Assembly (NCBI GenBank): GCA_003696125.1
Contig: RFHZ01000407.1
Span: 1-5,284 of the forward strand
Reading direction: 5' to 3'
DNA length: 5,284 nt
Origin: Nitrospinota bacterium
Lineage (GTDB): Bacteria; Tectomicrobia; Entotheonellia; J063
The stretch's first letter is position 1; the number at the start of each line of letters is the position of its first letter. Shown here one piece after another: positions 1-5,284 of the stretch. A program made the translations under genes and the position numbers. Under the pieces are notes generated by a model. The model had not been told where the DNA came from. It was given only the letters and a program-made list of their open reading frames with translations, and searched no databases.

Positions 1-320
1 CCAGAGGCCTTTAAACGGTCGATCTGATTTTTAAGGTTTTCCTGTCTTGCAGGTTCATTCATGGATCCACTGGTGTCCTGAATCAAGACTACCCGCCTTC
101 CAATGATCAACTCACCGTGGATTATGGCACTGTAACTGCCAGAAACGATTGCCACCATATTGGGAAGAACCACCCCTATTCCATAAGCGCTTATTCCGCC
201 AATCACAAACCATGCCGCAATCTTTGCCCCTGCATTTGACGGCCGGGTAAGCCTCTGCACCCTTTTCCATTGACTTTGTGTGATGCTCTGGATGCGAAAT
301 ATCAGTTGAGTCACGATCAA
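1..320 (-). CDS. Membrane-anchored von Willebrand factor A (vWA) domain protein, N-terminal part, cut by window edge
   Basis: The reading frame is open from a non-ATG start to the left window edge, giving about 104-106 residues of a longer protein. Numbered from the GTG at 312-314, it has a basic N-terminal segment (K18, R19, R22, R25, K31), one hydrophobic helix at about residues 34-56, and then a beta-strand-like VVLIQ leading into D80-T-S-G-S84-M. That is the DxSxS metal-ion-dependent adhesion site (MIDAS) at the start of a vWA domain, which in this family binds Mg/Mn and mediates protein-protein contact. Charge distribution suggests the N-terminus is inside and the vWA domain outside the cytoplasmic membrane, if there is only one helix. 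Two starts are possible: TTG at 318-320, five bases after GGAG (326-329), or GTG at 312-314, eleven bases after it. TTG fits spacing better. An in-frame TGA at 321-323 rules out a longer N-terminus. The C-terminal domain is unseen, so assignment to BatA-like or another vWA subfamily is open. Confidence 0.8.
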   Translation of the reverse strand, partial: MIVTQLIFRIQSITQSQWKRVQRLTRPSNAGAKIAAWFVIGGISAYGIGVVLPNMVAIVSGSYSAIIHGELIIGRRVVLIQDTSGSMNEPARQENLKNQIDRLKAS

Positions 321-509
321 TCAGTCTCCAGTAACCGGCTATTTGCGCTCATCTCCTGACCACACATCAACGGCGGACGAATTTCACTAATCCAGTCCGT
401 GTGGAGAGAGACATGAGTCACGTCGGGAAACGCGGTACAGTTAGCCGTAGACCGGAGCCACAGAGAAGCACTGGAGAAGGGGTCACATGCAGCGTGATGA
501 GATATCGGG
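321..509. other. Spacer of 189 bases between orphan gene and vWA gene, no gene supported
   Basis: All three minus-strand frames were read. The only open one is a 72-codon frame starting inside the end of the preceding gene. It lacks a properly spaced Shine-Dalgarno and its translation has no recognisable pattern. No strong promoter, hairpin with T-run, or repeat was seen. The gap is long for a tight operon, so the vWA gene could have its own weak promoter or simply be read through. Confidence 0.5.
326..329 (-). promoter_or_regulatory. Probable ribosome binding site of the vWA gene
   Basis: On the minus strand GGAG precedes TTG by five bases and GTG by eleven. This spacing favours TTG (318-320) as the initiation codon. 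The motif is only four bases long, so this is supportive, not decisive. Confidence 0.45.
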
Positions 510-1217
510 TCAACGACGAAAGGTGATATCCACATCCTGAGAGATCTCCGATCTCAGCCGGAGTGGTCCACAGCGACAGTTGATGGTCAGGCTGAATAAC
601 AGGGAGGCCCTGACATCTGTACCCGGAGCGATTCCGAAAAGGATCTGAGCAACCAGTTGTCTCGGGTCGATACCGGTCTTCGGATCTTCCGACAAATCAT
701 AGTCCAGGCGTCGCTGCCGGTCGGAAACCGATCGAATAACGCTCTCCACAGGCGTCTTTCTCTCCTCAACGAACCGGCGGTATTCTATAGAGAACTGGGG
801 GAGGAGGTCTCTGAGGTAAGGTAAATCACCGAGCAACGCCTCTGGCACGCCGAGGCTTGCAGCACCCCTTATCTCTGTCGTGTTCCCTATCTCCTTATAG
901 GCAGAGAAGGCGTCGTTGGGAAGCCAGGAGCCGAGCTGCTTCACCGGTTCCGGAAAGTCCAGTCGCACGCGAGCCCAGGAGACTTTCTGTTGTTCAGGAG
1001 GGACAAAAGCGACGCTGAACTGCATCCCATACCAGTCGAAGCCTCTGCTCACTACGTAGTCTGCATAGACCTCGGTAGGCACCCAGATCTCTGCCTTGCG
1101 GAAGTAATCGAGAATACCCTCGCTATCGAAATCGCCGGAGAGAGGCGTATCTGCAGTTTCCTGCTCTGTGACCAGTTCTGCGATTCTCTTACGGGAGCTC
1201 TTGTTGATTCCTTCCAT
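510..1217 (-). CDS. Uncharacterised 235-residue soluble protein, coupled to the caspase-like peptidase gene
   Basis: I do not recognise the family. The protein has no signal peptide and no membrane helix. The first 25 residues are highly charged and probably flexible. A central part (about 64-120, including WARVRLDFPEPV at 81-92) looks rich in beta strands. A helical, charged part follows (about 125-190; many Arg/Glu/Asp). The end (about 203-234) alternates hydrophobic and polar residues like paired beta strands and holds a C214-R-C216 pair. The start is well supported: GGAGGA-type Shine-Dalgarno at 1224-1229, six bases before the ATG at 1215-1217. That site lies inside the last codons of the upstream peptidase gene, and the peptidase stop is only two bases before this ATG, so translation is probably coupled. 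The arrangement suggests a partner, regulator or substrate of the peptidase, which is inference. It could equally be a sensor subunit; no domain can be named. Confidence 0.85.
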   Translation of the reverse strand: MEGINKSSRKRIAELVTEQETADTPLSGDFDSEGILDYFRKAEIWVPTEVYADYVVSRGFDWYGMQFSVAFVPPEQQKVSWARVRLDFPEPVKQLGSWLPNDAFSAYKEIGNTTEIRGAASLGVPEALLGDLPYLRDLLPQFSIEYRRFVEERKTPVESVIRSVSDRQRRLDYDLSEDPKTGIDPRQLVAQILFGIAPGTDVRASLLFSLTINCRCGPLRLRSEISQDVDITFRR

Positions 1218-1219
1218 GT

Positions 1220-3040
1220 CTATTCCTCCGGTCTTGTCTTCCTGATCCGGGCCATCGGATCACCGAGGATCAGGTAGTTTCGGAAGTTACAGGTACCGAA
1301 CGAATACTGCAGGAAGCTGCGCTCGTAGGCCCCGACCCCTTTACGAGGCCAGCCGACCCCTGTGCCTCCTCGACTCCGGCCGGTCAGGAGCCATTCAATC
1401 TGGTACGAGAGCGTCATGGCCTGATCCATGTAATGAATGGTCATGCGGCGACAACTCTCTCGACCCCATCCGATAGGCAGTCCCTGCACCAGGGCCTTGA
1501 GCATTTCAGCATAATGGAGATAGGGATAGGCCATATTTTCCACATCCGGATTATAGTAATTCGCCTGGTGTGACCGGTTGACGTGACCATAGACGGCTAC
1601 CGGTCCCTGGGGATTGGCAAGGAGCGCCTGGGCCAACCGGCTGATAAAGGGGGTTGGAGGAGAGAGCCTTGCAGGCATCTGCAGATGAACCCACTCTGGC
1701 ATGGTGTCTCGGTCGATGGTTCCTGCTGAGTAACAGGCATGCAGGATAACGATGCCTCCCGGGGACACAGGACCGTCCGCCACATCAGTCGCACACAGGA
1801 GGCCGGTTGTGGAGTCCAGGGGTCGAGGTCCCAGGAAGTCGTCCAGTATGAGTGCTCCCTGAAACTGTCTCATGTCCTCAAAGACGGCTTCGACGGGCTG
1901 TCCTCTCGTCGTCAAGTGCTCAAAGCCGTGTGCGAAGATGAGCAGAGGGCTATGTGGTGGAACTCTTCTGAGCACTTCCAGCACCCGCTCTTTGTACGCC
2001 CGACCGCGAGCCAGAACCTCCCGGGGCCTGGGCAGATCCGGTACCGTAGCGAGCGGTTGGACGAGTTCACGATAGTTCCGTGCATTGACGTCATCGTAGT
2101 CGGTTGCGATGTAAGTAGGTCCCGGCGGATCACTATCATCAAGACCAGCCTCAGCACGGAGGATCTTCTCTGCATATTCGCGGTAAGCATGCGGATGGGA
2201 AAAGGCGAGACGACCTGTGGCCCCAAAGCTCTGGAGGAAGTACTGGAACTCCATGCTGAGGACATCGAAATCGCCCAGCGCTAACAGGTAATAAGGACGC
2301 TCCTCGATGGGCATGCGGGATAACTCCACCAGAAAACGATCTATCACGGCGGGATCATGCCCGTGGGAGAGTTCAAAGACGCGGCCACCGCGATGCTGGA
2401 TCAGCGGTTCCAGGGCGAAAAGCACCTGGTCACGATCAGGGAGGCCCTGCGGATAGACCACCGCCCAGTTCTGAGGAGCGTCCACACGACGTGCCTTCTC
2501 AAGCAAGGCATCAGGAACGATGTTGAAGTGGGCAAGGCGGGCAATCATGGCATCCAGCCTGCCGAACCGCCTGGGTCCCCAGAAGGCTTCCAGGTAGATC
2601 GGGGGATCGAGCGATCTCGTCCGGACTCCCAGGTTACACTTTCGCTCAACCTCCTGGAGCACCGCTTCCAGGTCAGCGCTGGTTATGAAGCCTTCCATTA
2701 CCGGCTCATACGTCTTCTTCTCGTCGTCAAGCCTCAGGAACGATACCGGGATCTCGGCTCCATGCGCGCGATGGAGCGCGTGCCAGAGCTGAGCGATGGC
2801 GCGCAGGTGGCCACCTGTCAGAAACCCCAGATCCACCTGGCCATCACGATCAAAGAACCGGCGGGCAATCAGGCGGGTCTGAGCAACGGAGCGACCGATA
2901 CGTACTTCGAAAGCATCGATCTTTCCTGCATACGGAGGATCAAGCTCCAGCACCAGCGGAATTACTCTCCCCACCACAGGTTCATGAGGCAGGGATTCAT
3001 CATGATGCATACGCACTCTGTGTCCACGATCCCTGGTCAT
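1220..3040 (-). CDS. Caspase-like (clan CD, C25/CHAT-like) cysteine peptidase-related protein
   Basis: This is a 606-residue protein, numbered from the ATG at 3038-3040. A hydrophobic strand leads to His371-Gly372 (LLIFAHGFEHL), and about 65 residues later another leads to Cys436 (GIVILHACYSAGT). A hydrophobic strand ending in His-Gly, followed by a strand ending in Cys, is the catalytic arrangement of clan CD enzymes (caspases, gingipain C25, CHAT). Between them QFQGALILDDF (393-403) resembles the segment seen in bacterial C25-like proteins as I remember them. Upstream, YYLLALGDFDVLSMEFQ (250-266) fits the preceding subdomain of that group; downstream are VAVYGHVNRSH (481-491) and a terminal YLILGDPMARIR (589-600). 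Roughly the first 200 residues are not recognised. No signal peptide or membrane helix is visible, so it is probably cytosolic. Its stop overlaps the ribosome binding site of the next gene. Activity, substrate and activation are unknown. The start is uncertain: the purine-rich GGGGGGAGG lies only one base before this ATG, and a TTG at 3050-3052 would add four residues. Confidence 0.82.
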   Translation of the reverse strand: MTRDRGHRVRMHHDESLPHEPVVGRVIPLVLELDPPYAGKIDAFEVRIGRSVAQTRLIARRFFDRDGQVDLGFLTGGHLRAIAQLWHALHRAHGAEIPVSFLRLDDEKKTYEPVMEGFITSADLEAVLQEVERKCNLGVRTRSLDPPIYLEAFWGPRRFGRLDAMIARLAHFNIVPDALLEKARRVDAPQNWAVVYPQGLPDRDQVLFALEPLIQHRGGRVFELSHGHDPAVIDRFLVELSRMPIEERPYYLLALGDFDVLSMEFQYFLQSFGATGRLAFSHPHAYREYAEKILRAEAGLDDSDPPGPTYIATDYDDVNARNYRELVQPLATVPDLPRPREVLARGRAYKERVLEVLRRVPPHSPLLIFAHGFEHLTTRGQPVEAVFEDMRQFQGALILDDFLGPRPLDSTTGLLCATDVADGPVSPGGIVILHACYSAGTIDRDTMPEWVHLQMPARLSPPTPFISRLAQALLANPQGPVAVYGHVNRSHQANYYNPDVENMAYPYLHYAEMLKALVQGLPIGWGRESCRRMTIHYMDQAMTLSYQIEWLLTGRSRGGTGVGWPRKGVGAYERSFLQYSFGTCNFRNYLILGDPMARIRKTRPEE

Positions 3041-3128
3041 GCCTCCCCCCAATCTGGAATGCTGTTCAGTTCATAATGAATACCCCTCAGGGGTCTGATT
3101 GACTCAGGGCAGTATCCATCAATTACCT
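3041..3128. promoter_or_regulatory. Spacer between membrane-protein gene and peptidase gene, with a short hairpin
   Basis: The 88 bases hold a perfect inverted repeat ACCCC-TCA-GGGGT (3082-3094). On the transcribed minus strand it is followed by ATTCATTATG, not a T-run, so it is at best a weak terminator; it might instead be a protein binding site or part of the peptidase leader. CTCAGGG occurs twice, at 3086-3092 and 3103-3109. The purine-rich GGGGGGAGG sits just before the peptidase ATG. No convincing -35/-10 pair was found, so whether the peptidase cluster is read from its own promoter or through from the oxidase operon is open. Confidence 0.3.
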
Positions 3129-3788
3129 CTACAGAGCCAGTACCAGGGCCATTCCTCCCACAATGAGCAGCGCCACCGCCCAGATCAAGTCGAAGTTGAT
3201 CCACTGCTGCCGCAACACGGCCAACCCGAACTTCTTGTACACGCCCCAGGCCACACCACCCATCACCACCAGCATGGCGCTGGTATGGAGTCCCACGGCC
3301 AGCAGCAGCCCGGTTCCTACCCGGAGCTGGGTGTCCGGCGACCCGCACAGGCGGGCCACCCCGACCAGGGCCGGGCCCACCATCAACCCGGCCCCGTGTG
3401 CCGTGGCCATGAGAAAGGACCAGACGAACAGATCCCGCAGCCCCACCTTCATCCCCACCCAGCGGGGATGCCGGTAGTAAGTGCCCATTTTATAGATCCC
3501 AAAGCCGAAGAGCACCAGCGCGATGAGCACCTGGACGGTCCAGGGAGAAACCAGCCGCATCCCGGCCCACACCATCCCCGCCACCACCGCGACCGACACC
3601 GCATGACCCGCAGCAATGGGGAAGAGGGCAACCCATATCGCCCGGCCACTCTTCTGCTGCAGGCCCAGGGAGAGGGCAAACAGCCAGCCCATCCCTGGAT
3701 TGAGGCCATGATAGACCCCAAAGCTGAGCAGGACCAGCCAGGGTCCCAGTCCCTCAGGAGGGATAACAGAAAGTGTCGGTGGAGGCAT
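3129..3788 (-). CDS. Small polytopic membrane protein, possibly a metal or small-solute transporter, partner of the SBP56 gene
   Basis: This 219-residue protein has about six hydrophobic helices (roughly 15-43, 51-71, 84-101, 119-144, 156-181, 200-218). Histidines fall in or next to four of them: H27 in YHGLNPGMGW, H62 in AAGHAVSVA, H131 in MATAHGAGLM, and H168 in VGLHTSAML. His-x-x-Asn-Pro-Gly in the first helix loosely recalls the His/Pro/Gly motifs of NicO/RcnA and HupE/UreJ-type small metal transporters, but I cannot place it firmly; a sulfur-compound or amino-acid carrier is also possible. The start is chosen at ATG 3786-3788 because GGAGG (3795-3799) stands six bases upstream and the hydrophobic part begins soon after. 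The longer open frame reaching 3929 only adds an unlikely sequence overlapping the SBP56 gene. The gene overlaps the end of SBP56 by 35 bases in another frame, implying co-expression and probably a shared process. A copper-supply role is suggested only by the copper dependence reported for bacterial methanethiol oxidase. Confidence 0.8.
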   Translation of the reverse strand: MPPPTLSVIPPEGLGPWLVLLSFGVYHGLNPGMGWLFALSLGLQQKSGRAIWVALFPIAAGHAVSVAVVAGMVWAGMRLVSPWTVQVLIALVLFGFGIYKMGTYYRHPRWVGMKVGLRDLFVWSFLMATAHGAGLMVGPALVGVARLCGSPDTQLRVGTGLLLAVGLHTSAMLVVMGGVAWGVYKKFGLAVLRQQWINFDLIWAVALLIVGGMALVLAL

Positions 3789-5151
3789 CACCCCCCTCCA
3801 GACGTACCTGATGGACACGGGTTTCCCCAAAGTGCACGAAGAACTCCTCATCCAGCTCCATTCCCCCTTCGGCACCGGTATTGATCTTGGCCATCCACCC
3901 TTCGAGCTTGTCCGGGTAGAACTGGTCATCCCAGGTACTGTACAGGGAGTTGGTCACGTAGACGCGCCGGCCATCCCGGCTGATCTCGACCATTTGCGGT
4001 CCCCCCAACAGTGCACCGTTCCACCTGGGGTGTCCCTGCTTTTGCCCAATCCCGCCCAGCGCCACCTTCCCGGTCAGTTGAGGGTGGAAGGGATCCGAGA
4101 CGTCGTACTGGTGCAACTCCCCGAGTCCCCAGCAGGAGACGTACAGGAAACGATCATCCAGGGAGAGATCGATATCGGTGACCAGGGGGGGTACCGCCTT
4201 AAATGCCTGGAGCAGGGGGGGTAGATCCGCTTCCTCTGCCGGGACAGGGGGAATCGTGATCACTTTGCGGACCTGCCACCGCTCATCCGCTTTGTACCAG
4301 GTCCAGATGGAGGCCGACAGGTCTTGGGTACTCACCACCACCCCGACAAAGCCATACGTTTTTCTTGGATCGTGGGCAGGACGGAGTTCCAGCACCATCT
4401 GGTGTTCTGCCCCCAGGTCGATGGTCTGGACATTCCGGCGTCGCCGCAGGTCCCAGAAATGGAGGCGGTGTCCATACTTATTCGCCAGCAGATCTTCCGG
4501 CACGACTCCGGCTTCAAACTGAGCAGGGGTGGCCCATTCGCTGCTGATCAGCACGTCGTCGGCCAGATGCCACCAGAAGTCATAGGCCAGCGTCTGAAAG
4601 CCGCGGTGCAGTTCCCAGGGACCGATGACGTCAAAGTGGAAGTGGTCGAGCAGGAAAATACCTCCCGGTCCTCCGTTGCCGTTGGCCGACCCCAGGGCAC
4701 TGATGTAGATGGCATCCGGACCGCAGTGTACGGTGTGGGGACGGCTATAGCCCGACTTGGCCAGCACCTCCTCCGGCTCGAGCACCTTCGTGATATGCGG
4801 CTGGAGCGGATCGGGCTGGGTGTCGATGATGTAGAGGCGGGAGCTGCGCATCCCCGGCACGATCAGGTAGCGCCGTTCCAGGTGAGGATGTGGAGCGTAG
4901 GGACAGAGGGCCGAACTGCACGCATTCCAGCCAAAATGATGCAGTTCATCCCCGGCAGAGGGTAATTCCAGGGTATGGACCACCTGGCTATAGGTGGAGG
5001 ATTGGGGGTCGAGATCGACCACACAGAGGGCATCAGGACGATCATTGCGGCCGTAGTTAAGCGCGGCCACGTACCCGTGTCGCTCTGGTGGTGCGTGCAT
5101 CGCCATTTTAGGGGATGGATAAAAGGAGGGATCTGGTTTCCATAGGGCCAT
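3754..5151 (-). CDS. SBP56 / selenium-binding protein family, probable methanethiol oxidase
   Basis: This 465-residue protein is full length for the family (human SELENBP1 has 472). Members characterised in bacteria (MtoX) and human oxidise methanethiol to formaldehyde, hydrogen sulfide and hydrogen peroxide, and the bacterial enzyme is copper dependent. Diagnostic segments appear in order: DELHHFGWNACSS (68-80; C78 aligns with the selenium-binding Cys57 region of the human protein), SRLYIIDT, HTVHC (139-143), GNGGPGGIFLLD, TDIDLSLDDRFLYVS, HQYDVSDP, GGPQMVEIS, and NSLYSTWDDQFYPD (401-414). H71, H72, H139 and H142 are candidate metal ligands. There is no signal peptide, so the product looks cytoplasmic, unlike the periplasmic Hyphomicrobium enzyme. 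The start is supported by AAGGAG (5158-5163) six bases before the ATG. The 3' end overlaps the membrane-protein gene. The real substrate could be another thiol or a selenium compound; mtoX is not assigned because activity cannot be read from sequence. Confidence 0.95.
   Translation of the reverse strand: MALWKPDPSFYPSPKMAMHAPPERHGYVAALNYGRNDRPDALCVVDLDPQSSTYSQVVHTLELPSAGDELHHFGWNACSSALCPYAPHPHLERRYLIVPGMRSSRLYIIDTQPDPLQPHITKVLEPEEVLAKSGYSRPHTVHCGPDAIYISALGSANGNGGPGGIFLLDHFHFDVIGPWELHRGFQTLAYDFWWHLADDVLISSEWATPAQFEAGVVPEDLLANKYGHRLHFWDLRRRRNVQTIDLGAEHQMVLELRPAHDPRKTYGFVGVVVSTQDLSASIWTWYKADERWQVRKVITIPPVPAEEADLPPLLQAFKAVPPLVTDIDLSLDDRFLYVSCWGLGELHQYDVSDPFHPQLTGKVALGGIGQKQGHPRWNGALLGGPQMVEISRDGRRVYVTNSLYSTWDDQFYPDKLEGWMAKINTGAEGGMELDEEFFVHFGETRVHQVRLEGGDASTDTFCYPS
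3795..3799 (-). promoter_or_regulatory. Ribosome binding site that fixes the membrane-protein start
   Basis: On the minus strand GGAGG is followed by GGGGTG and then ATG (3786-3788), a six-base spacer. The site lies inside the 3' end of the SBP56 gene. It supports the 219-residue form over the 266-residue open frame beginning at 3929. Confidence 0.7.
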
Positions 5152-5157
5152 GGCTTT

Positions 5158-5163
5158 CTCCTT
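5158..5163 (-). promoter_or_regulatory. Ribosome binding site of the SBP56 gene
   Basis: AAGGAG on the minus strand stands six bases upstream of the ATG at 5149-5151, within an A/G-rich stretch. It supports the first methionine over Met16 and Met18 as the start. Confidence 0.75.
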
Positions 5164-5239
5164 TCTCCAAGATATTCTCAGGGATAGAAGCCCTTTATTA
5201 GGCTCTCTATAACCCTTGCTGAATCAGGCGCATCTTGCT

Positions 5240-5255
5240 GTACACGGGTCTGTAC
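5240..5255. repeat. Inverted repeat GTACA-N6-TGTAC, possible operator
   Basis: The two five-base arms are perfect and separated by CGGGTC. The site lies about 90 bases upstream of the SBP56 start, a reasonable place for a regulator of that operon. The arms do not extend further on either side, and five-base perfect arms arise easily by chance. No regulator gene is present in the window. Confidence 0.25.
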
Positions 5256-5284
5256 CCTCCTGCTGCCCGTTCTAGGGCTCCCTC

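What the first reader, a model, noticed from the sequence alone, without database searches (positions are those of the whole stretch)
1..3040. Candidate three-gene system: caspase-like peptidase, orphan protein, vWA protein
Three adjacent same-strand genes combine a clan CD protease-like protein, a translationally coupled uncharacterised partner, and a membrane vWA protein. Caspase/CHAT-type proteases and vWA proteins are known components of bacterial conflict and signalling systems (for example CHAT proteases activated by partners, and vWA-MoxR ternary systems). This exact trio is not one I recognise. No nucleotide-binding or MoxR-type ATPase is seen, but one could lie to the left.
Basis: inference. 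Interest (0 to 1): 0.6.

Follow-up and report, generated by a model that had tools for sequence, protein, structure and literature searches.

The report
Caspase-like protease and orphan partner pair
The window holds a rare, transferable pair of bacterial genes, a gingipain-type (caspase-like) protease and a small orphan protein that travels with it, while the third gene of the proposed trio, a clipped vWA-like gene at the contig end, is not part of the conserved unit.

Summary
The three minus-strand ORFs are real. The protease starts at the ATG at 3040 (606 aa). The 235-aa gene follows after 2 bp. The vWA call rests on 106 residues (one TM segment plus VVLIQDTSGSM) cut by the contig end.

The protease is family C25-like (gingipain fold). 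The catalytic-domain model matches gingipain R at Z 25; separase and CHAT come next, about 15. His371 and Cys436 are conserved. Sequence relatives (at most 31% identical) are annotated or score as Peptidase_C25. They sit in Chloroflexota, Acidobacteriota and Cyanobacteria, often beside CHAT, STAND, WD40 or alpha/beta-hydrolase genes.

One close relative was found, in a genome of another phylum. It carries the same two genes in the same order and 2-bp spacing (86% and 76% protein identity). DNA homology begins and ends with the two ORFs (82.7% over 2,528 bp), with no shared flank. dN/dS is about 0.12-0.18 for both. There the pair follows a Tc-toxin TcA gene, with no vWA gene.

So the unit is a two-gene cassette, not a trio. 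Most likely it is a cytosolic C25-type endopeptidase with a dedicated substrate or regulator used in a conflict response. The partner's fold and role are unknown. New variant of a known kind, resting on two loci.

The parts
1220..3040 (-). C25-like (gingipain-fold, clan CD) cysteine endopeptidase, 606 aa. About 185 N-terminal residues of unknown fold, then a catalytic module of about residues 176-604. No signal peptide or TM segment seen.
   Evidence: Fold match to gingipain R, Z 25; tblastn to proteins annotated as C25 peptidases; distant relatives over the Pfam C25 cut-off; close relative 86% identical; hydropathy
1928..1930 (-). Predicted catalytic His371 codon (FAHGFEH)
   Evidence: Invariant in 30 of 30 aligned family members
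1733..1735 (-). Predicted catalytic Cys436 codon (LHACYSAG)
   Evidence: 29 of 30 aligned family members have Cys
510..1217 (-). Orphan partner protein, 235 aa, no TM segment, starts 2 bp after the protease stop
   Evidence: 76% identical partner at the same place in G367; dN/dS about 0.14-0.18; no family hit in four libraries
1..320 (-). Truncated ORF: one hydrophobic segment then VVLIQDTSGSM, possibly the start of a membrane vWA protein. Not part of the conserved unit.
   Evidence: Motif in the sequence; hydropathy; no homologue in 386 genomes or in G367
3129..3929 (-). Flanking gene, not part of the unit: multi-span membrane protein of a separate conserved pair with SBP56 (true start probably nearer 3800)
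   Evidence: Adjacent to an SBP56 homologue in G367, G101 and G003
3754..5151 (-). Flanking gene, not part of the unit: selenium-binding protein SBP56 / methanethiol-oxidase family
   Evidence: Pfam SBP56 E 5.5e-191

Best explanation
The window carries a self-contained, horizontally moving two-gene cassette: a cytosolic C25-type (gingipain/separase/CHAT-fold) cysteine endopeptidase and a dedicated 235-aa partner. Most likely the protease is held inactive, perhaps by its roughly 185-residue N-terminal region or by the partner, until an internal trigger. It then acts on the co-encoded partner, which is its substrate-effector (my first choice, about 40%) or its inhibitor or cofactor (about 45% together), in a conflict or cell-suicide response. 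Shown here: the protease fold, the catalytic pair, the exact two-gene boundary, co-transfer and purifying selection. Inferred: activity, cytosolic site, trigger, the partner's role and the biological purpose.
For: Same two genes with 2-bp spacing in a genome of another phylum, with DNA homology confined to the pair (82.7% over 2,528 bp). dN/dS about 0.12-0.16 (protease) and 0.14-0.18 (partner). Gingipain R fold match Z 25 over 309 residues, rmsd 3.5; separases, Craspase TPR-CHAT and Csx29 at Z 13-16. His and Cys conserved. 36 of 85 loci of the wide family have a CHAT/STAND/WD40-type neighbour, and 17 have a different orphan of about 260 aa directly downstream, so protease-then-small-partner is a repeated layout. 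Known precedent for co-encoded protease and proenzyme cassettes in unrelated defence systems, including caspase-nuclease canu loci (PMC12799240), and for caspase-hydrolase pairs in conflict systems (PMC7159879).
Against: Only two loci of this subfamily are known, so linkage could be one inherited event. The partner has no detectable relation to the downstream orphans of the wide family (hhalign probability 1-2.5%), so the shared layout may be coincidence. No sensor or NTPase is linked in G367, and the window's left side is cut. The partner's structure model is useless (pLDDT 34). No assay data.
Confidence: 0.55

Rival explanations
1. Protease-inhibitor pair, like a toxin-antitoxin module or gingipain and its propeptide supplied in trans: the 235-aa protein blocks the protease until it is lost or displaced.
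For: Tight coupling and co-transfer of just two genes; the partner diverges faster than the enzyme (76% versus 86% identity), as antidotes often do; gingipains are controlled by an N-terminal prodomain (PMC4357240).
Against: The partner has no resemblance to a known inhibitor. The protease already carries its own N-terminal region of about 185 residues.
Confidence: 0.27
2. Accessory of a toxin locus: in G367 the pair helps mature or release the TcA-type protein next to it, and the window copy is a displaced cassette.
For: In G367 the pair lies between a TcA gene and a 177-aa duplicate of the TcA tail, inside a GC-rich stretch (about 62%) joined to a genome of about 45-49% GC. No SpvB-type TcB was found in G367.
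Against: The window's genome has no TcA C-terminal domain. No TcA lies near any of the 80 distant relatives. Only one case, near a contig end.
Confidence: 0.12
3. A true three-gene system with the vWA gene, of the vWA-MoxR-caspase type, whose MoxR and remaining parts lie beyond the contig end.
For: Same strand; vWA-MoxR systems do recruit caspase-like peptidases (PMC7159879).
Against: No vWA relative in G367 or among 386 genomes; a 190-bp gap; the only close relative of the pair lacks it.
Confidence: 0.06

Closest known systems
Peptidase family C25 (gingipains RgpB, Kgp), clan CD
   Same: Whole catalytic module has this fold (Z 25 and 24.6); His then Cys pair; weak Pfam C25 match for the G367 copy, and distant relatives pass the cut-off
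   Different: No signal peptide seen, and the G367 copy scores below the Pfam cut-off (17.9 against 23); intracellular, with a different N-terminal region and a dedicated orphan partner
CHAT proteases (Craspase TPR-CHAT/Csx29) and separase (C50)
   Same: Related clan CD fold (Z 13-16); wide-family relatives often neighbour CHAT genes
   Different: Lower fold score than gingipain; no TPR region; no CRISPR or cohesin context
Caspase-like peptidase modules of NTP-dependent conflict systems (Kaur et al. 2020, PMC7159879)
   Same: Distant relatives sit by STAND, CHAT, WD40 and alpha/beta-hydrolase genes, as described for caspase-hydrolase pairs
   Different: The window pair and its G367 copy have none of these neighbours; no MoxR, VMAP or EAD found
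Protease-effector cassettes: canu caspase-nuclease loci, and nuclease-trypsin pairs of Hachiman and AVAST (PMC12799240)
   Same: Clan CD protease with a co-encoded partner that moves as a cassette between unrelated contexts
   Different: C25 rather than paracaspase; the partner has no recognised nuclease or other catalytic family; only two genes

Membership tests
Peptidase C25 / clan CD | Gingipain-type catalytic fold | tested here: met
   VIA-align Z 25.0, 309 residues, rmsd 3.5 to 1cvr; Foldseek E 9e-07 to 4rbm
Peptidase C25 / clan CD | His-Gly and Ala-Cys catalytic motifs in that order | tested here: met
   His 30 of 30 and Cys 29 of 30 in A3
Peptidase C25 / clan CD | Score over the Pfam PF01364 cut-off (23 bits) | tested here: not met
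   No hit for the window protein; 17.9 bits for the G367 copy; relatives score 29-30 bits. So C25-like, not filed as C25 proper.
Peptidase C25 / clan CD | Proteolytic activity, Arg/Lys specificity | not testable with these tools
   Needs an enzyme assay
vWA-MoxR ternary conflict system | vWA gene conserved with the unit | tested here: not met
   Absent at the G367 locus and no relative in 386 genomes
vWA-MoxR ternary conflict system | MoxR-type ATPase adjacent | tested here: inconclusive
   None in the window or beside the G367 pair, but the window contig ends inside the vWA ORF
CHAT-type activated protease system | CHAT domain in the peptidase | tested here: not met
   No Pfam CHAT hit; fold nearer gingipain
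canu (caspase-nuclease) | Partner is a pro-nuclease | tested here: inconclusive
   The 235-aa protein has no family hit and no usable structure model
Tc toxin complex | TcA/TcB/TcC genes present | tested here: not met
   No TcA C-terminal domain or SpvB in the window's genome; TcA alone in G367

The most novel reading that the evidence does not exclude
A stand-alone two-gene protease-effector cassette of a new sort: a C25-type peptidase that cleaves a hitherto unknown class of 235-aa pro-effector, moving between phyla and landing both in a Tc-toxin locus and at an ordinary chromosomal site.
Probability: 0.2. Interest if true: 0.65.

Novelty: new variant of a known kind. Interest (0 to 1): 0.4.

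Why it matters
If the pair is a protease with its own effector or inhibitor, it adds a C25-type member to the growing set of bacterial caspase-like pairs and gives a minimal two-gene system that can be tested directly in E. coli. The wider C25-like family found here is large: 179 loci in one scan, with recurrent CHAT, STAND and hydrolase neighbours and its own downstream orphans. It seems little described, since no paper in the searched library joined C25 peptidases with these contexts.

Tried and rejected
vWA as third member: rejected for lack of any relative. 235-aa protein as a divergent form of the wide family's downstream orphans (c1, c3, c5) or hydrolase (c2): hhalign probabilities 0.1-2.5%. 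235-aa protein alone elsewhere: weak hits in three genomes at E 0.003-0.025, one with stops inside, taken as chance. Viral and phage origin: no hits in viral contigs or phages, no significant viral fold match. Plasmids: only distant C25 relatives. AlphaFold of the 235-aa protein alone: pLDDT 34, not used. One alignment script timed out. Paper searches on C25 with Tc toxins, CHAT or antiphage defence gave nothing on this family; one search was swamped by unrelated 'chat' papers. Pfam tallies of neighbours show only the first 25 families, so rare vWA or MoxR neighbours of distant relatives are not excluded.

Full report
Observation. The window is a complete 5,284-base contig (C737) of a fragmented genome with 990 contigs and about 8% estimated contamination. 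All five main ORFs are on the minus strand: an SBP56-family gene (Pfam E 5.5e-191), a multi-span membrane protein, the peptidase (ATG at 3040, behind GGGGGGAGG), the 235-aa ORF 2 bp after it, and a truncated ORF at the contig end. The last has one hydrophobic segment and a VVLIQDTSGSM motif typical of vWA domains, but only 106 residues, no family hit, and a gap of about 190 bp. The peptidase and 235-aa genes had no hit in Pfam, NCBIfam, PADLOC or PHROGs.

What the peptidase is. tblastn against plasmids found proteins annotated as C25 family cysteine peptidases in Sinorhizobium, Planktothrix and Nostoc (25-27% identity). One scan of 84,980 species genomes gave 179 relatives, of which the best 80 were kept; none of the 80 is above 31% identity to the window protein, and most are in Chloroflexota, Acidobacteriota and Cyanobacteria; two that were checked pass the Pfam C25 cut-off. 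The alignment keeps the His-Gly and Ala-Cys pair. An AlphaFold model built on 30 family sequences is good over most of the catalytic module (mean 66.7 overall, most blocks 80-97 from about residue 190 to 360). Its best structural matches are gingipains R and K (Z 24.5-25), then separases and Craspase TPR-CHAT (Z 13-16). Viral folds gave nothing. The first 185 or so residues have low confidence and no family match. No signal peptide or TM segment is evident, so an intracellular enzyme is inferred.

The unit. Among 386 genomes spread over the domain, and 240 centred on the hit, only G367 has a close relative of the protease. G367 lies outside the window's phylum as far as the kinship labels tell. 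There the protease (86% identical) is followed after 2 bp by a 76% identical partner. blastn of the whole window against 20 kb around it finds a single long match of 2,528 bp at 82.7%, beginning within the first codons of the protease and ending at the partner's end; flanks are unrelated. dN/dS is 0.07-0.08 over 0.50-0.61 for the protease and 0.13-0.14 over 0.75-0.93 for the partner, so both are kept functional. The partner profile finds no second copy in other genomes. This makes the unit two genes, and mobile.

What is not in the unit. SBP56 and the membrane protein form their own conserved pair, present elsewhere in G367 and in G101, with homologous pairs or members in class relatives. The vWA fragment has no relative in G367 or the 386 genomes.

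The second context. In G367 the pair lies directly after a TcA-type gene split into two reading frames as held (ABC_toxin_N, neuraminidase-like and TcB-binding domains) and before a 177-aa ORF that duplicates the TcA tail (phmmer E about 1e-62; 248 bp at 84%). The stretch has about 62% GC against 43-48% downstream, and no SpvB-type partner gene was found in the genome. I read this as insertion of the pair into, or next to, a horizontally acquired toxin locus. The TcA pieces were searched apart and not joined. With a single case near a contig end, a functional tie to Tc toxin is possible but weak.

The wider family. A census of neighbours in 85 loci shows CHAT/STAND/WD40 proteins in 36 loci, an orphan of about 260 aa directly downstream in 17, and an upstream protein of about 440 aa in 11. 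In the first group 19 of 34 scanned proteins have CHAT and 14 each nSTAND1 and WD40. The 440-aa group is probably alpha/beta hydrolase-like, from its FSHGW motif and the Abhydrolase tallies, although the single members scanned had no hit. Another family of about 110 aa (c3/c5, one superfamily by hhalign, 98%) occurs downstream too and is also fused to some proteases. This agrees with the caspase-hydrolase pairs and STAND networks described by Kaur et al. 2020 (PMC7159879). None of these partners is related to the 235-aa protein by profile comparison.

Mechanism and judgement. A co-encoded, co-transferred protease and partner with no other conserved gene is most simply a protease and its own substrate, inhibitor or cofactor. 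Recent work on canu and nuclease-protease pairs (PMC12799240) gives a direct precedent for a caspase-type protease activating a co-encoded proenzyme, and for such pairs being acquired by unrelated systems. Gingipain control by a prodomain (PMC4357240) gives a precedent for inhibition. The data cannot choose between them. I put substrate-effector slightly first because the protease already has an N-terminal region that could hold it in check, and because the partner is small and fast-evolving. The finding is a genuine but thinly sampled variant of a known kind.

Noticed in passing
L014:9976-13057 (G367:C36): The pair sits between a TcA gene and a 177-aa ORF duplicating the TcA C-terminal tail, at the border of a GC-rich (62%) island in a genome of about 45-49% GC. 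No SpvB-type TcB was found in that genome.
   Followed up: partly
L039, L040, L050, L055, L059, L061, L062, L064, L069, L073, L083, L086, L091 and others: An unannotated orphan family of about 250-290 aa lies directly downstream of distant C25-like proteases in 17 loci, often with a 4-bp overlap, with a conserved hydrophobic C-terminal segment (Kyte-Doolittle about 1.4-2.2). It could be a membrane-acting effector of the protease.
   Followed up: partly
L016:10736-11074, L091:12631-12954, L055:3019-3402 and others: A family of about 110 aa (c3/c5) follows the c1 orphan and is also found as a C-terminal fusion on some C25-like proteases (L015, L016). No Pfam match in the members scanned.
   Followed up: partly
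L011:4425-5780, L013:4231-5547, L044, L066, L069, L072, L076, L078, L084, L092: Proteins of about 440 aa with an FSHGW motif (alpha/beta-hydrolase-like) lie beside C25-like proteases in Cyanobacteria, Nitrospira and Proteobacteria, like the caspase-hydrolase pairs of Kaur et al. 2020, but without a Pfam hit in the members scanned singly.
   Followed up: partly
window 3129-5151; L113, L114, L115: SBP56-family gene plus multi-span membrane protein form a conserved two-gene operon across at least two phyla.
   Followed up: partly
L023, L034, L039, L040, L059, L064, L065, L068, L073, L096: Tandem C25-like protease paralogues side by side are common in Chloroflexota loci (two, once three copies).
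   Followed up: no
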